A stretch of 64,000 bases of DNA from Sulfolobus acidocaldarius SUSAZ (lineage in GTDB: Archaea > Thermoproteota > Thermoprotei_A > Sulfolobales > Sulfolobaceae), in NCBI GenBank assembly GCA_000508305.1, contig CP006977.1, positions 124,001 through 188,000 on the forward strand, written 5' to 3'. Shown one piece after another: positions 1 through 64,000 of the stretch; positions within the stretch are counted from its first letter, which is position 1; each line of letters opens with the position of its first letter. The notes under the pieces were generated by a model. It searched no databases. It was not told where the DNA came from and saw only the letters and a list, made by a program, of their open reading frames with translations. The position numbers were made by a program, and so were the translations under genes.

Positions 1-253
1 TAGAAGAAGACACTGCAACTGTGGATATACTTATTGTTCCACCGGCGGAAAAAATACTTCTACTACTCCCATCTATTGCATACACTTCCATATTTTGTTT
101 TGTTGGAATTACCTCTTTTACAATGTCAGTAGTGATCAATGAGGCTTCGCTTTCTTTAAAATCTTCCCTAGGGACATAAATATTGAAGTACTCTCTTATA
201 TATCTTTGTATTACTTCATTCAGTATTACAGCAAGTTCATTGGTATTACTCAT
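1..253 (-). CDS. NurA-domain nuclease-like protein, N-terminal part
   Basis: The first 84 codons of a gene that runs off the left edge. ATG at 251-253. The translation has a hydrophilic lead of about 55 residues and then a beta-strand ending in an Asp-Gly-Ser motif (D61-G62-S63, context YAIDGSSRS). This resembles the first catalytic aspartate of NurA-family 5'-3' nucleases, which work with HerA in DNA end processing; that role is family knowledge. The rest of the domain is outside the window, so a NurA-like fold without nuclease function is possible. A TATA-like box about 32 nt upstream fits a nearly leaderless transcript. Confidence 0.55.
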   Translation of the reverse strand, partial: MSNTNELAVILNEVIQRYIREYFNIYVPREDFKESEASLITTDIVKEVIPTKQNMEVYAIDGSSRSIFSAGGTISISTVAVSSS

Positions 254-279
254 TCTTTGTTATAATTTTATTAATGTAA

Positions 280-289
280 TATTTAAATA
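280..289 (-). promoter_or_regulatory. TATA-like box of the NurA-like gene
   Basis: On the minus strand the A/T block reads ATTTAAATA and is centred about 32 nt before the ATG at 253. This is the spacing expected for a leaderless or very short-leader archaeal transcript. It sits between this gene and the stop codon of the next minus-strand gene. Confidence 0.5.
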
Positions 290-319
290 TGGCGTAATAC
301 CAATTAGTATTACCATATC

Positions 320-1642
<1,323 letters not shown>

Positions 1643-1809
1643 TACAGTCACCTTATTTTTAATATTTCTAAATCAAAGTTAATAAACTACACATACGCAG
1701 ATTTTTAGATATATTAATATTTAACTACTTATATAATAACTAATAATTAACTTTTATGTGTATTACGAAGTCTATTTTTAGTGTATGTTCTTTATCTAGT
1801 ACAATAAAC

Positions 1810-1849
1810 ACAGCAGTATTGCTGTCCATGAGACCCCTAGATTCCTAGG
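1810..1849. repeat. Two adjacent short hairpins in the 313-bp intergenic region
   Basis: The stretch 1643-1955 holds no gene I can support. Within it are two perfect inverted repeats: a 6-bp stem with a GTAT loop at 1810-1825 (ACAGCA/TGCTGT) and a 5-bp stem with a 4-nt loop at 1836-1849 (CCTAG/CTAGG). The rest is A/T-rich, with a TATA-like ATTTATATAAT near 1903-1913 that probably serves the plus-strand gene at 1956. The hairpins could belong to an untranslated or small RNA, but no C/D box motif was found here. Confidence 0.45.
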
Positions 1850-1955
1850 AAGAAGTTTTAAATTTTCAGGAATCACAATCTCTAACACTTACCTTTTTCT
1901 TTAATTTATATAATAGGTAACTCATTTATAGTGAATTCACCAAGAAATATTTGTT

Positions 1956-2390
1956 ATGGAGAAAACAGGTTTTGAAAATTTAACAAAGAAATTGGATGAG
2001 ATAAGCGAAGCAGGTCTTAGTTTCAATGAAGCTGAGTTAATAAGATTCCTTAGATCTGAAGTTAAGAAGCAGAAAAGTTTGTTAGATTCATTTAACGAAG
2101 CATTAGATTCCCAGAGGTGGGAAGAGGCTTTATCGTCGTTTTTGTTGTTTACACAGAGAGTTAATGTCGTATTCATTTATCTGTTTCAACCTACCCACAT
2201 CTCGTTACTAACAGGAAGTAAAATATCCTCATTACTTGAGGAGTATCTCTCCGCAACATCGCTTTCGATATCCATGTCCCTTCTAAAATTAAGACCACAT
2301 CTCAAGAAAATTGGAGTTGAAAGCATAACGACCTCAATTTTGTCAAACCCACCATCTCTTAACTTTAGTATGGTGATAAAGGGTGAGTAA
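1956..2390 (+). CDS. Unknown 144-residue helical protein, first gene of the pgi-cysS operon
   Basis: I do not recognise a family. The product is soluble and mostly helical: charged in the first 55 residues, with more hydrophobic stretches around residues 60-110. Its stop codon overlaps the GTG start of the isomerase gene by 8 nt, so the two are translationally coupled, and cysS follows directly. A TATA-like element lies about 45 nt upstream. The coding status rests on the overlap and on a full-length open frame beginning with ATG. Confidence 0.65.
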   Translation: MEKTGFENLTKKLDEISEAGLSFNEAELIRFLRSEVKKQKSLLDSFNEALDSQRWEEALSSFLLFTQRVNVVFIYLFQPTHISLLTGSKISSLLEEYLSATSLSISMSLLKLRPHLKKIGVESITTSILSNPPSLNFSMVIKGE

Positions 2391-3303
2391 TGTTTACGAG
2401 AGGTGGAAAGAGTTTTATGAAGACGCAATTTCTCGTGATATACCAGGCATTAAAACCGCTGAAAAAATAGCTTATTTTGGGATTGGTGGAAGTGGAATAC
2501 CAGGTGAAGTCTTAAAACTGCTAGACTTACCTGTGGAGTATAAGCTGTTTAGGAGTTATAAGGTAAAGGTTGATTCAAATACTACAGTTGTGGCTGTAAG
2601 TTACTCTGGAAACACTGCAGAGACACTTGCTGGGGTAAAGAGGGCTCAAGAATTAGGTGTAAAGGAGATAATAGTCATTACCTCTGGAGGTAAACTAAAG
2701 GAGATAGCTGAAAGTAAAGGATATCCTTTATTAAGCTTACCCCAAGGCTATCAGACAAGATTTATTTTTCCGTATATTTTCACATATCTTGTTAGAATCC
2801 TTAACCAGAGTACAGGATCTAGCTATAGAGTACAAGATTTAGTTGAAGGAGTACAAGACAATTTCACCATGTTGTCAGAGGTAAGTATACGAATAGCCAA
2901 TAGAATCACTGGAAAGGTTCCTATATTTTATGCCTCAGATTTACTCCCTATTGCTGAAAGATTTAAACAGGAAGTAAATGAGAATGCTAAGTATCCAGCC
3001 TTTTTCTCTGAGTTACCTGAGGCTAACCATAACGAGATAGAACTTTACTCGTCACGACAGGGAAATCAGTTTATACCAATTGTTATTCCCTCTGATAAGG
3101 TAGATGAGGCTACAGCTTCTCTGATAAATGCAGAGTTAATTTATCCACCTTATCAGGTTATACTTAAAAACATATCCAGCATGTTTCTAATTGCAGGACT
3201 AGCTTCAGTGAAGTTAGCTTCTCAATTGAATATAAAAGCAGAAGAGTTAAGGATAATACCTAAAATAAGAGAAATGACATTCAATTTACTTATGGGTGGT
3301 TAA
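2383..3303 (+). CDS. Bifunctional phosphoglucose/phosphomannose isomerase
   Basis: SIS-domain isomerase of 306 residues, the usual size of crenarchaeal PGI/PMI enzymes that interconvert fructose 6-phosphate with glucose 6-phosphate or mannose 6-phosphate. Visible marks are the GIGGSGIPG loop (33-41), the sugar-phosphate-binding SYSGNT segment (73-78), and the [19 protein letters not shown] catalytic region near residue 210, with the conserved Glu and His of the PGI/PMI family. The GTG start overlaps the preceding gene. cysS begins 2 nt after its stop, so all three genes probably share one transcript. Confidence 0.9.
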
Positions 3304-3305
3304 TC

Positions 3306-4715
3306 TTGAATCCTCTGAGGCTTTACAACACTCTGGGTAGAAGAATAGAGACTTTTGAATCATTTGATCCATTAACGGTAAAAATGTATGTTTGTGGTCC
3401 TACGGTTTATGACTATGTTCATATAGGTCATGGTAGAGCATTTGTGGGTTTCGATGGTATAGTGAGATACCTTAAGCTGAGGGGCTTTAACGTAATAAGA
3501 GTTCAAAACATTACCGATATAGACGATAAAATAATTAAAAGAGCCAATGAGACAGGCAAGGATTGGAGAGAGATAGTAGATTATTACACAAAGGACTACA
3601 TGGAGTCGCTTAAAGCTTTGAAGGTAGAAATAGATCAACATCCTAGAGTAACCAGTCATATCCAGGAAATAATTGATTTTGTTCAAAAATTAGTAGATAA
3701 AGGTCATGCTTACACAACTTCTAGTGGGAGTGTCTACTTTGATGTGGATTCCTTCCCTAGTTATGGGTTATTATCAGGGAGTAAAAAAGAGGAGTGGAAT
3801 CAGGGAGAAGAAATAGTTAAGGAGAAGAAAAATCCCTATGATTTTGCTCTATGGAAGGCATGGAAGCCCGGAGAGCCCTATTGGGAATCACCATGGGGTA
3901 AGGGTAGACCAGGCTGGCATATTGAATGCTCCACAATGTCAACTAGATATCTCGGTGAGCAGTTTGATATCCACGGTGGAGGTGTGGATCTAGTCTTTCC
4001 TCACCATGAGAATGAAAGGGCACAGAGTGAGGCTCTATTAGGTAAGACATGGGTTAAATACTGGGTTCATGTAGCCTATCTCACAATAAACAAGGAGAAG
4101 ATGAGTAAGTCGCTTGGAAATATAATACCTTTGAATGAGGCACTAAAGAAATGGGGTCCCAGCGTTTTAAGGTTCTGGTACCTGTCTACCAAATATAGAA
4201 ATTCCATAGACTATAGTGAGCAAACCTTAGAGCAGGCTAGATCATCTCTTCAGAGACTCAAAGACGCAATGGGTATAATAAGGAGTGTAATTAAAGAAGA
4301 GCCTAAAAGTCACTCTAATGAAGAGGAAATAAGCACACAGAGAGAAATAATCAGTCTAATCGGTAAGTTTCATGAGGCGATGAGTAACGATTTTGATACT
4401 GCTACTGCTCTTTCAAATATATATGAAATTGCCAACCTAGTTTTCACAAAGATCCAATACACTAGGGATTTCATGGGTGCAATGTTAGCTTTTGGCGCAT
4501 TTAGACAATTTAACTATGTCTTTGGGGTTATGGACGAGGAGTTTAATCCGAGCTATGAAGTTATGTACAAGGTTATAGATTCAGTTGTCGAAATAAGAAA
4601 TATACTAAGAGCTATGAAGATGTATGATCTAAGCGATGAAATAAGATCTGTTCTAGCTAATGCAGGTATTAAGATTTTAGATGGAAAAGAAAAATCTACT
4701 TGGAGGTTTGAGTGA
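3306..4715 (+). CDS. cysS: Cysteinyl-tRNA synthetase
   Basis: Class I synthetase of 469 residues charging tRNA-Cys. The zinc ligand C30 precedes the HIGH signature (39-42), and the KMSKS loop is present near residue 268 in [10 protein letters not shown]. The ECSTMST and PHHENE segments supply the other zinc ligands. The gene starts with TTG, preceded by GGTGG within the end of the isomerase gene. Its 3' end overlaps the convergent Nudix gene by 20 bp (4696-4715). Confidence 0.95.
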
Positions 4716-5136
4716 CACTTTTTTCAACTATAAACAAGGGAGTTTTTTCTCCGTTAAAGTATCTCTTCAGCATTTCTATAGTGGTTGGACTTACCTTCTC
4801 TAGATATAGATCTTCAAGCCCTAAGAAATCTGCACTTGTGGCATCACTTCCCGGATTCAATTCCCCGTTTACAACTTTGCATATAAAGTCGAAAATTACG
4901 TAGTGATATCCCTCTTTTATTATTTCAACTACGGCTAGCAACTCAATAGGTTCCACGTCTAGGGCAGTTTCCTCCTTCATTTCTCTTTTCACAGCATCTA
5001 CTAGAGTTTCACCGTATTCTACTTTTCCTCCTGGTATAGCCCAATTTCCCTTATTGGGTGGGTTTCTCCTTTTAACTAACAGAACCTTATTGTCTTTGAG
5101 TATTACTCCTCCTACTGCAACTAAAGGTCGTTCCAT
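4696..5136 (-). CDS. Nudix hydrolase
   Basis: A 146-residue Nudix protein. The Nudix box is complete at residues 37-59: G37, E43, R51-E52 and E55-E56, with Ala in place of the usual Gly near its end. Such enzymes hydrolyse nucleoside diphosphates linked to another group (ADP-ribose, oxidised dNTPs, CoA or NADH). The N-terminal [17 protein letters not shown] resembles the ADP-ribose pyrophosphatase and MutT-like groups, but substrate cannot be assigned. It is a single gene converging on cysS. Confidence 0.88.
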
Positions 5137-5190
5137 AATAAAATTAACATAGGATAAAAGTTAATATATAGTAGTTAATGTAGCTTATTG

Positions 5191-6447
5191 ATGCGTGTAT
5201 TTTCATTAGCCCTAATCGTACTATTGATCCCAGTGTTAGTAACCACAGGTTTTGCTATTAACTATAACAGTTATTCGACTCAAAAGATAAGTCAACTCAC
5301 AATTTATTCTCAGCTACAATATGACCTCAAACAGGTTTCAGGTAATAAAACTAATTTGTACTCAGTGGATTATAACGTAAAGGGTTATCAAGGTGCCTCT
5401 GTTAACGTTAGTGTTATTATAAATAAGCTAAGCATAACAAAACCAAATAATGCAACACTACCAATATCTTCAGGTAATTACACCGTAAATCTACTTGATG
5501 AGTTATTAAACCTCCATTATCCTTATTTCTTACCTTACCTAATGTTTAATCAGACATACGGGATATATCTTAAAGATGCTACTTATGTAGTATACTTCGC
5601 CGGAAACTCCACATTTAAGTTAATGAACCAGAATATATCTGCATATAAATTCTACCTACTATCAAATACTTCTTCTAATGCTTCTCAATATGTTGTACTA
5701 CCTAATGGTATATTAGCAAATGCAACGTTCACTGGTGCTAATTATACTTATGTCTTCACTTTAAAGAACTATACTGATCCCATTGTCCTGAATATTAATT
5801 CAACGGATCTCGGTGATGGTGTCTCAAAACCATATCTATACGTGTATAGTATATACAATCAAGCTTATCAGACTCTTACACCTGACGCATATCTTGAGAT
5901 TTATTATCCCTTCCAGATAGGTGACTATATGGCTGAACTATACTATTTACTTTATCCACAATCAGGAAGTGCTCTTGTTCAAAATGTGCTTTTAGGTAAC
6001 AATGTTAATTTCCAGGTATATTTTAAGCCTTATAACCAAGATATAATTACATTCTTACCTAGTGTTGGAGGTAACCAAATCACTTGGAGTGGGCAAAAAC
6101 TTACCCTAGCGAATACCACCGACCTAAAACTTGTCAACGGAAGCGTTGTTAAAGCATACCTATACAAGTACAGTGATAATTTCTCCACTGTTTACATTTA
6201 CTTCTCCATGAATGGTGTTTTATTACAACAAATGAACTACTCTTACACGTATAAGACTTATATAAACGAATTGAGTTTCTTAGGTAATAACTACTATCCC
6301 TTAAACACTACATTACCTACTTTAACTAAGCCAAGCTATACTACATTACCCTATCAGGCTGTAGACTTTAACACTTTCCTAATTGGAACTATAATTTTCA
6401 CTGTAGTTTTATCGATATTAATCATAGTTTTTAGACAAAAAACATGA
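5191..6447 (+). CDS. Extracytoplasmic membrane-anchored glycoprotein-like protein
   Basis: A 418-residue protein with a hydrophobic N-terminal signal segment (about residues 3-23) and a single C-terminal membrane helix (about 395-413) followed by a short basic tail. Between them is a Tyr/Asn/Ser/Thr-rich domain with many N-x-S/T sequons, typical of heavily glycosylated Sulfolobales surface proteins. I do not recognise the domain. I prefer the ATG at 5191 to a TTG one codon earlier, because a TATA-like TTAATATATA at 5161-5170 lies about 25 nt upstream and suggests a leaderless message. Confidence 0.75.
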   Translation: MRVFSLALIVLLIPVLVTTGFAINYNSYSTQKISQLTIYSQLQYDLKQVSGNKTNLYSVDYNVKGYQGASVNVSVIINKLSITKPNNATLPISSGNYTVNLLDELLNLHYPYFLPYLMFNQTYGIYLKDATYVVYFAGNSTFKLMNQNISAYKFYLLSNTSSNASQYVVLPNGILANATFTGANYTYVFTLKNYTDPIVLNINSTDLGDGVSKPYLYVYSIYNQAYQTLTPDAYLEIYYPFQIGDYMAELYYLLYPQSGSALVQNVLLGNNVNFQVYFKPYNQDIITFLPSVGGNQITWSGQKLTLANTTDLKLVNGSVVKAYLYKYSDNFSTVYIYFSMNGVLLQQMNYSYTYKTYINELSFLGNNYYPLNTTLPTLTKPSYTTLPYQAVDFNTFLIGTIIFTVVLSILIIVFRQKT

Positions 6448-6567
6448 TTTTTCTTTGATTATATTGTCATTAGGCAATTTGATTTATCACTAGTTTTTAC
6501 TACTGATTTTAGCACAAATTATAGCTAAATTAAAATTGTTTAGAGAGAAGAATTACTTGGATAAAAT

Positions 6568-7839
6568 ATGAATTCTTCTGCGGTAGAGGAAACTTTATCC
6601 TCTAATTTATATGTACAACAGGTAAAGAAACTATATAATGTTGGTAAAATTTTAGGTTTAAATGAAGATGTTTTAGATACTCTAGCTCAACCTGAAAGAG
6701 TTATTCAGGTTAAGATTGAAATAAAAGGTAAGGACGGTCAAGTAAGAACTTTTATGGGTTGGAGATCCCAGCATAACAGTGCCCTTGGTCCCTATAAGGG
6801 TGGTGTAAGGTATCATCCAAATGTTACTCAGGACGAGGTAGTGGCTTTATCTATGATGATGACATGGAAGAATGCTTTACTTTTGCTACCTTATGGAGGA
6901 GGAAAAGGAGGTATAAGAGTAGATCCCTCAAAACTAACTCAAGATGAGCTAGAGCAACTATCCCGAAGATATGTAGGTGCTTTATACAAATACATAGGTA
7001 GTGATATCGATATACCTGCACCTGATGTTAATACGAACCCTCAAACAATGGCTTGGTATGTAGATGAATACATTAAGATTACAGGAAGAGCAGATTATGC
7101 CGCATTTACAGGAAAACCCATTGAATTAGGAGGCTTACCTGCAAGAATTTACAGTACAGGTCTGGGTGTAGCTACAACAGCCAGACTTGCAGCTGAGAAA
7201 GTATTAGGTGGTATAGAGGGAGCTAGAGTACTAATTCAGGGCTTTGGTAACGTAGGTAGTTTCACTGCAAAGTTCTTAGAGGAAATGGGTGCTAAAATTG
7301 TTGGAATAAGCGACATAAAGGGAGGAGTTATAAATTACAACGGAATAGATGTAAAGAAAGCACTAGAGGTTAAGGATAACACAGGAAGCGTAGTTAATTA
7401 TCCAGATGGTAAGAAAGTCACAAATGAGGAGTTCCTGGTAAGTGACTGCGATATTCTCATTCCAGCTGCTATAGAGAATGTAATTCACAAGTTCAATGCT
7501 CCAAAAGTAAAGGCAAAGCTGATAGTCGAAGGTGCAAATGGTCCGTTAACAGCTGACGCTGACGTAGTAATGAAGGACAGGGGAATCATGGTAGTCCCTG
7601 ATATTTTAGCTAATGCAGGAGGCGTAGTTGGAAGCTATGTTGAATGGGCTAATAACAAAATGGGAGAGATAATGGATGAAGAAGAGGCAAGAAAACTAAT
7701 AGCTAGCAGAATGGAGAGAGCGTTTGATTACGTATACACTAAATATAATAAGTTAGGAGATCAGGATATGAGAACTGCTGCAATGGCAATGGCAATAGAG
7801 AGAGTAGTAAATGCAATGAAAGTCAGAGGAAAATTATGA
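6568..7839 (+). CDS. gdhA: Glutamate dehydrogenase
   Basis: A 423-residue Glu/Leu/Phe/Val dehydrogenase, the usual length of hexameric archaeal GDH, interconverting glutamate with 2-oxoglutarate and ammonia. The glutamate-binding [10 protein letters not shown] segment (75-84) and the catalytic lysine K113 in GGGKGG are intact, and a GFGNVG nucleotide loop lies near residue 225. The A/T-rich AATTAAAATT about 35 nt upstream is the best TATA candidate and would leave a short leader. The gene stands alone, back to back at its 3' end with a DUF131 gene that begins 1 nt beyond its stop. Confidence 0.95.
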
Positions 7840-8121
7840 TTAGAGTACATAACTTAAAACTACAAATGCGATAATTAGTATAATCATTATGACGCCAATT
7901 ATTAATGCCATTTTTGCCATATCTTTATTACTTCCAAAGACGATAGGAATAGGACCTATAAAAATAACTCCACCATATTCTGTTTTTGTTTCTTCTCTCT
8001 GATTCTCACTCTTCTCCTTTTTGGAGCTTTTTATTATTCCGCTAACAATTCCTACAATAACCAGTATTAAGCCCACGAATATTATTGTTAATCCTATAGC
8101 AGAGAGGATATCAGTACTCAT
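7840..8121 (-). CDS. DUF131 (TIGR00304-type) small membrane protein
   Basis: A 93-residue protein with two membrane helices (about 8-28 and 70-92) separated by a charged loop. The loop ends in GGVIFIGPIPIVFGS followed by the second helix. This signature is characteristic of the archaeal DUF131 family, whose function is unknown. The ATG lies 4 nt after the stop of the OLD-like ATPase gene on the same strand, so the two are probably cotranscribed, with DUF131 second. Confidence 0.75.
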   Translation of the reverse strand: MSTDILSAIGLTIIFVGLILVIVGIVSGIIKSSKKEKSENQREETKTEYGGVIFIGPIPIVFGSNKDMAKMALIIGVIMIILIIAFVVLSYVL

Positions 8122-8125
8122 AATA

Positions 8126-9613
8126 TTATATGGTTTCTTCGAAAGATTTAATTTTATTTGCTAAAATCTCCATCTCTTTAGGCATTTCAGCCCCATCTTC
8201 TGTTGTCACTAGCTCTCCTATACTTCCCCTAAACTTATCATAATCAATTCCTCTCTTTTTGAACACATTTACTAGCCATCTGTATGTTTCCTCTTTAGTT
8301 AAATCCCTTAACTCTTTCTCATCAGGATATATTCCGAAATTCTTAATGACTTCTATTAATTTTGCCTTGGTATAGTAGTTTTCGACTTCCCTATTAAGAG
8401 GAACACAGAATTCCCTAAGACGATTATCAATTTTCTCACATAATCCTAAGAATATTACATTTAAATCCAATGCATTCTTTAATGAAAGCCATAATTGCAA
8501 CTCAATGTCGTTAGATGCTTTAAAAATGGTAATTCCCAGTTCCTGCCTATTTAATCCAATCTTCTTTAGCCAGTTTTCTATGACAGGAGGTTCAACTAGA
8601 TCACTTGCCAATATTATTATTCTATTAAATAATACGTCACTTATGTTAGCCTTTAGCAGTCCAAGAACTTTCTTCAATCTCTCTTCTGGTCTAACTGAAA
8701 TAGCCGAGGAGACACCATTTTTCTTCCTCATTATAACATAACTATCAACTGAAGAGCTAACTATATATGGAGAATGTGTTGTAACGAAAACCTGAAATAC
8801 ATCATTATTAGTCCACTCCTTTATCAGTCTCATAATTTTTGATTGTAAAGTGGGATACATATTCACCTCAGGCTCTTCCAGTAAAAGAACTTTACTACCA
8901 CTCAACCACAGAATGAATAACATTAAGATTACTCTTTGGAATCCACTGGCGGCTAGGTCGATATATATTGGCAAGTTCTGTATGTTTAAAACCAGCTTCC
9001 CTCCATCCCAGAACTCTAAACCTTTAATTTCCGGTATGGTGTTACTAACAAGGTTTACAAAATCATACCATTTTCTCTTCATATTTATAGGACTTCTATT
9101 CATATCTATCATTCTCTTCATAGTAGAGTCGAAGTAATACTGATCGAATATTGGTACATACTCTACAGCCTGAGATGCAAAGGAAAATAGTTGTTTAACA
9201 ATTTCCAGATCGTCTTTTGTAGGAGTTCCACCATTTATGCTCAGTGACTCTAGAGACCACTCAATGAACTTATTATTATATTGTAATGTATTTACCACCT
9301 CAACCCTGATTTTCCCGTTTCTACCAGTGTTCCTGAAAACCTCTTGTTCGTTAAATTCTATTACTCCCCCGATTTTAATCAGTTTAGAAACATCGTAATC
9401 TCTCCATAGAAGCATATACTCTCCATTCCTATCTTCAATATTTCTTTTTTCTAACCCTGCACCTAAGTTCTTTATAAACAGATATATAGCAGTGAGAAGG
9501 TTTGTCTTTCCGTAGCCGTTATAACCAACTATTATATTTAGACCTCCTAGACCTGTTAATTTGACTGAGGATATGCTTCTGAAGTTGTTCACGTAAAACT
9601 CAATAAGCTTCAT
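8126..9613 (-). CDS. OLD-like / RecF-type AAA ATPase
   Basis: A 495-residue ABC-class ATPase. The N-terminus has the MKLIEFYVNNFRS start of RecF/SMC/OLD ATPases, Walker A GYNGYGKT at 30-37, a Walker B-like LLLEEPEVN near residue 240 and the VTTHSP His-switch near 278. The last 200 residues sit where OLD nucleases carry a TOPRIM domain. Here the expected acidic start appears altered (LASDLVEPPVIENWL), so nuclease activity is doubtful. OLD-family proteins take part in phage defence and DNA repair; no partner such as GajB is adjacent. The neighbour is a DUF131 membrane protein. Confidence 0.7.
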   Translation of the reverse strand: MKLIEFYVNNFRSISSVKLTGLGGLNIIVGYNGYGKTNLLTAIYLFIKNLGAGLEKRNIEDRNGEYMLLWRDYDVSKLIKIGGVIEFNEQEVFRNTGRNGKIRVEVVNTLQYNNKFIEWSLESLSINGGTPTKDDLEIVKQLFSFASQAVEYVPIFDQYYFDSTMKRMIDMNRSPINMKRKWYDFVNLVSNTIPEIKGLEFWDGGKLVLNIQNLPIYIDLAASGFQRVILMLFILWLSGSKVLLLEEPEVNMYPTLQSKIMRLIKEWTNNDVFQVFVTTHSPYIVSSSVDSYVIMRKKNGVSSAISVRPEERLKKVLGLLKANISDVLFNRIIILASDLVEPPVIENWLKKIGLNRQELGITIFKASNDIELQLWLSLKNALDLNVIFLGLCEKIDNRLREFCVPLNREVENYYTKAKLIEVIKNFGIYPDEKELRDLTKEETYRWLVNVFKKRGIDYDKFRGSIGELVTTEDGAEMPKEMEILANKIKSFEETI

Positions 9614-9723
9614 ACTACACTCTCAATCATAATTAAGACTATCAGAGATATAATTGTTAAGTAGTACAAAGAAAGAAGTTTCTCTTCATAAGAAAAAAGG
9701 GGGTATTATTAGCCTTAATGATT

Positions 9724-10512
9724 TTAAAGCGTAGCCCTAATAGCTCCACCATCTACTGGTATTAAAACACCATTTACATAAGTTGCTAAACTTGAAGCCA
9801 GAAATATTATAACATTAGCAACTTCCTCTGGACTCCCAAATCTCCTAAGTGGAATATCTCTTGTTACTTCGTCGATCACCTGTTCCTCGGTCTTATTCTC
9901 GTTCTTTGCCCTATTCTTAACAACTTCTTTTAACCTATCTGTCAACGTCCAACCCTGCATTATTCCATTCACTAAAATACCTTTAGGTCCTAGTTCCCTT
10001 GAGGCTACTTTTATTAGACCTGCTAAGGACAGTCTTACCACATTGGACAGGTCTAAATTATCCATTGGTTGCTTTAAGGTAAATGAGGTAGCTAATATAA
10101 TTCTTCCATCCTTTCCCATTCTTTTACCTGCCTCTCTTACTGCGACCACTGCGCTCATTAATAGTAAGTTAAATGCATTCCTCCAGTCCTCATCTGTCAA
10201 AGTCATTAGATCTCCTGGCTTTGGACTACCAGTATTATATACGAATATGTCTAGTCCATTTAACATCTTATAGCCTTCATCTATGAGCTTTACAACATCA
10301 TAAGTCTTGGTTAAATCTGCCGTAATATAATGAACCTTACCTATACTCTTTAATTTCTCATATGCTGAAATAAGGTTCTTTTCGTCATGTGAGGATATGA
10401 TTACCTCTGCACCCTCTTCAACAAACCTCTTTGCCGTAGCAAACCCTATTCCCTTGCTAGAGGCTGTGACAATTACTTTTTTACCTTTTATTCCTAGATC
10501 TATCTTCTCCAC
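9724..10512 (-). CDS. Short-chain dehydrogenase-like protein with unusual active site
   Basis: A 262-residue classical SDR fold. The cofactor loop is present (T16 to G23, ASSKGIG), as are the NTG-like segment near residue 90 and a conserved C-terminal PVDGG. The usual Y-x3-K catalytic pair is not seen: the aligned stretch LSNVVRLSLAGL has Ser and Arg in those positions, though the upstream serine (ATSFT) remains. The protein may therefore be catalytically different or non-oxidoreductive. Its start overlaps the end of the uracil-DNA glycosylase gene by 32 nt, so the two form an operon. Substrate unknown. Confidence 0.75.
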   Translation of the reverse strand: MEKIDLGIKGKKVIVTASSKGIGFATAKRFVEEGAEVIISSHDEKNLISAYEKLKSIGKVHYITADLTKTYDVVKLIDEGYKMLNGLDIFVYNTGSPKPGDLMTLTDEDWRNAFNLLLMSAVVAVREAGKRMGKDGRIILATSFTLKQPMDNLDLSNVVRLSLAGLIKVASRELGPKGILVNGIMQGWTLTDRLKEVVKNRAKNENKTEEQVIDEVTRDIPLRRFGSPEEVANVIIFLASSLATYVNGVLIPVDGGAIRATL

Positions 10513-11122
10513 CTAAGAAGAATTCAATCGTATATCTTTTTGAATCTTTCGAAACGTTTATAAGTTTCTTTATCATCTTAAAGTCATCCTCAAGCACACT
10601 TCTTAGGTTTGGGTTATATAATGCGGCAGCAGGATGATAAGTCGGAAATATCTTTATGGAGTCCTGGTCAATTTTCCATTCATACACTTTTCCCCTACTT
10701 TTAGTTATGGAACGGAATTGAATATTAGCCTTTGAGAGAATATAAGAAGTCGAATGTCTACCTAATGTAACAATTAACTGTGGCTTTATTAATTTGATTT
10801 GAAGATCAAGATATGATGAACATGCAGTGATCTCGTTTTCTTCAGGGTCTCTATTATTTGGTGGTCTACATTTGACAACATTTGTTATGAAAACTTCGTC
10901 TCTTTTAATACCCAGGGTGTCTTCTATCAGTCTAGTGAGTAGTTTTCCAGCTGAACCGACAAAAGGTCTTCCTTCTTCATCCTCAGTTTCACCTGGAGCT
11001 TCTCCAATAAACATAACCTTTGCCTTGGGATTCCCTTCACCGGGAACAGCGTTCTTTCTGTTCATCCAAAGTTTACACTTTCTACAAACTTTAATTTCGT
11101 TAGCTATCTCATCTAACTCCAT
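10481..11122 (-). CDS. Family 4 uracil-DNA glycosylase
   Basis: A 213-residue UDG of the thermophile iron-sulfur type, which removes uracil from DNA to counter cytosine deamination at high temperature. Four cysteines that bind the [4Fe-4S] cluster are visible at 13, 16, 85 and 101. Motif A is GEAPGETEDEEGRPFVG (40-56), and a YHPAAAL motif near residue 162 supplies the catalytic-site histidine. The 5' end is close to a C/D box sRNA on the same strand, whose D box ends about 30 nt upstream of the ATG. Confidence 0.93.
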   Translation of the reverse strand: MELDEIANEIKVCRKCKLWMNRKNAVPGEGNPKAKVMFIGEAPGETEDEEGRPFVGSAGKLLTRLIEDTLGIKRDEVFITNVVKCRPPNNRDPEENEITACSSYLDLQIKLIKPQLIVTLGRHSTSYILSKANIQFRSITKSRGKVYEWKIDQDSIKIFPTYHPAAALYNPNLRSVLEDDFKMIKKLINVSKDSKRYTIEFFLGGEDRSRNKR

Positions 11123-11149
11123 TATACATATTTTTATGAAAAGACTATA

Positions 11150-11205
11150 TATCAGGTTATCGACCCTTCTTCATTGCTCAGCCTATGTCGACGTCATCAT
11201 AATTG
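11150..11205 (-). ncRNA. C/D box guide sRNA
   Basis: Minus-strand RNA with the full archaeal C/D architecture: C box ATGATGA (11194-11200), 12-nt guide, D' CTGA (11178-11181), 3-nt spacer, C' ATGAAGA (11168-11174), 12-nt guide, D CTGA (11152-11155). The two 12-nt guide spacings are those typical of Sulfolobus 2'-O-methylation guides bound by L7Ae, Nop5 and fibrillarin. The guides are CGTCGACATAGG (D') and AGGGTCGATAAC (D). By the D+5 rule each would direct methylation of a U in its target. I could not identify the rRNA or tRNA target by eye. A TATA-like AGTATATTAA near 11243-11252 may be its promoter. Confidence 0.82.
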
Positions 11206-11275
11206 TACCCCACCCGGCTGAGAATCCTCATTGACATGGGTTAATATACTCAGATTCGGGAGGAGGGTGGGGGTA
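11206..11275. repeat. GC-rich inverted repeat beside the sRNA gene
   Basis: Left arm TACCCCACCC (11206-11215) pairs with right arm GGGTGGGGGTA (11265-11275), with one extra G in the right arm. Shorter complementary pieces lie inside (CCCG/CGGG and GAATC/GATTC). The block is strikingly G/C-rich for this genome, and its plus strand carries closely spaced G runs at 11258-11273. It lies just upstream of the C box on the minus strand and ends about 50 nt before the GTG of the next plus-strand gene. Its role is unknown. Confidence 0.5.
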
Positions 11276-11323
11276 TTGCTGTTCTAGGTAGATATTTATA
11301 TTTAGCTTGGTTATATCATTTTT

Positions 11324-11632
11324 GTGTCAATAGACAAAGATTTTCTTTTAATTCAGGATATGATTTTGGCTAAAACCTCGATAGAGAAGGCATTACTTCA
11401 TGTAAACTCTAGAAATGAAAAGACAGTTTACTCGTGGGTTCATAGGGAATTGAGTGGTTTTTTTAGAAAATACTCCAAGAATAAGGATTTAGCTAACGAC
11501 ATCATTAAGATACAAGAGTGTATAAGTAAGGGGGATCATATTTGCTTAAAACAACAATTACTTTTAACTAAGAAAAAGATAGAAGAACAGATTGATTTAC
11601 TCTACAAGAGTATGTATAGAAGAGCATCTTAA
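11324..11632 (+). CDS. Unknown 102-residue helical protein
   Basis: No family recognised. The product is predicted all-helical, rich in Lys, Leu and Ile, with two cysteines in ECISKGDHICLK. The start is a GTG. A TATA-like ATATTTATATT at 11292-11302 is centred about 27 nt upstream, which makes a leaderless GTG-initiated message likely and supports the gene as real. It stands alone between the structured region and a convergent DtxR-type gene. Confidence 0.6.
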   Translation: MSIDKDFLLIQDMILAKTSIEKALLHVNSRNEKTVYSWVHRELSGFFRKYSKNKDLANDIIKIQECISKGDHICLKQQLLLTKKKIEEQIDLLYKSMYRRAS

Positions 11633-11724
11633 TAATTCTCATGTCTATACACTCTGTGAAAAATATATTTTAGTCCACGTACGTTGTGCTTCCATTTAAA
11701 TTACATCTGCTAGCTTAATTCTCG

Positions 11725-12123
11725 TTAATATGAAGGTATTCTCTCACCATGTGGGCATTTGCCCGGTTTTCCTAAATACTCATAAAGTTTATCAATAATC
11801 TCCTTTGGGACAGCGAAATCAAACTCCCTTGTAAACTGGCATGCCTCATCTTTCGAAAAACCCATATCTACCAATAAATACTCTAATATCCTATGAGCTC
11901 TAACTAGCTCCTCAATGGCTTTAATCCCTGTCTCTGTAATAGAGATTCCTTCCTTTTTCTTTTCTATGAACCCCTTCTTTTCTAGGTGTTGAAGCTCTTC
12001 GAAGGCGCTTGCAGGAGAGATTTTTAAATCTCTAGCTATCCAGCTTAATTTGGCTTGTTTACCCTGATCATTATATTTCCTAACAGCTACTAGATATATT
12101 AATTCACGCCTTGAAAGCTTCAC
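11725..12123 (-). CDS. DtxR/MntR-family metal-dependent transcriptional regulator
   Basis: A 132-residue regulator: an N-terminal winged helix (about 1-65) with the recognition region KISPASAFEELQHLEKKGFI, then a metal-binding and dimerisation helix and the hallmark C-terminal CPHGERIP. These proteins sense Fe(II) or Mn(II) and repress metal uptake genes. The usual Glu-His pair in the dimerisation helix is replaced by REFDFAVP, so the metal site differs from the standard. It is divergent from an aldolase gene, with interlocking TATA boxes in the 41 bp between them. Confidence 0.82.
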   Translation of the reverse strand: MKLSRRELIYLVAVRKYNDQGKQAKLSWIARDLKISPASAFEELQHLEKKGFIEKKKEGISITETGIKAIEELVRAHRILEYLLVDMGFSKDEACQFTREFDFAVPKEIIDKLYEYLGKPGKCPHGERIPSY

Positions 12124-12132
12124 AAATCTTAA

Positions 12133-12153
12133 TATATAATCGAACTATTTAAG
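12133..12153. promoter_or_regulatory. Interlocked divergent TATA boxes
   Basis: The 41-bp gap between two divergent genes contains TATATAAT at 12133-12140, centred 29 nt before the plus-strand ATG at 12165. It also contains CTATTTAAG at 12145-12153 (minus-strand CTTAAATAG), centred about 26 nt before the minus-strand ATG at 12123. Both genes would be leaderless, and the two boxes are only a few bases apart, so binding at one may exclude the other. Confidence 0.55.
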
Positions 12154-12164
12154 TATGTGTAAAT

Positions 12165-13022
12165 ATGGAAGGAGTAGTACCCGCAATTGTCACTCCCTTT
12201 AAGGAAAATGAAGATATTGATTTTGAATCTCTAAATTTATTTTTGAATTTTCTTGGGAGAAATGGAGTTAAGTGGATATTCGCTTTAGGTAGTACTGGAG
12301 AATTTAATATGTTAAGTTTAAGTGAGAAGCAAGAGTTTATAAGAAAACTGAGAGAGATAACAAAACTCAAAATAATAGTCAATGTCTCTGAAAATTCTCT
12401 TAAGAACACACTCTCATTGGGTAAGCTAGCTTTTGATGTGGGCATGGAAGGAATTGCACTCATTCCTCCAATATATCATAAGCCTTCTGAAAGTGGGCTA
12501 ATCAGCTATTTTGAGGAGATGTCGAAATTAGGTCTTCCATTATATGTTTACGCATATCCTGACAAGGTTCCCATAACATATGAGACAATAAGTAAGTTAG
12601 TGAAGCAAGATATTATAGATGGAATTAAGTTGACCACTGATAACTTACCTTTATTCAAGAAATATTTAGGTCTAAAAGAAATTAAGAATGACCTGAAAAT
12701 CCTGATAGGGAGCGATACTTTATTTATATACTCATTAATTGAGGGCGGTAATGGATGCATATCAGCAGTAGCTAACGTCGCCCCGGAGTTAATGATGAGG
12801 GCATATCAGGGAGTAAGAGAAGGTAAGTTAAATGAGAGTTTAGAGATTCAAGAGATGATATCAAAGATAAGTGATGCAATAATGAGTGGAGATTTTCCCT
12901 CAGGTGTAAAGGTAGCCCTGAGGTATAGAGGGGTAAGTGTAGGAAGTGTAAGGAGACCCTTAAAGGAGAGTATTGAGGTGAATGCTCGTATATACTCAGT
13001 TCTGAAAGAGCTCGGAATGTGA
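12165..13022 (+). CDS. DapA/NanA/KdgA-family class I aldolase
   Basis: A 285-residue member of the dihydrodipicolinate synthase / N-acetylneuraminate lyase / 2-keto-3-deoxygluconate aldolase superfamily. The Schiff-base lysine is K155 in DGIKLTTDN, the catalytic tyrosine is Y131 in VYAYPDK, and the pyruvate-carboxylate loop is GSTGE (42-46). Sulfolobales make lysine through aminoadipate, so a true DapA role is unlikely; a sugar-acid or hydroxyacid aldolase is more plausible. It does not resemble the well-known Sulfolobus KdgA closely enough to use that name. The C box of an sRNA begins one base before its TGA stop codon and overlaps it. Confidence 0.8.
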   Translation: MEGVVPAIVTPFKENEDIDFESLNLFLNFLGRNGVKWIFALGSTGEFNMLSLSEKQEFIRKLREITKLKIIVNVSENSLKNTLSLGKLAFDVGMEGIALIPPIYHKPSESGLISYFEEMSKLGLPLYVYAYPDKVPITYETISKLVKQDIIDGIKLTTDNLPLFKKYLGLKEIKNDLKILIGSDTLFIYSLIEGGNGCISAVANVAPELMMRAYQGVREGKLNESLEIQEMISKISDAIMSGDFPSGVKVALRYRGVSVGSVRRPLKESIEVNARIYSVLKELGM

Positions 13023-13074
13023 TGAGGGGTCGATGTTACTGATCAATTGATGAGATTATCTCCGGCTGAGAAGC
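13014..13074 (+). ncRNA. C/D box guide sRNA overlapping the aldolase stop codon
   Basis: Plus-strand RNA with all four boxes in register: C GTGATGA (13019-13025), 13-nt guide, D' CTGA (13039-13042), 4-nt spacer, C' TTGATGA (13047-13053), 12-nt guide, D CTGA (13066-13069). The C box overlaps the TGA stop of the aldolase gene, so the RNA may be processed from, or compete with, that message. The guides are GGGGTCGATGTTA (D') and GATTATCTCCGG (D). The D' guide shares the core GGGTCGAT with the D guide of the sRNA at 11150-11205. The flanking ends are estimated, not seen. Confidence 0.8.
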
Positions 13075-13503
13075 TTACTCCTCATCTAAATGTATTTTCG
13101 TAAACCTCATGTGTCTTTTAATTGCATCTACGACGAAAACTATCCCGCCAATAAGCACTACTATGGCTGAAAATACTTCTAATGCAAGCTCATGGGAGGA
13201 AATGAGAAATATTATGATGAAAAATGAGGTCAGGAAGAAAGAGGCAAAAAACACACTTTTAGGTAAGATATTGTTGAAAAGCAACATGTAATCGTCATCA
13301 AGAATTACTTTTCTAGGCACTATCTTTCCTTCTAATGTTTCCTCAACTAAACCAGCAGCAACAAGTTTTTTCACGTGATATCTCACAGCACTTGTTGAAG
13401 AGAAACCCAGATCCTCTTGTATTTGTCGTATTGTGACACCGTTTTTACTCTTCAGCACATAGTAGTAGACTCTCTTTGTAGGCAATGATAATGAAAGCTC
13501 CAT
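13075..13503 (-). CDS. Membrane-bound winged-helix transcriptional regulator
   Basis: A 142-residue protein: an N-terminal winged helix (about 1-65, with GVTIRQIQEDLGFSSTSAVRYHVKKL as the HTH) and two C-terminal membrane helices (about 82-102 and 108-128), ending in a charged tail. This layout matches the Sulfolobales one-component membrane-tethered regulators of which ArnR and ArnR1 are known examples. The target genes cannot be inferred, because the neighbours are an aldolase and a large NTPase. Its 3' end lies just past the D box of the convergent sRNA. Confidence 0.75.
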   Translation of the reverse strand: MELSLSLPTKRVYYYVLKSKNGVTIRQIQEDLGFSSTSAVRYHVKKLVAAGLVEETLEGKIVPRKVILDDDYMLLFNNILPKSVFFASFFLTSFFIIIFLISSHELALEVFSAIVVLIGGIVFVVDAIKRHMRFTKIHLDEE

Positions 13504-13561
13504 GTTGACTCATTATTTGTTTTTTGTCAAATAAATCTTTCTGAGAAAATTTTCATACTAG

Positions 13562-16390
13562 TTAGTAATCTCTATAGCCTAACACATGCCATAAACCTGT
13601 TAATGTGACTAATAAAACTAGAACTTTACTCCTATCATTTTTGTACTTAGAGATGAGTGTTAGCATAACTGAATTGTAGTAATTTCTATCTATTTCTTCT
13701 CCTTTGAGGAGACTATATAAATCTGTAAAAAGGTTGTACTGTATAAGGTCATTTTTATCTATTTGATAAATTAAAAGTTCTATTAAAGGTAAAGCATTTT
13801 TATTACCCATTAGAAAGAGAGTGGAGTAAAATACTAATAGGTCAGAAATAGTCTCTACTTTCGTAAGTATCTTTACTTTATTATCTATTATCATCTTTGA
13901 TAATGTAATTGCAGTAGCAATACTACTTTTAGCTTTATTATCTTTTATCTTGTGAATAATTGAGGATAGTTCAGTTATTCCCTGTAGAGCAAGCCTAGCT
14001 TCATATTTCTCATTATTGGCTAGACTTTTAAGTATCTGGAGCTGGTACATTTTTAATAGATCCATATAGTCTTCGTCTGTTGTACTAGAACTCTTTATTC
14101 TCTTGAGTATTATTTGTCCCCACGGTAGAATTAGTTTCTCAGCCAACTCAATTGTTCCCTTTACTGACTCGTCATTAGGATGAGTTAACAACAATGTATA
14201 TCCAATTATGGCATCAGCTCTCCTTTTTAAGAAATCCATAAAATCCTCTATTTTATCAAATTGATTCGGAGCATATAGGTATGAGATTACCTCCTTAAAC
14301 TCCTTTAGATTTAGTTGTGTATTCTTGGCTTTTGTATAATTTTTTCTAAACTTATCATAAAGTGTTACAACCTTGCTAAGTTCCTTATTTCTCACGTTGT
14401 AGTCAATTAATAGAGAGTAAATCAGAGTTGAAAGTAACGGGTCCTTCACATCGATCTTATCTATCATGTCTGTTTTGTAGTAAAGTAATGATAATGGAAT
14501 TTGAGAGAAGGGGGTGATCGTAGACAAATCCTCCAACATCTTTTCTAGGTTAGTCGGTGTATTTTCTTTAAGAAAACTATAAATTATTAGAGAGAACAAA
14601 TTCGCTAACCTTCTATCTTTTCCTAATCTATTGAAGCTAGAAATGACATCACTTAATAAATCTCTAATTACTGTTTTATCTTTCAATTTAAGTATTTCTT
14701 CAAATGACCATGAAACACACTCTCTGTTTCCACTTTTCCTTAGTAAAACTAGAATATTAATGATATTTTCTATAGGATCTACGTCTCCCTTCAATTCCTC
14801 ACAATCAATACTTTTTGTTGCAGATACTACGTCGGCTAGTTCATTGAATATTTTTCTTATTGCTAATCTCGATGGCTTATACAATTTCCCTGCTGACAAA
14901 AGTAGTTTATTTAATTCACTATTTACTTGTAGTCGACTTTCGCCTACTTCTGCAAAATACAACTTAAGCAAGTCTATTGCACTGGTAGAGTCTTCTCTTA
15001 CTTTACTTAATAGGTAGTAAGATAATCCATCAATGATCTTGTCTAAATCTACCTTACGCTGGCTTTCTTTTATGTATTCATCATCAAAATATGTCTTTAG
15101 ATCTTCGTTTACGTTAGAAAACCACTCAACTATTATGTCTTTATCTTCTTCAACTACTCTTCTCCCGTTCTTAGCAAGTGTGAATAAACCAAGTTTATAT
15201 GGTATAGGAGTCCCATATTCTTCTGCAAGTTTAACTAATGGAATATACCATATGGCTTTATTCGGATCTGCATCTAGAATCACATTGTAAAAGTAGTCAA
15301 ATATATTTCTTTCATAATCTTTTAACAAATCATTATAATTTGGTGAAGAGAGGAAATGGTCTAATATTTCTATTACTTGTCCTTCCGGTTTCAAGGTATA
15401 GTAAATGTCCTTAGTTAGAACTATTATCTTTCTAAAGCCCAGGCTGTTATTAATATCATCTTGAATTTTCTTAATAAAGGCGTAATTTCCTTCTAAGTCA
15501 TGATAGTCTATTAACTTGACATCGTCAAATCCTATCTCTTTAAGCCTCTTCATTATCAAACTACTTAAGGTACTCTTTCCACTTCTAATGGGTCCTAATA
15601 TTATTAAGTCCTTCCCTTGAGTTACTGTCCTAACCCCATAATTAGTTAAATCAACGAATTCAGGAAAACTTAGAGGAGATATTATATTGCCGTTATCAAT
15701 TTCCTCCCCTACTACATTATCTATTTCCCCTAGCTCGTATTTGGAAGATCCTGGTAGAAGTCCTAAACCGGAGTCTAAGAAGTAAAATATCATTTTTTTA
15801 TAAGATTCTGGTAGAAGTTCCCAGTCTCTCTTTAAATTATTTCCCTTATAATATTTTTTTAGTAAATCTAAGGGTTTTCCTGATTCTCTGCCCACATACA
15901 TGATTGGTCTAAAACGATTTGTTAGCCTTAGGAACTCATCTAACTTTCCCTCTGTATATAACTTTAAACCTTCCCTTACCAAAAGGGGAATATAGGAAAA
16001 GTAATTGTCCAATACGAAACATGAATAATCGAGTATTTTAGCCATTTCATTTCCAGTAACTCCTTTTGACTTCAGATAAGCTATTGCCTTGTAATAAGGA
16101 TAGGTTAGCGCATATCCTCTTGCAACAAGAGAACTTTCACCCAACTTGATATTCCCTTTCACTAGATCAACAACATAAAAATTTCCTATCACATGAACCT
16201 TTGATTCATTTTCATGTTTGACTTTCTTTAAAGTTTCCCTAAGGGCAAGAAACTCTTTCAAGTCATTGAATTCATCAGGCAATTCGATCAAGTTAAACTT
16301 TCTTGCTATATTCGATTTGTTGAAGAGTGGAGGGACACGAACACAGATTGGTCTCCTCTTAACTCCTGCGAGTGATGTAATAATCTTCAT
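13562..16390 (-). CDS. Large orphan P-loop NTPase
   Basis: A 942-residue protein of no family I recognise. About 265 residues of unfamiliar N-terminal sequence precede a Walker A motif, GPIRSGKST (266-274). A following hydrophobic strand (KIIVLTKD, about residue 315) could be Walker B. The remaining 550 residues are leucine-, isoleucine- and lysine-rich helices resembling a solenoid or STAND-type C-terminal region. I chose the ATG at 16390 over an upstream TTG at 16435, because a TATA-like TTATATACT lies 24-35 nt before the ATG and inside the longer version. No membrane helices. Neighbours give no pathway. Confidence 0.7.
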   Translation of the reverse strand: MKIITSLAGVKRRPICVRVPPLFNKSNIARKFNLIELPDEFNDLKEFLALRETLKKVKHENESKVHVIGNFYVVDLVKGNIKLGESSLVARGYALTYPYYKAIAYLKSKGVTGNEMAKILDYSCFVLDNYFSYIPLLVREGLKLYTEGKLDEFLRLTNRFRPIMYVGRESGKPLDLLKKYYKGNNLKRDWELLPESYKKMIFYFLDSGLGLLPGSSKYELGEIDNVVGEEIDNGNIISPLSFPEFVDLTNYGVRTVTQGKDLIILGPIRSGKSTLSSLIMKRLKEIGFDDVKLIDYHDLEGNYAFIKKIQDDINNSLGFRKIIVLTKDIYYTLKPEGQVIEILDHFLSSPNYNDLLKDYERNIFDYFYNVILDADPNKAIWYIPLVKLAEEYGTPIPYKLGLFTLAKNGRRVVEEDKDIIVEWFSNVNEDLKTYFDDEYIKESQRKVDLDKIIDGLSYYLLSKVREDSTSAIDLLKLYFAEVGESRLQVNSELNKLLLSAGKLYKPSRLAIRKIFNELADVVSATKSIDCEELKGDVDPIENIINILVLLRKSGNRECVSWSFEEILKLKDKTVIRDLLSDVISSFNRLGKDRRLANLFSLIIYSFLKENTPTNLEKMLEDLSTITPFSQIPLSLLYYKTDMIDKIDVKDPLLSTLIYSLLIDYNVRNKELSKVVTLYDKFRKNYTKAKNTQLNLKEFKEVISYLYAPNQFDKIEDFMDFLKRRADAIIGYTLLLTHPNDESVKGTIELAEKLILPWGQIILKRIKSSSTTDEDYMDLLKMYQLQILKSLANNEKYEARLALQGITELSSIIHKIKDNKAKSSIATAITLSKMIIDNKVKILTKVETISDLLVFYSTLFLMGNKNALPLIELLIYQIDKNDLIQYNLFTDLYSLLKGEEIDRNYYNSVMLTLISKYKNDRSKVLVLLVTLTGLWHVLGYRDY

Positions 16391-16411
16391 TATACTGGCA
16401 TACTTTGATAA

Positions 16412-16425
16412 AAATAGTATATAAC
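16412..16425 (-). promoter_or_regulatory. TATA-like box of the large NTPase gene
   Basis: On the minus strand GTTATATACTAT is centred about 29 nt before the ATG at 16390. It would produce a leaderless message and makes the more upstream TTG at 16435 unusable, because that codon lies upstream of the box. Confidence 0.55.
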
Positions 16426-16500
16426 GATTAGCCAAAAATCTTATGTTTCCAATGCCACTAGTTTGTTAGCAGAGTTAAATATGAAGGTGAATTCTGACTT

Positions 16501-16523
16501 CCTCTCCGCCTTAAAAGGCGAGG
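16501..16523. repeat. IS200/IS605-like end hairpin (possible solo remnant)
   Basis: An imperfect hairpin with stem CGCCTT/AAGGCG, extended by CTC/GAG with a bulge, stands between the NTPase and ALDH genes. Read on the minus strand, GAAAGCCTCGCC ... GGCGGAGAGGAAGTCAG closely resembles the right-end hairpins of archaeal IS200/IS605 (tnpB-type) elements, where the same structure forms the 3' part of the guide-like RNA. No transposase or TnpB reading frame adjoins it, so it is either a remnant or a coincidental terminator-like hairpin. Confidence 0.4.
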
Positions 16524-16584
16524 CTTTCATCATTTTGTAATTTTGTCTTTTTTATTGTGATATCTTTAAAGAACTATATCCGCT

Positions 16585-16598
16585 AAAATATAAATATA
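16585..16598 (+). promoter_or_regulatory. TATA-like box of the ALDH gene
   Basis: AAAATATAAATATA is centred 27 nt before the ATG at 16619, giving a leaderless transcript. This is one of the clearest TATA boxes in the window. Confidence 0.6.
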
Positions 16599-16618
16599 GA
16601 CCGTCATATATATTAATC

Positions 16619-18184
16619 ATGGCATTTGTAAATGAGAGAACGTATCAGAAGTACTTAGAAGAAGGGAGAGAAGAGGAATTTCACAAGGAATTCGACAAGG
16701 CTGTAAATGAACTATCATCAGGAATAGGAAAGGAATATCCATTGATTATAGGTAAAAGTGAGATAAGGACTAATGAAAAAATAATTGTCACAGTCTCCTT
16801 TAATTCTGATTTAAGGTTAGGAATATTCCAGAAAGCAACTGAGAGCGAGCTGAATAAAGCCATAGAAACTGCAGAAAATGCCTATAAGGAATGGCAATAT
16901 TCAGACTGGAAAGACAGAGTAGAGATTGCTATGAGAGCTGCTGAGTTAATGGCAAGACACAAATTCGCTCTGGCAGCCACAATTACTTTTGAAAACGGTA
17001 AAAATAGGTATGAAGCCATGGCTGAAGTCGACGAAACAATAGATTATCTTAGGTACTACGCCTATTTGTTAGAGGAGAATAGGGGATATATCAGGGAAAT
17101 GGAGTCAAGAATTTACAAGAATGAGAAAGGATATAGCGTGATGAGACCGTATGGTACATGGTTTGTAGTCTCGCCGTTTAATTTTCCTTTGGCAATAACT
17201 GCTACCATGACTTTAGGCGCAGTTCTAACTGGGAATACAGCTATTGTAAAGCCTTCGTCAGATACACCATTATCAGCATACAACCTAATACAGATTCTGA
17301 GAAGAGCAGGGTTGCCTGATGGTGTGGTAAATTATTTAACTGGGAAAGGAAGTGAAATTGTTACTCCAGCTCTGAAGAGCAGGAGGATAGCCGGTCTAGC
17401 TTTCACAGGATCAAAGGATGTTGGGCATAAACTCGCAAAGGATTTTCTCGATATAGATACTAGACCTATAGTTATGGAGTTAGGTGGTAAAAATGCTGTC
17501 ATAGTTACCGATAAGGCAAATATAGACAAGGCTGTAGAAGGCGTATTTAGAGGTGCGTTTGGTTTTGGAGGGCAAAAGTGTAGTGCGAGCTCAAGAATTT
17601 ACGTTGAAACTAATGTTTATGATACGTTTCTGAACAAGTTAGTGAATAGGACTAAGGAGGCGATCATAGGAGACCCTACAAAGAAGGAGACATTTCTTGG
17701 TCCGTTAATAAATTCCGACGCGGTATCAAAGTATGTTAAGTTCGTAGAGGAAGCTAAGAAAGGAGGGGGAGAGATTGTGTACGGTGGAGAGGTCATAGAC
17801 ATGAAGAGAAGGTTGGTTAAACCAACAATAGTATCCAATTTACCCCTATCTCATTGGTTATGGAAGACTGAGTTATTTGTACCTATAATTCTAGTTACTA
17901 AAATCGGTAGTCTTGAGGAAGGGGTTAAATTAGCAAATGATGTTGAATATGGATTAACTGCCGGAATATTCTCAGAAGATCAGAAAGAGATAGAATATTT
18001 CTTTAACAAGATTGAAGCTGGTGTAGTGTATGCAAATAGAATGGTAGGAGCTACTACTGGAGCGATGCCAGGAGTACAGCCATTTGGAGGCTGGAAACAT
18101 TCAGGATGGACAGGTAAGAACGCTGGAGGATCTTACTATTTACTTTCTTTTGTTAGAGAACAGGCAAGGACAATATATACATAA
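16619..18184 (+). CDS. Aldehyde dehydrogenase, 1-pyrroline-5-carboxylate dehydrogenase type
   Basis: A 521-residue NAD(P)-dependent aldehyde dehydrogenase. The cofactor-binding SPFNFPL and KPSSDTP segments, the catalytic glutamate in MELGGKNA and the nucleophilic cysteine in GGQKCSASSR (near residue 322) are all present. The long N-terminal extension (about 50 residues before the fold) and the PFGGWKHSGWTGKNAGG C-terminal motif match P5C dehydrogenases, which oxidise glutamate semialdehyde to glutamate in proline breakdown. Substrate assignment is by resemblance only. No proline dehydrogenase is adjacent. Confidence 0.82.
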   Translation: MAFVNERTYQKYLEEGREEEFHKEFDKAVNELSSGIGKEYPLIIGKSEIRTNEKIIVTVSFNSDLRLGIFQKATESELNKAIETAENAYKEWQYSDWKDRVEIAMRAAELMARHKFALAATITFENGKNRYEAMAEVDETIDYLRYYAYLLEENRGYIREMESRIYKNEKGYSVMRPYGTWFVVSPFNFPLAITATMTLGAVLTGNTAIVKPSSDTPLSAYNLIQILRRAGLPDGVVNYLTGKGSEIVTPALKSRRIAGLAFTGSKDVGHKLAKDFLDIDTRPIVMELGGKNAVIVTDKANIDKAVEGVFRGAFGFGGQKCSASSRIYVETNVYDTFLNKLVNRTKEAIIGDPTKKETFLGPLINSDAVSKYVKFVEEAKKGGGEIVYGGEVIDMKRRLVKPTIVSNLPLSHWLWKTELFVPIILVTKIGSLEEGVKLANDVEYGLTAGIFSEDQKEIEYFFNKIEAGVVYANRMVGATTGAMPGVQPFGGWKHSGWTGKNAGGSYYLLSFVREQARTIYT

Positions 18185-18234
18185 GTTGTTTAGTTCAAAT
18201 AATGTAAGAACATATATTTTTCATCATCTTCTTT

Positions 18235-18873
18235 TTAGCCTTTAGGTGTTATTATGAGTGTTATGTATTGTACTTGATAGCTATACACGTCATAGACAGG
18301 GAGTAGAATAATAGTTACGGGCTTTACGTTAAGTATTTTAAGAGTTACATTGTAGATTTGCATGTCTCCCTTCATGCCTAAATAATGGTCGTTAACGACT
18401 TCGACCCATCCTGTCATATTATATGTATATATCAATGTATTATTGTTGGAGCACTGGCAGTATAAGTAAAAATAAGCTACAGAGTCAGGGTGTGCAACTA
18501 TAATATTAGGATAAGTGTAGAAAAGTAAACTAGAATTTAATGGGCTCATATTATTCGTTTCATATTCCTCGGTGAGCCCAAGATATAGGCTAGAGTTCAG
18601 TTTTTGTAAAATACTAGTATTTGCAATTAGACCTAGCAAACTCAGTGTGTTATTAGTGTTAATTTTAGTGTCATTTAATTGAATTATATAAGGTCTGACC
18701 ACATTAGGCTTCTCTGCAGTTTGTGTTATATTTTGGCTTCTAATTGTGGTTGTATAGTAATTTGTTGCAGTCTGCAGCTTAAATTCTGATGGTGTAGTTA
18801 TGTATATAACTAGAGCTGCAATTGATATCGAAAGTATTATACCTATAGCTGCTGCAATAACTGATACATTCAC
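18235..18873 (-). CDS. Secreted or membrane-anchored protein of unknown function
   Basis: A 212-residue protein with one N-terminal membrane helix (about 5-26) and a long external domain rich in Asn/Thr with several N-x-S/T sequons. A single pair of nearby cysteines (YCQCSN) could form a disulfide. No family recognised. The GTG start is supported by a TATA-like ATTTAAAGTATT centred about 27 nt upstream. It converges on the ALDH gene. Confidence 0.65.
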   Translation of the reverse strand: MNVSVIAAAIGIILSISIAALVIYITTPSEFKLQTATNYYTTTIRSQNITQTAEKPNVVRPYIIQLNDTKINTNNTLSLLGLIANTSILQKLNSSLYLGLTEEYETNNMSPLNSSLLFYTYPNIIVAHPDSVAYFYLYCQCSNNNTLIYTYNMTGWVEVVNDHYLGMKGDMQIYNVTLKILNVKPVTIILLPVYDVYSYQVQYITLIITPKG

Positions 18874-19004
18874 GAGTCTTCATATATTGAAATACTTTAA
18901 ATATCTAATCCAAACTTTTCCGTATCTAATTCTAAACTCAAGAATGTTAATAATTGATTTTACATGAAAGTTCGAAAAAATAATAAATCAAATAAAATTT
19001 GATT

Positions 19005-19430
19005 TTAGGTGCCTATTTTCCTGACATATTCCTTATACATACATCTATCCTGAATAACCACCAAACCTGCTTTCCTAGCCCTCTCAGCTGCTTCATCGTG
19101 TCTGATCCCTTCTTGTAACCATATTACCTTAACATCCCCTTTCCTCTTTACTCTCTCTAGTACTTCATCAACTATTTTCGGAACCTCACTTGAAGGTCTA
19201 AACACTTCGACGACTTCTATTTGCTCTGGTACATCAAGAATTGATTTGTAGCTTTTTCTTCCAAGTATCTCATTAACAGTAGGGTTTATTGGAATTACGT
19301 TGTATCCTTTGTTTATTAAGAATCTGGGAACTTCATGAGCGGGCTTAGATGGATCCTTGGAAAATCCTATAGTTGCAATATTTTTATATTTCCTTAATAC
19401 TTCTTCTATTACTTTCTCCTCGTCTACCAT
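19005..19430 (-). CDS. CoA-binding domain protein (YccU-like)
   Basis: A 141-residue Rossmann-like CoA-binding domain of the kind found in succinyl-CoA synthetase alpha subunits and in stand-alone YccU-type proteins. The marks are ATIGFSKDPSKPAHEVPRFL near residue 17, YNVIPINPT, and WLQEGIRHDEA followed by GLVVIQDRCM near the C-terminus. The role of the stand-alone proteins is not established. A single gene. Confidence 0.85.
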   Translation of the reverse strand: MVDEEKVIEEVLRKYKNIATIGFSKDPSKPAHEVPRFLINKGYNVIPINPTVNEILGRKSYKSILDVPEQIEVVEVFRPSSEVPKIVDEVLERVKRKGDVKVIWLQEGIRHDEAAERARKAGLVVIQDRCMYKEYVRKIGT

Positions 19431-19583
19431 AGCTTATTATTAATTTCTGAGTTAAAAATAATTTTGGTGAAGTAACGGTTCCTCTTATTATAAAATTAAA
19501 GTAAAAGTAGATAGATGATTTTAAAATGGTAAAATTTAAAAAGATTGAGATTTAAGTAAATTCTTAAGAGGGGAATAAAAATA

Positions 19584-19766
19584 ATGGATAAACTTGTTAA
19601 AGCATCGGTATCTATAATAGTGGTATTACTAGGTGTATTTGTTTTCGTAAGCGGATTATTAGGTATTATAAGGATCGCATCACCAGAGTTTCCCCCTTAT
19701 TTAGGAATGTTGCTAATGACAGTCGGGTCTATTAGTACCGCCTGTATACTTACGGAAAGGAAATGA
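19584..19766 (+). CDS. Small two-helix membrane protein
   Basis: A 60-residue protein with two predicted membrane helices (about 8-30 and 39-56) joined by a short loop with PEFPPY. It has an ATG start preceded by a purine-rich GAGGGGAATA about 10 nt upstream. No family recognised. The open frame is short, but its hydrophobicity pattern and start context look genuine. Confidence 0.5.
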   Translation: MDKLVKASVSIIVVLLGVFVFVSGLLGIIRIASPEFPPYLGMLLMTVGSISTACILTERK

Positions 19767-19986
19767 GTTTTGATTTCTAACAAGGTTTGCTTTTAGTCCT
19801 TTCAATATTTGACCACCTTAAGCCTATTTATGACGTTGTTTTAGTTTAATTAATCTTTTATTGAGTAGGGGGATGTAACTAAAGTTCTGGCTTACTCTTT
19901 TTCTTTAATTTAAGTTGTCATAAAAAGAATCTTAAAATCTCTATATATTCACAAGGTAAGAACACAAGAGATAATATATTGGGTAC

Positions 19987-20080
<94 letters not shown>

Positions 20081-20109
20081 AATTACCAGAATTCATTTCC
20101 TAGATATGA

Positions 20110-20120
20110 TTAAAATATTT
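20110..20120 (-). promoter_or_regulatory. TATA-like box of tRNA-Arg
   Basis: AAATATTTTAA on the minus strand is centred about 35 nt before the tRNA 5' end at 20080. It lies in the 51-bp gap between the TFS gene stop and the tRNA, so the tRNA has its own likely promoter. Confidence 0.45.
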
Positions 20121-20131
20121 TTCTCTCCTTA

Positions 20132-20467
20132 CTATTCATATTCACGCCATACCTTACCGCACTTAGTACATTTATAAAATCTCGTAGCTGGTTCATCAGC
20201 ACTCCTGGTTTGTAGTATCCAAAAGTATGCTTCATCATTTCCGCAAGAAGGACAGGATATTCCTCTAGTTAATTGTACTCCAGTTTTTGGCATATCACTT
20301 TCTAACACAAGTGTCTTTTCCTTTGCAGAATGTTTAATTACAGTTGTGATCTTGGCTTCTTTCTGATTCTCCGTGTCTATGTATCCACATTTTGAGCATT
20401 TATATACGGTTTTACCATTCTCTCTCCTAGGCATCATCATAGACCCACATTTTGGACAGAACTTCAT
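20132..20467 (-). CDS. Transcription elongation/cleavage factor TFS
   Basis: A 111-residue two-zinc-ribbon protein homologous to the RPB9/TFIIS family. The N-terminal ribbon has CPKC and CSKC, and the C-terminal ribbon has CPSC and CTKC. The conserved acidic hairpin tip RSADEP carries the Asp-Glu pair that stimulates transcript cleavage by backtracked RNA polymerase. It is the last gene of the information-processing operon, 26 nt after the small unknown gene. Confidence 0.93.
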   Translation of the reverse strand: MKFCPKCGSMMMPRRENGKTVYKCSKCGYIDTENQKEAKITTVIKHSAKEKTLVLESDMPKTGVQLTRGISCPSCGNDEAYFWILQTRSADEPATRFYKCTKCGKVWREYE

Positions 20468-20493
20468 GACGTCTCACCGGGCATAATAATAGT

Positions 20494-20742
20494 TTAAGTG
20501 CTAACGAGTTTATTTACTTTTCTTTTTATAGCTTTAACTATCGTTATGCATGTATCTTTTTCCTCTCCACTATCTACAAAGATCTTTACTTCATCTCGCA
20601 CTGAGGATTTTTCAAAGCTTTCTTTAAGCTTATTCTCGTCTTCTTCAAATATTATTTTTTCAAGTATCTTTCCTCTAAATATGCATAAAGCGTAGAGATC
20701 ATCCTGATTAACGATAACTGCTCTCCTTGTTTCTTTCTTCAA
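20494..20742 (-). CDS. Small conserved-looking protein between rpoL and TFS genes
   Basis: An 82-residue charged protein that I do not recognise. It has a beta-alpha pattern and a C-terminal basic helix (KAIKRKVNKL). The TTG start overlaps the TGA stop of rpoL (TTGA). That overlap and its place between two RNA polymerase-related genes suggest a transcription- or RNA-linked role, but this is inference from context only. Confidence 0.65.
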   Translation of the reverse strand: MKKETRRAVIVNQDDLYALCIFRGKILEKIIFEEDENKLKESFEKSSVRDEVKIFVDSGEEKDTCITIVKAIKRKVNKLVST

Positions 20743-21011
20743 ATCTTTTTCACTTCATCTATGAATAGATTTGAGTAGTTTTCAGCCAGCTCTATTGCTT
20801 TAATTAATGCCTCCCTTGCTGATATGCTTCCATCGGTCAAGATCTTAATCGTTATGCTAGTTATAAGTGGATGAGGCAAGGAATAGGCAGCAAATTTCAC
20901 TCCTGGCACTTTCAAAAGCATTCCCTTAAGTAAGTTGCCTAATGTATGTTCCTCTCCGTCTATTTGTAATTCTAAATAATTTTGTTCTTCTTTTATTACT
21001 TTAATTTCCAC
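20739..21011 (-). CDS. rpoL: RNA polymerase subunit Rpo11 (RpoL)
   Basis: A 90-residue homologue of eukaryotic RPB11 and of the bacterial alpha N-terminal assembly domain. The signature DGEEHTLGNLLKGMLLKVPGVKFAAYSLPHPL is intact. It dimerises with subunit D at the start of polymerase assembly. The gene overlaps csl4 by 11 nt upstream and the small unknown gene by 4 nt downstream. Confidence 0.95.
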   Translation of the reverse strand: MEIKVIKEEQNYLELQIDGEEHTLGNLLKGMLLKVPGVKFAAYSLPHPLITSITIKILTDGSISAREALIKAIELAENYSNLFIDEVKKI

Positions 21012-21567
21012 CTTTCTTCACCGTAAATGCTAGTTTTCTTGTCTCAATATTTCCACAGTCTGGGCATTTTAAATGTTCTTCGTCTTGCCTTTGTAAGGGA
21101 CTTCCACAGATGGAGCACTTAGCAGAGATCACTCCTAAGTCTCTCTGTTTGATCGTTAAAGGAACTGGAATAATGTAGTTTATTGGTTTAGCTCTTATGA
21201 TATCACCAACTCTCATAGCATCTGAAATAGTGTTAAGATACTTGCTTGATATTTGTGAGATGTGTATGTAACCGCTTAGAGTAGTTACTAATGACTTATC
21301 CTCTAAACTCTGAATGTTAATTATAGCTGAATCCTCTTTAATTCCTACCACTATTCCAAGAACATATTTACTTTTCTTTAATGATAGAATACCCGGTTTC
21401 TTGAATCCAATGGAGTTAACTTTCCTGTTTATCATATCATAGAAAGCTTTACCTACAACGCTTGAGTAAACGGTACCATTAAATTCGTAAGTTCCCTCAC
21501 CTGTTGTGAATTCCTCAATTACACTCAATTCCTCTCCTGGCAAAAGCAATTCTCCTTGATTCTTCAA
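21001..21567 (-). CDS. csl4: Exosome cap subunit Csl4
   Basis: A 188-residue exosome RNA-binding cap protein. It has an N-terminal domain (LLPGEELSVIEEFTTGEGTY), a central S1 domain (about 60-145, with GYIHISQIS) and a C-terminal zinc ribbon with CSIC and CPDC. Csl4 recruits RNA substrates and DnaG to the archaeal exosome. The TTG start lies 6 nt after the Dph2 gene, and the gene overlaps rpoL. Confidence 0.93.
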   Translation of the reverse strand: MKNQGELLLPGEELSVIEEFTTGEGTYEFNGTVYSSVVGKAFYDMINRKVNSIGFKKPGILSLKKSKYVLGIVVGIKEDSAIINIQSLEDKSLVTTLSGYIHISQISSKYLNTISDAMRVGDIIRAKPINYIIPVPLTIKQRDLGVISAKCSICGSPLQRQDEEHLKCPDCGNIETRKLAFTVKKGGN

Positions 21568-21573
21568 GCTTCT

Positions 21574-22574
21574 TCACCACGGAAATATATACTCATCCAA
21601 CTTACTAAAAATTATCATTTTTGCTTCTCCTGGTGTGAGAACGGGCTTTTCATATTCAAAAAGATCATCTATAGGCAGTCTAGGGCAAGAGGTAACTATG
21701 AAACTATCTATCTCAGGGTTATCTATATTTCTGAGGGCATCAATACTAAGACTTCTATTAGTTATTACGAAAACCTTATACCCCTTTTCCTCCAGCTTCT
21801 TCTGAATATATTTCACCATTAAAGGTCTGTTTTGTCCCGTCTTAACTCCCTGAATTATAGCCCAGTTTCTCGAGTCTAAGGCTTTCATTATTTTTCCGTA
21901 TCTGATCTTGAGAATCTTATAAATTTCATTTGTGAGATCTTCATTTTTACCTGTATAAGGATCTAATTTGACTATTGGTTTCCTTGTCGTTAGACCTACA
22001 CCTAAGGCATGAAACAATCCTCCTGAAACGTTTACATAAACATCTGCGCTCGAGTTCACTACTGCCTTATAATCGCAACCTAGTATCTGCCCATCGTGCA
22101 TGAATGGAGAAGAGGGCTTACCTATAATAACGTTAAACTGTGACTGCATTCTCTCCTTAATTTTTGGAAGTAGGTGAGAATGTTGGATTGTAGACGATAA
22201 CGAAACCGTTCTTGGATTATACTTCTCATTAATGTATTGAATAAGTTTCTCTATTTGCTCTTCCTCTACATTTAACTTACTTCTCAATTCAATGAATAAT
22301 GTTGGAAATTTAGGGTAATACCAAGTATAAGGAGTATGTCCAAAATGTACAATTAAGTCTACTCCTAGTGTTCTAGCCTCATCTTCTGCGACATCGCAAG
22401 CTCCCCAGCTAGCATCTGAGGAGATTATGAACTCTATATCCTTTGCTGTTTCTCTTAATTTTTCCAGAAGACCTATAGAAAAAGGTTTTATACCTTCAGG
22501 GAATTGAAGTAGAACTTTCTTAGCACTTCTTTTACGTATTTCTTCAATTATCTTATCTACTTCAAAATCATAAC

Positions 22575-22578
<4 letters not shown>
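21574..22578 (-). CDS. dph2: Diphthamide biosynthesis radical enzyme Dph2
   Basis: A 334-residue enzyme that transfers the 3-amino-3-carboxypropyl group from S-adenosylmethionine to the diphthamide histidine of elongation factor 2. Three cysteines expected to bind the unusual [4Fe-4S] cluster are visible in [10 protein letters not shown] (near 59), LGCDYKAV (near 165) and SCPRLPIDD (near 285). [10 protein letters not shown] opens the first domain. The GTG start overlaps the rpl10e stop by 4 nt. Confidence 0.93.
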
Positions 22579-23105
<527 letters not shown>

Positions 23106-23124
23106 ATGTAGATGTATATCACAA

Positions 23125-23135
23125 AGTTTAAAATC
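23125..23135 (-). promoter_or_regulatory. Internal TATA-like box for rpl10e
   Basis: The minus-strand GATTTTAAACT is centred about 25 nt before the rpl10e ATG at 23105 and overlaps the boundary of the pcc1 stop. It would give an extra, leaderless promoter for the ribosomal and downstream genes. Confidence 0.5.
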
Positions 23136-23396
23136 TTAACTACTACTCTTTCCTACCTCTTTTAATGTCTTCTCAATTGCATTAATGTGTTGTAGAATCT
23201 CGTCAACGGTATTTCTTAGGGTCAAAACATCCTTAGGATCCTTTATAGGCATTTCAACTTCTACTATTAAACTCTCCTTGTCAGACTGAAGATTTATTTG
23301 CATATCTCTGGGTAAATTTACGTTATCCACCTCTAAGCTTTTCATAATAATTCTACTAGCTTCAGTTGAAATCTTAACTGAAATCTTTATTTTCAA
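23136..23396 (-). CDS. KEOPS complex subunit Pcc1-like
   Basis: An 86-residue protein of the Pcc1 size and beta-alpha-beta pattern: a first strand KIKISVKIS, a middle strand with LIVEVEMPIKDP and a C-terminal helix with LRNTVDEILQHINAIEKTL. Pcc1 is the dimerising subunit of the KEOPS complex that makes t6A in tRNA. The TTG start overlaps the upstream gene by 23 nt, within an operon of translation and transcription genes. Confidence 0.75.
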   Translation of the reverse strand: MKIKISVKISTEASRIIMKSLEVDNVNLPRDMQINLQSDKESLIVEVEMPIKDPKDVLTLRNTVDEILQHINAIEKTLKEVGKSSS

Positions 23397-24411
23397 CTTT
23401 TATCAATCCCTCTTTTGAGGAATAAGGCATAAAATATCTACTTGTATACATTATTTCTCCATTCTTTATTATGACTGGTTTGTCTCTCTTAACTTTACCT
23501 TGCTGAGAGTAGACAATATACGCAAGTAACGGTGACTTCAAATCAGTACTTATAAGGTAATACTTATTAAAGTCCACTATACTATCAATCCTATATCCTC
23601 TTGCCATCTCGTCTCTGAATCTTGTAATTAAGGTCTCACTGTAACTAGGTGTCATAACTACCTGAAAAAGCTCTCCTGCACCTTTCAGATCAAGGAAATA
23701 CATAGCAGAAAAGGCTAGCTCTAGTGAATCGTAATCCATGTACAAAATCCTGTCCGTAATTAAGTCGTTTCTAGAAAATTTCGGATTTACTTTAATTACA
23801 CTGCTAGTTATTTTGTAAAGTAATGTGTTTAACTTTGTCTCATTGATTTCCTCTAGTCTCTCGGTTTCACTAATTCCTATCTCCTTTAAGGCTTTTATTG
23901 TGCCTTCCCTGTTTCCACTCATTCCTGGTATATAGGGATCAAAGGATATGGTAAGGGAGAAGAATAGAGGCAAGTTTTTATAGTTGGGAATCTTAAGGTT
24001 CTTCTCTACTGAAACTCCTAAGTTTTTCATATCTTCGATCACACTTTTCTCCACATTAGTAAGTTCCCGTCTTTCAATTATTAACGACGACACAATACCT
24101 ATAATCATTGGAAGTAAGTCCTCAGAGGATAAGGGGAATATAGATGAAAAGGATGTACTCCCTAGGAAGTACGTTTTATCTTTAAATTTTATTAATCTGT
24201 CTCCGTTTGAGTTTTGTTCTAACTTTACTGGACACTCTGAGCTCAAGGTTAACATGAAACTGGAATCAGTGTATTTTCCTAAGAGAAATGATGCTATTAG
24301 AGAATCAATTGTGTAAGACGATTTCATACATAAAGGTTTGGAAGAGGACACTATCTCGCTAACTAGGTTTCTGAGCTCCTCTTTTGAAGGCTCGTTTAAG
24401 AAACTTTCCAA
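23374..24411 (-). CDS. Probable Cdc45/RecJ-like replication protein (degenerate DHH)
   Basis: A 345-residue protein. The N-terminal 130 residues resemble a DHH phosphoesterase fold without its metal-binding Asp/His residues: the place of the first DHH motif reads SYTIDSLIASF. The C-terminal half has the Gly-rich FRDEMARGYRIDSIVDF segment. In Sulfolobales the inactive RecJ homologue is Cdc45, which acts with MCM and GINS in the CMG helicase. I recall its gene lying near transketolase and shikimate genes in S. solfataricus, which fits this position. The family call is an inference. It overlaps genes at both ends. Confidence 0.55.
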   Translation of the reverse strand: MESFLNEPSKEELRNLVSEIVSSSKPLCMKSSYTIDSLIASFLLGKYTDSSFMLTLSSECPVKLEQNSNGDRLIKFKDKTYFLGSTSFSSIFPLSSEDLLPMIIGIVSSLIIERRELTNVEKSVIEDMKNLGVSVEKNLKIPNYKNLPLFFSLTISFDPYIPGMSGNREGTIKALKEIGISETERLEEINETKLNTLLYKITSSVIKVNPKFSRNDLITDRILYMDYDSLELAFSAMYFLDLKGAGELFQVVMTPSYSETLITRFRDEMARGYRIDSIVDFNKYYLISTDLKSPLLAYIVYSQQGKVKRDKPVIIKNGEIMYTSRYFMPYSSKEGLIKVENKDFS

Positions 24412-25346
24412 ACTTCCTTCACCTTCTCTCTTAATTCCGAGAATTTTATATCATTTACAAAAATTAGCCCTAACGAATAAGCTATTAGTTCGAGTATTCT
24501 TACAATTAAGACTAGACTAGGTGGGATAATTGCGGTAAGGGCTAATTCTGCAGCTCCTGCTGCAGAGGGAATAGGTACTAATAAGGATACTTGATAAGTA
24601 ATGTTTATTATTACAGATTTAAGATAAGAATTAGATATAAGGTAAAATGGTAAGGACTGTAATATGTACCCTATGACGGTCAAAGCAGAATAAAGGGATG
24701 ACATCTTTACGTCTGAAAGTCTGTCTTTTATAAGCCCCTTACTATCTAAATAAGCTCTTTCTAAGGGCTTAATGTACTTAAATGTGAATATTTTTTGCTC
24801 TAACTTATTCAACGTTTCGTGGGAGGTTCCATAAACGTAACCAAAGCCTGCTATCCACATTCCTATGTTAAATAAAGCGACGAAAATGAATATAATTAAT
24901 ATGGGAGAAAATCTAAGCCAAAATAATATTAGGAATATAACTGAAACCACTGTAACGTCAAAGAAGGACTCTATTAGTGAGAGCGAGAATGCCTTATCTA
25001 AAGTAATCCCCTTTTTCGTGTATAATATAGCTCTAGCTAAATCAGGTCCTGCAGCTCCAGGAATAATGAGGCTTATTCCATTACCGAATAATCTAGCTTT
25101 AAGGGAAGTGAGGAAGTTTACATTAGAAATCAGTGAATCTCTATATGCAAATATAAGGCATTGTGTTATATAAGAAAGGAAGAAAAGTCCAACAAAAATA
25201 GGATCCATAGACAGAAATACGTTGATCAGATCAATTTTGAATATAAGGGCATACCCAATGATCACTGCAATAGGCAGAACCGCTACTATTACTAATTTTC
25301 TTTCCACAACTAGATTATCTATTAGACTTTTTAAAGCATTTTCCAC
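24396..25346 (-). CDS. Polytopic membrane protein, UPF0104 / lysyl-PG synthase flippase-like
   Basis: A 316-residue integral membrane protein with about seven or eight helices. The GNGISLIIPGAAGPDLARAILYTKKG segment and the PIPSAAGAAELALTA segment are the two conserved loops of the UPF0104 / lysylphosphatidylglycerol-synthase membrane-domain family (also found in AglD-type proteins). Members move or modify lipid-linked substrates, but the substrate here is unknown. The gene overlaps the ThiF-like gene by 32 nt and the Cdc45-like gene by 16 nt. Confidence 0.8.
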   Translation of the reverse strand: MENALKSLIDNLVVERKLVIVAVLPIAVIIGYALIFKIDLINVFLSMDPIFVGLFFLSYITQCLIFAYRDSLISNVNFLTSLKARLFGNGISLIIPGAAGPDLARAILYTKKGITLDKAFSLSLIESFFDVTVVSVIFLILFWLRFSPILIIFIFVALFNIGMWIAGFGYVYGTSHETLNKLEQKIFTFKYIKPLERAYLDSKGLIKDRLSDVKMSSLYSALTVIGYILQSLPFYLISNSYLKSVIINITYQVSLLVPIPSAAGAAELALTAIIPPSLVLIVRILELIAYSLGLIFVNDIKFSELREKVKEVWKVS

Positions 25347-26187
25347 TGGGATAACAAATTACTAGATTTCCATTTCCTTCGTCTCTAACTAGAAATTCAT
25401 GACTTTCTATGTCTAGTCTATTCAATCCGCATGAAGGTTCTCTCATTCTTCCGTCTAGAAAGTCAAACCTTTCAAATGAACATGTAGGACATTTATCGTT
25501 CTTACTCATTTTCACCTTATCTATCCTAAGTTCTCTGGTGTCCAAATAGTACAAAGAGTTTAAATCGGCTTGGTCTCTCAGGTGATTTAACATTAACTGA
25601 ACCTGAAGTGAAGCAGTTATGGAAATTACAGTATCAAGTGTTCCTATAGTCTCACATGCATTTATTTCATTTTCATGTTCGTCATAGTTCATAAAACATC
25701 TTAGACAGGGTCCTTCTTTAGGTACTATCAGCATTACCGAAGAGTACTCTCCCATTACTCCACCGTAAACTAGTGGAGTTCTCAGTTTCACTGCTACATC
25801 ATTTAGCAAGAATCTGTAGTACAAATTATCCAGCGCATCAAATATATAATCACTGTCTTTTAGTATCTCCTCAGCATTACTTGAATCTATTATATCATTA
25901 ACCACCTCAACTTTGATACCTGAGTTAATTTTCCTTATTTTTTCTGCACATACAGTGGCTTTAGGTCTCCCAATATCACTCTCTTCGAATAAATGAGTCC
26001 TGTGAAGGTTAGTTACCTCTACTATATCAGCGTCAATAAGCCTAATTTTTCCTACACCAAGTCTAGCTAACAGCTCGGCTATAGTAGTACCTAAGGCTCC
26101 ACAGCCTACTATCGCCACTTTAAGTTGGCTTATCTTTTCCTGAACTCCAAGTCCTAATACAAGTAATTGTCTAGCATATCTTTCCAT
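25315..26187 (-). CDS. E1-like ThiF/MoeB-family adenylyltransferase
   Basis: A 290-residue E1 superfamily protein that activates the C-terminus of ubiquitin-like or sulfur-carrier proteins (SAMP/Urm1, MoaD, ThiS) by adenylation. MERYARQLLVLG opens the protein. An ATP loop GCGALGTT follows, then LIDADIVEVTNLHRT (the Arg-finger region) and Cys pairs at CLRC and CPTC that would bind zinc. I chose the ATG at 26187, since 38 extra upstream codons would run into the divergent transketolase promoter and the protein then starts at the conserved residue. It heads the minus-strand operon. Confidence 0.85.
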   Translation of the reverse strand: MERYARQLLVLGLGVQEKISQLKVAIVGCGALGTTIAELLARLGVGKIRLIDADIVEVTNLHRTHLFEESDIGRPKATVCAEKIRKINSGIKVEVVNDIIDSSNAEEILKDSDYIFDALDNLYYRFLLNDVAVKLRTPLVYGGVMGEYSSVMLIVPKEGPCLRCFMNYDEHENEINACETIGTLDTVISITASLQVQLMLNHLRDQADLNSLYYLDTRELRIDKVKMSKNDKCPTCSFERFDFLDGRMREPSCGLNRLDIESHEFLVRDEGNGNLVICYPSGKCFKKSNR

Positions 26188-26200
26188 TAACTCAGTCACT

Positions 26201-26229
26201 ATAAAGCTTATAACTGAGTAGTATAAATT
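26201..26229. promoter_or_regulatory. Divergent promoter region between ThiF-like and transketolase genes
   Basis: In the 67-bp gap, AGTATAAATT (26220-26229) is centred about 30 nt before the plus-strand ATG at 26255. On the minus strand TTATAAGCTTTAT (26201-26213) is centred 20-24 nt before the ATG at 26187. Each would give a leaderless or near-leaderless transcript. The left one would drive the information-processing operon and the right one the aromatic operon. Confidence 0.5.
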
Positions 26230-26251
26230 CTGTTGGGGGCTAGATTTTGCG

Positions 26252-27062
<811 letters not shown>

Positions 27063-27070
<8 letters not shown>

Positions 27071-27980
27071 TACATTCGGCAAATTACTAGTCGAAATGGG
27101 AGAGAAGCTAAAGGATATAGTAGTGATAACTGCTGATGTTGGTGACTCAAGCAGAGCGTCCTATTTCAAGGAGAAATTTCCTGATAGGTACTTTAATGTT
27201 GGTATCTCAGAGCAGGACATGATAGACTTTGCAGCAGGTCTTTCAGCAACAGGATTTAAACCAGTTGTTGTGGATTTCGCAATGTTTTTAATGAGAGCAT
27301 GGGAGCAAATTAGGAATGCTGTAGCCAGGATGAACTTGGATGTGAAATTCGTGGTTACACATTCAGGGTATAGTGATAGTGGGGACGGATCAAGTCATCA
27401 GTGTCTTGAGGACATATCATTAATGAGAGTATTACCTAATATGAAGGTAATAATACCTGCAGACCCAGCAGATATAAAGAGAAGTTTTCCCGTGATAATG
27501 GAAGAACTAAGAGGACCGTTATACTATAGAGTAGGAAGAGAGTATTCACCATCAATTACTGATGGTTTAGAATATGATTTCAAATTGGGCAAAGCTTACG
27601 TCCTTAAAGAAGGAGATGATGTTACAATAATGGGTGCAGGTGTGGTTCTCTGGGACGCATTAAGGGCTGCAGAGGAACTTGAAAAGAAGGGAATAAGTGC
27701 GTCGGTGATTAACCTGTTATCAATAAAACCAATCGATGAGCAAACCATAGAATATTATGCCAGAAAAACAGGAAGGATTGTCACCATTGAGGAGCACAGT
27801 ATCTATGGAGGCATAGGCTCTGCAGTGTCTGAGGTGGTGGTTAAGAGATACCCAGTTCCTATGAGGTTTGTTGGGGCTACTGGTTTTGGAAGGAGTGCAA
27901 GGAGTCAGAGAGACTTACTGGACTTTTACGGAATAAATTACAAATCGATAATAAGTTCCGTAATGGAGTTGTTGAAATGA
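27063..27980 (+). CDS. Transketolase, C-terminal subunit
   Basis: A 305-residue subunit with the pyrimidine-binding domain ([24 protein letters not shown], the catalytic Glu) and the C-terminal regulatory or transferase domain. I prefer the ATG at 27063 ([13 protein letters not shown]), which overlaps the upstream gene by 8 nt; an ATG at 27039 would add eight residues and cannot be ruled out. It pairs with the N-terminal subunit to form the active enzyme. Confidence 0.92.
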
Positions 27981-29002
27981 ATGAACTAGAAGAGTTGAGA
28001 AAAGAAATAGAGGAGATAGATAGTCAAATTTTAAGTTTAATCGCAAAAAGGCTTCAGGTTTCTTCTATGATAGGAGAGGTTAAAGGTAGGATGGGTTTTA
28101 ACGTTACGGATGAAAAAAGGGAGGAATATGTTAAGGAATATTGGACTGAGAAGGGTAGAAGACTAGGAATTCCAGAATCCTTAGTCTCATCTGTTCTCAC
28201 TAACCTAGTTTCTTACTCAAAGATGTTTCAAGTTAAAGACTCGAAGAAGAGAAGAGTCACAATAATAGGATATGGTGGAATGGCAAGATCCTTATCATCT
28301 CTCTTTCATCTTTCTGGTCATAATGTGGTAATTACAGGCAGAGATAAGAGAAAGGCTGAGAGACTTGCAAATGAATTTAAGTTTGTCTATATGGAAGAAA
28401 AGAGTGCACTGGACTGGAGTGAATATGTTATACTTTCGATTAGTCCCAGTGGACTGGACTACGCAGAGAGTGTTTTAAGATATGCTAAAGAAAAAGTTGT
28501 GATGGATATTTTTTCTACTAAATCTAATACATTTCGAACACTTCAGACCCTATCTGAACAGTTCTCATTTGAGTATATTTCAACTCATCCTCTTTTTGGT
28601 CCTATTTTATATCCGGTAGGGGAGAGAATAGCTGTGATACCCTCCCAGAAATCCACGAGAACACAAGAGGTTATAGAGTTTTGGAGAAAGTGTGGTTTAG
28701 TACCTGTCTTGACTACTCCAGAGGAACATGACAAAGTTATGGCTATAGTCCAAGTTTTGGCTCATTTCTACATGTTAGGTCTGTTACGAAGCTCAAACAC
28801 GTTAAAGAAGGAGTTGGAAGTTGGTAATAAAATAGATGAATTACAGACTACTAATTTTAGAGAGATAGGTAAGATATTAGATAGAATTAACTCCTTACTC
28901 CCCGTTATTTTGGAAATTCAGAAGGATAATCCTTATGCCCATAAGGTGAGAGATTTAGGTATGAGAGAACTTCAAGATGTTTTGAAAAGTCTAGGTGAGT
29001 GA
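27977..29002 (+). CDS. tyrA: Chorismate mutase / prephenate dehydrogenase fusion
   Basis: A 341-residue bifunctional protein. Residues 1 to about 90 form an AroQ-type helical chorismate mutase ([21 protein letters not shown] start). Residues about 95 to 340 form a TyrA dehydrogenase with the IIGYGGMA nucleotide loop and THPLFGP substrate motif. It converts chorismate through prephenate toward tyrosine. Overlaps the transketolase gene by 4 nt (ATGA). Fusion of the two activities is common in enteric bacteria and known in some archaea. Confidence 0.9.
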
Positions 29003-29005
29003 AAC

Positions 29006-29998
29006 ATGCTCCTAATTCTTAAACAAAACGCAAATTACTCTTCATTAAAAGAAAAACTAAATAATTCGTCTGCTTCATATAAGTTTCTAGATCTATACGG
29101 TAAAAAACTTGTAGTTACCTGGCCTGATACTTATGTAGAAAACATAAAGGATGAGAGCATAGAGATAGCTGTTAAAAGTAAGCGTCAATTTCCACTAGTG
29201 AGCAATGAATGGAAAAAAGATCCCACTATTGTTAAAGTTAAGGATGTAGAAATAGGTGGGGACAGGTTAGTTGTTGCTGCAGGACCATGCGCAGTTGAGG
29301 ACGAGGAACAAGTCTTAACTGTTGCCAAGGCTGCCAAAAGAGCTGGAGCAAAGCTTCTGAGAGGAGGTGCTCTAAAGCCCAGAACCAATCCCTACTCATT
29401 TCAAGGACTAGGGGAGAGAGGGTTAGAGATACTCAGAAAGGTAGGAGACCAAGTTGGACTCCCTGTAGTTTCAGAGATAATGGATACTAGGCAAATAGAC
29501 ATGTTCAAAAAGTATACTGATATGCTCCAAATTGGTGCTAGAAATGGTCAGAACTTCGATTTACTTAAGGAAGCTGGGAAATCTGGGATGCCAGTATTAT
29601 TGAAGAGGGGTTTAGGTAACACAGTAGATGAGTGGCTACTAGCGGCTGAGTATTTGCTTTTGGAGGGTAATGGTAACGTGGTATTATGTGAAAGAGGGAT
29701 TAGGACATTTGAAAAGGCTACGAGATTTACTATGGATATAGGAGGGATGATAGCTGCTAAATTACAAACTCATTTACCCATATGTGCAGATCCAAGTCAC
29801 CCTGCAGGTAAAAGAGAATTAGTTCATTCCCTTGCCTTAGCTGCTGTTGCTGCTGGTGCAGATATGTTATTAATTGAAGTTCATCCAAATCCCGAGAAGG
29901 CACTTAGTGATTCAGAGCAACAATTAACACCAGACTCATTCGAACTACTAATGAATAGGATAAGAGCTTTAGCTAATGTTCTAGGTAGAAAGGTATGA
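29006..29998 (+). CDS. aroG: DAHP synthase, class I-beta
   Basis: A 330-residue 3-deoxy-D-arabino-heptulosonate 7-phosphate synthase that joins phosphoenolpyruvate and erythrose 4-phosphate. An N-terminal ferredoxin-like segment of about 70 residues resembles the feedback-regulatory domain of Thermotoga-type enzymes, so inhibition by Tyr or Phe is possible. The barrel carries [22 protein letters not shown] and [11 protein letters not shown], with the metal-binding Cys, His and Glu. It starts 3 nt after tyrA. The symbol is used loosely for the family. Confidence 0.92.
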
Positions 29999-31056
29999 TA
30001 AGATTTAGTGAGAGTATTACCTCTCAACAGGATATAGATGTAGTAGTTGGAGAAAACGCATTAAGTTATCTGAAAGAAATACAAGATAAAAAAGCCATAT
30101 TTTACTCAAGTAGCGTGAACATAGATTTTATTAAACCTCATCTTAAGGGAGAATATACCCTAGTTCCCATCAAGGACGGGGAGGAAGCAAAGGATATTCA
30201 GTATTCACTTGAGCTCCTAAAGGTTCTATTTGAAGGAGGTTTTGATAGAGGGGACTATGTAATTGCAATTGGTGGAGGGTCTGTAACGGATACTATTGGT
30301 TTTATAGCCTCCACGTATATGAGAGGCTTAAATCTAATCAATGTTCCCACCACCCTTCTTGGAATGGTGGATGCTGGAATAGGTGGAAAGAATGGAGTCA
30401 ATTTTGGCAGAATTAAAAACATCATTGGAACTTTCTATCAGCCTAGAGCAATTATTGCAGACTTGAGGTTTTTAATATCATTACCCTCAGAGGAGGTTAG
30501 GAAAGGTCTAGCAGAGGTCATAAAATATGGTTTAGTGTTAGATAAAGAATTGTATGACTTCCTTGCTCTAAATAAGAATTCAGTGTTAAGCAAAGACCCT
30601 GAATCGTTGGAGTATGTTGTACAGAGATCCATACAGGACAAGCTGAGTGTGGTTAAGGAAGATGAGAGGGAGACAAAGGGAGTTAGAATAGTTTTGAACT
30701 TTGGTCATACTATTGGGCATGCTATTGAAGCTGGATCAGGATTTAGTATACCTCACGGTTATGCAATATCTGTGGGTATGGTCTGCGAGGCTAAAATAGC
30801 TGAGGAGATGGGCTATTCTGAGGAAGGGGTAGTTGAAGATACTGTGTGGATACTTTCACACTATAACTTGCCAATTAGTATTGATGAGTTGTCCTCTAAG
30901 ATTGACCTCAAAGAGGCTTTGTTTGCACTATCAAAGGATAAGAAAGTGAGAAATGGAGTACTATTGATGCCCTTTCCCACAAGGATAGGAGATTGGAAAA
31001 GAGTGGAAGTACCAATTGAGACTTTAAAAGGGTTTGCTGAGCAATGCTTGAAATAA
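29995..31056 (+). CDS. aroB: 3-dehydroquinate synthase
   Basis: A 353-residue NAD- and zinc-dependent lyase that cyclises DAHP to 3-dehydroquinate. Visible marks are the [19 protein letters not shown] nucleotide loop, [17 protein letters not shown], the metal-binding Glu near residue 180 ([10 protein letters not shown]) and the two histidines in [12 protein letters not shown] and IPHGYA. The ATG overlaps the aroG stop by 4 nt. Confidence 0.95.
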
Positions 31057-31835
31057 ATAATGACACAAAACTTTTTGGAGTCTTAGGAGAAAACATACCA
31101 TATACCTTATCTCCAGCTATACATAACTATGCATTTCAAAGATTAGGAATTAATGCAGTTTACCTGAGATTTGATGTAAGAAGGGATAAATTTGACTCCA
31201 TAATAATAGGGCTATTGAATATAGCTTTAGGCTTGAATGTTACAATACCTTATAAAGAGGATGCAGTTAAGTATCTCATTGGCGTTTCTGAGGAGGCTAG
31301 AGTTATTGGAGCTGTGAACACTATTTATAACCTAAATGGTTACAACACTGACTACATAGCCATTTATAATTTGATAAAGGAGAAGCTAATTGATAAACCT
31401 TCAATATGCACAGTTTTTGGAGCTGGTGGTGCAGGGAGGGCTAGTATATACGCATTGCTGAAATTAGGCTGTGAGGTTCATGTGATAAATAGATCCTTAG
31501 AAAGGGCTCAGTCCCTAAATAGAGATTTTAAAGAATTTGGTTATGATATTAAGATAAGTTCTTCATGTAAACCTGGAGATATAATAGTTAATGCTACCCC
31601 AAATTCTAGCTACGTCCCAGATGAGTGCATAAGGGGAAAACTCGTTGTAGATTTAGTTTATAATCCCATAAAGACTCCACTCATATTGAAGGCTGAAAAC
31701 AGAGGTATAAGGTCTATAAATGGTTTGGAGATTTTGGTACGTCAGGCGATGGAGGCTGAAAAGATTTGGTTTGGTAAATCGTTAAGTGATGAAGAGGTGG
31801 TGAAGTTCTTATATGCCAGGAAACTCGTTAGGTAA
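31044..31835 (+). CDS. aroE: Shikimate dehydrogenase
   Basis: A 263-residue NADP-dependent enzyme reducing 3-dehydroshikimate to shikimate. The SPAIHNYAF and NVTIPYKE (catalytic Lys) segments bind substrate. GAGGAGRAS is the nucleotide loop, followed by NRSLERAQ, whose Arg fits NADP(H). GLEILVRQA closes the C-terminus. It overlaps aroB by 13 nt and aroC by 23 nt. Confidence 0.94.
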
Positions 31836-32988
31836 GATGTTTAGAATTACCACATTTGGAGAGAGTCATGGTCCAATGGTAGGTGTAGTTATTGACGGCG
31901 TTCCTGCAGGACTTTACATAAGTAAGGAGGATATCGAATTTGAATTGAGTTTTCGAAGACCAGGTAAGCAATTCGTTAGTGGAAGGAGGGAGAAGGATGA
32001 GCCTGAAATTGTCAGTGGGGTTTATAATGGTAGAACCACAGGTGCCCCGCTAACTATCATTATTAGAAATAATGATGTGATCTCCTCACTATATGAGGAA
32101 GTTAAACATAAACCCAGACCAGGACATGCTGACTTACCGTATATCATGAAATACGGTTACGAGAATTGGGACTATAGAGGAGGAGGGAGATCTAGCGCAA
32201 GGGAGACCGCATCTAGAGTAGCAGCCTCTGCAATAGCCAAGAAATTACTCATGTTGACCGATACTGTGATAGGTGCACATCTGAAGTCTTTGGGTCCAGT
32301 GGAACTTAATGAAGATGTTTCCTTCAGGGAAATATTTTGTTCTAAGTACAGCCCCGTGAGGGCTAGTAAGAAATGGCTTGAGGAGAAGTACGAGGAACTG
32401 ATCAAACAAGCTACAGTTGAAGGGGATAGTTGGGGAGGAGTTGCTGAGGTTATTGCAGATAATGTACCGATAGGTTTGGGTGAGCCAGTTTTTGATAAAC
32501 TGAAGTCTGATTTGGCTAAGGCTTTACTTTCAATACCTGCAGTTGTTGGTTTTGAGTATGGGTTAGGATTTAAAGCAAGTAAAATGAAGGGTAGTGAGGC
32601 AAATGATGAAATAGTTATTAAGGATAATGGGAAACTGGGATGGCGATACAATAGAGCAGGAGGTATATTAGGTGGTCTTTCAAACGGCGAGAAATTAGTA
32701 TTGAGATGCGGATTTAAGCCTACTAGTTCAATTAGAAAACCTCAGAAAACTATAGATTTACGTACCTCTGAAGAGTCTACTATTAGTGTGATAGGTAGGC
32801 ATGATCCTGCGGTAGCAATAAGAGGTGTCTCTGTAGCCGAAGCAATGGTTGCCTTAGTGTTAGTGGATCATGCACTTAGATCTGGTTATATTCCACTTGT
32901 AAAATTAAGTGAAGATCAAGCTAGGATTATAGAGGAGAAATGGAGGAGGTATGTAGAGGAATGCAAACCTATGCAGGAATCTCAGTAG
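31813..32988 (+). CDS. aroC: Chorismate synthase
   Basis: A 391-residue FMN-dependent lyase that converts EPSP into chorismate. It has the three family signatures: [18 protein letters not shown] near the start, the [18 protein letters not shown] region and [17 protein letters not shown] at the C-terminus. It overlaps aroE at its start, and its 3' end is overlapped by the shikimate kinase gene. Confidence 0.96.
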
Positions 32989-33746
32989 TAAACGCACTGC
33001 CAGGCTGGTACGGTTCATCAATGGCAATTGACTTAAAGGTAGAGGTGAAAGTTAGTGAGACTGATTACTGTGAGAGTCAAGATATATTGATAGATACTAT
33101 AATTCAATTCTTCAGACAAAAGTACAACCTACCTTGTATGAAGGCTGAAATAAACTCAGAGATTCCTCCAAAAGGAGGTTTGAAAAGCAGTAGTGCTGTT
33201 TCCACTGCGTTGATAGCTGAAATTATGAGAAGGTATAAGATAAACGATATTGATCCACCAAAATTATCCGCAATACTGTCATTAAGGGCAGGCGTGAGTT
33301 ATACTGGTGCTTACGATGACGCTACATCCTCATATTATGGAGGGGTCACATTTACCTTTAATAAGGAATTCCAGTTAATTGAAATAAAAGAGCCACCTGA
33401 TATCTCAATAGTTTTACTTCCTAGAGGAAACAGACAGGTGAAAATTGATCTCAACCATTTAAAGAGATATGCTGGTCTATTCCAGGAAATATTCAATGTC
33501 GCAAGAAAGGACATAATTACGGGTATGAGGCTTAACGGAATTGCTATAGCTGAGATATTAGGTTATGACACTTCTCCCATAAAGCAAGCTTTGAAAGGTG
33601 GCGCATTAGCTTCTGGTATATCTGGTAATGGACCGTCAATTTTTGCTGTAACAAAGCCGGGAGACGAGGGTAAGATAATCGATATTTTCTCGGATTTTGG
33701 AGAGGTATTAGTAACCAGGGTGGTTGAGCCACGATCACTAGAATAA
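32961..33746 (+). CDS. aroK: Archaeal GHMP-type shikimate kinase
   Basis: A roughly 261-residue kinase of the GHMP superfamily, unrelated to the bacterial AroK fold. The ATP loop is [16 protein letters not shown], and a C-terminal [17 protein letters not shown] closes the active site. I prefer the ATG at 32961 ([12 protein letters not shown]), because it matches the family N-terminus and has GAGG upstream; an ATG 21 nt earlier is possible. It overlaps aroC. No ATG, GTG or TTG for aroA follows in frame near its stop. Confidence 0.92.
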
Positions 33747-34960
33747 ACAAGTCCAAAATCTCAGGGATCATAAAGGCTCCTCAGTCTAAGAGCCTCGCAA
33801 TAAGACTGATACTGTACTCGCTACTATCTAATGTTATCCTAAATAACCTTTCCCTGTCTGAGGACACTAAAGTTGCAATAGACGTGGTAAAGGACATTGG
33901 AGTGAATATAAGTGATAATCTTAGCCTTAAGAAAGGTGAAAAATTAAGAGTGCCGCAATACCTGAATTTTGGCGGTTCTGCTACTACTCTTAGAATGATG
34001 ATACCCATTTTATCAGTTTTAGGAGGAGAAGTGGTTTTAGACGGGAATGAAAGTCTAAGGAAGAGACCTATAACTGCAATAGTGGAAGCCCTAGAGGGGC
34101 AAATAAGGTTTTCATCAAATTATCTTCCAGTTACCATGACTGGAAAACTAAAGGAAAATTATGTGAGAATAAGGGGAGATGAGAGCAGTCAATACATCTC
34201 TGGGTTTATATATGCCTTTTCTTTAGTCAACGGTGGGGATATTGAGATTATTCCCCCGTTATCTTCGAAGAGCTACATATATATGACTATTGATTTGATC
34301 AATTCACTCGGCGGTAATGTGAAGTTTAGTGGAAACAGGATTAGGGTAGAAAGGGGGGAGTTTGTAGAGTTTAAAGGAGATGTTCCAGGAGATTATGCAT
34401 TAGCTTCATTTTATGCTATTGCCTCTGCAATAACTGGAGGAGAGATTCAAATTAAGGGACTGTATTCTCCTCCACATTACGATGGTGACCACAGCATTGT
34501 AAAAATAATTAAGAATATAGGTGTAGACTCTAGAGTCGAAGGTAACTCATGGATTGTATCAGGGAACGGAATTATAAAGGGAATAAAGGTGGATGTGGAC
34601 GATATGCCTGACCTTGCACCATCTATAGCTTGTATTGCACCCTTTGCGACCTCAGGAACTGAAATTACTGGAATTAAGAGATTGAGAATTAAGGAGAGTG
34701 ATAGGGTAAGTACAATAAAATCCACCCTGGAGTCTTTTTCAGGTAATGTTGTTGTTGATACAGATTCTATTAAAATATTTCCATCAAAGTTGACTGAAGG
34801 TAGTATAATATGTCCCAATGATCACAGAATAGCAATGATGGCAGGAGTGATATCCCTGAAGACGGGGGGTACTATTGAAAAAGCTGAATGTGTGAATAAG
34901 AGTAATCCAAGTTTCTGGTCAGACCTAATTAGTTTAGGTGGTGATATACATTTCACCTAA
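33734..34960 (+). CDS. aroA: 5-enolpyruvylshikimate-3-phosphate synthase with non-canonical start
   Basis: An EPSP synthase of about 408 residues joining shikimate 3-phosphate and PEP. The N-terminal active-site strand (GIIKAPQSKSLAIRL) is encoded from about 33764, yet the first GTG in frame is at 33884, 50 codons later, and the frame is open only from 33728. The start must therefore be a rare codon: ATC at 33734 (9 nt after GGTGGTT) or ATA at 33743, which overlaps the aroK stop as ATAA. Later motifs (GSATTLRMM, DGDHSI, DDMPDLAPSIA, RIKESDRVS) are normal. The exact start is uncertain. Confidence 0.88.
   Translation: MTRINKSKISGIIKAPQSKSLAIRLILYSLLSNVILNNLSLSEDTKVAIDVVKDIGVNISDNLSLKKGEKLRVPQYLNFGGSATTLRMMIPILSVLGGEVVLDGNESLRKRPITAIVEALEGQIRFSSNYLPVTMTGKLKENYVRIRGDESSQYISGFIYAFSLVNGGDIEIIPPLSSKSYIYMTIDLINSLGGNVKFSGNRIRVERGEFVEFKGDVPGDYALASFYAIASAITGGEIQIKGLYSPPHYDGDHSIVKIIKNIGVDSRVEGNSWIVSGNGIIKGIKVDVDDMPDLAPSIACIAPFATSGTEITGIKRLRIKESDRVSTIKSTLESFSGNVVVDTDSIKIFPSKLTEGSIICPNDHRIAMMAGVISLKTGGTIEKAECVNKSNPSFWSDLISLGGDIHFT
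34526..34537. repeat. 12-bp palindrome GACTCTAGAGTC in aroA
   Basis: A perfect palindrome inside the aroA coding sequence. Its half-site TAGAGT also occurs in the palindrome over the segA start. It may be a chance product of codon choice or an intragenic protein-binding site. Confidence 0.3.
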
Positions 34961-35600
34961 GCTCGTTGTTGCCTTACCTGTTAAGGAATTAAAAGATTTA
35001 GATAGAATTGAATTGCTTATAAAGGACGTTGACTTGGTAGAACTTAGACTAGATTATCTTAGCAAATTTGACGTTGATATTTTAGATTCAGTCTCAAAAT
35101 ACAAGGAAAAGTTGATTATAACCCTAAGGGATAAGAATGAAGGAGGAGTAAATTATATAGATCCTGTTTTTAAGGCTTACTTTGTCAGACATATGGAAAG
35201 AGAGAAATTTATGTATGATATTGAGGCAAGATTTGCATTAAGATATCAAGTCAATGTTAAAGACAAGATAGTTTCAATCCATTATTTTGATAATGTGCCT
35301 GAGTTTACAGAGGTAAAGGAAATTTTTGATAAATTCGATGAAGCATATCTTAGAAAAATAGCTGTAATAGCCAAGAGAGGTTATAAGGAACTATTGATGA
35401 GAGTTCTGGATAATTACGATAATGCAGTTGTTATGCCTATGGGTGTTAATGGAGTAGAGAGAATAGCCTTCTCTCTTCTGGGATCTAAGTTGATATATGC
35501 CCATGCTGGCGAAGAAACTGCTAAAGGGCAGTTACATTATAAGGATGTGAGAAGAATCTTAAATCAACTTTCCACAATTATGTCTTCACCATCAACCTGA
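34938..35600 (+). CDS. aroD: 3-dehydroquinate dehydratase, type I
   Basis: A 220-residue Schiff-base dehydroquinase. The catalytic lysine is in YLRKIAVIAK, the general base histidine in VSIHYFDN, and an ELRLDYL strand lies near the start. It completes the pathway to dehydroshikimate. The start is one of two tandem GTG codons (34938 or 34941) overlapping aroA. Its 3' end overlaps the convergent Rieske gene by 37 bp. Confidence 0.92.
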   Translation: MVIYISPKLVVALPVKELKDLDRIELLIKDVDLVELRLDYLSKFDVDILDSVSKYKEKLIITLRDKNEGGVNYIDPVFKAYFVRHMEREKFMYDIEARFALRYQVNVKDKIVSIHYFDNVPEFTEVKEIFDKFDEAYLRKIAVIAKRGYKELLMRVLDNYDNAVVMPMGVNGVERIAFSLLGSKLIYAHAGEETAKGQLHYKDVRRILNQLSTIMSSPST

Positions 35601-35866
35601 ACGCGGTACAGTTTCAATGGTTTCTTGGTTGCTCCTTTGATTGCTCTTCCGTCATTGATGGAGAAGTGTGTGAAATGACATTGGCATACTAATTCTTCTC
35701 TAATCACTACACCTACTTTGTACAGGTCACAACCCAGGTGGGGGCATCTACTTTGGAATGCATAATACTTTCCTCCTCCCAGGTAAAGCAAAATTACTTC
35801 CTCATTTCCAATGGTTACTTTTTTCTTTTCACCTGGTTTTAGTTCAGAACGCCTAATCCTTAACAT
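35564..35866 (-). CDS. Rieske-type [2Fe-2S] ferredoxin
   Basis: A 100-residue soluble Rieske protein without a membrane anchor. The cluster ligands are C41 and H43 (CPHLGC) and C61 and H64 (CQCHFTHF). Such proteins carry electrons to oxygenases or other partners. No oxygenase subunit is adjacent. It runs opposite to aroD and overlaps its end. Confidence 0.85.
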   Translation of the reverse strand: MLRIRRSELKPGEKKKVTIGNEEVILLYLGGGKYYAFQSRCPHLGCDLYKVGVVIREELVCQCHFTHFSINDGRAIKGATKKPLKLYRVQVDGEDIIVES

Positions 35867-36026
35867 CTTCTTACTGGAAATTTATAAACACGCTGGCTAA
35901 TTAAAACATTAATACCGAATATTAAGCATCTAGTATTGTTTTTTATATATTCCACCTAACTTTATATGCAATTAGTTTATAATGTTAAAAAGATATAATA
36001 TATCCTAGGTAAAGGAGTGAAAAAAT

Positions 36027-36317
36027 ATGAGTAGTACTGAGGAAAAAGTGTTAGAGAAACTCGATTATAGAATCCTTGAGATTAATAATATTTCAAGATC
36101 AGCAGATGTCAGCTGTATAATAATAACCAACAGACCTCCAGCAAGTGAAATTATTGAGGATATTAAAAAGACAGTGAGTGTTTTATCAGTTTTTTCGTTT
36201 TTGTCTACTATAAAAGCGAAAGGTAAAGTCAAGGATTTCATTGAATTGGCTAATAAAGATTATGTTAAGTTCATTATGTTAGATGAAGTTTTAGTCAAGC
36301 TTGAAGAATTAATGTAA
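36027..36317 (+). CDS. Unknown 96-residue protein, first gene of the XPD operon
   Basis: No family recognised. Alternating strands and helices suggest a small alpha/beta fold (VSCIIITNRPPASEIIEDI). A strong ribosome-binding site, AAAGGAGTGA, lies 5-14 nt before the ATG, and a TATA-like AGATATAATATAT lies about 30 nt farther upstream. This message therefore has a leader, unlike most first genes here. The stop overlaps the XPD ATG by 1 nt. Confidence 0.65.
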   Translation: MSSTEEKVLEKLDYRILEINNISRSADVSCIIITNRPPASEIIEDIKKTVSVLSVFSFLSTIKAKGKVKDFIELANKDYVKFIMLDEVLVKLEELM

Positions 36318-37972
36318 TGTTGAAACTCAGGGATTGGCAAGAAAAATTAAAGGACAAAGTTATAGAAGGACTTAGAAATAATTGTTTGGTTGCCTTAAAT
36401 GCTCCCACTGGTAGTGGGAAGACTATATTCTCTCTTTTGGTTTCTTTGGAGGTTAAACCGAAAGTATTGTTCGTAGTCAGAACACACAATGAATTTTACC
36501 CAATTTACAGAGACTTAACTAAAATACGAGAGAAGAGAGATATCACTTTTTCTTTTCTTGTAGGTAAACCCTCATCATGTTTATACGCCGAGAAGGGAGC
36601 AGAAAGTGAAGATATTCCATGCAAATATTGTGAGCTTAAGGGCTCTACAGTCGAGGTAAAGACCGATGACTCTCCATTGTCCTTAGTAAAGAAGTTGAAG
36701 AAAGAAGGACTCCAGGATAGATTCTGTCCCTACTACTCCTTACTCAATTCCTTATATAAGGCAGACGTTATAGCCCTAACTTATCCATATTTCTTTATAG
36801 ACCGTTATAGAGAATTTATTGATATAGATTTAAGGGAATATGTGATAGTCATAGACGAGGCTCATAACTTAGATAAGGTAAACGAGCTTGAAGAAAGGAG
36901 TCTAAGTGAGATTACGATTCAAATGGCGATAAAACAAAGTAAAAGTGAAGAGAGCAGAAGGATATTAAGTAAATTGTTAAATCAGCTTAGGGAAGTCGTC
37001 TTACCTGATGAAAAATACATCAAAGTGGAGAATGTTCCTAAGTTATCAAAGGAGGAACTCGAAATCTTAGCTGATGATTATGAAGATATTAGAAAAGATA
37101 GTTTAAAGCAAGGCAAGGTAAATAAAATTCATATAGGTTCTATTCTGAGGTTCTTCTTTCTGTTATCTACAGGCTCATTTATTCCCTTTTCATATTCTAA
37201 AAGACTCGTCATTAAAAACCCAGAAATATCTTATTATCTAAATCTACTTAATGATAACGCATTGTCAATAATTCTAATGTCTGGTACATTACCGCCTAGT
37301 GAGTACATGGAAAAGGTTTGGGGTGTAAAGAGAAACATGTTATACCTTGATGTAGAAAGGGAAATACAAAGGAGGGTTTCTGGTTCTTACGAGTGTTACA
37401 TCGGTGTCGACGTTACCTCTAAATATGATATGAGAAGTGACAATATGTGGAAGAGATATGCTGACTATCTTCTAAAAATATACTTTCAAGCTAAGGCAAA
37501 TGTTTTGGTAGTATTTCCGTCTTACGAGATAATGGAGAGGGTTATGTCTAGGATTTCATTACCTAAGTATGTTGAGAGTGAAGACTCTTCAGTAGAGGAT
37601 CTATACTCTGCAATCTCGGTAAAAAATAAAGTCCTGATAGGGAGTGTAGGAAAAGGAAAATTAGCCGAAGGCATAGAATTAAGGAACAATGATAGAAGTT
37701 TAATTTCTGATGTGGTAATTGTAGGTATACCTTACCCACCACCTGATGATTACTTGAAAATTTTAGCTCAAAGGGTTTCGTTGAAGATGAATAGGGAAAA
37801 TGAGGAGTTTTTGTTTAAGATCCCAGCTTTAGTTACCATAAAACAGGCTATAGGAAGGGCTATTCGTGATGTAAATGACAAATGTAATGTATGGCTTTTG
37901 GACAAGCGTTTCGAGTCCCTTTATTGGAAGAAAAATCTAAAATGTTTGAATGCGAATAAAATGAAGCTATGA
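36317..37972 (+). CDS. xpd: DNA helicase XPD (Rad3 family)
   Basis: A 551-residue 5'-3' superfamily 2 helicase with a [4Fe-4S] cluster, homologue of the TFIIH subunit. Walker A is APTGSGKT (29-36) and the DEAH box is at 180-183. The cluster cysteines are C88, C102, C105 and C137, the same positions I recall for the crystallised S. acidocaldarius enzyme. The C-terminal helicase domain ends in IKQAIGRAIRD. It lies in an operon with a small unknown protein before it and a thioredoxin-like protein after it. Confidence 0.95.
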   Translation: MLKLRDWQEKLKDKVIEGLRNNCLVALNAPTGSGKTIFSLLVSLEVKPKVLFVVRTHNEFYPIYRDLTKIREKRDITFSFLVGKPSSCLYAEKGAESEDIPCKYCELKGSTVEVKTDDSPLSLVKKLKKEGLQDRFCPYYSLLNSLYKADVIALTYPYFFIDRYREFIDIDLREYVIVIDEAHNLDKVNELEERSLSEITIQMAIKQSKSEESRRILSKLLNQLREVVLPDEKYIKVENVPKLSKEELEILADDYEDIRKDSLKQGKVNKIHIGSILRFFFLLSTGSFIPFSYSKRLVIKNPEISYYLNLLNDNALSIILMSGTLPPSEYMEKVWGVKRNMLYLDVEREIQRRVSGSYECYIGVDVTSKYDMRSDNMWKRYADYLLKIYFQAKANVLVVFPSYEIMERVMSRISLPKYVESEDSSVEDLYSAISVKNKVLIGSVGKGKLAEGIELRNNDRSLISDVVIVGIPYPPPDDYLKILAQRVSLKMNRENEEFLFKIPALVTIKQAIGRAIRDVNDKCNVWLLDKRFESLYWKKNLKCLNANKMKL

Positions 37973-38772
37973 GTAAAGTAGAGATTTTTACGCATAAGAC
38001 TTGTACTGAGTGCGGTATTTTAATGGAATTTCTGGAGAGGAATAGACTTCTAGGAAAAGTGACCATAATAGATACAGAACTATATCCATTTTTAGCCTTC
38101 GAGAGAGGAGTGATTTCAACTCCCTCAATATTCATTGATGGTAAGCTAGTATATGCTGGAGTAGTTGATTATGACGAGCTCCTGAAAATATTGCAGGACG
38201 AAAAGGTTAATGTGGAGGTAAATAAGGACGAATTGGTAAATAAACTGATGTTTGGCGTAGTTAATTCCTTTGCAGCTACAGCTTGGCTCTATGTAAATAG
38301 AGATTTTGATGCTTTAATGGCTCAAAAGGACTTTGTCTTGGCTGTTACAGGTTTATCACTCGTTGATGACAAAAGTGCTGATGAGTATTACACATATCTC
38401 AGAAATGTAATTGTGAAGGAAGGGGAGAAATATGTTGATGAGTGGAAAGAGAAGATGTTAAGAGTTATTGCTACTAATTTCATTAGAGAGCTTTACTTGC
38501 TCTATAGGAAAAAGCTAAGTGATGAAGAGATTATGAGGAAATATCCATTGGAAGTCTTTGCCCACTGGCTAATGATCAGAGGAGGGGCTGTGGGCAGGGT
38601 CGGTCTAAGAATTCATCCACTCTCCGATAATCAAGTGTTGGAGAAGATCAGTGAGGTTTACGTCTATACATTGTCTAATGCAAAACAATTGTGGGATAAA
38701 GTGATAAAAGAACAGGAAGAGTTGGCGAAGAAAAGTGCTTTATATGAGCAGGCAAGATTCATAAGTATCTAA
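37969..38772 (+). CDS. Two-domain thioredoxin-like protein
   Basis: A 267-residue protein. The first 75 residues form a thioredoxin/glutaredoxin fold with a C12-T-E-C15 redox pair and a cis-proline loop (STPSIFIDG). The remainder is helical and not recognised. Its ATG overlaps the XPD stop by 4 nt. It may reduce a protein disulfide or handle sulfur; a link to the XPD Fe-S cluster is inferred from the operon alone. Confidence 0.7.
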   Translation: MSKVEIFTHKTCTECGILMEFLERNRLLGKVTIIDTELYPFLAFERGVISTPSIFIDGKLVYAGVVDYDELLKILQDEKVNVEVNKDELVNKLMFGVVNSFAATAWLYVNRDFDALMAQKDFVLAVTGLSLVDDKSADEYYTYLRNVIVKEGEKYVDEWKEKMLRVIATNFIRELYLLYRKKLSDEEIMRKYPLEVFAHWLMIRGGAVGRVGLRIHPLSDNQVLEKISEVYVYTLSNAKQLWDKVIKEQEELAKKSALYEQARFISI

Positions 38773-38787
38773 AAGGTGATAATAATT

Positions 38788-39015
38788 ATGAGTCAACAAT
38801 TAAGACTGGATTTAAGAGGAAAGAGTTGCGACGAATATATCTTGGAGATCTCAAAGGTACTGGTTAACATGAAACCTGGTGACATATTGAACATAATAGC
38901 TGATAAGGATAGGATAATGTGCACGCATCAGTTACTCAGAAATGCACCAAGATACTTATTTAAGGGGGACGTTGTAGATGACCATGCTGAGATATCCATA
39001 AGGAGGTTAAGATGA
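38788..39015 (+). CDS. TusA/SirA-like small sulfur-carrier fold protein
   Basis: A 75-residue TusA-like protein: strand LRLDLRG, a cysteine (C14), a helix, a strand with [14 protein letters not shown] and a C-terminal strand. TusA proteins carry a persulfide on the first Cys of a CPxP motif. Here the Cys is kept, but the motif reads CDEY, so sulfur relay is uncertain. I chose the ATG at 38788, since GGTGAT lies 7 nt upstream; the GTG of that site would give four extra residues. It follows the thioredoxin-like gene. Confidence 0.72.
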
Positions 39016-39081
39016 TTAGGTCGTAAATTTGTTGTTATTGTTAGATAGTAATAATTTTCATGTTAAAACCTATTTCTAATC

Positions 39082-39093
39082 AAAATATTTAAT
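39082..39093 (+). promoter_or_regulatory. TATA-like box of the superoxide dismutase gene
   Basis: AAAATATTTAAT is centred 28 nt before the ATG at 39116, giving a leaderless message in the 100-bp gap after the TusA-like gene. Confidence 0.6.
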
Positions 39094-39115
39094 CCACCAT
39101 TGGCTATTTGTTTGT

Positions 39116-39751
39116 ATGACCCAAGTTATTCAGTTAAAAAGATATGAATTTCCGCAACTCCCATACAAAGTAGATGCACTGGAACCCTATATCAGTAAAG
39201 ATATAATAGATGTCCACTATAACGGGCACCATAAGGGATATGTTAATGGTGCAAACTCCCTTCTAGATAGATTAGAGAAATTGATTAAGGGCGACCTACC
39301 TCAAGGACAATACGATCTACAGGGTATATTGAGGGGTTTAACATTCAATATTAACGGTCACAAGTTACATGCAATATATTGGAATAACATGGCTCCTGCT
39401 GGTAAGGGAGGAGGAAAGCCTGGCGGTGCTTTAGCTGACCTGATCAATAAACAGTACGGAAGCTTCGATAGGTTTAAACAGGTATTCAGTGAATCAGCCA
39501 ATAGTTTACCTGGATCAGGCTGGACTGTACTATACTATGATAACGAGTCCGGTAACCTACAGATAATGACAGTGGAGAACCACTTTATGAATCATATTGC
39601 AGAGTTGCCAGTGATCTTGATAGTAGATGAGTTTGAACATGCATATTATCTTCAGTACAAGAACAAGAGAGGAGACTATCTGAACGCCTGGTGGAATGTA
39701 GTAAATTGGGACGACGCCGAAAAGAGATTGCAGAAGTATCTAAATAAGTAA
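39116..39751 (+). CDS. sod: Superoxide dismutase, Fe/Mn family
   Basis: A 211-residue SOD, the length known for the iron enzyme of Sulfolobus. The four metal ligands are visible: H34 (DVHYNGHH), a second His in the GHKLHAIYW region, and Asp and His in VDEFEHAYY. The enzyme protects the aerobic cytosol from superoxide. It is transcribed from its own promoter. Confidence 0.96.
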
Positions 39752-39783
39752 GTTTATTTTACTGTTTTTTCCTAAATTATATA

Positions 39784-40863
39784 ATGGTATCTGCTATAGT
39801 TCTTGCAGGTGGATACGCAACTAGACTAAGACCATTAAGCTTAACAAAACCTAAAGCCCTTCTTCCTGTATTAGGAAAACCATTAATGGACTATACACTC
39901 TACTCTCTAGCATCTTCAGACGTTGATACAATATATCTTTCCTTGAGGGTCATGGCTGATAAAGTTCTTGATCATGTTAAGCAATTAAACTTACAGAAAA
40001 ACATTGTTTCCGTTATAGAGGAAAGTAGGCTAGGAGATGCTGGTCCACTGAAACTCATAAATTCAAATTATAACTTATCTGATGACGTGATAGTGGTTTA
40101 TGGAGACATATATGCGGAGATAGATTTCAATAAATTACTAGAGTATCATCAGAGTAAAGGCTGTAGTGCAACACTTACAGCTACTCAAGTAGAGGATCCC
40201 TCTAGATATGGCGTGTTAATAACAGATGGTCATAGATTAATTCAGATTATAGAGAAACCCAAAACTCCATTAAGCAACTTAGTAAATGCTGGAATATATG
40301 TATTTAAAAAAGAGTTGTTAAACAAGATAGACGGCTTGTCTATAAGCAGAGACTTTTTACCGAAATTGTTGGTTTCTGATACTTGTGTATCAGTCTATCC
40401 GTATAAGGGGTTGTGGATGGACATAGGAGTTCCCAGGGATTATATGAGAATAAACCTTGAACTGTTGACCCTAAAATATCCAAAAGGGTTTATCTCACAA
40501 AGTGCTAAGGTAAGTGAGAAAGCAGAACTATTTCCTCCATTTTATATAGGTGATAATACCACCGTAGGTGAAGGCTCAAGTATTAGGAATTCGATAATCG
40601 GAGTAAATAACAGGATAGGGAATGGTAGCTGTATCGAGGAGAGTATATTGATGAATGATGTGGCATTAGGTGATTTCTCTCTAGTCAAGGAAAGTGTAAT
40701 TGGTGATGAGGTAAGTCTAGGTAAATGGAATAGAGTAGATGGGGCAATAATCGGTGATGGTGTTTTAATACATGATCAGGTGTTCATAAACAGGGAGACA
40801 ATAATATTGCCCGATAAGGAAGTTACTGAGTCGGTGTATGATAAAGGGAAAATAATACTTTGA
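39784..40863 (+). CDS. Sugar-phosphate nucleotidyltransferase with left-handed beta-helix
   Basis: A 359-residue protein. The N-terminal nucleotidyltransferase domain (1 to about 230) has LAGGYATRLRPLSLTKPKALLPV and the VYGDIY metal site. The C-terminal hexapeptide repeats (about 245-345) form a left-handed beta-helix. It resembles mannose-1-phosphate guanylyltransferases and GlmU-like sugar transferases, which make NDP-sugars for glycans. The exact sugar and acyltransferase activity are unknown. Confidence 0.85.
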   Translation: MVSAIVLAGGYATRLRPLSLTKPKALLPVLGKPLMDYTLYSLASSDVDTIYLSLRVMADKVLDHVKQLNLQKNIVSVIEESRLGDAGPLKLINSNYNLSDDVIVVYGDIYAEIDFNKLLEYHQSKGCSATLTATQVEDPSRYGVLITDGHRLIQIIEKPKTPLSNLVNAGIYVFKKELLNKIDGLSISRDFLPKLLVSDTCVSVYPYKGLWMDIGVPRDYMRINLELLTLKYPKGFISQSAKVSEKAELFPPFYIGDNTTVGEGSSIRNSIIGVNNRIGNGSCIEESILMNDVALGDFSLVKESVIGDEVSLGKWNRVDGAIIGDGVLIHDQVFINRETIILPDKEVTESVYDKGKIIL

Positions 40864-40900
40864 GAAAGGACTCCCCTTTTAATCTTAGTAGAATTTGTTA

Positions 40901-41551
40901 ATGAAATCGTCAGAATTACTCCTTATTTCTGTTTTTATAACTATCCTAATCCCGCTCTGCATCTCTTCAACCGTCACAGAGTCTTCAGTACGTACTCTAG
41001 AGATCTTAATAAACGGTCCCTTACAGGTAACTATAACACAGGGAGATAATTTCACTGTAATTAGCAAAACTACCTCATTGAGATTAGAGGGTAATATAAC
41101 TATTCAAGCATCAACCCTTCAACCTGGATACCAGATATTTATTAATGGCGTTAAGGCAAATACGCTGACCCTCAATTCTTCATTGTATGATTTGATAAAC
41201 GTGACCGCTGTCCCCACATATGTGGAGCTTAAGGTAATTGTAAATAATGGTTCCAATGTACAAATAAGATTCGATAATGGATCCTACATTAGCATAAAAT
41301 CAAATTCGCAATTCCTTGTCAGAAACGACTCTTATGTCTACATTACGACCCCAATAGGATCAAACAGTATTATAAACAATGTCTCCACGAACTTTTACAT
41401 ACTATTTGTGACCAATGACTCAGTTGTAAATGTTACATTTATAAAATACCATGAATTAAACTCCAACTCTTCTCCATCTGTGGATTTATTAGGTGTAGGC
41501 TTAGGGGTTATGGCGTTAGCCATCTATTTGATTATAAAGAGAAGACAATAA
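40901..41551 (+). CDS. Secreted/anchored surface protein
   Basis: A 216-residue protein with an N-terminal signal segment (about 5-22), an Asn/Ser/Thr-rich external domain with many sequons and a C-terminal membrane helix (about 193-211) ending in KRRQ. No family recognised. I chose the ATG at 40901 over a TTG two codons earlier, because TTTTAATCTT lies about 22 nt upstream. Confidence 0.68.
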   Translation: MKSSELLLISVFITILIPLCISSTVTESSVRTLEILINGPLQVTITQGDNFTVISKTTSLRLEGNITIQASTLQPGYQIFINGVKANTLTLNSSLYDLINVTAVPTYVELKVIVNNGSNVQIRFDNGSYISIKSNSQFLVRNDSYVYITTPIGSNSIINNVSTNFYILFVTNDSVVNVTFIKYHELNSNSSPSVDLLGVGLGVMALAIYLIIKRRQ

Positions 41552-41591
41552 TACATACTTTTTATTGTTAATATACATATATATATCACGT

Positions 41592-43490
41592 ATGAATAGA
41601 TTAGGTAACGTAAGTAGTGCATTTCTTAAACTATCCTCAGGGAGTCCTATTGATTGGTTTCCTTGGAGTGATGAGGCTTTTGATAAGGCAAAAAAAGAGG
41701 ATAAGCCAGTATTGGTAGACGTTGGCGCTTCGTGGTGTCACTGGTGCCACGTAATGGATGAGACAACTTATGAGGACAAGGAGGTCATCGATTTAATTAA
41801 CAAAAATTTCGTCGCAATTAAAGTAGATAGGGATGAGATGCCTGACCTGGATAGGAGACTTCAACTTGCTGTAAGCTCGATTACTGGAGAATCTGGTTGG
41901 CCTTTAACGGTATTTATGACACCTGATGGTAAGGTGTTTTTCGGCGGAACATATTTTCCTCCAGAGGACTCCTACGGTAGGGTTGGTTTCAAGAGACTCC
42001 TTAATGAGATTGTAAGATTATGGAAGAATGAGAGGGATAAAATATTTCAGACTGCTAATTCTCTTCACTCTTCACTTCAGAATCTAGGATATCAAAAAGT
42101 TGAAGCCCACTGGGATCAAGTAGAGAGCATAGTGAGTTATATTGCATCAAATTTTGACTTTGAAAACGGTGGACTCTTAGGTAGTATGAAATTTCCTCAC
42201 CCAACTATAGATCAGCTCTTAATTGCTTACTCTTTCTACACAAAGAGTGACACTGAGGCTAAACTTTCTATGTTTACGTTAAAGAAGATGTACTATGGTG
42301 GGATTTTTGACCAGGTCGGTGGTGGGTTTCATAGATACACCGTAGACAGTGAATGGTACGTTCCGCATTTTGAAAAACTCCTTATAGATAATGCTGAACT
42401 TCTAATTAGTTACATGCAGGCTTACATGCAAAGTGAAGATATTGAAATATTGGACGCGATGAATATGACCGTGAACTTCATTCTCAGGGAGTTAAGTACT
42501 GTGGATGGGTTTTCAAATAGTGTCGATGCGGACTCAGAAGGTGCAGAAGGGTACTACTATACATGGACGTTAAAGGAGTTTCAGGAAGCTCTCAATGGAG
42601 AAGATATTAACTTTTGGATCAGATTTTTCAATGTTGATACCGTAAAGGAAGTTGAGGGTAGAAAAGTATTAAGAAGGAATTATGATTTGAGAGAATTAAG
42701 TAAAAGGTTCAAGGATCCAATAGGTAAACTGAATGATGTTAGGGAAAGACTAAGAGTCTATAGAGAAGAGAGAAGAAAGTATCCCTTTATTGACACAAAT
42801 GTATATACTCACTCTAACTGTAGAACAGCTGAGGCTTTAACATTAGCTTACCCAATTACAGGTAAAGGTTTAAAGGAAGCCCTTAAGGTAGTAGATATGA
42901 TAAACACTAAGGTTACTAGAAGACTAACAGGGGGTAAAGATGGCTTACCCGAAGATTATGCATCTGCTCTCCTATCCCTATTATCAGCCTATGAGGTAAC
43001 AGGTAAAATGAAGTATAGAGATCTAGCCCTTAAAATAGGAAGAGAATTAAAGGAGATGGACTATAATTACCCTATTGACTCTCCCAATGAGAGTAATGCG
43101 TCTTTAGCCAACAAAGGACTGTTGAAATTATCGCTTTTAGATGAGTCATTTAAGTTTACTCCTAATTCTTATTCAATAGATTCCCCTTACATTGCAGGCG
43201 TAACATTTAACTCAATGGCTTTTGAGAAAGGTTTAGCCCATATCGTGATAGTTGATGAAAAAGATGGTAAGGCAAAAGATCTTCACCTATCTTCACTGAA
43301 AATATATCATCCTTTCAAGGTCGTGGAGCTCGTGAGTGAAGACTCTATAGATATGCTTCCCTCTTTTATAAAATCCATGGTTAATTACAATAAAGGTTCC
43401 AGTAGAGCTTATGTGTGTATAGGTAATACTTGTAATTTACCGGTAGACTCTTCAGAGAAGATTAGATTATTATTGGGTGGTAAAACATGA
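41592..43490 (+). CDS. DUF255 thioredoxin-domain protein (YyaL/SPATA20-like)
   Basis: A 632-residue protein. The N-terminal thioredoxin-like domain has WCHWCH (about 49-54) in the conserved GASWCHWCHVM segment and ESGWPLTVFMTPDGKVFFGGTYFP. A long alpha/alpha barrel like that of N-acylglucosamine epimerases follows. The family is widespread, but its activity is unknown. I place the start at the ATG at 41592; nine extra upstream codons would lie within the TATA region. It overlaps the next SDR gene by 4 nt. Confidence 0.88.
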   Translation: MNRLGNVSSAFLKLSSGSPIDWFPWSDEAFDKAKKEDKPVLVDVGASWCHWCHVMDETTYEDKEVIDLINKNFVAIKVDRDEMPDLDRRLQLAVSSITGESGWPLTVFMTPDGKVFFGGTYFPPEDSYGRVGFKRLLNEIVRLWKNERDKIFQTANSLHSSLQNLGYQKVEAHWDQVESIVSYIASNFDFENGGLLGSMKFPHPTIDQLLIAYSFYTKSDTEAKLSMFTLKKMYYGGIFDQVGGGFHRYTVDSEWYVPHFEKLLIDNAELLISYMQAYMQSEDIEILDAMNMTVNFILRELSTVDGFSNSVDADSEGAEGYYYTWTLKEFQEALNGEDINFWIRFFNVDTVKEVEGRKVLRRNYDLRELSKRFKDPIGKLNDVRERLRVYREERRKYPFIDTNVYTHSNCRTAEALTLAYPITGKGLKEALKVVDMINTKVTRRLTGGKDGLPEDYASALLSLLSAYEVTGKMKYRDLALKIGRELKEMDYNYPIDSPNESNASLANKGLLKLSLLDESFKFTPNSYSIDSPYIAGVTFNSMAFEKGLAHIVIVDEKDGKAKDLHLSSLKIYHPFKVVELVSEDSIDMLPSFIKSMVNYNKGSSRAYVCIGNTCNLPVDSSEKIRLLLGGKT

Positions 43491-44191
43491 GACTGAAGGG
43501 AAGAAGAGTTTTAATTGCAGGTACAAGTACGGGTTTAGGTTATGCTGTAGCCTATTTTAGTATAAACGAAGGTGCTGAGGTAGTTCTTAATGCCAGAAGT
43601 GAGAAAAAACTTGTGGAAATAGTAAAATCTTTGGGAGACAAAGCCAGCTATGTTGTAGGCGATCTCTCAACCCCCCAAGGGGCTAAGGATGTAGTTAGTA
43701 GGGCTGGAAACATAACTGATTTAGTGATCACAGTAGGTGGGTATTTAGAGGATACTGTAGAATCTCCAAGTGGATTAGATGAAATGTTGAAAAATCACAT
43801 AAAAACACCGCTATATTTGGTTAATGCCTCATTGGAAAAGCTTCGTGAAGGTTCCACAATAGTTATGGTATCATCGACTAGGGCACTATATACAGCATTG
43901 CCAAACCAACTATCTTATGCAATTGCGAAATCGGGTTTAACCAAGGCAGTAGAGATCCTAGCATCTGAATTGCTGAATAAGGGAATAAGGGTTGTTGGTG
44001 TAGCGCCAAGCTTTATAATGGGTGATTTCGTACCAGGTAGGGATTGGAGAAAGATGAGAAAATTAGGTGATGCGGGCGCACCGCCTGAGGATTTTGCTCA
44101 AGTTATAACTTGGTTATTAAGCGATGAGGCACAATGGGTTAATGGAGTAGTTATTCCAGTTGATGGTGGTGCTAGACTGAAGTGGGTGTAG
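43487..44191 (+). CDS. Short-chain dehydrogenase/reductase
   Basis: A 234-residue classical SDR with the cofactor loop GTSTGLGYAVA, catalytic Ser in MVSSTRA, the Y-x3-K pair in YAIAKSG and the C-terminal PVDGGARL. Unlike the SDR at 9724-10512, its active site is complete. Substrate unknown. The ATG overlaps the DUF255 gene, which suggests cotranscription. Confidence 0.85.
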   Translation: MRLKGRRVLIAGTSTGLGYAVAYFSINEGAEVVLNARSEKKLVEIVKSLGDKASYVVGDLSTPQGAKDVVSRAGNITDLVITVGGYLEDTVESPSGLDEMLKNHIKTPLYLVNASLEKLREGSTIVMVSSTRALYTALPNQLSYAIAKSGLTKAVEILASELLNKGIRVVGVAPSFIMGDFVPGRDWRKMRKLGDAGAPPEDFAQVITWLLSDEAQWVNGVVIPVDGGARLKWV

Positions 44192-44214
44192 AGTATATTC
44201 TTCTCTCTAGAGTG

Positions 44215-44227
44215 AATATATATATTA
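44215..44227 (+). promoter_or_regulatory. TATA-like box of the nucS gene
   Basis: AATATATATATTA is centred 26 nt before the GTG at 44247, so nucS is probably leaderless with a GTG start. Confidence 0.55.
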
Positions 44228-44246
44228 GTTTTTTATAAGTAATACT

Positions 44247-44999
44247 GTGTTTAAGGTATTACTCGAGCCTGATTTACAGGAGGCTTTAATTTTCCTCAAC
44301 GAATCGGTGAATGCTCTACTTACAATTTATTCTGACTGTGAAATCTTATATTCAGGTAGGGCTAAATCACGAGCCTCTCTTTCACCGAGACTTACGATTA
44401 TCAAACCAGATGGAAGTGTTATAATTCACGGACCTACTAAGAGAGAGCCTGTAAATTGGCAACCTCCTGGATCAAGAATAGAGTACAGTATAGAGAGTGG
44501 AGTATTGACAGTACATGCTGAAAGAAAGAGACCTAAGGAAAGACTCTCCATTCTGCACCACAGAGTCTATTATATTACCTCTTCAGAGGTTAAGCCTGGA
44601 GAGTTCTTTCTAGTGGGGAGAGAGAAGGATGAAGTGGACTTCGTTATAAATAACCCTGAGGTAATAGAGGGTGGATTTAAGCCAATTCACCGAGAGTATC
44701 GCACTCCCTATGGTACTGTAGACCTAATAGGGAAGGATAAAGAGGGTAATTTAGTTGTTTTAGAGTTTAAAAGAGCTAAAGCTTCGCTTCAGGCTGTATC
44801 TCAACTATATAGGTATATAATGTATTTTAAGGAGATTGGAGAGAACGCCAGAGGAATTCTAGTTGCGCCAGGTATTTCTGAGAACGCTTTAAATTTACTT
44901 AAGCGGTTAGAATTAGAGTATGTTAATATTTCTGATAAGCTCGGCGATAATACTATTAGCAGACCTATTAATTACGTACCAAATTTACAGAGAGATTAA
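44247..44999 (+). CDS. nucS: Mismatch endonuclease NucS/EndoMS
   Basis: A 250-residue two-domain nuclease. The N-terminal domain (1 to about 115) mediates dimerisation and DNA contact. The C-terminal RecB-like domain has D159, E173 and K175 in GTVDLIG and VVLEFKRA. NucS cuts both strands at mismatches and replaces MutS/MutL in most archaea and actinobacteria. Its last 80 nt overlap the start of the glycosyltransferase gene. Confidence 0.93.
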   Translation: MFKVLLEPDLQEALIFLNESVNALLTIYSDCEILYSGRAKSRASLSPRLTIIKPDGSVIIHGPTKREPVNWQPPGSRIEYSIESGVLTVHAERKRPKERLSILHHRVYYITSSEVKPGEFFLVGREKDEVDFVINNPEVIEGGFKPIHREYRTPYGTVDLIGKDKEGNLVVLEFKRAKASLQAVSQLYRYIMYFKEIGENARGILVAPGISENALNLLKRLELEYVNISDKLGDNTISRPINYVPNLQRD

Positions 45000-45948
45000 G
45001 GTTCGACGAGAGGTAAATGGTAATCAAGGGGGCTTCGCTTCCGTAATTATTCCTGTTAGAGGTTTGGATGTTAACGCAGAGGAAAACATCAAATCCCTTT
45101 TATTACAGGATTATCCAGCATATGAGGTAATCTATGTAGTCGATGATGAAAATGACCCGATAGTTCCTGTCCTCAGGAAATACAACGTGAAAGTTGTTGT
45201 AAGTAATAAAAACTGTGACATATGTAGTGGAAAAATAAATGCTCAGTTAGAGGGACTGAAATACGCAAGAGGGGATGTAATAGTATTCGCTGACTCTGAT
45301 ACATGGTTTCCCAGGTATTGGCTGAAAGAATTGGTATCCCCATTATCTAACTATGTTGCAACAACAGTGTTTTCATGGGCAAAGCCTGTCAGGCTTACAA
45401 TCGGTAATATAATAAGAGCGGGATTTTGGACCTTAGGGTTCGAGAGCCAGGCTGTAGGTGGAACATTCCTTTGGGGAGGGTCTATGGCTTTCAAAAGGGA
45501 ATTCTTCGACGAGAGGGTAATTCAGGAGTTGAAAACCCAGTGGTGCGATGATTGTACCTTAACAAGGATAGCTAAAGAAAGAGGAAAATTAGGATTTGTA
45601 TTCAACGCGATGCCGTTAAATTTCTACGACGAAACCCAGTTGATAACATGGAGTAAAAGGCAACTAATAACAGTGTGGAGATACTCAAGGAGGGGAGTCA
45701 ATGGATTTATAATTGTGGCTATCTTCATGCTGGCTTTTCTAGTCCTGATACCCTTTAACATATTTGTAGTAACTCCCTTCATCTTATGGGTAATTAAAAA
45801 TATTTTGAGGAGTTACAAGATAGGTCTGTCCAACTCAATAATTCCTTCATTAGCCTCAATATTAGCAATATTTTACTCATTGTTCTTAATAGCCTTAACT
45901 TTAAGAGAAAAGAATATTATATGGAGAGGTAAAATTTATAAAGTGTGA
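44920..45948 (+). CDS. Membrane-bound family 2-like glycosyltransferase
   Basis: A 342-residue protein with an N-terminal membrane helix (about 1-22), a cytosolic GT-A domain with PVRGLD, the metal-binding ADSDT (D-x-D) and QWCDDCTLTR, and two or three C-terminal helices. It resembles ceramide glucosyltransferase-type enzymes of family 21. The N-terminal helix is encoded in a region overlapping nucS by 80 nt in another frame. No later in-frame start would keep the catalytic domain. Acceptor unknown. Confidence 0.8.
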   Translation: MLIFLISSAIILLADLLITYQIYREIKVRREVNGNQGGFASVIIPVRGLDVNAEENIKSLLLQDYPAYEVIYVVDDENDPIVPVLRKYNVKVVVSNKNCDICSGKINAQLEGLKYARGDVIVFADSDTWFPRYWLKELVSPLSNYVATTVFSWAKPVRLTIGNIIRAGFWTLGFESQAVGGTFLWGGSMAFKREFFDERVIQELKTQWCDDCTLTRIAKERGKLGFVFNAMPLNFYDETQLITWSKRQLITVWRYSRRGVNGFIIVAIFMLAFLVLIPFNIFVVTPFILWVIKNILRSYKIGLSNSIIPSLASILAIFYSLFLIALTLREKNIIWRGKIYKV

Positions 45949-46313
45949 GTAAGTGGAGATTGCTACTGATAATTGGAGTCTTACTGTTATTAATAGGGGT
46001 TGCTCTGGGCGATTTCATACTATCTCAGTCACTTAAGGAAATTGGAATACCACCAACATCCTCATATACAGTAAATAAGGGTCTGGTTTTGGTAGAAAAC
46101 CAACAGCTCGCTGCTTCTCCCAATAATCAAGTCCCCATAACTGTTACAAGCTTAACCACTGACTATACTATAGTAAATTCCATGACCTCTGTTAAATCGA
46201 TCACCATAATACAGTATCCACCATTACTTAATATCATATTTGGTATAATTATTGCTAGTGTGATAATAGTTCTTGTAGCTGGTGTGGTAATTTTATATAA
46301 TAAACTTAAATAA
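45945..46313 (+). CDS. Small two-helix membrane protein
   Basis: A 122-residue protein with an N-terminal helix (about 5-24), a Ser/Thr-rich external loop of 65 residues and a C-terminal helix (about 95-116). No family recognised. The GTG start overlaps the TGA stop of the glycosyltransferase gene (GTGA), so the two are probably coupled and may form one membrane unit. Confidence 0.6.
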   Translation: MSKWRLLLIIGVLLLLIGVALGDFILSQSLKEIGIPPTSSYTVNKGLVLVENQQLAASPNNQVPITVTSLTTDYTIVNSMTSVKSITIIQYPPLLNIIFGIIIASVIIVLVAGVVILYNKLK

Positions 46314-46401
46314 ATGAGCTCTTGATGTCGAGAACTATATTATTTAATGGCAAGTCTTTTTGAATGACCCTGCTTTGGTAATATTCATTATAGTAATATC
46401 A

Positions 46402-46854
46402 TTAACTCTTTTTACTCTCTAATGTAACCTCCTCCGCTATTCTAAAAAGATCTGGATATATCTCTCTCAGTCCACGCTCTAAGGCGTCCTTTGCAATCTT
46501 ACTCATTTTAAATCCAGGAACTGTATGATACAGGTACTGTAGCACAAGGAATGACGGATAACTCCATATCCCTATTTTAGGATCCCTATCTATGAACCTT
46601 TTCATGACCCCTTTTATGTTATCCACGTTGGCTTCTGAATTAGGGTTTGAACTGTTCTTCACTTCCTCTAAATCTTCACTAGGGTTCTTTGAAGCGTTAT
46701 TCTCATTAACCTTTTCCTGGATTTTATTAGTTATGGTCTCTACTCTCTGTGTAGTAGACTTGGGAGTCTCCTGTCTGGACTCAACTTTCTGTTCACTAGT
46801 CTCTACTTTCTGTTCAGTCTTTTTCCTGTTTAGAATTAAGTCTAACTCACTCAT
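46402..46854 (-). CDS. segB: SegB-like DNA-binding partition protein
   Basis: A 150-residue protein. The first 80 residues are polar and disordered (rich in Glu, Lys, Asn, Ser). The C-terminal 70 form a ribbon-helix-helix-like domain (SYPSFLVLQYLYHTVPGFKMSKIAKDALERGLREIY). Position after segA, with an ATGA overlap, matches the archaeal SegAB chromosome segregation cassette, in which SegB binds palindromes upstream and SegA polymerises. Disordered tails of such length vary between Sulfolobus species. Confidence 0.85.
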   Translation of the reverse strand: MSELDLILNRKKTEQKVETSEQKVESRQETPKSTTQRVETITNKIQEKVNENNASKNPSEDLEEVKNSSNPNSEANVDNIKGVMKRFIDRDPKIGIWSYPSFLVLQYLYHTVPGFKMSKIAKDALERGLREIYPDLFRIAEEVTLESKKS

Positions 46855-47513
46855 CCTTCTATCACCACTTTAGCTAAGTCTTCATATAACTGTGAAAACT
46901 TTGGTTTCTTCACTCTAAACTCTTCATATCTAAGGGCTGGAACTCCGAGTCTAGTGGCTTCAGAGAAAAGTTTAGATTGCGGAATTGACAAGTCTATACT
47001 CTTGACAGAAGGTAGTTCAAGCTTTACAGATTTCTTACTCATATTTGTGAATGCTATTGCTGGTTTCCTTAGACCCTGCAGTCTAGAGTCCAGATTCTTA
47101 GCAGCCTCTAATACAAGGGGTTGTGGGGTAATAGGCGTAATTATCTTATCTCCAGCAATCATGGCAGAGACTGCTAGTGTGCCCAGGTTAGGGGGTGTAT
47201 CTATTACCAGAAAGTCAAAGTTTTCTGCAAGTTTCTTAAGAGAGGAGACTATAGACTCTATGTCTCCATTAAGTTCCAGTTTAAGTAGACCAATATGGGC
47301 TAGGAATACTTCTACGTTAAATATGTTTACACTCTTTCCTCCCAATGGATATTCCTTCTTTTCCCTCTTTATTCCAAATGATATTGTGGCTCCGCCTTCA
47401 GGATCAAGGTCTAACAATGCAGTATTCTTATTTTTGGATAAAGTGTAAGAGAGGTTTACGGAGGTTGTTGTTTTCCCTACTCCTCCTTTCTGATTGATGA
47501 CAGTGATTATCAT
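46851..47513 (-). CDS. segA: SegA ParA-type chromosome segregation ATPase
   Basis: A 220-residue ParA/Mrp/MinD-family ATPase with deviant Walker A KGGVGKTT (9-16), the VIDTPPN Walker B region and LLDLDPEG. With SegB it forms the archaeal chromosome partition machine. The ATG is at 47511-47513, with a palindrome starting 2 nt upstream and a TATA-like box about 28 nt upstream. This arrangement suggests autorepression by SegB. Confidence 0.9.
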   Translation of the reverse strand: MIITVINQKGGVGKTTTSVNLSYTLSKNKNTALLDLDPEGGATISFGIKREKKEYPLGGKSVNIFNVEVFLAHIGLLKLELNGDIESIVSSLKKLAENFDFLVIDTPPNLGTLAVSAMIAGDKIITPITPQPLVLEAAKNLDSRLQGLRKPAIAFTNMSKKSVKLELPSVKSIDLSIPQSKLFSEATRLGVPALRYEEFRVKKPKFSQLYEDLAKVVIEG

Positions 47514-47514
47514 A

Positions 47515-47534
47515 TATAGAGTCTTAACTCTATA
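47515..47534. promoter_or_regulatory. Palindromic operator over the segA start (candidate SegB site)
   Basis: Eight-bp arms, TATAGAGT and ACTCTATA, flank a 4-nt centre (CTTA). The palindrome starts 2 nt upstream of the segA ATG and lies next to a TATA-like AAATAAAGG (47536-47544) whose expected start site is inside the palindrome. SegB proteins are known to bind imperfect palindromes upstream of segAB, so binding here would both nucleate partition and block transcription. Confidence 0.7.
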
Positions 47535-47585
47535 CCCTTTATTTCAGATTCTTCTCATAATACACCGTACTCTGGAGTGAAAAAT

Positions 47586-48554
47586 TTAAAGTAAATCCAC
47601 TAGATGAATAGGTTTTAAACCCATTTTTATAAAGGCAAGTGTACATGATGGGTTTGTTGATATCACAATATTAACCCCGCTCTTCATTACTTTCTCCTTC
47701 TTTCTACTCATAACATCAGAGGATATCTGTTTGTTAAAGAAAATTTGTGAACCTCCGGCACCACATTCGAAATAAGGATCATCAGAATCCATTATTGTTA
47801 ACCCTAGCTTCTCAGCCATCTTCCTTATATAGCCTTCAATACCGACTACATGGGCATGGCAGGGATAATGTATGGTAACTTTTTCATTAACTTTAGGTAA
47901 TGGTAGATTTTTGGACAATACAAACTCAGGGAAGTCATACACTTCTAATCCATTCTCCTTCATAAAAGCACTGCAGTTAGAGGAAAGAGATACAACTGTC
48001 TTTCCCTTAAACTCCTCTCCTAGCTTTTTAACAATGTCCATGGCTCTCTTGTTCTCTCCTACATGCGAATGAGCTAAACCGCAACAAGTATTAATGACTC
48101 TTACGTTGTACCCTAGACCTTTAAAGTATTTCACTGCTTTCTCTACGCTACTTCTAGACATAACTGAGGTCAAACATCCTGGAAATATTATTAAATCTTC
48201 ATTCTGGTCTCTGTACTCTAGAGGAGGGCTGGTCTCCACTCCCATTCCTATTTTCAGAGGTAAGGCTAATGATGAGGGTTTTTCAAGTAATCTTAACATA
48301 GCTCTTTCTAAGGGGTTAGACTTTCTTGAATTTACAAATATCTCTGAGTACTTTACCCCACTTGGACAGGCTATTTCGCATTTTCTACAAAACATGCACG
48401 TCTTTAGACCTTCACTGTCTATTCCTAATTTTACAGCAGTTATTCTACCTCTTGGTGAGTGTATTTCTGATCTAGTTACAACATATGTGGGGCAAGACTC
48501 TAGACAAAATCCACAATGAACGCATTTTAGAGCTTCTTCTAATCCCATTCCCAC
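47586..48554 (-). CDS. GlcF-like iron-sulfur subunit of a 2-hydroxyacid dehydrogenase
   Basis: A 322-residue protein with two 4Fe-4S motifs (CVHCGFCLESCP near residue 11 and CMFCRKCEIACP near 53) and two CCG-type cysteine clusters (CCGLAHSHVGE and the ECGAGG pair). Such subunits pass electrons from a flavin subunit to the respiratory chain. It overlaps the GlcD-like gene upstream by 16 nt. With GlcD and the divergent GlcE-like protein it would oxidise glycolate or D-lactate. Confidence 0.82.
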   Translation of the reverse strand: MGMGLEEALKCVHCGFCLESCPTYVVTRSEIHSPRGRITAVKLGIDSEGLKTCMFCRKCEIACPSGVKYSEIFVNSRKSNPLERAMLRLLEKPSSLALPLKIGMGVETSPPLEYRDQNEDLIIFPGCLTSVMSRSSVEKAVKYFKGLGYNVRVINTCCGLAHSHVGENKRAMDIVKKLGEEFKGKTVVSLSSNCSAFMKENGLEVYDFPEFVLSKNLPLPKVNEKVTIHYPCHAHVVGIEGYIRKMAEKLGLTIMDSDDPYFECGAGGSQIFFNKQISSDVMSRKKEKVMKSGVNIVISTNPSCTLAFIKMGLKPIHLVDLL

Positions 48555-49918
48555 AACACCTTTAACTCTTTCGTGTAAGCTTTACAACCACCTAATGTCT
48601 TACAAGGATTAAATAGCCCATTTATATCAAACGCAGTCTTAATTTTTTTCATCACTTCTAATGATTTTTCATCATAATATAAGTCAAGATATTTAACTTT
48701 CTCAATTCCTATTCCGTGCTCCCCTGAGGGAACACCGCCATTTTCAATAACTAATTTCTCTATTTCATCACTAGCTTTTACAGCCTTTACGAAGCTATCG
48801 AAATCCTCAGGATTATAAGAAATGAGTGGGTGAAGATTTCCGTCTCCTGCATGAAATACATTTGCGATATACAGGTTCTGCTTTATAGATATTTCACGTA
48901 TCTTTGCTAAAACTTCAGGTAGGTTACTTCTCAACACATTACAGTCTAAGGTAATATATGCCGGTGAAATAACTCCCATAGCTGGGAAAGCTCCCCTCCT
49001 TGCACTCCAGAACTTTTCTGGTTCCTTTGGATTAATTATCTCACCATTATTTTCGCTTATTACATCCCTGACTCTACTCTCTTCACTCTTTACTTGAATC
49101 TCTGAACCATCTAATTCTATAAGCAATATCGCCTCAACTTCAGGTAAGCCTGCCTTATATCTACTCTTTTCTATGGCGATTATCGAATATCTGTCCATCA
49201 TCTCGAGTGCCGAGGGGATAACTCCCCTCTTAAAAATATCAATAATCGCCTTTCCCGCATCTCTGACGTCATTAAAAGTTGCAAATATACTCTTCCTAGA
49301 TTTGGGTTTGGGATATAACCTGAGCCTAGCCCTTAAGACAGCCCCTAAGCCACCCTCTCCTCCGATAAAAATGCTGGTTGGATTCAGAAATGGTGAGGGC
49401 TTGATTTCCTCCACATTCCCGTTCGCAAGAATAACCTTTACTGAAACCACGCTATTAAATGTAGGTCCATATTTCACCACGTGGACTCCTCCGGAGTCGT
49501 GAGATATGTTACCTCCGATACTTGATACCTGGTAACTTGCGGGATCAGGAGCGTAAAACAGGTTTGGAGGGCAACTCTTAGTTACAAGTGCATTAGCTAT
49601 TCCAGGTCCTACCTCAATTTCCAGCCCTCTGACTCCATAAACCTTGTTTAACCTCGATAAAGAGACCACAACCTCATCACCTTCCACAGGAACTGTAGCT
49701 CCGCTGAGACTAGTTCCAGAACCTCTAATTATAATTTTTCTTCTATTCTGTATCAAGTATCTTATTACAGTAATTGCCTCCTCTTCATTACCGGGTAGTA
49801 CAACTAATTCTGGTTCTCCCTTTACTGCTGTTAGACCATCGAAACCATAGAGTCTTCTCTCTTCATCCTTTATGACCCACTTGTCCCCAACTATTTGTTT
49901 TAGGTCCTGGATCAACAC
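48539..49918 (-). CDS. GlcD-like FAD-linked glycolate/D-lactate dehydrogenase subunit
   Basis: A 459-residue FAD-binding oxidoreductase of the vanillyl-alcohol-oxidase type, with the RGSGTSLSGA and GGNISHDSGGVHVVKYG FAD loops and a C-terminal substrate domain ending in GEHGIG and NGLFNPCKTLGG. It oxidises a 2-hydroxy acid; the exact substrate is unknown. The start is a GTG at 49918, directly followed by TTG. Confidence 0.85.
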   Translation of the reverse strand: MLIQDLKQIVGDKWVIKDEERRLYGFDGLTAVKGEPELVVLPGNEEEAITVIRYLIQNRRKIIIRGSGTSLSGATVPVEGDEVVVSLSRLNKVYGVRGLEIEVGPGIANALVTKSCPPNLFYAPDPASYQVSSIGGNISHDSGGVHVVKYGPTFNSVVSVKVILANGNVEEIKPSPFLNPTSIFIGGEGGLGAVLRARLRLYPKPKSRKSIFATFNDVRDAGKAIIDIFKRGVIPSALEMMDRYSIIAIEKSRYKAGLPEVEAILLIELDGSEIQVKSEESRVRDVISENNGEIINPKEPEKFWSARRGAFPAMGVISPAYITLDCNVLRSNLPEVLAKIREISIKQNLYIANVFHAGDGNLHPLISYNPEDFDSFVKAVKASDEIEKLVIENGGVPSGEHGIGIEKVKYLDLYYDEKSLEVMKKIKTAFDINGLFNPCKTLGGCKAYTKELKVLWEWD

Positions 49919-50067
49919 TACAGTTTCACTTTATGATTTAATGGAAATAAATTTTTGTTAACAATTAATTAGTAGGATTAAATTATAGAAAGAACTTTTC
50001 TAAAGTGAATCTTGTTGTAGAGTTATTAAACAAAATTTATTTTAGTGATTAGGTTAATAAAGGAGCG

Positions 50068-53811
<3,744 letters not shown>

Positions 53812-53927
53812 ATCAATTGTATATACGTAGTTAGAGATATAAATAAGTTTATAAAATGGTATAAGCAGTCTTCCAAATGTTTAAGTAACCACTTTCATAT
53901 TTATTTTATCATTATAATACCTACTTT

Positions 53928-54740
53928 TTAAACTCCAGGCATCTTGGAGAGTAAACCGTCTACTATAATTTTCTTATTTTTATTGTTTACAAATCCCGTT
54001 TTATAATCATAGTATAACTCCGCCTTACTTATAGAATCTATCACATCCCCACTTAATACATCATTCTTATTCGCCTTTCCCTCTAAAATCTTGTACGTTA
54101 GTTCCTCCTTGTTTCTAGTTATTAGTACCCTATTTTTAAGGGGGTATACGTTATTGGCAATTATACCTGCAAGGATATATGAACTCGAAGTTGGAGATAA
54201 ATTAACTATGACAGGTTTTTTAGACTCTAGAGTCTCTGTTACATTCCTAAAATCAGTGTAAATATTTCTCTTCTTATCAACGTTAACAGGTAATCCTTTG
54301 TTAAATTCAACTATAATATCCTCCTCATCCCTTCTAGCTATTAATGACTCCAGTTCAGAGTAACTTGAATATGGCATAAAAGTGTATCTTACTTTACCCC
54401 TCAGTATCAGGGCTTTAGGGGGTAACCAGTTATTTCTTACGAACATAACCTCCACTTCATCGCTAATGGGAACAGCATAGTAAATGTATTCCACGTATTC
54501 ATCATTATTCCAACCTAACACATTCTTGGCATTCTTCACAAACTCTACACGACTAGTTCTAAATTTTTCAAATAATGGTGCTAATTTCTGATCTAGAGAC
54601 CTGACTAGCTTCTTTAATATTTCGTCTTCAAGGTAGAGGGATATTAGTGGTACCAAGTCTAATTCTTCTGTAATTTTCAATGTTCTTTCGAATAAGTTTT
54701 TTATCTCATTTTTCTCACTAAACAACTTTACTGAGTTCAT
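53928..54740 (-). CDS. Unknown protein with a possible CARF-like C-terminal domain
   Basis: A 270-residue soluble protein of no family I am sure of. The helical N-terminal half (1-115) is followed by a Rossmann-like part. Within it, residues about 155-190 run as acidic strand, helix and then the hydrophobic strand KPVIVNLSPTSSSYILAGIIANN, a shape similar to the NxTGGT strand of CARF nucleotide-sensor domains. This resemblance is weak and could be chance. Single gene next to a nitrilase gene. Confidence 0.5.
   Translation of the reverse strand: MNSVKLFSEKNEIKNLFERTLKITEELDLVPLISLYLEDEILKKLVRSLDQKLAPLFEKFRTSRVEFVKNAKNVLGWNNDEYVEYIYYAVPISDEVEVMFVRNNWLPPKALILRGKVRYTFMPYSSYSELESLIARRDEEDIIVEFNKGLPVNVDKKRNIYTDFRNVTETLESKKPVIVNLSPTSSSYILAGIIANNVYPLKNRVLITRNKEELTYKILEGKANKNDVLSGDVIDSISKAELYYDYKTGFVNNKNKKIIVDGLLSKMPGV
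54222..54235. repeat. 14-bp perfect palindrome AGACTCTAGAGTCT
   Basis: Located inside the coding sequence of the unknown protein at 53928-54740. It contains the TAGAGT half-site found at the segA operator (47515-47534) and in the aroA palindrome (34526-34537). It may be an intragenic protein site or chance. Confidence 0.3.
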
Positions 54741-54771
54741 CCTTACTAAAATACGCTGGGTCTTTTATTAA

Positions 54772-55488
54772 TCATTTTAGTTCAGTAATTTCGAAATTTC
54801 TATATTCCTTTAGTCTTTCTAACCTCATGTTCACAAAGTCCAATGGATTCACATCAACAACCATGTAACTCTCGCTTGAGTCCAGTTCTGCGAGTACATA
54901 GGGATAGACAAACCTGCCTTGAAACTTAGGTACATAAACTATACTTTTTCCCGGAAAATCTGGGGGAAAAATCGCATTTGAGTTTATTATCGCAATTCTG
55001 TTCTCTAGGACTCTAGTTCTTAAATACTCCCTCCACAGGTCTATTCCGTCCGAGGGAATTTTTGAGGGAACTAAAACTATCTCTACTCCCTTGAGGAACA
55101 TACTTCTTATCACTTCTGGGAAGTCAGCATCATAACAAATTACGACGCCTATTTTGATACCCCTAAAATTAAACATTGTAGTGAAAGTTCCTGGAAGAAG
55201 TCTTTTACTCTCCTCTAAAAATAAATGGATCTTCTTTGCTATTCCTTTTACTTCACCGTCATAACTTATAATAGGCGAAATTATTGACACACCGTCCTCT
55301 ACAGCACCTGGAATTATGTATGCAGTATACCTCTTGGCTAAATTTCGTAAGTCTTCCAGCGGTAGCTCGTCCAGTGTTTTGACCCATTTTTCAGGTAATA
55401 GCACTACTTCTGCTCCTTCCCTTAACGCGTTTTCTGTTAACTCTAATGCTAATCCTTTTTTATTTACCTGAACTATACCAAACTTCAA
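54772..55488 (-). CDS. Nitrilase-family carbon-nitrogen hydrolase
   Basis: A 238-residue amidohydrolase of the nitrilase superfamily. The catalytic triad is seen as Glu in LLPEKW, Lys in GIAKKIHLF and Cys in VVICYDADFPE. Such enzymes cleave amides or nitriles (omega-amidase and similar). The start overlaps the CBS gene by 4 nt, so the two form an operon. Substrate unknown. Confidence 0.85.
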   Translation of the reverse strand: MKFGIVQVNKKGLALELTENALREGAEVVLLPEKWVKTLDELPLEDLRNLAKRYTAYIIPGAVEDGVSIISPIISYDGEVKGIAKKIHLFLEESKRLLPGTFTTMFNFRGIKIGVVICYDADFPEVIRSMFLKGVEIVLVPSKIPSDGIDLWREYLRTRVLENRIAIINSNAIFPPDFPGKSIVYVPKFQGRFVYPYVLAELDSSESYMVVDVNPLDFVNMRLERLKEYRNFEITELK

Positions 55489-56618
55489 ATCTCTTCTGCC
55501 TTGGGTTTTCTCCTTTTGCTCTCCATTTTTCTCGATGTCTTAATCACTCTATCCTCTAACTTCTCCACTGCCTTCCTTAACGCAGTGATTGGATCCCAGT
55601 CTCTTTCCTTTGCAATGAATTCGCCCATCTTGGTGGAAACTCTAGCGGTGACTTGGTAGACTTTCTTATTATTTTCGCTTTTTGCCTCCTCCTTAAAGGC
55701 GACCTTAAAATCAAGAATTTCAGTCAATCTTTCCAGTTTAGCTAAATACCTCTCTAAGATGGAGTCTATTATTGCCCTTGAATTACCCTCCTTAAGTTCA
55801 CCAGTTAACTTAGCCTCTATTGGCATAGAAAGTTCGAATTTCCTAGCAATAACTTTAAGCGCATCAATTCCGCTAAACATTCCCACAATCATGTTACCTT
55901 CTAGTACTGGCATACCTGATATCTTTCTGGTGAGTAGAGTATTCACTGCAGAATGAAGATTCTCTGCGCCATTTACAGTTATTACGGGGTAGTTCATTAT
56001 TTCCTTTATCGGCATTGCCATTAATCTCTCTTCCTCAGTAAGTATGGAGGACTTCTTCTTTCCGCTAATGCTGTATAATCTGTTCAGTATATCCCTGGCA
56101 CTGATAATTCCTGCAACTTCTTTACCTTGTATAACAGGGAGTTTTGTTATGTTATTGTTACTCATTAACCACCTAGCTCTAGCCACTGAATCTTCAGCGT
56201 CTATAGTTATTGCAGGGGAGTTCATCACTTCCCTGACTTTCGCCTTTTTAAACTCCTCTTCATTTAAGAACTGTAAGAGTACTCTTTCCCTTGTCACTAT
56301 ACCTGTAAACCTCTTCCTCTCGTCAATAACTGGAATTGCTCTACTTCGTGTGGTGTAAAATTTTGCTATGACTCTTCCAATATCATCATTTAGATTTACT
56401 GAAATTGGAGGGCTCATGAGATTTACGACCTTAGATTCAGGACTTATTCTCTTTTTTAACAAGTCATTGTAACTAATTATACCAACTAATATCTTCTCTT
56501 TCAGAACTGGTACAACCCATTGGTTTTGCTCTCTCATTTTACTAATAACTTCCCTTATTCTATCACCATAAGTTGCGATAACTTTCGGTTCCTCTAGTAG
56601 ATTAGATAAGCTCATCAT
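55485..56618 (-). CDS. Four-CBS-domain protein with hibernation-factor-like tail
   Basis: A 377-residue protein. Residues about 5-255 hold four CBS repeats (two Bateman modules), each with the typical hGIIsxxDhL end. The last 110 residues resemble the N-terminal fold of bacterial HPF/RaiA ribosome hibernation factors, with a strand VYQVTARVST and helix DWDPITALRKAVEKLEDRVIKTSRK, and a basic C-terminus. An adenine-nucleotide-sensing ribosome or RNA partner is therefore plausible but not shown. It shares an operon with a nitrilase. Confidence 0.78.
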   Translation of the reverse strand: MMSLSNLLEEPKVIATYGDRIREVISKMREQNQWVVPVLKEKILVGIISYNDLLKKRISPESKVVNLMSPPISVNLNDDIGRVIAKFYTTRSRAIPVIDERKRFTGIVTRERVLLQFLNEEEFKKAKVREVMNSPAITIDAEDSVARARWLMSNNNITKLPVIQGKEVAGIISARDILNRLYSISGKKKSSILTEEERLMAMPIKEIMNYPVITVNGAENLHSAVNTLLTRKISGMPVLEGNMIVGMFSGIDALKVIARKFELSMPIEAKLTGELKEGNSRAIIDSILERYLAKLERLTEILDFKVAFKEEAKSENNKKVYQVTARVSTKMGEFIAKERDWDPITALRKAVEKLEDRVIKTSRKMESKRRKPKAEEI

Positions 56619-56668
56619 GGAAAAATCCTCGTGTACACTTATATAGTTTTTGATATATATTAAAATTC

Positions 56669-57709
56669 ATGAATGTTGCATTTCTATGGGATTATGATTA
56701 TTTAAAATATTCATTTCCAGGAAATCATCCTTTTAAGGCTTTAAGGGAAACTATGGCAAAGAAGATCTTAGAGGAGAGAGGAGCATTCCACTACATAGAT
56801 ATAATAAAACCTGATTTAATAAGTGAGGAGGACTTACTGAAGATTCACTCAAGAGATTATATCCAGCTGGTGAAAAAGAAGAGTGAAGATGGAGCAGGAT
56901 ATTTAGACGATGGAGATACCCCTGCATTTAAAGGAATGTATGAGGGTGCACTATCTAGAACGAGTGGAACTGTAACAGCTATAAAACTCTTGGACAAGTA
57001 TGATGTTGTGTTCAATATAGGAGGAGGCTTTCATCACGCAAAATACTCCTCTGCCTCAGGCTTCTGTGTATTCAATGATGTCGCGTTAGCTATAAAGATA
57101 GCTCAGGAGAAATATAATAGAATTGCACTAATCGATATTGACGGTCATCACGGTGATGGAACCCAGTATATGCTATTTGATGACCCGAACTCACTTAAGA
57201 TCTCCCTTCATATGTATCACAGGGGCTTCTTCCCAGGAACTGGTAACTATGATGAAATAGGAAGGGGAAAAGGTGAGGGTTTAGTATTAAATGTTCCTTT
57301 ACCACCAGGTACTGGGGATAAGGAATACCTTAAGGCTTTCACAGAAACAGTTATACCTAAGGTGGAGTCATATAAACCTGATTTAATCATAATATTAAAT
57401 GGAGGCGATTCTCATTTCACTGACCCATTGGTGGAACTTAAGTTAACCAACAGGGGATATTTGGATGTAATTTCTTCATTGAGAGATCTCGCACAGAAAT
57501 TTAAGAGTAAGATTGTGATGACAGGTGGTGGTGGGTACAGCTATGAAGCCACAGCTAAAATTTGGGTACTGTCAATAGCGACATTAGCAGACTTAGGTTT
57601 AAGTGATTATGAGGATTTAGAAGACCCCTCATACACTGTATCGTCTGATTTTGTAGCAAAGAAAGTGAATGAGGTTGTGGAAAAAATAAAGGGCATACAC
57701 GGTTTATGA
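56669..57709 (+). CDS. Histone-deacetylase-fold amidohydrolase
   Basis: A 346-residue protein of the arginase/deacetylase superfamily (AcuC/AphA-like). The active site has [15 protein letters not shown] (His pair), [11 protein letters not shown] (zinc ligands Asp-His) and [10 protein letters not shown], and the C-terminal GGGGY carries the catalytic Tyr. Acetylated protein or polyamine substrates are possible. It converges on purT, overlapping by 6 bp. Confidence 0.88.
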
Positions 57710-58900
57710 AACTAGGATTAGAGCAGAGGCTTTTCTAACTTTCTCCTTTGCCTCCTCGACACTATTTCCTGTAGCCAGTACTATACCCATTCTCCTTTCA
57801 TTGTAAGTGACAGGCTTTCCGAATAACCTTACCTGAACGCCGGGAATTTCCAAAGCCTTATCAACGTTAATATATTTTGGTGCCCATTTCTCTCCTGAAG
57901 CTAATATTACGTGAGCAGCAGCCGGGGTTACAACCTTAACATCTGGTGTAGGTAAGCCTAATGCACTTCTGATATGTACCTGAAATTCACTAATATCACT
58001 ACTCACTAATGTTACTAATCCTGTATCATGTGGTCTTGGTGCGACCTCGTTAAACAGAACCCTGTTACCTGCTATCATTATTTCAACACCAAAGATTCCA
58101 AAACCTCCTAATTCATTAACCACCTTCGTTGCATACTCTGAAGCCTTTGATATGACGTCTTGGCTTACAGTTGCAGGATGCCACGACTCTATGTAATGAT
58201 ATACACCCTGAGGTCTCTGGTGCTCTACTGGGTAAATTGTCTTTGTTGCCACTCCCCCTGAACTAAGAGGATACCTGTAAGTTAAAACTGTAAGCTCTCT
58301 ATCTATTTTCACATATTCCTCTACGATAACTGTCTTACTTTTTCCTCTGGCATGTGCCAGTGCCTCCTTAAATTTCTCCTCAACTTGGCTTTCGTCATAT
58401 ATAACCTCATGACCGTGACCACTCGAACTCATTTGTGGTTTAATAATACAGGGGTAACCTACGTCTTTGCACATTTTCTTAACTTCTTCCGGTGAAGTTG
58501 CAAAACCATAGGCTGTTGTAGGAACTTTGACCTTCTCTGCTGCAAATCTCCTTAGTTCAATTCTATCCATACAGATTTTTACTGCCCTTGCATTAGGCAT
58601 AACCTTTATTCCGTCCATCTCTATCTTACTCAATGTCTCTGTGTTAATAGCCTCGATTTCCGCTATTACTGCATCAGGTCTCTCCCTTCTTATTATGCTC
58701 TCAATCGCACCACCATCATGCATGTTCATAACATACTTTCTATGTGCAACATGCATGGCTGGAGCTAAATCATATCTATCTATAACGACAGTTTCTACTC
58801 CCATTCTTTGAGCTTCTATTACCATTTCCTTACCTAGTTCTCCTCCACCTAACCATAACAATTTCTTAGATCCTTCAAAAAGAGGTGTTCCTATCTCCAT
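57704..58900 (-). CDS. purT: Formate-dependent phosphoribosylglycinamide formyltransferase
   Basis: A 398-residue ATP-grasp enzyme of purine biosynthesis that uses formate and ATP to formylate GAR. The N-terminal [19 protein letters not shown] is a Rossmann-like start, and the ATP-grasp core contains [15 protein letters not shown] and [11 protein letters not shown]. The nuclease-like gene at 58914 on the same strand lies 13 nt upstream. Confidence 0.94.
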
Positions 58901-58913
58901 GTTATATTTTTAC

Positions 58914-59528
58914 TTAAGCCCGGTTAAAAACTTTAACCCAGTCTACAAATCTTTTTACATCACTAAGTAAATAATAGAAACACCTCCATCTCCTAACTTT
59001 GCATTCACCACTCCAAGGAAAGACCACTGCACCGATATCGTATATCTTCTCATAATCTTCTATCTGTTCATGACTGTAATAACCTGTCTTAGCCTCAATT
59101 GCTATTTTGTTTTCCACTAAGAAATCAGGCTTGTTATGTATCATTGCACCAAGCCTAGGCAAAGATAGGACCCTTTTATCGTTATTTCTCTCTACTCTGA
59201 GACCTGTATTTAACAACTGGTTGTGCACATAATCTTCAAACACTAATCCTATTAGTTGATTTAACTTCAGTATTCTGGTCTTTACGTCAGGGTAAGCTAA
59301 CGCATAATTCTCGTCAACATTTATTCCTGTTTTAGTTATAATCTCCTTAAGCCTGTTTAGAAGGACTCTCTCTTGACCAAGTGGTTTGAACTGAAATTTT
59401 TTCAATTCGACACCATTCTCAAAAACCTTAACCATTAGATTTTCAACTATTACAATCACCTTCCCATCTTTCTCCGCGGGTGCTAATGTACCATCTGGCA
59501 ATTTTTTGTATAAAAATACGCTTACCAC
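58914..59528 (-). CDS. PD-(D/E)XK nuclease-like protein
   Basis: A 204-residue protein with a C-terminal restriction-endonuclease-like core: D135 in KPDFLVE and E145-x-K147 in IAIEAKTG, preceded by a helix with E99. The N-terminal 60 residues are a beta-rich region of unknown role. It sits just upstream of purT on the same strand and divergent from a polyprenol-kinase-like gene. Substrate (DNA or RNA) unknown. Confidence 0.65.
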   Translation of the reverse strand: MVSVFLYKKLPDGTLAPAEKDGKVIVIVENLMVKVFENGVELKKFQFKPLGQERVLLNRLKEIITKTGINVDENYALAYPDVKTRILKLNQLIGLVFEDYVHNQLLNTGLRVERNNDKRVLSLPRLGAMIHNKPDFLVENKIAIEAKTGYYSHEQIEDYEKIYDIGAVVFPWSGECKVRRWRCFYYLLSDVKRFVDWVKVFNRA

Positions 59529-59577
59529 ATCTAATTGTTAAAAAAGTTTTTAATAACTCTTCATTGATGAAGTGATA

Positions 59578-60228
59578 ATGATTATTAATTATAGTGACGT
59601 AGTATGGGGCTTAGTCTTAGTGGCATGGGTAGCCTTTGTCACCTTATACTTGTCCAAACTAATTAATAAATACACAAACACTTACGTAACGAGGAAAGCC
59701 ATACACATTTTGGGAGGCGGAGTTGTGGCAGTAGTTTCACCATTCTTGTTCTCTTCGCCATTAGTTCCCATATTAGCCTCTTATGCAATCATGATCTACC
59801 TTATAATCCATAGGACTAGGCAGAAGATGTTAAACTGGTTTCAGGATGAGGGAGATAGGGGGGAAGTATACTTCTCCTTTTCATTTGGTACAGTTCTTCT
59901 TATAATGTGGTTGATTGAGCCTACGTTCTGGAGTAGTCCACTTAAATTCGTTCCCTTCCTCCCACTTTACTACATGAGTTTTGGTGATGGTATAACTGGG
60001 ATAATCAGGAACTACGTGTATAGGAGAAGATTTAAGGGGTTCTGGGGCAGTGTAGGTATGTTTTTATTCTGTGTTCCTCTAGGTTACTTAATCTACGGAA
60101 TACCTGGTATGATCTCAGGAGTTATAGCTACTATAGTCGAGACTTTGCCCTACATAGATGACAATATATCTGTTCCATTTATATCATTCATTTTCCTTTA
60201 CATTGCTGTAAAATTCCTCTATATTTAA
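59578..60228 (+). CDS. Polyprenol/dolichol kinase-like (CDP-alcohol) membrane protein
   Basis: A 216-residue membrane protein with about six helices. [21 protein letters not shown] and [13 protein letters not shown] match the SEC59/DGK1/VTE5 family of CTP-dependent lipid kinases. These phosphorylate dolichol, phytol or diacylglycerol; in Sulfolobales a polyprenol for N-glycosylation is plausible. The ATG at 59578 has a TATA-like box 23-34 nt upstream and is preferred over a GTG two codons earlier. Confidence 0.78.
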
Positions 60229-60816
60229 ATAGCTTTTAGGGTCTATTATCTTTATATCTAAATTCTTTGTATTAATTGTGATAATTCCATTTAATCTACA
60301 CACCTTGACGTCATTTAGGGTGATGTCTGGTGACTTTGTATATTTTCTAATAAGCATCATAATTTTTCTAACATCACTTTCACTTCTTCGCTCTGGGTTA
60401 ACAAGAAGCTCCTTAGGTATTGGGGGTATGTAAAATGATGGCACTGCTATGTAAAATTGTTGAGCAATGTTACTATATCTGACAGTCTTTGAGGCTATCC
60501 TACTCATTAAATATTCTTCAGCTAGAAATATATTTGTGGGAGGCACATAACCAGTTTCAACCTCTATGGACATATCTACCCCCTTAATTGCATATATGTC
60601 CGTAATTCCGCCAGGCACTTCCACCTCAGTGTAAACTTTGAAACCCTTATTAACAAGGTAGGCGGAGAGGATTAGTTCAAGGACTAGATGGCTAGAGTTT
60701 ACTATACTAGCCTTGTTGAGAGATAATAGTTTCTTGAATATGTTTTCTAAGTCTTCACTCCCTCCAAACTTCTCGTTTACTCTTTTGTAAATCTCATAAA
60801 ATTGTTTCATTTTCAT
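60184..60816 (-). CDS. PD-(D/E)XK-like protein with E-x-E variant
   Basis: A 210-residue protein. After E47 in the first helix the core reads D73 (GGITDIY) and E85-x-E87 (SIEVETGY), so the usual lysine is replaced by Glu, which is known in some members of this superfamily. The C-terminal 90 residues are not recognised. The start could be ATG 60816, ATG 60810 or GTG 60819. A candidate C/D sRNA lies immediately upstream on the same strand, so its leader would contain the sRNA. Its 3' end overlaps the kinase-like gene by 45 bp. Confidence 0.6.
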
Positions 60817-60817
60817 C

Positions 60818-60872
60818 ACTCAGGATGGGAAGCGATCTTCATCAGTCTGTAAACCGTCACATCATCATTATA
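60818..60872 (-). ncRNA. Candidate C/D box sRNA in the leader of the PD-(D/E)XK-like gene
   Basis: Minus strand: C box ATGATGA (60862-60868, or ATGATGT at 60859-60865), D' CTGA (60842-60845), C' ATGAAGA (60836-60842, overlapping D' by one base), 12-nt guide TCGCTTCCCATC, D CTGA (60820-60823). The D guide has the exact 12-nt spacing and the C' box is identical to that of the sRNA at 11150. The D'/C' overlap is unusual, and the first guide is 13 or 16 nt, so confidence is lower than for the other two. Confidence 0.5.
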
Positions 60873-60907
60873 AGTAAAGTCTTATACCACATATTTAAGG
60901 ATTTAAT

Positions 60908-61348
60908 ATGCTAAGTTGGATAATTGGCTCTCCAGCACCGCCTTGGCATTACCTAAGAGATATGTTTGAGGACTATAATAACGTTGGAGTATATGTTGAC
61001 AATAAGGGAAATATTCAGTTAATTAAAGTAAGTGACTTCGATGAATTTCATATAACAACTTCTGTTCTAATAAGCGGGTATCATTTACTAACCTTAAAGC
61101 CCCATTACATTAAACTCAGGAAATATGTTGCCTTTACCACAACTAGGCTAAATATCGTTAAAGAATTGATTAAGAACAGAAATTGGAGGAGTATGGAGTA
61201 TTATTATGGAGATGAATTCATTTACGCATGGGTTATATATAGTTGTGAAATGTGCGAGGAAAAGCAGAGACTACACCTCGAGGTTAATGAGGAGAAATTT
61301 AATGATGATGAGCTTCTGAGCAAGCATCTTGAAATCTATAATTCATGA
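60908..61348 (+). CDS. Unknown 146-residue protein
   Basis: I do not recognise a family. It is a soluble alpha/beta protein with one cysteine pair, CEMC, near residue 118. It is divergent from the PD-(D/E)XK-like gene, with an 87-bp gap. TATA-like ACATATTTAAGG lies only about 10-20 nt upstream, closer than usual, so the true start or promoter is uncertain. The 3' end overlaps the convergent oxidoreductase gene. Confidence 0.55.
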   Translation: MLSWIIGSPAPPWHYLRDMFEDYNNVGVYVDNKGNIQLIKVSDFDEFHITTSVLISGYHLLTLKPHYIKLRKYVAFTTTRLNIVKELIKNRNWRSMEYYYGDEFIYAWVIYSCEMCEEKQRLHLEVNEEKFNDDELLSKHLEIYNS

Positions 61349-62334
61349 GGTTCCTTACCTATTTTGAAATCCGTTACTCCATTAAATCTTCTCCAGTAGT
61401 AATCGCTTTCTTTCTCTCCTTCTAGAATATACGTGACCAGTAGATTTGCTATACCAGGACCTACTTCAGCCCCATATCCGTCTAAACCACCCGCAAAATA
61501 TAACCTATCAGTTATCTCACCATATACCGGTCTCATGTCAGGAGTACCTTCGCAGTAACCCTCTCCCCTATATATTGGAAACAACTTACCTACTCTACTC
61601 TCTGCTCTTTCTACTGCTTTCCTATCACCAATTTTCTTGTCAAACGGAGAGCACTCTATCACGTCACCATCTCCCACTATACTTAATGGAAGCCCTATTC
61701 CCATGAAAGGTCTTGAGTAATATCCTAGCTCGTAATCATAAATGAAAACTTTGTCCAATAGCGAATTTCTGTTTAGAGTTAACCATGACCAACAATAGTA
61801 ACTCTTGAGGGGAAGCCTCAAGCCATTTATTGAAAGAGTATTCCAAGCACCAGCTGTCAGTATGAAAATGTCGTATTTTGATGTAACGTCATTATCGTCT
61901 AGTGTAACTCTTAATTTATTATTATTTACCTCAACTGATACATTTCCGCTGATCTTAGGAACGCTGTCTATCAGCTTTCTAATTTGAACCAAAGAGTCTG
62001 TCCCATAGCCTATTATGGCTCTATCCCCTAACCATTTAACGTACTTCTCTTCAACATTTAAGCCTAAACTTAACCATTTATTGACGACATCATTACTCAC
62101 TTTTCCTAGTGTATAAGACGTAAAGGACTTAAGCGGAATATTATGCCTAAGGTAAAACTCCTTGGACAGTATAGAGAGTTCAACATCCTTTCCAACCAAC
62201 AACAAAGAGTGAATAAGCGTTGGCGGAAATTTTCTAAATCCACTCTCTACCACAGATACCTCATGACCCTTCTCCTTAAGCATGTGATATATAGAACTTC
62301 CTAGTATACCTTTGCCAACTACTAAGACTTTCAC
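61336..62334 (-). CDS. FAD-dependent oxidoreductase, D-amino-acid-oxidase/sarcosine-oxidase fold
   Basis: A 332-residue flavoprotein with the N-terminal dinucleotide loop GKGILGSS (7-14) and a C-terminal FAD segment, RPVYGEITDRLYFAGGLDGYGAEVGPG. The fold oxidises secondary or tertiary amines or 2-hydroxy acids. Neighbouring genes give no pathway. Substrate unknown. Confidence 0.75.
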   Translation of the reverse strand: MKVLVVGKGILGSSIYHMLKEKGHEVSVVESGFRKFPPTLIHSLLLVGKDVELSILSKEFYLRHNIPLKSFTSYTLGKVSNDVVNKWLSLGLNVEEKYVKWLGDRAIIGYGTDSLVQIRKLIDSVPKISGNVSVEVNNNKLRVTLDDNDVTSKYDIFILTAGAWNTLSINGLRLPLKSYYCWSWLTLNRNSLLDKVFIYDYELGYYSRPFMGIGLPLSIVGDGDVIECSPFDKKIGDRKAVERAESRVGKLFPIYRGEGYCEGTPDMRPVYGEITDRLYFAGGLDGYGAEVGPGIANLLVTYILEGEKESDYYWRRFNGVTDFKIGKEPHEL

Positions 62335-62370
62335 TTAATCCTTAAAGCCTAATACACTAAAAAATTTATT

Positions 62371-63168
62371 GTGATCGCTGAGGGTTACTTCGTTAAGTAT
62401 GAGGGCGTTTATTGGGCTGTTAAAGGATGCTTTCATCCACAAGGTTATGTTGTAGGCATACCTAGGTTGTATAAAGGCGAGAAGATTAAGAGGTATAATG
62501 ACGCCATGAGTATCGTAAGAAAGGATTTTCCGCATTTACTACGATATGTTGAGGAGATAGGTGTTGAAGTTCCTTTAATACCCCTTAAGGACTCCGAGGT
62601 ACTAAATCCTTTTGACCTTAAGAAGGTAACAGATCCTAAGGTTAAGTACTTTATATCACTATTCAGACATGTGGGAATTACGGGAAGTTTACTCTATTTT
62701 CAAGGCAAGAACTTTAACGATATTGATTTACTTTCATTTGACATAGGGAACTATGAGATACTCAGGGAGCTCAGAAGAGCTGGGATAACTAAGTCACTGA
62801 GTTCCTTTAACCAAGGTGAGGTTGAAATATTAAACTCTCATGACTTTAATCTGCTAAAAAGGGAGAGAGTTTTGGAAGGAATATTTCACGACATTCCTTA
62901 TACTTTTAAGATAGTTGAGTGTGAGGATTTCGGAAAAGTTAAAAGAGTGGAAAGATTTGAGGGGAAGGTAACTATAGACAAAACCTTGAAACCTTATTCT
63001 TTACCCGTAAAGTACCTAACTGATACTGGTCATGTTTTGACGTCTTTTAGAATAAGGTTCACAGAGTTAAAGGAGGGATTAGAGCTTTATGTGGATGGTT
63101 TCTTGCTAGAAAGAGATAAATTCAGTGATATTGATTTAGACATAGCCCGAAAGGTGGAAATTCTTTGA
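62371..63168 (+). CDS. Nucleotidyltransferase-like protein
   Basis: A 265-residue protein. [19 protein letters not shown] near residue 107 has the Gly-Ser...Asp-x-Asp pattern of the pol-beta-type nucleotidyltransferase superfamily. The flanking N-terminal domain contains [10 protein letters not shown], and the C-terminal one is unfamiliar. Function (AMP, tRNA or toxin-antitoxin-like activity) cannot be read. GTG start. It overlaps the moaB TTG start by 4 nt. Confidence 0.6.
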
Positions 63169-63701
63169 CAGCACATGAGAAACACAAGGAACATGCACCT
63201 AAGGAAGTGAGGTTTTACGTGATTACGATAAGTACTTCACGATATGAGAAATTCATAAAGAGAGAGACTATTGTAGATGAGTCTGGAGATGCTATAAAGG
63301 AATCAATTATAAGTGAAGGTTATAAGGTGGTAGGGTATACATTGATACCTGATAACAAGATAAAAATACTTAGAGCTTTTTCTGAAGCACTTGATAGTCC
63401 AGATGTGGACGTCATAATTTCAACTGGAGGCACAGGCTACTCTACAACAGATGTCACGGTTGAAACAATAAGAAAAATATTTGACAGGGAGATTGAAGGA
63501 TACGGTGATGTATTTAGAATGGTAAGTTATAATGATCCTAAAGTTAGGTCAGCATCTTACTTATCCAAATCGACTGCTGGGATTATAGGTGATAAAGTTG
63601 TTTTCCTCCTACCTGGGTCACCAGACGCTGTGAAATTAGCAATGAAGGAGCTTATTCTACCGGAGATCGGTCATTTACTCTACTTAGTGAGAGGGAAATG
63701 A
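63165..63701 (+). CDS. moaB: Molybdenum cofactor biosynthesis protein MoaB
   Basis: A 178-residue molybdopterin-binding fold (MoaB/MogA/MoeA-like). [14 protein letters not shown] and [12 protein letters not shown] are the two conserved loops that bind molybdopterin. In archaea MoaB adenylates molybdopterin before metal insertion, here probably for tungsten or molybdenum enzymes. TTG start overlapping the previous gene; the stop overlaps the next gene (ATGA). Confidence 0.9.
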
Positions 63702-64000
63702 GGCTTTACGCCCACTACGTGTTTACTATAGGTGTGCTCGTATTCATAAATTCGTTTCTTGTGACCCCGTTATCCCCTCCTAATTATTATGACAGTTTGT
63801 TCTACAGCGGTTTACTTTCAGTCTTTTCAAATACCCTTATTGATAGGTTGGGGCATGAAATACGGGGTAAATACATCTCTAGGACTCCTACTACCCACAC
63901 TTTTCCGAGGTCTATGCTTTGGAGCTTACTTATCAGTGTTTTACTTTCTGTTCTCTTCTTTTACGTTAGACATGCTATCCCTTACTATCTGTTGGTTGAT
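63698..64000 (+). CDS. DUF1286-like membrane protein, N-terminal part
   Basis: The first 101 codons of a gene running off the right edge. It begins with an ATG overlapping the moaB stop. It has hydrophobic helices (about 6-25 and 72-95), a short [22 protein letters not shown] loop between them and several His and Asp residues. This pattern resembles the archaeal DUF1286 / membrane-bound metal-dependent hydrolase group. The role is unknown. Confidence 0.55.

What the first reader, a model, noticed from the sequence alone, without database searches (positions are those of the whole stretch)
11150..11205. Complete C/D box sRNA gene upstream of the uracil-DNA glycosylase
On the minus strand all four boxes fit the archaeal consensus (ATGATGA, CTGA, ATGAAGA, CTGA), with 12-nt guides on both sides and a 3-nt D'-C' gap. 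That combination is improbable by chance. The two guides are CGTCGACATAGG and AGGGTCGATAAC. By the D+5 rule both would methylate a U.
Basis: partly seen in the sequence, partly recalled or inferred. Interest (0 to 1): 0.6.

Follow-up and report, generated by a model that had tools for sequence, protein, structure and literature searches.

The report
Fused pseudouridine and methylation guide RNA
The proposed archaeal guide-RNA gene is real, its two guides fit the heart of the ribosome and follow a base change there in other archaea, and in this genome it sits directly behind a second guide RNA for a tyrosine tRNA.

Summary
It is conserved: 29 of 31 family genomes carry it full length and one more in part. 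C/D-only homologues with the same two guide cores occur in other families of the order.

The conserved 8-nt cores are exact complements of 23S AUGUCGGC and AUCGACCC. Predicted 2'-O-methylation sites are U2504, in the peptidyl-transferase loop, and U2479 (E. coli numbering). Where the 23S has C2504 the guide's +5 base is G (14 of 14); where it has U2504 it is A (39 of 39).

Its guide covaries with each genome's tRNA-Tyr intron (0 of 200,000 shuffles as good), so it is probably the known Psi35 guide of 'Sso1' type. The halves probably form one transcription unit. Expression and modification are untested. The C/D half may already be in the S. acidocaldarius catalogue, which I could not open.

The parts
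11204..11272 (-). H/ACA box guide hairpin, 5' half of the composite gene: lower stem, pocket, upper stem with K-turn-like GA/TGA, ACA box
   Evidence: Sequence; fold z -2.3; 29-sequence MAFFT/RNAalifold: 15 pairs, 11 with double changes that keep the pair; CM R2 finds it at E 1.3e-17, though it was built with this sequence
11265..11272 (-). H/ACA lower stem, 5' strand CCCCACCC (pairs with 11208-11215)
11259..11264 (-). H/ACA 5' guide TCCTCC, complementary to the tRNA-Tyr intron (GGAGGG, displaced 5 nt in this genome)
11216..11220 (-). H/ACA 3' guide CAGCC, complementary to GGCUG34 of pre-tRNA-Tyr
11208..11215 (-). H/ACA lower stem, 3' strand GGGTGGGG
11204..11206 (-). ACA box, 14 nt after the U at 11221
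11152..11200 (-). C/D box sRNA, 3' half of the composite gene
11194..11200 (-). C box ATGATGA
11182..11193 (-). D' guide CGTCGACATAGG; core GTCGACAT pairs 23S AUGUCGGC, N+5 = own 23S U2638 (E. coli U2504)
11178..11181 (-). D' box CTGA
11168..11174 (-). C' box ATGAAGA
11156..11167 (-). D guide AGGGTCGATAAC; core GGGTCGAT pairs 23S AUCGACCC, N+5 = own 23S U2613 (E. coli U2479)
11152..11155 (-). D box CTGA
10481..11122 (-). UDG-superfamily uracil-DNA glycosylase, next gene downstream on the same strand
   Evidence: Pfam PF03167 E 9.7e-39; within 40 nt of the sRNA on the same strand in 16 of 30 genomes

Best explanation
A composite guide-RNA gene. One minus-strand transcript carries an H/ACA guide followed at once by a double-guide C/D sRNA. 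Processing and protein binding (L7Ae, Nop5 and fibrillarin on the C/D part; L7Ae, Cbf5, Nop10 and Gar1 on the H/ACA part) give two modification RNPs. The C/D RNP pairs eight bases of each guide with 23S domain V and methylates the riboses of U2504 (D' guide) and U2479 (D guide; E. coli numbering). Holding both sites at once, it may also chaperone helix 89. The H/ACA RNP pairs with the exon-intron junction of pre-tRNA-Tyr and makes Psi35 before splicing. Shown here by sequence: the architecture, its conservation, the helix covariation, and the covariation of guides with targets (5' guide of the H/ACA with the intron; D' guide with 23S position 2504). Inferred: transcription as one unit, processing, RNP assembly and the modifications themselves.
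For: All boxes in register, 0 of 100 shuffled windows with such a site. Full-length composite in 29 of 31 family genomes, plus the C/D part in G004. The core consensus 8-mers occur once each as exact complements in own 23S, 25 nt apart; 0.02% of permuted core pairs do so within 100 nt. The D' +5 base follows 23S position 2504: A with U in 39 of 39, G with C in 14 of 14, no exception among the 53 of 80 parsed loci whose 23S was found. H/ACA stems: 11 of 15 pairs with compensatory changes in 29 sequences. The H/ACA 5' guide pairs its own genome's tRNA-Tyr intron directly after U35-A36 in 21 of 27 genomes, 17 of them with six Watson-Crick pairs; 0 of 200,000 shuffles reach this. ACA box and C box lie between one shared base and 6 nt apart (read), too close for a separate promoter.
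Against: No RNA data were available. In own genome the D' core has one G.U pair (GTCGACAT), and position +3 of the D' duplex and +1 to +3 of the D duplex are unpaired, so both miss the nine-Watson-Crick-pair rule of Dennis 2015 (PMC4644070, Methods read). In all seven g7 genomes the D' core is damaged at +8 or +7/+8 (GCCTACAT, GCCAACAT, GCCTGCAT, GCCTTCAT) and in G001 at two positions. The 2504 covariation rests on one independent contrast on the 23S tree, because the U2504 members of f2 gave no sRNA hit. In g1 (own) and g11 the H/ACA 5' guide pairs well only with a 4-5-nt displacement into the intron.
Confidence: 0.82

Rival explanations
1. The two RNAs are only neighbours: each is made and works on its own, and the adjacency is a historical accident without function.
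For: They are unlinked in G004 (L233 against L141) and outside the family the C/D homologues read stand alone. In several genera the H/ACA overlaps the 3' end of a protein gene whose transcription could supply both.
Against: The near-zero gap is kept in 29 genomes while flanking genes change. A mechanical need for co-transcription is inferred, not shown.
Confidence: 0.35
2. The C/D half is a real sRNA but its main targets are elsewhere (tRNA or mRNA), and the 23S matches are coincidental.
For: Only 8 pairs per guide. Longer partial matches occur by chance in DNA around tRNA genes, e.g. CCTATGTTGGCT in L012 at 189, outside the tRNA at 1501-1576.
Against: Both cores hit 23S 25 nt apart (null 0.0002), the conserved window is exactly the complementary window, and the +5 base follows U/C2504 in 53 of 53.
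Confidence: 0.08
3. The element is a K-turn leader of the UDG mRNA through which L7Ae regulates UDG translation.
For: The sRNA ends within 40 nt of the UDG start in 16 of 30 genomes; L7Ae regulates K-turn leaders in S. acidocaldarius (PMC5539422, passages read).
Against: In g6, most of g7, g8 and g9 the UDG is farther off or on the other strand, yet the RNA is kept; leader regulation does not explain guide/target covariation.
Confidence: 0.05

Closest known systems
[quoted passage not shown] acidocaldarius set: Omer 2000, recalled; Dennis 2015, PMC4644070)
   Same: Box order, spacing, two guides aimed at sites under 100 nt apart in one rRNA, N+5 rule, placement next to ORFs
   Different: Core duplexes of 8 bp, below the usual 9-bp cut; the same guide pair is kept across several families, whereas that paper stresses guide drift; joined to an H/ACA guide. 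Whether it is one of the 61 Sac sRNAs could not be checked (supplement not readable here).
Sso1, the H/ACA sRNA for pre-tRNA-Tyr Psi35 (Muller 2009, not held; told in PMC4652768 section 15 and PMC7991803 passages)
   Same: Sulfolobales, target U35 of tRNA-Tyr(GUA)
   Different: Identity with the Sso1 sequence was not tested because the paper is not held; adjacency to a C/D sRNA is not mentioned in what I read
Dicistronic tRNA-C/D transcripts and clustered C/D genes in archaea (Tripp 2017, as told in PMC7994747 section 8)
   Same: C/D sRNA matured from a joint precursor whose other part is a stable RNA
   Different: The partner here is an H/ACA guide
Eukaryotic scaRNAs with both C/D and H/ACA domains (recalled)
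   Same: Both guide types in one gene product
   Different: Here the two parts lie in line, are probably cut apart, and aim at rRNA and a pre-tRNA; no homology is claimed

Membership tests
Archaeal C/D box sRNA | C, D', C', D boxes in order with guides of about 10-13 nt | tested here: met
   kept in the family alignment, though D' is degenerate in g6 and g7
Archaeal C/D box sRNA | Guide complementary to a stable RNA with a Watson-Crick pair at N+5 | tested here: met
   23S AUGUCGGC and AUCGACCC; +5 pair kept through U/C2504
Archaeal C/D box sRNA | At least nine consecutive Watson-Crick pairs (Dennis 2015 general rule; relaxed there for some double guides) | tested here: not met
   8 bp per guide; own D' includes one G.U. 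It is a prediction rule, not a definition of the class
Archaeal C/D box sRNA | Expressed and bound by L7Ae/Nop5/fibrillarin | not testable with these tools
   no RNA data; supplement tables not available
Archaeal H/ACA guide RNA | Hairpin with lower stem, two-sided pocket and upper stem, kept by covariation | tested here: met
Archaeal H/ACA guide RNA | ACA box 14-16 nt from the pseudouridylation site | tested here: met
   14 nt in own sequence; ruler from PMC7991803 passages
Archaeal H/ACA guide RNA | K-turn or K-loop 5-6 nt above the pocket | tested here: inconclusive
   invariant GA and near-invariant TGA flank the 5-6-bp upper stem; not modelled in 3D
Sso1-type Psi35 guide | Pairs either side of U35-A36 of its own pre-tRNA-Tyr | tested here: met
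   21 of 27 directly, 6 of 27 with the 5' part displaced by 4-5 nt, own genome among the 6
Sso1-type Psi35 guide | Sequence orthology with published Sso1 | not testable with these tools
   primary paper not held
Rfam C/D families sR2, sR9, sR14 | Score above the curated gathering cut-off | tested here: not met
   19.7-22.4 bits against 36-42

The most novel reading that the evidence does not exclude
The composite stays one bifunctional RNA: a single archaeal guide RNA with an H/ACA domain for tRNA-Tyr Psi35 and a C/D domain that methylates the peptidyl-transferase base 2504, so that decoding of tyrosine codons and maturation of the catalytic centre share one molecule. It would be an archaeal counterpart of the mixed-domain scaRNAs, and an unrelated H/ACA-C/D pair in another family (L230) hints that the design recurs.
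Probability: 0.12. Interest if true: 0.75.

Novelty: new variant of a known kind. Interest (0 to 1): 0.5.

Why it matters
If right, a C/D guide conserved across families of an order marks the ribose of residue 2504 in the peptidyl-transferase loop. It is a case where a guide RNA follows a base change at its own modification site, strong comparative evidence for a target short of chemistry. The eight-base cores suggest that nine-base cut-offs call some real archaeal double guides orphans. The joined H/ACA-C/D gene is a small, genetically tractable model (S. acidocaldarius) for how two guide classes are made from one precursor.

Tried and rejected
The wrong strand of the rRNA loci was scanned first and redone. 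An rRNA target for the H/ACA (23S U2960) was dropped when the tRNA-Tyr intron covaried. The guide window was off by one column (6040 of 100,000 shuffles as good there) and was corrected. The first parse of the +5 base put some loci in the wrong register and left others out; the cleaner parse is, where 80 of 88 loci given were parsed and 8 (G140, G050, G053, G092, G187, G189, G062, G049) were not. G197 (another order; both cores, poor D') was left out of that count. H/ACA model hits outside the family were taken at first for orthologues; of those read most carry a different 3' guide (CGGTC), so only Sulfolobaceae members are counted as Psi35 guides. The search for related loci with UDG gave only two distant bacterial loci. 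Four held genomes (G023, G009, G019, G014) have no readable 23S at this place, so they are missing from the 2504 count. The independence test for 2504 reached one pair only and cannot be significant; the same run rejects one clade for C2504 (p-AU 0.016, quick tree). A cryo-EM paper of the S. acidocaldarius ribosome (PMC10516650) was searched for modification terms and gave nothing relevant.

Full report
Observation. A search for that architecture finds 2 sites in the window and none in 100 dinucleotide shuffles. Rfam at the gathering cut-off names only a tRNA and an sR11 C/D RNA (13015-13070 plus) in the window. With a lax cut-off, three C/D families fit this locus end to end below their thresholds.

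Where it is. The window is 124001-188000 of a single 2,061,920-base contig. The sister genome G023 has 2,225,959 bases, the size I recall for S. acidocaldarius DSM 639; organism names for G handles are recalled from sizes and come from no call. The downstream gene is a UDG-superfamily protein. In the family, sRNA and UDG are on the same strand within 40 nt in 16 of the 30 genomes where both were placed; in the other 14 they are farther apart or on opposite strands.

The missed half. Homologues found by blastn (15 of 31 genomes with any hit at E<=1, of which nine loci are real by inspection) showed conservation running upstream of the C box. The upstream 70 nt form a hairpin: 8-9-bp lower stem, pocket, 5-6-bp upper stem with flanking GA/TGA, and an ACA box 3 nt before the C box in this genome; in relatives the distance runs from one shared base to 6 nt. 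A covariance model of the whole composite finds it full length in 29 of 31 family genomes; G004 has the C/D part only and G022 gave nothing. On a separate MAFFT alignment of the 29 sequences RNAalifold returns the same hairpin, with 11 of 15 pairs changed on both sides in at least one sequence. The 29 sequences include the nine used to build the model.

H/ACA target. The 3' guide CAGCC complements GGCUG34 of pre-tRNA-Tyr; U35 and A36 stay unpaired; the 5' guide complements the intron that follows. The 5' guide and the intron change together: 21 of 27 genomes pair directly (17 with six Watson-Crick pairs, 2 at score 5.5 and 2 at 5.0 of 6), and 0 of 200,000 shuffles of the distinct guide/intron pairs reach the observed mean, with or without the TCCTCC group. 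In own genome, its sister and four g11 genomes the match is displaced by 4-5 nt. U35 of tRNA-Tyr is the target of Sso1, described as experimentally validated in S. solfataricus (PMC4652768, section 15 read; PMC7991803, passages). The primary paper is not held. In G004 a hairpin of this type stands alone at another locus (its pairing with the intron was read by eye), so the joined state is either a gain within the family or was lost in G004.

C/D targets. Across homologues the kept letters are the eight bases at +4 to +11 of each guide. The consensus cores GCCGACAT and GGGTCGAT are complements of 23S AUGUCGGC and AUCGACCC, each found once in own 23S (2637 and 2612) and not in 16S; permuted cores do this within 100 nt in 0.02% of 200,000 draws. 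Own D' core is GTCGACAT, one G.U pair short of perfect. N+5 falls on 2638 and 2613, aligned to E. coli U2504 and U2479. In f3 and part of f2 the 23S has C at 2504, and there the guide has G at +5. Of 88 loci given, 80 were parsed and 53 of these have a readable 23S: A with U 39, G with C 14, no exceptions; 27 have no 23S found. A 23S tree of 37 rows needs two changes at the site and rejects a single C2504 clade in a quick AU test (p 0.016), but only one independent contrast carries both traits. So the match is striking but does not amount to many events.

Context and evolution. In g6 the H/ACA lies wholly inside the 3' end of an ORF that ends in the C box (L102 ORF 1042-1575); in g7 an ORF ends inside the hairpin (L107). 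PMC7994747 (section 8 read; section 4 part 1) describes C/D genes overlapping ORF ends with the stop codon in the C box, and tRNA-C/D dicistrons, and does not mention an H/ACA-C/D pair in those parts. In L230 (G034, family f5) a different H/ACA is followed after 3 nt by a C/D sRNA with other guides (read by eye), so such pairs may recur; this was not pursued. Paper searches on the point listed nothing that describes such a pair, but the library cannot be searched for 'H/ACA' as printed and many older papers are not held, so absence from print is not claimed.

Verdict. The most likely reading is a composite guide gene with a peptidyl-transferase-centre methylation guide and a tRNA-Tyr Psi35 guide. 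The C/D half is a new or already catalogued member of a known kind; the joined arrangement is a variant. S. acidocaldarius small-RNA catalogues (61 C/D in PMC4644070 Table 1; 62 C/D and 2 H/ACA in PMC5539422) may include both parts, which I could not check.

Noticed in passing
window 13015-13070 (+): Rfam sR11 C/D box sRNA (41.1 bits, cut-off 39) overlapping the last bases of the DHDPS-family ORF that ends at 13022.
   Followed up: no
window 60820-60868 (-): A second site with full C/D'/C'/D architecture; not in Rfam's gathering list.
   Followed up: no
23S of G032, G042, G052, G070, G077, G085, G091, G096 (f3) and G060, G100, G110, G115, G125, G139, G148 (f2): Cytidine at the position equal to E. 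[quoted passage not shown] PMC9976906, on rare U-to-C changes in archaeal 23S, does not hold the term 2504 in its main text.
   Followed up: partly
L230 (G034), L239 (G063), family f5: A different H/ACA hairpin (3' guide CGGTC) followed by a C/D sRNA with other guides, 3 nt after the ACA box in L230 and about 20 nt after it in L239 (sequences, read by eye): perhaps an independent H/ACA-C/D pair.
   Followed up: no
L231, L232, L234, L236, L238, L242, L243 (other families of the order): The same CGGTC-type H/ACA hairpin, widely conserved before GGGCGGGG(T/C)ACA; its target was not sought.
   Followed up: no
L102 1042-1575 (+): H/ACA sRNA read through as the C-terminus of a protein, with the stop codon in the C box: the same bases serve protein and guide RNA.
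   Followed up: partly

What the first reader, a model, noticed from the sequence alone, without database searches (positions are those of the whole stretch)
13014..13074. C/D box sRNA whose C box overlaps the stop codon of the aldolase gene
C GTGATGA, D' CTGA, C' TTGATGA, D CTGA with 13-nt and 12-nt guides and a 4-nt spacer. The C box covers the TGA of the preceding gene, so transcription and processing of the two must interact. sRNA genes at the ends of protein genes are known in Sulfolobus but still poorly understood.
Basis: partly seen in the sequence, partly recalled or inferred. Interest (0 to 1): 0.6.

Follow-up and report, generated by a model that had tools for sequence, protein, structure and literature searches.

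The report
Ribosome-guide RNA lodged behind aldolase gene
This is a genuine but ordinary archaeal C/D box guide RNA (a small RNA that tells a methylase which ribosomal RNA letters to modify); relatives show that it has travelled at the end of an aldolase gene throughout most of the Sulfolobus family, and that overlapping the gene's stop codon is optional.

Summary
Window 13019-13069 (+) is a canonical C/D box sRNA gene: C GTGATGA, D' CTGA, C' TTGATGA, D CTGA, with 13- and 12-nt guides and a 4-nt spacer. The upstream gene's stop TGA is nt 2-4 of the C box. Chance is excluded (0 expected per 64 kb). The RNA is found in all 31 family genomes searched; in 25 it follows the orthologous aldolase gene.

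The stop-codon overlap is not essential: it occurs in 13 of those 25 and is absent in 12. One genome lost the aldolase and kept the sRNA between the same flanks. In another genus the RNA follows tRNA-Ser.

Best target is 23S domain V, next to the peptidyl transferase centre. The D' guide pairs 12 of 13 with 2608-2620 (predicted A2612). The D guide pairs 10 bp at 2576-2585 with a U-G at the target, but 16S 144-155 is a real alternative. No tRNA target was found.

The arrangement is already described: about a quarter of archaeal C/D sRNA genes overlap an upstream 3' end, half of those with the stop in box C (PMC7994747). Rfam's sR11 label does not track orthology. Verdict: a conserved member of a known kind; low to moderate interest.

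The parts
13019..13069 (+). C/D box sRNA gene, box C to box D (51 nt)
   Evidence: Sequence; pattern statistics; Rfam RF01150 match 13015-13070; conserved in 31/31 family genomes
13019..13025 (+). box C, GTGATGA; contains the stop codon TGA of the upstream gene
   Evidence: ORF end at 13022
13026..13038 (+). D' guide GGGGTCGATGTTA; pairs 12 of 13 with own 23S 2608-2620 (11 contiguous Watson-Crick pairs); predicted methylated nucleotide A2612
   Evidence: 5/300 shuffled guides reach the score; region ranking
13039..13042 (+). box D', CTGA
   Evidence: degenerate in several relatives
13047..13053 (+). box C', TTGATGA
13054..13065 (+). D guide GATTATCTCCGG; pairs with own 23S 2576-2585 (10 bp, U-G at the target nucleotide G2580) or with 16S 144-155 (12 bp with two U-G)
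13066..13069 (+). box D, CTGA
   Evidence: conserved
12165..13022 (+). host gene: DHDPS/aldolase superfamily protein, 285 aa, whose transcript probably carries the sRNA
   Evidence: PF00701, E 2.4e-53; orthologues in 28 of 31 family genomes
13075..13503 (-). convergent gene (winged-helix and membrane protein, 142 aa); its stop lies 6 nt beyond box D, so the sRNA fills the gap between two converging genes
   Evidence: weak HTH_20 match, E 8.8e-6

Best explanation
It is the gene of an archaeal C/D box methylation-guide sRNA that has no firmly identified promoter of its own and rides on the mRNA of the upstream DHDPS-family aldolase gene. Inferred mechanism: RNA polymerase reads through the gene and the sRNA; L7Ae, Nop5 and fibrillarin bind the C/D k-turn and the C'/D' k-loop; nucleases trim the unprotected ends, leaving a 50-60 nt RNA. 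The finished RNP methylates (and probably helps to fold) 23S rRNA domain V beside the peptidyl transferase centre. The D' guide is predicted to place 2'-O-methyl on A2612 (E. coli A2478). The D guide is predicted to act at G2580 (E. coli G2446), weakened here by a U-G pair, or alternatively at 16S rRNA near 148. The stop codon inside box C is a convenient lodging, because TGA is part of the box, and not a regulatory requirement. Shown here: anatomy, non-chance occurrence, conservation, the changing relation to stop codon and host gene, and target complementarity. Inferred: transcription, processing and methylation.
For: Canonical boxes, guide lengths and 4-nt spacer; no chance expectation; Rfam C/D match. 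A model built from 25 relatives finds the RNA in 31/31 family genomes and weaker matches in 59 further genomes of the order and class. It lies at the 3' end of the orthologous gene in 25 of the 28 genomes that have the gene. The overlap is optional, 13 with and 12 without. In G016 the gene is gone but upstream flank, sRNA and downstream flank remain collinear with G012. In G024-G026 it follows tRNA-Ser(TGA). Among all 80-nt stretches of 16S and 23S and their antisense controls, 23S 2576-2655 is best for both guides over nine genera (341 against 258 for the next; mean 194, sd 22.5), and also for the window's own two guides (41 against 36 for an antisense control). No tRNA match beats shuffles. 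Literature: about 25% of archaeal C/D genes overlap an upstream 3' end, about half of these with the stop in box C; in S. acidocaldarius flanking sequence can be changed without affecting maturation (PMC7994747); promoters of neighbours are 'hijacked' (PMC5539422).
Against: No RNA data were available, so expression, ends and methylation are untested. The D guide alone fits 16S 144-155 slightly better than 23S, and its 23S pairing has U-G at the predicted methylation site in this genus. Each guide alone is only moderately significant (5/300 and 6/300 shuffles reach the best score), and the D guide also has a 12-bp match to the antisense strand of 23S. D' boxes are degenerate in several genera. 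A TATA-like TATATA at 12989-12994, about 26 nt upstream, could be a separate promoter, though those codons (Ile-Tyr) also recur in relatives.
Confidence: 0.8

Rival explanations
1. The overlap itself is functional: binding of L7Ae and sRNP assembly on the C box at the stop codon compete with translation termination, so that sRNA production and aldolase expression regulate each other.
For: The stop codon lies in the C box in 13 of 25 relatives, spread over several genera, and the sRNA-gene pairing is kept through most of the family. L7Ae binding to k-turns in mRNAs does regulate translation in S. acidocaldarius (PMC5539422).
Against: 12 of 25 relatives have the C box 0-3 nt after the stop; the gene can be lost and the sRNA kept; other genera carry it behind a tRNA or another sRNA. 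Reporter tests of 3' overlaps found neutral or slightly negative effects (Tripp et al. 2017 in PMC7994747).
Confidence: 0.12
2. The sRNA has its own promoter inside the 3' end of the aldolase gene (TATATA at 12989-12994) and is independent of the aldolase transcript.
For: The spacing (~26 nt) suits an archaeal TATA box, and the element is kept in the genus-mate apart from the base next to it (12995).
Against: The TATA-like codons encode Ile-Tyr, which also recurs in the protein of relatives; only about 20% of archaeal C/D genes show an upstream TATA motif (PMC7994747). In tandem or tRNA-linked copies no such element is needed.
Confidence: 0.2
3. The main methylation target of the D guide is 16S rRNA 144-155, with 23S as a minor or absent target.
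For: 16S CUGGGGAUAAUC pairs along all 12 nt of the window's D guide (two U-G), and position 11 of the guide suits 16S in many family members.
Against: Guide position 2 is G in all 25 aldolase-linked members, giving G-C with 23S but only G-U with 16S. Several members of other families extend the 23S pairing to 10-11 Watson-Crick pairs. The D' guide lands 23 nt downstream in 23S.
Confidence: 0.3
4. Chance assembly of box-like words at a gene end; no RNA.
For: TGATGA and CTGA are short words and TGA is a stop codon.
Against: Expectation 0.0 per 64 kb; conserved in 31 genomes with boxes and guide cores the least variable positions.
Confidence: 0.01

Closest known systems
Archaeal C/D box sRNAs with 3'-ORF overlap (Tripp et al. 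2017, reviewed in PMC7994747)
   Same: Canonical double-guide C/D sRNA; [quoted passage not shown] promoter of a neighbouring gene probably used; tRNA-linked and tandem versions in relatives.
   Different: Nothing essential. Here the same sRNA can be followed through a whole family with overlap present or absent.
Rfam RF01150 (sR11)
   Same: The window and its genus-mate score above the family cut-off, 41.1 and 43.4 against 39 bits.
   Different: Orthologues in other genera do not match sR11 at all, and another locus of the same genome with different guides scores higher (48.2). The label reflects shared boxes and a few letters, not the same guide set.
Eukaryotic snR38 / 25S Gm2815
   Same: If the D guide acts at 23S G2580, that nucleotide corresponds to E. 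coli G2446 and yeast G2815 (numbering from my own knowledge). Gm2815 is the site listed for snR38 (PMC2656528).
   Different: Homology of the guide RNAs is not implied. In this genus the pairing has U-G at the target; in most relatives it is C-G.

Membership tests
Archaeal C/D box sRNA | Box C RUGAUGA and box D CUGA at the ends | tested here: met
   GTGATGA 13019-13025 and CTGA 13066-13069; C conserved in 23/25 and D in 24/25 aldolase-linked relatives
Archaeal C/D box sRNA | Internal C'/D' boxes with a 3-5 nt spacer | tested here: met
   CTGA, 4 nt, TTGATGA in the window; degenerate in several relatives
Archaeal C/D box sRNA | Guides of about 10-13 nt complementary to rRNA or tRNA, ending at D/D' | tested here: met
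   D' 12/13 with 23S 2608-2620; D 10 bp with 23S 2576-2585 or 12 with 16S 144-155; no tRNA match above shuffles
Archaeal C/D box sRNA | Evolutionary conservation as an RNA gene | tested here: met
   31/31 family genomes; invariant positions fall in the boxes and guide cores
Archaeal C/D box sRNA | Expressed 50-60 nt RNA bound by L7Ae, Nop5 and fibrillarin | not testable with these tools
   No RNA data held; S. acidocaldarius RNA-seq lists 61 C/D sRNAs (PMC4644070), but its table could not be read here
Archaeal C/D box sRNA | 2'-O-methylation of the nucleotide paired to the fifth position upstream of D/D' | not testable with these tools
   Predicted 23S A2612 and G2580 only
3'-overlapping C/D sRNA genes (Tripp class) | Stop codon of the upstream ORF inside the sRNA, often in box C | tested here: met
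   TGA 13020-13022 is nt 2-4 of box C
Rfam RF01150 sR11 | Score above the gathering threshold | tested here: met
   41.1 against 39 bits
Rfam RF01150 sR11 | Orthology (the family follows this sRNA in relatives) | tested here: not met
   The orthologous copies in L091, L095, L096, L107 and L112 do not match sR11 at E 0.5, while the non-orthologous L010 scores 48.2

The most novel reading that the evidence does not exclude
The D' guide of this sRNA has switched between two look-alike 23S sites 20 nt apart. In Sulfolobus and its nearer genera it reads CACAUCGACC(CC) (2609-2620, target A2612). In three other genera (g3, g6, g10) it reads CUACAUCGAU (2629-2638, target C2632, equivalent to E. coli C2498, which bacteria methylate with the protein enzyme RlmM; numbering and enzyme from my own knowledge). 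The sRNA would thus be an old assembly and methylation guide of the peptidyl transferase centre that changes its methylation site while keeping its place in the ribosome.
Probability: 0.35. Interest if true: 0.5.

Novelty: new member of a known kind. Interest (0 to 1): 0.3.

Why it matters
It gives a clean comparative test of what a C/D sRNA needs from its host gene: one guide RNA, 25 genomes with the same host, overlap present in about half, host lost in one, host exchanged for a tRNA in another genus. The answer favours lodging for transcription over coupling at the stop codon. It also offers a testable pair of methylation sites beside the peptidyl transferase centre, one possibly retargeted between genera.

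Tried and rejected
A first target search reported a 12-bp match of the D guide to '23S 2310'. It was an artefact: loci on the minus strand are not flipped, so the antisense strand had been scanned; redone correctly. tRNA targets: 46 tRNA genes of the genome scanned, nothing better than shuffled guides. Free RNA fold: no stable structure (z +1.3), as expected for a C/D RNA held by proteins. Bacterial-type promoter and terminator scan: nothing, and not suited to archaea. Three-mismatch pattern search for the D half: uninformative, matches at the level of the reversed control. Rfam label sR11 accepted only as 'C/D-like'. Literature search by guide sequence: no paper.

Full report
OBSERVATION. The sequence at 13019-13069 (+) is exactly as described: C GTGATGA, 13-nt guide, D' CTGA, TCAA, C' TTGATGA, 12-nt guide, D CTGA. 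The ORF 12165-13022 ends in TGA at 13020-13022, inside box C. The convergent gene on the other strand stops at 13075, so the sRNA fills the whole gap between two converging genes. The full pattern occurs once in 64 kb against an expectation of 0.0 (relaxed pattern 0.015). Rfam matches 13015-13070 to sR11 at 41.1 bits, cut-off 39.

HOST GENE. The protein belongs to the DHDPS/aldolase superfamily (PF00701). It falls short of the KD(P)G-aldolase and dapA cut-offs, so 'aldolase' is right at superfamily level only. Closest solved structures are DHDPS-like enzymes, with KDG/KDPG aldolases further down.

CONSERVATION. The window lies in a 2.06-Mb genome; the genus-mate G023 (2,225,959 bp, by size probably S. 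acidocaldarius DSM 639, from my own knowledge) has the same arrangement. Between the two, only 3 of 51 sRNA positions differ: the outermost D' guide base and two spacer bases. Orthologues of the gene were found in 28 of 31 family genomes. In 25 of them a C/D sRNA follows directly, with shared guide cores: TCGATG (TCGATA in g9) after box C, and TAT followed by a C/T-rich run and CCG before box D. A sequence model of the 25 finds the RNA in all 31 family genomes and, more weakly, in 59 more genomes of the order and class.

IS THE OVERLAP IMPORTANT? In 13 of 25 the stop is part of box C; in 12 the C box begins 0-3 nt after a TAA, TAG or TGA stop. G016 has no aldolase hit, yet carries the sRNA between flanks collinear with those of the G012 aldolase locus: L141 4-1351 with L097 120-1470, sRNA 1499-1553 with 2352-2413, and 2243-2893 with 2875-3525. 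The gene was lost and the sRNA stayed. In the three g10 genomes the aldolase lacks it, and the sRNA follows tRNA-Ser(TGA) by about 10 nt. In G004 and G005 it is intergenic; in other families it often follows another C/D-like sRNA. So the RNA is older and more constant than its host. This fits published work: about 25% of archaeal C/D genes overlap an upstream 3' end, almost half of those with the stop in box C; effects of 3' overlap on reporters are neutral to slightly negative; flanks are dispensable for maturation while internal boxes are essential (PMC7994747); neighbours' promoters are 'hijacked' (PMC5539422).

TARGETS. With correctly oriented rRNAs of the same genome (L032, L033 reverse-complemented), D' pairs UCACAUCGACCCC at 23S 2608-2620 (12 of 13) and D pairs CCGGGGAUAA at 2576-2585 (U-G at the fifth position) or CUGGGGAUAAUC at 16S 144-155. 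Single-guide significance is moderate (5/300 and 6/300 shuffles). Taken together the two guides pick out 23S 2576-2655 over every other 80-nt stretch and over antisense controls, for the window alone and for nine genera. By the rule that the nucleotide paired to the fifth base upstream of D or D' is modified, the predicted sites are A2612 and G2580, which by my own numbering knowledge are E. coli A2478 and G2446; the latter equals yeast 25S G2815, whose methylation is assigned to snR38 (PMC2656528). The 16S alternative for the D guide is not excluded. Dennis et al. find methylation hotspots near the peptidyl transferase centre in domain V (PMC4644070). tRNAs give nothing.

GUIDE RETARGETING. 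In g3, g6 and g10 the D' guide matches 23S CUACAUCGAU (2629-2638) instead, with the fifth position opposite C2632 (E. coli C2498); in g1, g2, g7, g8 and g11 it matches CACAUCGACC. rRNA of the other genera was mostly not readable, so the targets were taken from this genome; G030's 23S is identical over the two target sites.

LIMITS. Expression, termini and methylation are untested; supplementary sRNA tables could not be opened, so the S. acidocaldarius copy may already be one of its 61 catalogued sRNAs (PMC4644070). Rfam's sR11 label should not be used as an orthology statement.

Noticed in passing
window 11152-11200 (-): A second C/D box-like element: ATGATGA-CGTCGACATAGG-CTGA-GC-AATGAAG-AAGGGTCGATAAC-CTGA, 29 nt upstream of the uracil-DNA glycosylase start on the same strand. 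All 49 nt are identical in the genus-mate while flanks vary. No convincing rRNA or tRNA target.
   Followed up: partly
L141 (G016, sRNA at C1:1953052-1953105) against L097 (G012): Natural deletion of the aldolase gene that leaves the sRNA in place between the old flanks.
   Followed up: yes
L149, L143, L144 (genus g10): The same sRNA lies about 10 nt behind tRNA-Ser(TGA), a probable tRNA-sRNA dicistron.
   Followed up: yes
L153, L154, L156, L160, L162 (other families of the order): The homologous sRNA is preceded by another C/D-like sRNA whose D guide reads about GGCTCGTGTTCCTGA or GGTCCGTGTTACTGA, suggesting an old tandem pair.
   Followed up: partly
L010 (G000:C1:1119468-1119522): A different C/D sRNA of this genome scores higher for Rfam sR11 than the window copy, so RF01150 appears to mix unrelated guides.
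   Followed up: partly
window 19988-20080 (-): tRNA gene whose anticodon ARAGORN could not place, probably intron-containing.
   Followed up: no
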